This document shows positions 1 to 11,205 of a stretch of 11,205 bases of DNA, piece after piece. The notes beneath the pieces were generated by a model, which made no database searches, was not told where the DNA came from, and saw nothing but the letters and a program-made list of their open reading frames with translations. Numbering within the stretch: the first letter of the stretch is position 1; each line of letters opens with the position of its first letter. The DNA is from an uncultured Gammaproteobacteria bacterium (GTDB lineage: Bacteria > Pseudomonadota > Gammaproteobacteria > Rariloculales > Rariloculaceae): assembly GCA_946887385.1 (NCBI GenBank), contig CAMPKU010000145.1:1-11205 (forward strand). The letters are read 5' to 3'. The position numbers and the translations under genes are program-made.

Positions 1-56
1 CGCCCGAACACGGCCACCGTGCCGCCGACGGCCGGCACGGTGGCCGTGTTCGGGCG
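1..56. repeat. Perfect 24-bp inverted repeat at the window edge (probable fold-back artefact)
   Basis: Bases 1-24 are the exact reverse complement of bases 33-56, with an 8-base loop at 25-32. The arm lies inside a conserved ABC ATPase reading frame. The right arm encodes plausible family sequence (TVAVFGR). The left arm encodes RPNTATVP where members of this family carry a leucine-rich helix before PTSG or PTAG. The simplest reading is an assembly or library fold-back at a contig end rather than a biological hairpin. Confidence 0.8.
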
Positions 57-807
57 CGAGCTGGCCGCGTTGTCGCCGGCCGGAATGCGGGCCGTGCGCC
101 GCGAGCTGCAGGTGGTATTTCAGGATCCGCTGGCGTCGCTGAACCCGCGCATGACGGTGGGCAACATCGTCAGCGAGCCGCTCTGGACGCACCGGCCCGA
201 GCTCGACGCCGACGGCGTGCGAACCGAGGTGGTCGACATCCTGCGCCGCGTGGGACTTACGGGCCGCGAGCTCAATCGTTACCCGCACGAGTTCTCGGGC
301 GGGCAGTGCCAGCGCATCGGCATAGCGCGGGCGTTGGTGCTGAAGCCCAAGATCGTGGTCTGCGACGAGCCGGTGAGCGCGCTCGACGTGTCGATCCAAG
401 CGCAGATCGTGCGCTTGCTGATGGACTTGCGGCGCGAGCTCGGCTTGTCGCTGATCTTCATCGCCCACGATCTGGCCGTCGTGCGGCAGATCAGCCATCG
501 CGTGATGGTGATGTATCTCGGCAGGGTGATGGAGGTGGGCACGCGCGACGAGCTATACGGCGATCCGAAGCATCCGTACACGCAGGCGCTGTTGCGGGCC
601 GTGCCGCTGCCCGATCCCGATGCCGAGCGCGCGCGCCAGCGCGACGTGCTGCTCGGCGACCCGCCGTCGCCGATTCATCCGCCGAGCGGCTGTCGTTTCG
701 CCACGCGCTGCCCGATGGTGATGGACATATGCCGCAGCGAGACGCCGCACCTACGCCGTCTCGCCGGCGACCGCTACGTGGCGTGCCATTTGTACGATGC
801 CGAATGA
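1..807 (+). CDS. oppF: Oligopeptide ABC transporter ATP-binding protein, OppF-like (5' partial)
   Basis: This is the C-terminal two thirds of a nucleotide-binding subunit that powers uptake of oligopeptides through an inner-membrane ABC importer. The Walker A motif lies beyond the left edge. Counting residues from the GTG at 19, I see the Q-loop (VVFQDP, about 32-37), the ABC signature SGGQCQR (93-99), Walker B ending in CDEP (115-118), the D-loop SALD, and the H-loop histidine in FIAHD (H150). The tail is the oligopeptide/dipeptide transporter C-terminal domain with HPYT, PPSGC and RCP, and four cysteines (225, 231, 238, 256). That domain is reported to bind an Fe-S cluster in some homologues. 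The SGGQCQRIGIARAL form is closer to E. coli OppF than to DppF as I remember them. The GTG at 19 is not a real start. Bases 1-24 duplicate 33-56 in reverse and do not encode the expected family sequence, so homology is trusted only from about base 25. The substrate is inferred; no permease or binding-protein genes are visible. Confidence 0.85.
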   Translation, partial: RPNTATVPPTAGTVAVFGRELAALSPAGMRAVRRELQVVFQDPLASLNPRMTVGNIVSEPLWTHRPELDADGVRTEVVDILRRVGLTGRELNRYPHEFSGGQCQRIGIARALVLKPKIVVCDEPVSALDVSIQAQIVRLLMDLRRELGLSLIFIAHDLAVVRQISHRVMVMYLGRVMEVGTRDELYGDPKHPYTQALLRAVPLPDPDAERARQRDVLLGDPPSPIHPPSGCRFATRCPMVMDICRSETPHLRRLAGDRYVACHLYDAE

Positions 808-854
808 CGGCGCCTCGCGGGCTGCTCGTTCGTGTATCGCGCAGCCATTGCGGC

Positions 855-860
855 TAAAAT
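855..860 (+). promoter_or_regulatory. Possible -10 element of the cytochrome c gene
   Basis: TAAAAT matches five of six bases of the sigma70 -10 consensus and stands out in GC-rich surroundings. It lies about 40 bases before the GTG start at 900, in the 92-base gap after oppF. I see no convincing -35 hexamer at 16-18 bases upstream, so this is a weak call. Confidence 0.3.
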
Positions 861-886
861 GCCCGCCGAAAGAGAAGGGACTCTCC

Positions 887-891
887 AGGAG
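887..891 (+). promoter_or_regulatory. Ribosome binding site fixing the GTG start of the cytochrome c
   Basis: AGGAG lies 8 bases before the GTG at 900. The protein starting there opens directly with a signal peptide, so ribosome site and signal peptide agree on this start. Confidence 0.7.
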
Positions 892-899
892 CCACGCCC

Positions 900-1550
900 G
901 TGTTTCGTTTGAAAGCCCTTGCCGCCGTTCTCGCCTGCGCCTTCGGCGCTACCGCCTTCGCTCAGAGCGCCGCGCCGCCGGCGCCGCTCTTGCCAATTAC
1001 GCTCGAAGGCAACGCCGAGCGCGGCGCCGTGCTCGCCCAGACCTGCACGGGGTGCCATGGCATCCCGAGCTACTTCAACGCGAATCCGGCCTATCACGTG
1101 CCGAAGCTCGGCGGCCAGGCCGCCGACTATCTCGAGGTGGCTCTGCAAGGGTATCGCCGCGGAACGCGCGGCCACGAGACGATGCAAGCGCAGGCGTCGT
1201 CGCTCACCGACCAGGACATCGCCGACGTCGCGGCCTACTTCGAGAGCTTCGAGGGCGAAGCCGACAACCCGCGCACGCTGTCGTCGGCCGCTAGCATCGA
1301 AGCCGGCCGCATGAAATCGGCTACCTGCGCCGCATGCCATGGGCCCGAGGGCGTGGCCCCCACGCCGCAATGGCCGAGCCTCGCGGGTCAGCACGAAACG
1401 TACTTGCTGGCCGCGCTCGAGCAGTACAAAAACGGCCGCCGCGTAGATCTCGTGATGAATCCGCTCATCGCTCCGCTCGACGAGCAAAGCATCGAAGAGC
1501 TCGCGGCGTTCTTCGCAGCGCAGCCGCACTTGTACAACACCGAGCCGTAG
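900..1550 (+). CDS. Diheme cytochrome c, c4-like, periplasmic
   Basis: This is a 216-residue exported electron carrier with two covalently bound hemes. A signal peptide covers about residues 1-22 (KALAAVLACAFGATAFAQS, cleavage likely near AFA-QS). Two class I cytochrome c domains follow in tandem. Heme-binding CTGCH is at 49-53 and CAACH at 143-147. Likely distal methionine ligands are M95 (HETMQAQ) and M186 (LVMNPL). The two-domain layout and the size fit the cytochrome c4 family, which commonly hands electrons to terminal oxidases or serves other respiratory or denitrification enzymes. The partner here cannot be told from the context. The GTG start is supported by AGGAG at 887-891. It stands alone with a possible -10 element ahead of it and is followed 29 bases later by rsmG. 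The position just before rsmG is normally held by mnmG, so its presence here is noteworthy. Confidence 0.9.
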   Translation: MFRLKALAAVLACAFGATAFAQSAAPPAPLLPITLEGNAERGAVLAQTCTGCHGIPSYFNANPAYHVPKLGGQAADYLEVALQGYRRGTRGHETMQAQASSLTDQDIADVAAYFESFEGEADNPRTLSSAASIEAGRMKSATCAACHGPEGVAPTPQWPSLAGQHETYLLAALEQYKNGRRVDLVMNPLIAPLDEQSIEELAAFFAAQPHLYNTEP

Positions 1551-1564
1551 CCGCTTAGGCGCGA

Positions 1565-1584
1565 GGCATACTGCGCGGTATGCC
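1565..1584 (+). repeat. Inverted repeat overlapping the rsmG start codon
   Basis: GGCATAC (1565-1571) and GTATGCC (1578-1584) form a perfect 7-bp stem with the loop TGCGCG. The rsmG ATG (1580-1582) lies inside the 3' arm, and part of the only GAGG-like ribosome site (1563-1566) lies in the 5' arm. It could be an RNA hairpin limiting rsmG initiation or a palindromic operator. Function is inferred only. Confidence 0.45.
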
Positions 1585-2239
1585 GGCCGCCGACCAAGCC
1601 CTCTCGAGCGCCGAGATCCATCGCCGCCTCACAGCCATCGGCGTGGCCGTCAGCAAGGACCAGAGTGCCGCGCTCGCGGCCTTCGTGGCGCTGCTGCTGC
1701 GCTGGAACAAGGTTTACAACCTCACGGGCGTGCGCGGCGCGGACGAGATCGTCGACCGCCATCTCGTGGAAAGCTTCGCGCTGCGCTCGCTGCTCAAGGG
1801 CTCGCGCGTGGCCGACGTCGGCAGCGGCGGCGGCCTGCCGGGGCTGCCGCTCGCCATCGCGGAGCCCGAGCGGCGGTTCACGCTCATCGAAAGTCGCGCC
1901 AAGCGCGTCCGTTTCCTAAGGCACGTGGTCGCGGAGCTCGGGCTCACGAACACCGAGGTGGCGCACGCGCGTGCCGAGGACTTACGCGTGGAGCAGCCGT
2001 TTGCTACCGTGCTCGCGCGCGCCGTGGCGCCGCCGGCCGAGCTTCTCACGATTTGCCGGCACCTCACGGCTCCGGGCAGCTTGCTGTTGTTGTTGACGGC
2101 CAGTCACTTGCAGGACGCCTATCGCGGGCTTGCGCCCGATTTCCTCATGCGCCCGGCTGTCGCGGGCGGCCTTAAACTACGGAGCTCGATCGTGGTGCTG
2201 GAGCGGGTCGATGCTGACGGCGTGGACGCCGCGGGTTAA
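1580..2239 (+). CDS. rsmG: 16S rRNA (guanine-527 N7) methyltransferase RsmG
   Basis: RsmG (GidB) uses S-adenosylmethionine to methylate N7 of G527 in the 530 loop of 16S rRNA. Loss of the enzyme is known to give low-level streptomycin resistance. The 219-residue length is normal for the family. An N-terminal helical region contains RWNKVYNLTG (41-50) and the HLVESFAL stretch (61-68). The SAM-binding Rossmann motif VADVGSGGGLPGLPLA spans about 77-92, the acidic TLIES strand is at 101-105, RAED at 131-134, and the conserved ARAVAP catalytic-face motif at about 146-151. The ATG at 1580 gives the usual family N-terminus, but the ribosome site is weak (GAGG, 13 bases away) and the start codon lies in a hairpin. 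The parA start follows the stop by 3 bases, so the two are probably co-transcribed. Its usual partner mnmG is not upstream. Confidence 0.95.
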   Translation: MPAADQALSSAEIHRRLTAIGVAVSKDQSAALAAFVALLLRWNKVYNLTGVRGADEIVDRHLVESFALRSLLKGSRVADVGSGGGLPGLPLAIAEPERRFTLIESRAKRVRFLRHVVAELGLTNTEVAHARAEDLRVEQPFATVLARAVAPPAELLTICRHLTAPGSLLLLLTASHLQDAYRGLAPDFLMRPAVAGGLKLRSSIVVLERVDADGVDAAG

Positions 2240-2242
2240 TTC

Positions 2243-3034
<792 letters not shown>

Positions 3035-3067
3035 CCGGCCGGCACGCCTGCGGCGTCGAGCGGCTGC

Positions 3068-3073
3068 TACAAT
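3068..3073 (+). promoter_or_regulatory. Possible -10 element ahead of parB
   Basis: TACAAT matches five of six bases of the sigma70 -10 consensus and lies 33 bases before the parB ATG in the 72-base parA-parB gap. No recognisable -35 hexamer sits at the right distance, so parB may simply be read from the parA transcript. Confidence 0.25.
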
Positions 3074-3106
3074 CCGGCCAAATCGTGCGACTCCAAGCGC
3101 CGCCAC

Positions 3107-4027
3107 ATGAATAAACGCAGAAGCCTCGGGCGCGGTCTCGACGCTCTCTTGAGCAGCGCGCGGCCAACGCCGCCGCCGCCGGCTGCACCCGCGGACACCG
3201 CGGGCGCGCCGAAACTACCGGAGCTCGGGTTGCGCGAGGTGCCCGTGGAGCTGCTGCGCCGCGGCAAGTACCAGCCGCGCGTGGACATGCGCGAGGAATC
3301 GCTCGCGGAGCTTGCGGAGTCCATCAAGGCGCAAGGCGTGGTGCAGCCGATCGTCGTGCGGCCGCTGCCGAACGTGACGGGCGGGGAAACCGAATACGAG
3401 ATCGTGGCCGGCGAGCGCCGCTGGCGTGCGGCGCAAATGGCCGGCCTGCAGGCGATCCCGGCCGTCGTGCGCGACATTCCCGACGAATCGGCCGTGGCCG
3501 TCGCACTCATCGAAAACATCCAGCGCGAGGACTTGAACCCGATCGAAGAGGCGCGCTCGTTGCACCGGCTCGTCGAGGAGTTCGGGCTCACGCACGCCGA
3601 CGTGGCCGGCGCGGTCGGCCGCTCGCGCGCCACGGTCACCAATTTGCTGCGCCTGCTCGAGCTGCCGCGGTTGGTGCGCGAGATGCTGGAGCGCCGCGAG
3701 CTCGACATGGGCCACGCGCGGGCGCTGCTCGGCCTTGCGTCGCCGGAGCTGCAATTCGAGATCGCGGAACGCGCCTGCAAGCAGCAGTGGAGCGTGCGCG
3801 ACACGGAAAGCGCCGTGCGCAAGCTCGCCGGCACGCAGAACGCCGCGAAGGCGGGCAAAGCCGCGGCCAAGCCCGCAGACGATCCCAACGTGCGGCGGCT
3901 CGAAGCGGACCTCGCCGACACCCTCGGCGCAGCCGTCTCGATCGAGCACGGCCCGAAGGGCGGCCGCGTAGTGATCCGCTACAACGGGCTCGACGAGCTC
4001 GAGGGCATCCTGGCCCACATCAAATGA
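3107..4027 (+). CDS. parB: Chromosome partitioning protein ParB (Spo0J), CTPase and parS-binding
   Basis: ParB binds parS sites, hydrolyses CTP, spreads along DNA as a sliding clamp and stimulates ParA. The 306 residues begin with RRSLGRGLDALL, the conserved N-terminal motif that touches ParA. An alanine- and proline-rich linker (about 18-34) follows. The ParB/Srx nucleotide-binding fold carries YQPR (55-58), the GERRWRA motif (102-108) that contacts CTP, and ENIQREDLNPIEEA (136-149). A helix-turn-helix region for parS runs through LTHADVAGAVGRSRATVTNLLRLL (two stretches within 161-184). A basic, alanine-rich linker (about 225-237) leads to the C-terminal dimerisation domain ending ELEGILAHIK. 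The ATG at 3107 gives the family N-terminus although the ribosome site is poor. I see no match to the parS consensus (TGTTTCACGTGAAACA) anywhere in the window, so its binding sites must lie elsewhere. The stop is followed by the atp promoter region. Confidence 0.95.
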   Translation: MNKRRSLGRGLDALLSSARPTPPPPAAPADTAGAPKLPELGLREVPVELLRRGKYQPRVDMREESLAELAESIKAQGVVQPIVVRPLPNVTGGETEYEIVAGERRWRAAQMAGLQAIPAVVRDIPDESAVAVALIENIQREDLNPIEEARSLHRLVEEFGLTHADVAGAVGRSRATVTNLLRLLELPRLVREMLERRELDMGHARALLGLASPELQFEIAERACKQQWSVRDTESAVRKLAGTQNAAKAGKAAAKPADDPNVRRLEADLADTLGAAVSIEHGPKGGRVVIRYNGLDELEGILAHIK

Positions 4028-4058
4028 CCATAACTCGGACGCTGCCGCCGCCGGGCCG

Positions 4059-4088
4059 TTGAACCGCACGGGGTCCCCCGCTTAGAAT
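4059..4088 (+). promoter_or_regulatory. Probable sigma70 promoter of the atp operon
   Basis: TTGAAC at 4059-4064 (-35) and TAGAAT at 4083-4088 (-10) are separated by 18 bases. Each hexamer matches the consensus at four or five of six positions. They lie 32 bases after the parB stop and ahead of the nine atp genes, which is where the unc/atp promoter is expected. Transcription would begin near 4094-4096, leaving a leader of about 80 bases before the GTG start of atpI. Confidence 0.65.
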
Positions 4089-4105
4089 GCCCGCGGCCGA
4101 AAGGC

Positions 4106-4125
4106 GGCCACGCACGGTCGTGGCC
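4106..4125 (+). repeat. Hairpin in the predicted atp leader RNA
   Basis: GGCCACG (4106-4112) and CGTGGCC (4119-4125) make a perfect 7-bp, GC-rich stem with a 6-base loop. It lies about 10 bases after the predicted transcription start and some 40 bases before the atpI ribosome site. No T-run follows, so it is not an intrinsic terminator. It may stabilise the 5' end of the mRNA; this is inference. Confidence 0.45.
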
Positions 4126-4165
4126 AACTTGCCGAGCCTTCCAGCCCTTCCACAAGCCTGGCATC

Positions 4166-4171
4166 AAGAGG
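4166..4171 (+). promoter_or_regulatory. Ribosome binding site deciding the atpI start
   Basis: AAGAGG lies 5 bases before the GTG at 4177. It supports that GTG over the upstream in-frame ATG at 4087, which has no ribosome site and overlaps the -10 hexamer. Confidence 0.65.
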
Positions 4172-4176
4172 CCGCT

Positions 4177-4569
4177 GTGATAGACGACAAGCACGTCGTG
4201 CCAGTGACGTTGCTCGTGCAGACGTGTGTGAGCTTCGGGGCGGCAGCGGCTTTTTGGCTTTGGATGGGTGAGGTCGCAGGCATGTCGGCTTTGCTGGGCG
4301 GCGTAGCCGTAGTGATACCGAACGCGTTTCTGGCTGCGCGGCTGCTGCAACCGAGCGGCGACCAGAGCGCCAAGGCGATGCTGCGTTCGGCGTGGCTCGG
4401 CGAGATCGGCAAGGTGCTGCTGACGGCGCTCGCGTTCGGTGTGATTTTTGGATTCGTGCGGCCGATCGAGCCGCTGGCCGTGTTCGCGGGGTTCATCGCG
4501 GCACAGCTGGTAGTGTTCGGCGCCCTGCTGCTGGGCGGCCGGGTAGGCGCACAGGAAGCGAAGAGCTGA
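4177..4569 (+). CDS. atpI: ATP synthase accessory protein AtpI (subunit I)
   Basis: AtpI is a small inner-membrane protein encoded first in many atp operons. It helps assemble the c-ring and is not part of the finished enzyme. From the GTG at 4177 the protein has 130 residues, normal for the family, with four predicted membrane segments (about 8-29, 35-56, 76-94 and 99-120). The family signatures GGVAVVIPNAFLAAR (41-55) and GEIGKVLLTALAFGVIF (75-91) are present. The open frame extends back to an ATG at 4087, adding 30 residues rich in arginine and proline. That ATG lies within the -10 hexamer of the probable promoter and lacks a ribosome site, so I prefer the GTG. The TGA stop is 3 bases before the atpB start, suggesting coupled translation. 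Confidence 0.88.
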   Translation: MIDDKHVVPVTLLVQTCVSFGAAAAFWLWMGEVAGMSALLGGVAVVIPNAFLAARLLQPSGDQSAKAMLRSAWLGEIGKVLLTALAFGVIFGFVRPIEPLAVFAGFIAAQLVVFGALLLGGRVGAQEAKS

Positions 4570-5757
<1,188 letters not shown>

Positions 5758-5800
5758 TGTCGAGCATAGCGGCGCGCTGAGCGCTGCTTCGGCAAGAGCA

Positions 5801-5807
5801 GGAGGAG
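5801..5807 (+). promoter_or_regulatory. Ribosome binding site of atpF (GTG start)
   Basis: GGAGGAG lies 7 bases before the GTG at 5815 and is one of the strongest Shine-Dalgarno matches in the window. It fixes GTG as the atpF start, giving the short periplasmic tip MDFNLTLLGQ before the membrane helix. Confidence 0.75.
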
Positions 5808-5814
5808 ACTTCGC

Positions 5815-6285
5815 GTGGATTTCAATCTAACGCTGCTGGGCCAGTCGTTGGCGATGTTGCTATTCGTCTGGTTCTGCATGAAGTACGTGTGGCCCGTGAT
5901 CATCGGCGCCATCGAGCAACGCCAAACGGAGATCGCGAACGGCTTGGCGGCTGCGGAGCAGGGCAAGAGCTCGCTCTCGACGGCCAAGGTGGAAGTCGAC
6001 AAGATCGTTGCGGCCGCCCGCGATCAAGCGCGCGGCATCGTCGATCAAGCGAATACGCGCGCCACGGCCATCGTCGAGCAAGGCAAGGCCGATGGCGAAG
6101 CCGCTCGCAAGGCCCAGCTCGATGCGGCTCGCGCCGAGATCGACGTCGAGATCAATCGCGCCCGCGAGGAGCTGCGCGCCCAGGTGGCGCGTATCGCAGT
6201 GGCCGGCGCCGAGAAGGTGCTCGGCCGCGAGATCGACGCGAACGCGCATCGCGATCTGCTCGGCAAGCTGGCCGCAGAGATCTAA
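5815..6285 (+). CDS. atpF: ATP synthase Fo subunit b
   Basis: Subunit b is the dimeric peripheral stalk that holds the alpha3beta3 head against subunit a. The 156-residue product has the E. coli length. One membrane helix lies near the N-terminus (about 5-30, LTLLGQSLAMLLFVWFCMKY then VWPVI), with WP just after it as in other b subunits. A long, charged, alanine-rich coiled coil follows (about 35-135), with repeated A, E, K and R and few helix breakers. The C-terminal part (ARIAVAGAEKVLGREID, about 125-141) is the delta-binding region. Only one b gene is present, with no b' duplicate, as is usual outside photosynthetic and some alpha-proteobacterial lineages. The stop is 2 bases before atpH, indicating coupled translation. 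Confidence 0.96.
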   Translation: MDFNLTLLGQSLAMLLFVWFCMKYVWPVIIGAIEQRQTEIANGLAAAEQGKSSLSTAKVEVDKIVAAARDQARGIVDQANTRATAIVEQGKADGEAARKAQLDAARAEIDVEINRAREELRAQVARIAVAGAEKVLGREIDANAHRDLLGKLAAEI

Positions 6286-6287
6286 CG

Positions 6288-6842
6288 ATGGCGGAGTTCA
6301 GCACCGTCGCTCGACCCTACGCGAAGGCGCTATTCGACCTCGCGAGCGCGCAGCGCAAGCTGGCCGAGTGGTCGGCCGCGCTCGGCGCGGCGGGGGCCGT
6401 AGTGGCGGACGCGGGCGCCAAGCGCACGCTGGCGGCCCCTACGCTCGACGACAAGCAGCGCGCGGAGCTCGTGGGCTCGGTGGCGAGCGCCGTCAAAGGC
6501 GGCGAGCTGCTCGCGACTTCCGAGGGCAAGAATTTGCTCCTGCTGCTGGCGGAGAACGGCCGGCTCACGGCGTTGCCCGAGATCGCGGCGCAATTCGACG
6601 CGCTGAAGGCCGACGCCGAGAACAAGGTGAAGGTCACGATCACGGCTGCGACGGCGGTCGACGCCGCGCTCGCCGAGCAAATCAAGAAGGCGCTCGAGCG
6701 CAAGCTCGGCCGCCAGGTGGAGCTTGCGCTCGCCGTGGATGCGGCGCTGATCGGCGGCGCCGTCATTCAAGCGGACGACATGGTAATCGACGGCTCGGTG
6801 CGCGCGCGCTTACAGCGGCTCGCCGAAACGATCGTCGCGTAA
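6288..6842 (+). CDS. atpH: ATP synthase F1 subunit delta
   Basis: Delta sits on top of the F1 head and joins it to the b-subunit stalk. The ATG at 6288, 2 bases after the atpF stop, gives a 184-residue protein beginning MAEFSTVARPYAKALFDLA, the standard delta/OSCP N-terminus. The frame stays open upstream through atpF to 5889, but that extension is an artefact of GC-rich sequence. The N-terminal helical domain (about 1-105) includes GKNLLLLLAENGRLTALPEIAAQF. The C-terminal domain contains ALERKLGRQVELALAVDAALIGGAVIQ, followed by the conserved DDMVIDGSVRARLQRL near 164-179. The last part is the b-binding region. No separate ribosome site is visible apart from GAGA within the atpF end, so expression is probably coupled to atpF. 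Sixteen bases separate it from atpA. Confidence 0.95.
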   Translation: MAEFSTVARPYAKALFDLASAQRKLAEWSAALGAAGAVVADAGAKRTLAAPTLDDKQRAELVGSVASAVKGGELLATSEGKNLLLLLAENGRLTALPEIAAQFDALKADAENKVKVTITAATAVDAALAEQIKKALERKLGRQVELALAVDAALIGGAVIQADDMVIDGSVRARLQRLAETIVA

Positions 6843-6858
6843 TCCTTAAGGACGACAT

Positions 6859-8400
<1,542 letters not shown>

Positions 8401-8421
8401 TCAGTTTCAAAGAGCACGCGA

Positions 8422-9282
8422 ATGGCTAGCGGTAAAGAAATTCGGACCAAGATCGCCAGCGTCAAGAGCACGCAGAAGATCACGAAGGCGATGGAAATGG
8501 TCGCCGCGTCGAAGCTGCGCCGCACGCAGCAGCGCATGGCCGCTTCGCGTCCCTACGCCGATAAGATCAGGACCGTGATCGGCCACTTGTCGCAGGCGAA
8601 CCCGGACTATCGCCACCCGTACCTGCAGAAGCGCGAGATCAAGCGCGTCGGCTACATCGTCATCAGCACGGACCGCGGCCTCGCCGGCGGCGTCAACACG
8701 AACACGTTTCGCGAGATGCTCAAAGAGCTGCGCCAGTGGCAAGCCAAAGGGGTCGAGGCGGATCTGTGCCTCGTCGGCGCCAAGGGCATCGCGTATTTCC
8801 GCCGCTTGAAGGTGAACGTGGTTGCGGCCACCAGCCACTTGGGCGAAGTGCCGAAAGTGCAGGATCTGGTGGGCGCGATCACGGCAATGACGGACGCCTA
8901 CCGTCAGGGCAAGATCGACCAGTTGTTCCTCGTGCACAGCGTGTACGTGAACACGATGAGCCAGCAGCCGACGGTTTCGCAGCTGCTGCCCGTCGAAGCC
9001 GTCGATAAAGACTCGCTGCAGCAGCATTGGGACTACATCTACGAGCCCGACGCCGCGTCGCTGCTCGATGGCGTGCTCGATCGCTACATCGAGTCGCAGG
9101 TGTATCGCGGCGCCGTCGAGAACGTGGCCTGCGAGATGGCGTCGAAGATGGTGGCGATGAAGGCCGCCACCGACAACGCCGGCAAGTTCATCGAAGGCCT
9201 GCAGCTGCAGTACAACAAAGCCCGCCAGGCGGCCATCACCCGAGAGATCGCCGAGATCGTCGGCGGCGCGGCGGCGGTGTAG
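8422..9282 (+). CDS. atpG: ATP synthase F1 subunit gamma
   Basis: Gamma is the central rotor shaft that links the c-ring to the catalytic head. The 286-residue protein is one residue shorter than E. coli gamma. The N-terminal coiled-coil helix begins [20 protein letters not shown] and continues [14 protein letters not shown]. The Rossmann-like middle domain contains [13 protein letters not shown] (about 78-90). The C-terminal helix includes [20 protein letters not shown] and the family signature [14 protein letters not shown] at the end. There is no insertion of the kind that carries the redox switch in chloroplast gamma. AAAGAG at 8409-8414 is a moderate ribosome site, 7 bases before the ATG. 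Immediately after the TAG stop a large palindrome begins (9286), separating atpG from atpD by 157 bases, unlike the short gaps elsewhere in this operon. Confidence 0.97.
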
Positions 9283-9285
9283 TGA

Positions 9286-9413
9286 GGCTGACCAGCGTGC
9301 ACACGAAGAGGGGTTTCCAGGAACGCCGTGAATACGTCCATGTAGGCTCGCTCGCGGGCGTCCGTGCGGGCTAGCGTCCTGGAAACCCCTCTTCGTGCGC
9401 ACACTGGTCAGCC
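9286..9413. repeat. Large palindromic element between atpG and atpD
   Basis: The left arm (9286-9326) and right arm (9374-9413) are reverse complements over about 40 positions. There are 10 matches, one C/A mismatch (9296/9403), 4 matches, one A/C mismatch (9301/9398), a perfect 21-bp run (9302-9322 with 9377-9397), a bulged A at 9323, and 3 more pairs. The loop of 47 bases (9327-9373) holds two diverged copies of a 16-base unit. The element starts 3 bases after the atpG stop and ends 9 bases before the atpD ribosome site. No T-run follows, so it is not a standard intrinsic terminator. I see no transposase, no convincing target-site duplication and no second copy in this window. It could be a REP- or MITE-like dispersed element or an RNA processing hairpin. 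Confidence 0.9.
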
Positions 9414-9422
9414 GACTTATTT

Positions 9423-10819
<1,397 letters not shown>

Positions 10820-10837
10820 CGGTACGGCGGAGCGCGC

Positions 10838-11205
10838 GTGGCCATTCAAGTCAACATCGTCAGCGCCGAAGGCGCCATCTTCGAAGGCGACGCCGACATG
10901 GTGTTTGCGCCCGCGAAGGCCGGCGAGATCGGCATCGCGCCGCGCCATGCGCCGCTGCTCACCACGCTGAAGCCCGGCTCCGTGCGCGTGCAAACCGGCG
11001 GCACCGAGAAGCTGTTTTATGTAACGGGCGGCATCCTCGAGGTGCAGCCGTACCTGGTCACGGTGCTCGCCGACAGTGCGCTACACGCCGAGCAGCTCGA
11101 CGAGGCCGAGGCGCTCGCCGCCCGTGAGCGCGCCAAGGAAATGCTCGAGGGCAAGCACGGCGCCATCGACCTTGCACGCGCGCAAGCCGAGCTCGTCGAA
11201 GCCGA
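10838..11205 (+). CDS. atpC: ATP synthase F1 subunit epsilon (3' partial)
   Basis: Epsilon joins gamma to the c-ring and can inhibit ATP hydrolysis by extending its C-terminal helices. A GTG at 10838, with GGCGGAG (10826-10832) 5 bases before it, opens a frame that runs off the window after 122 complete codons; the family is usually about 135-142 residues. The translation starts MAIQVNIVSAEGAIFEGDAD. The N-terminal beta-sandwich contains GEIGIAPRHAPLLTTLKPG and FYVTGGILEVQPYLVTVLAD, both hallmarks of epsilon. The start of the C-terminal helical hairpin (EQLDEAEALAARERAKEML) is present. The second helix and the stop are missing. As in E. coli, atpC is the last F1 gene of the series. Confidence 0.95.
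   Translation, partial: MAIQVNIVSAEGAIFEGDADMVFAPAKAGEIGIAPRHAPLLTTLKPGSVRVQTGGTEKLFYVTGGILEVQPYLVTVLADSALHAEQLDEAEALAARERAKEMLEGKHGAIDLARAQAELVEA

Follow-up and report, generated by a model that had tools for sequence, protein, structure and literature searches.

The window (the whole 11,205-nt stretch of DNA analysed here) bears an inverted repeat between atpG and atpD, with arms of 37 nt at 9286-9322 and 9377-9413 that are 95% complementary and lie 54 nt apart. The region is organised as follows, R1 and R2 being the covariance models described below:

8422 to 9282, + strand: atpG (gamma subunit), full length; an ORF of 286 aa whose best relative aligns over residues 1-286 with 70% identity
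9286 to 9413, + strand: the whole YPAL-like palindromic element, its core in sense to atpG and atpD; identified by the inverted repeat, the fold (z -10.4) and models R1 and R2
9286 to 9322, + strand: 5' outer arm, with an outer part particular to the window copy; from the inverted repeat and from the DNA matches listed, which lie within 9308-9391
9325 to 9347, + strand: core hairpin 1, GCC(GTGAA)TACG-TCCA-TGTA-GGC; from compensatory changes in other copies and the R1 match
9349 to 9376, + strand: core hairpin 2, a variable stem with TCC in the loop; from the structure of other copies and the R1 match
9377 to 9413, + strand: 3' outer arm; from the inverted repeat
9423 to 9430, + strand: likely atpD Shine-Dalgarno sequence AGGAAGGA, outside the palindrome, as judged from reading the sequence
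9440 to 10819, + strand: atpD (beta subunit), an ORF of 459 aa

The atpG-atpD gap (atpG end 9282, atpD start 9440) measures 157 nt, and the palindrome starts 3 nt past the atpG stop and leaves the atpD ribosome site free, in agreement with the coordinates of an earlier note on this DNA. That note had also described a near-perfect 128-bp palindrome with a 21-bp perfect run, and both descriptions hold: the longest perfect stretch of the arms is 21 nt, starting at 9302, and the ungapped inverted-repeat score is 31, whereas 40 dinucleotide shuffles of 9001-9700 reached at most 12. The RNA fold of 9280-9445 reaches -97.8 kcal/mol versus -56.1 +/- 4.0 for 200 shuffles (z -10.4), none of which was as good. 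The "40-base arms with one bulge" had to be corrected to 37 nt, ungapped, and the middle 54 nt, which had been treated as a spacer, contain the most conserved part of the element. No target-site duplication was evident by eye in the flanks of the element. At the very start of the window (positions 1-56), inside an ABC-transporter reading frame, there is a perfect inverted repeat, 24 bp long and with 8 nt between its arms; it looks like a fold-back artefact at the contig end.

The central 72 nt of the palindrome are a member of a dispersed family and contain two hairpins with TCC loops, closed by the arms. Copies inspected singly share the same plan: inside a copy-specific outer stem, a bulged hairpin whose loop is RTCC is followed by another hairpin, whose stem varies and whose loop is of the TCC type. 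Covariance model R1, made from 57 copies with the window copy excluded, matches positions 9314-9387 with 68.6 bits (E 8.9e-17), which is its sole match in the window at E <=10; in the alignment to R1, hairpin 2 of the window copy is imperfect, with two non-standard pairs marked. Among the same 57 copies, 88.3% of the cells are paired versus 67.4% after shuffling, the covariation score is 0.551 versus 0.177 shuffled and 0.08-0.11 with slid partners, and 335 cells are double-changed versus 103 shuffled. The number of pairs changed on both sides (19, reached by 161 of 500 shuffles) and that of further pair types (60, reached by 47 of 500) are unremarkable, so that the case for a conserved structure rests on the paired cells, the double-changed cells and the score. 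With a looser core pattern, present in 17 of 369 genomes, stem positions of hairpin 1 were seen to covary (TA/TA, AC/GT, TC/GA, CC/GG, GA/TC) with few exceptions, e.g. TA/CG and CC/GA.

Sixty copies had been picked, those of genomes G106, G271 and G174 being thinned beforehand, and three truncated or aberrant ones were removed before A1. Since the copies in A1 and A2 were collected by a pattern fixing part of the core, invariance at the fixed core columns is partly by construction, while the outer stem and hairpin 2 were free. A helix of 3 to 53 pairs (median 27) encloses the core in 106 of the 109 folded copies, window copy included; two of the 110 collected copies were too near a contig end and were skipped in folding. 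When 99 atp loci (860 kb) were scanned with R1, one other strong match was obtained (L028:7882-7953), the next best reaching 15.8 bits. The L028 copy, a family member of another gammaproteobacterium, lies in sense orientation downstream of atpC and ahead of the next gene.

A described repeat with the same core is YPAL, for which PMC2759123 prints a sequence under its own name, RU-2, for what De Gregorio et al. 2006 call YPAL. The reverse complement of RU-2 contains the core of the window element, and the published sequence aligns to the window with a score of 176, versus a maximum of 145 in 2000 shuffles, gaps breaking the alignment outside the core. In Rfam the corresponding entry is RF02770 (Ysr224). 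Model R2, which was made without the three Yersinia proxima copies and whose other genomes may include Enterobacterales, scores the window element at 69.1 bits and recovers, at E 0.012 or better, 29 of 30 enterobacterial Ysr224 loci (L238-L267, from Yersinia, Pectobacterium, Rahnella and Mixta; L259 was missed). The Rfam Ysr224 model itself gave no match in 9200-9500 of the window up to E 10, against a curated threshold of 70 bits. The best Rfam rows for the window were mir-448 (24.9 bits, cut-off 90) and mir-188 (19 bits, cut-off 72), which mirror the presence of a long hairpin. With a loose cut-off, cmscan found Ysr224 in 10 of 15 copy-bearing loci, with E from 7e-4 to 0.7 and all under the gathering score. 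At E 1e-3, Ysr224 was present in 4 of 10 enterobacterial genomes (Yersinia proxima 30, Pectobacterium aroidearum 15, Mixta 15, Rahnella 1), and its cut-off was exceeded only in Yersinia proxima and Pectobacterium aroidearum. Yersinia alsatica gave no match among the 150 of 426 candidates scored, and none of 14 control genomes was matched. RF02770 is named as a Yersinia sRNA, yet it acts as a dispersed repeat: a single Yersinia genome has 30 matches, and its core is that of RU-2/YPAL.

The window element and YPAL/RU-2 thus have in common a three-way-junction core, CGCCGTRAATAC-RTCC-TGTAGGCTCG, followed by a second hairpin with an ATCC loop, as well as a long closing stem, an intergenic position and a dispersed occurrence, the copies of the window family being those seen in other genomes. 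They differ in length (128 nt versus about 168 bp for YPAL/RU-2) and their outer arms are unrelated. Unlike YPAL/RU-2, the window copy lies inside an operon and has no target duplication evident by eye, and its nearest AtpG relative (70%) is from a gammaproteobacterium that is not an enterobacterium. YPAL is reported to favour sites just downstream of stop codons, and this trait is shared by the window copy, 3 nt past the atpG stop. PMC2229807 describes YPAL as a mobile element of Yersinia and Erwinia carotovora with target duplications of 3-26 bp, places its targets at or beside dyad symmetries and mentions a possible effect on RNA stability. PMC3733652 counts YPAL among the MITEs for which transcription is reported, along with either stabilisation or faster decay of mRNA, and the counts given in PMC2847712 cover Yersinia species and three copies in E. 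coli. On sequence comparison, the Yersinia YPAL/RU-2 (Rfam Ysr224) is one branch of the family to which the window element belongs. The element had been put forward earlier as a candidate for something undescribed. The family is described in Yersinia, and in this respect the proposal mostly fails, but the literature searched, which is short of most subscription journals, contains no report of a YPAL-type family outside Enterobacterales; a literature search by core sequences likewise found no paper on the repeat.

Copies occur in many genomes. A sample of 369 genomes was drawn from the class to which the nearest relative belongs; 32 of them contained DNA relatives of the element at E 1e-3 or better, and all matches listed from this search fall within query positions 23-106, i.e. 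window 9308-9391, which is the middle of the palindrome with the inner arms. The exact core pattern GTGAATACRTCCMTGTAGGCTC was present in 9 of 12 chosen genomes, with 222 copies in G271 and 35 in G106, and the reversed control pattern had no occurrence. Of 45 genomes to which atp loci led, no more than 2 contained the exact core. In the order of the nearest relative, 4 of 19 genomes had 24-35 R1 matches at E 0.01 with 150 candidates scored per genome (G010 24, G011 35, G012 28, G013 25); G008 had three and G023 one, which was weak. The nearest genome, G001, contained no R1 family member among 150 candidates scored. A DNA search of seven genomes of close atp loci, G001 included, matched six at E <=1 with a best value of 0.07, and these matches were taken as chance. 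Plasmids contained no DNA match to the element or to copy L115, phages gave only two records of one phage (30 nt, E 3e-3, taken as chance), and three patterns had no match in viral contigs.

In G106, 25 of the 35 copies have a same-strand stop codon no more than 60 nt from their approximate left end, and 7 of 35 show the mirror arrangement. Since most of these copies sit just past a same-strand stop, the window copy is typically placed. A bias towards one strand beyond about 1.18 Mb in G271, apparent among the matches listed, was discarded: the full sub-pattern list is mixed, with 19 forward and 15 reverse. In G012 (L298-L305), YPAL-like cores occur as divergent pairs of about 0.4 kb end to end, and inverted pairs are likewise found in G010 (L306-L309) and at L313 and L314. 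The flanks outside the core pair align as inverted repeats in 7 of the 8 G012 loci, with scores of 27-105 (11 for L305) that have no shuffle control. The paired cores are possibly a larger mobile element, of which the single cores would be a part.

The outer arms vary between copies and yet mostly tend to keep their complementarity. Over arm positions 6-25 of the 35 G106 copies, pairing is 83% for two arms of the same copy and 68% for arms of different copies, and the left arms of different copies are 58% identical; in some copies the arms pair poorly (L172 40%, L155 60%). Several copies in G174 and in G010 have nearly identical arms, as would be expected from recent spread.

The atpG-atpD gap was compared among relatives, as the earlier note had also called for. 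In 95 other atp loci the gap has a median of 47 nt (range 14-197), 74 being shorter than 90 nt and 21 at least 90 nt long. L091, whose gap reads N, was excluded from this count, L005 and L097 are the same locus, and the gap of L012 is approximate, its atpD match starting at residue 44. Gaps of at least 90 nt are more frequent between atpG and atpD (21/95) than in four other atp gaps pooled (25/289; Fisher P 9e-4), the atpF-atpH and atpH-atpA gaps, of which one each was recovered, being left out; kinship is ignored in all of these gap statistics. In G010-G012 of the nearest order, the gaps are short and element-free (L104 51 nt, L102 51 nt and L103 70 nt). A protein search with ParB returned metagenomic relatives (best 99%), which supplied no gap sequence.

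Other loci have other repeats at this site. The locus with the closest AtpG among the best 80, L001 of genome G001 (70% identical), bears in its atpG-atpD gap a different dispersed palindrome with GTGAGACG repeats, which has 48 matches in that genome, both strands counted, and recurs at a single position next to the opposite end of atpG. The gap of Yersinia proxima L078 contains ERIC (score 341 versus a shuffle maximum of 131), whereas the comparison of the Yersinia alsatica L080 gap to ERIC (110 versus 127) did not pass. ERIC (RU-1), a dispersed enterobacterial palindromic repeat, resembles the window element in kind and in site. The remaining long gaps differ from each other by eye, and R1 found no core in other long atpG-atpD gaps among the 99 atp loci scanned. 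In the L012 gap (about 181 nt), a CCCGCGAAGGCGGGAATCC-type repeat recurs in copies that are direct and partly inverted; the gaps of Pantoea L063 (154 nt) and Mixta L071 (119 nt) are rich in hairpins. The atpG-atpD gap appears to be a permissive site for repeats, and we infer that these were gained anew and not inherited. In relatives the site is either short or occupied by hairpins of another kind, which argues against an old conserved device.

The sequence comparisons support the reading, already offered in the earlier note, that a dispersed palindromic repeat has a copy here in a permissive place, through the R1 membership of the element, its multi-copy relatives in other genomes and the other repeats in the gaps of two relatives. 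In its place, the long near-perfect RNA stem between the gamma and beta genes could be thought to serve the operon: RNase III would cut it and split an atpIBEFHAG mRNA from atpDC, so that beta would be made in excess of gamma. Folds of -30 kcal/mol or lower are indeed found in the atpG-atpD gap of 17 of 95 other loci, but they also occur in 12 of 90 atpA-atpG gaps and are thus not confined to the gamma/beta boundary; moreover, the gap is under 90 nt in 74 of 95 other loci, including L102, L103 and L104 of the nearest order, and the core belongs to a genome-wide repeat that is not specific to atp. We consider this model unlikely as an account of the element. Still less probable is a transcription terminator or attenuator within the operon. 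A strong stem past the stop codon is followed by a loosely U-rich stretch, GACUUAUUUAGG, which however is interrupted and separated from the stem by 3 nt, and atpD and atpC follow downstream in the same direction. A terminator scan gave no site on the + strand in 8400-9900, but it takes loops of 3-8 nt and is blind to the stem of the palindrome. Least credible of all is a fold-back artefact of assembly or amplification. It would recall the artefact-like 24-bp inverted repeat with its 8-nt spacer in the first 56 bases, but the centre of the palindrome matches an independent repeat family (E 9e-17) with the expected structure, the arms contain mismatches and the flanking genes are intact.

A relationship to other repeat classes was also considered, the earlier note having named REP, NEMIS and MITE. 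The match found was instead YPAL/RU-2 (Ysr224), and no consistent link to Y1 (RAYT-type) proteins emerged. The window element is palindromic and extragenic, as GTAG/CGTC REP repeats are, belongs to a multi-copy family and has a GTAG word in its core (9342-9345), so that one might suspect a REP/REPIN-type repeat with a RAYT transposase as its mobilising enzyme; Y1_Tnp proteins are encoded in 12 of 14 family-bearing genomes. REPs, as defined in PMC3733652, are 20-40 bp long with a terminal tag, the GTAG type being RAYT-linked, and some GTAG/CGTC REPs are nested in longer palindromes. The window element, with its long arms, measures 128 nt, and its GTAG lies within a hairpin and is not a terminal tag. 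The 30 Y1_Tnp loci of the 12 genomes were scanned with R1, and a single partial core was found, at a contig end in a genome with several copies, while G013 (25 family matches) and G422 (30) have no Y1_Tnp match. RAYT was accordingly rejected as the mobilising enzyme, and a REP-type origin is improbable, about on a par with the terminator. With the NEMIS/Correia elements of Neisseria the comparison is one of possible working alone: they are hairpin repeats, and RNase III action on their transcripts is proposed in PMC2229807. TwoAYGGAY RNA, another candidate, is absent from the cmscan matches listed for the window and for 15 copy-bearing loci. Its loops resemble the reverse complement of those of the window element.

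Taken as a whole, the palindrome is very probably one copy of a hairpin repeat that is dispersed in Gammaproteobacteria and probably mobile and non-autonomous, and any effect on RNA would be a by-product of its tolerated insertion. The conserved centre of the repeat is a three-way junction, in which a long outer stem closes two stem-loops, the first of them short and each with a TCC-type loop. Such a copy would have arrived behind the atpG stop by transposition, and the insertion was probably tolerated because atpG, atpD and the atpD ribosome site were left intact. The element would be transcribed within the operon mRNA and fold into a stable RNA hairpin, and the predicted stem may protect the mRNA upstream of it against 3' exonucleases, or RNase III may cut it. 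It is plausible that RNase III cleavage or a barrier to 3' exonucleases could shift atpG and atpD mRNA levels, but such an effect would not mean that the atp operon has long been regulated in this way.

A wider proposal can be made tentatively, and we hold it to be possible but on balance doubtful. YPAL may be the enterobacterial tip of a class-wide set of mobile repeats defined by their structure, the single-strand three-way junction being recognised by some structure-specific recombinase. The arms would be free to change, their complementarity being kept by intrastrand template switching or by selection, and the atpG-atpD gap would be a preferred landing site. The inverted core pairs of the nearest order, found in elements of about 0.5 kb that seem to have terminal inverted repeats as their boundaries, could point the way to this recombinase.

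The family is already described in Yersinia, and the window copy is a divergent variant in an unusual place. A repeat known from Yersinia is thereby extended to a much wider set of Gammaproteobacteria, in which a covariance model detects it in places missed by the Rfam model, and its long arms are shown to diverge while retaining complementarity. The results also suggest that hairpin repeats unrelated to each other are taken up by the atpG-atpD gap, in an operon that is among the most conserved. This gap would thus provide a natural test of the effects of intra-operon hairpins on stoichiometric gene expression.
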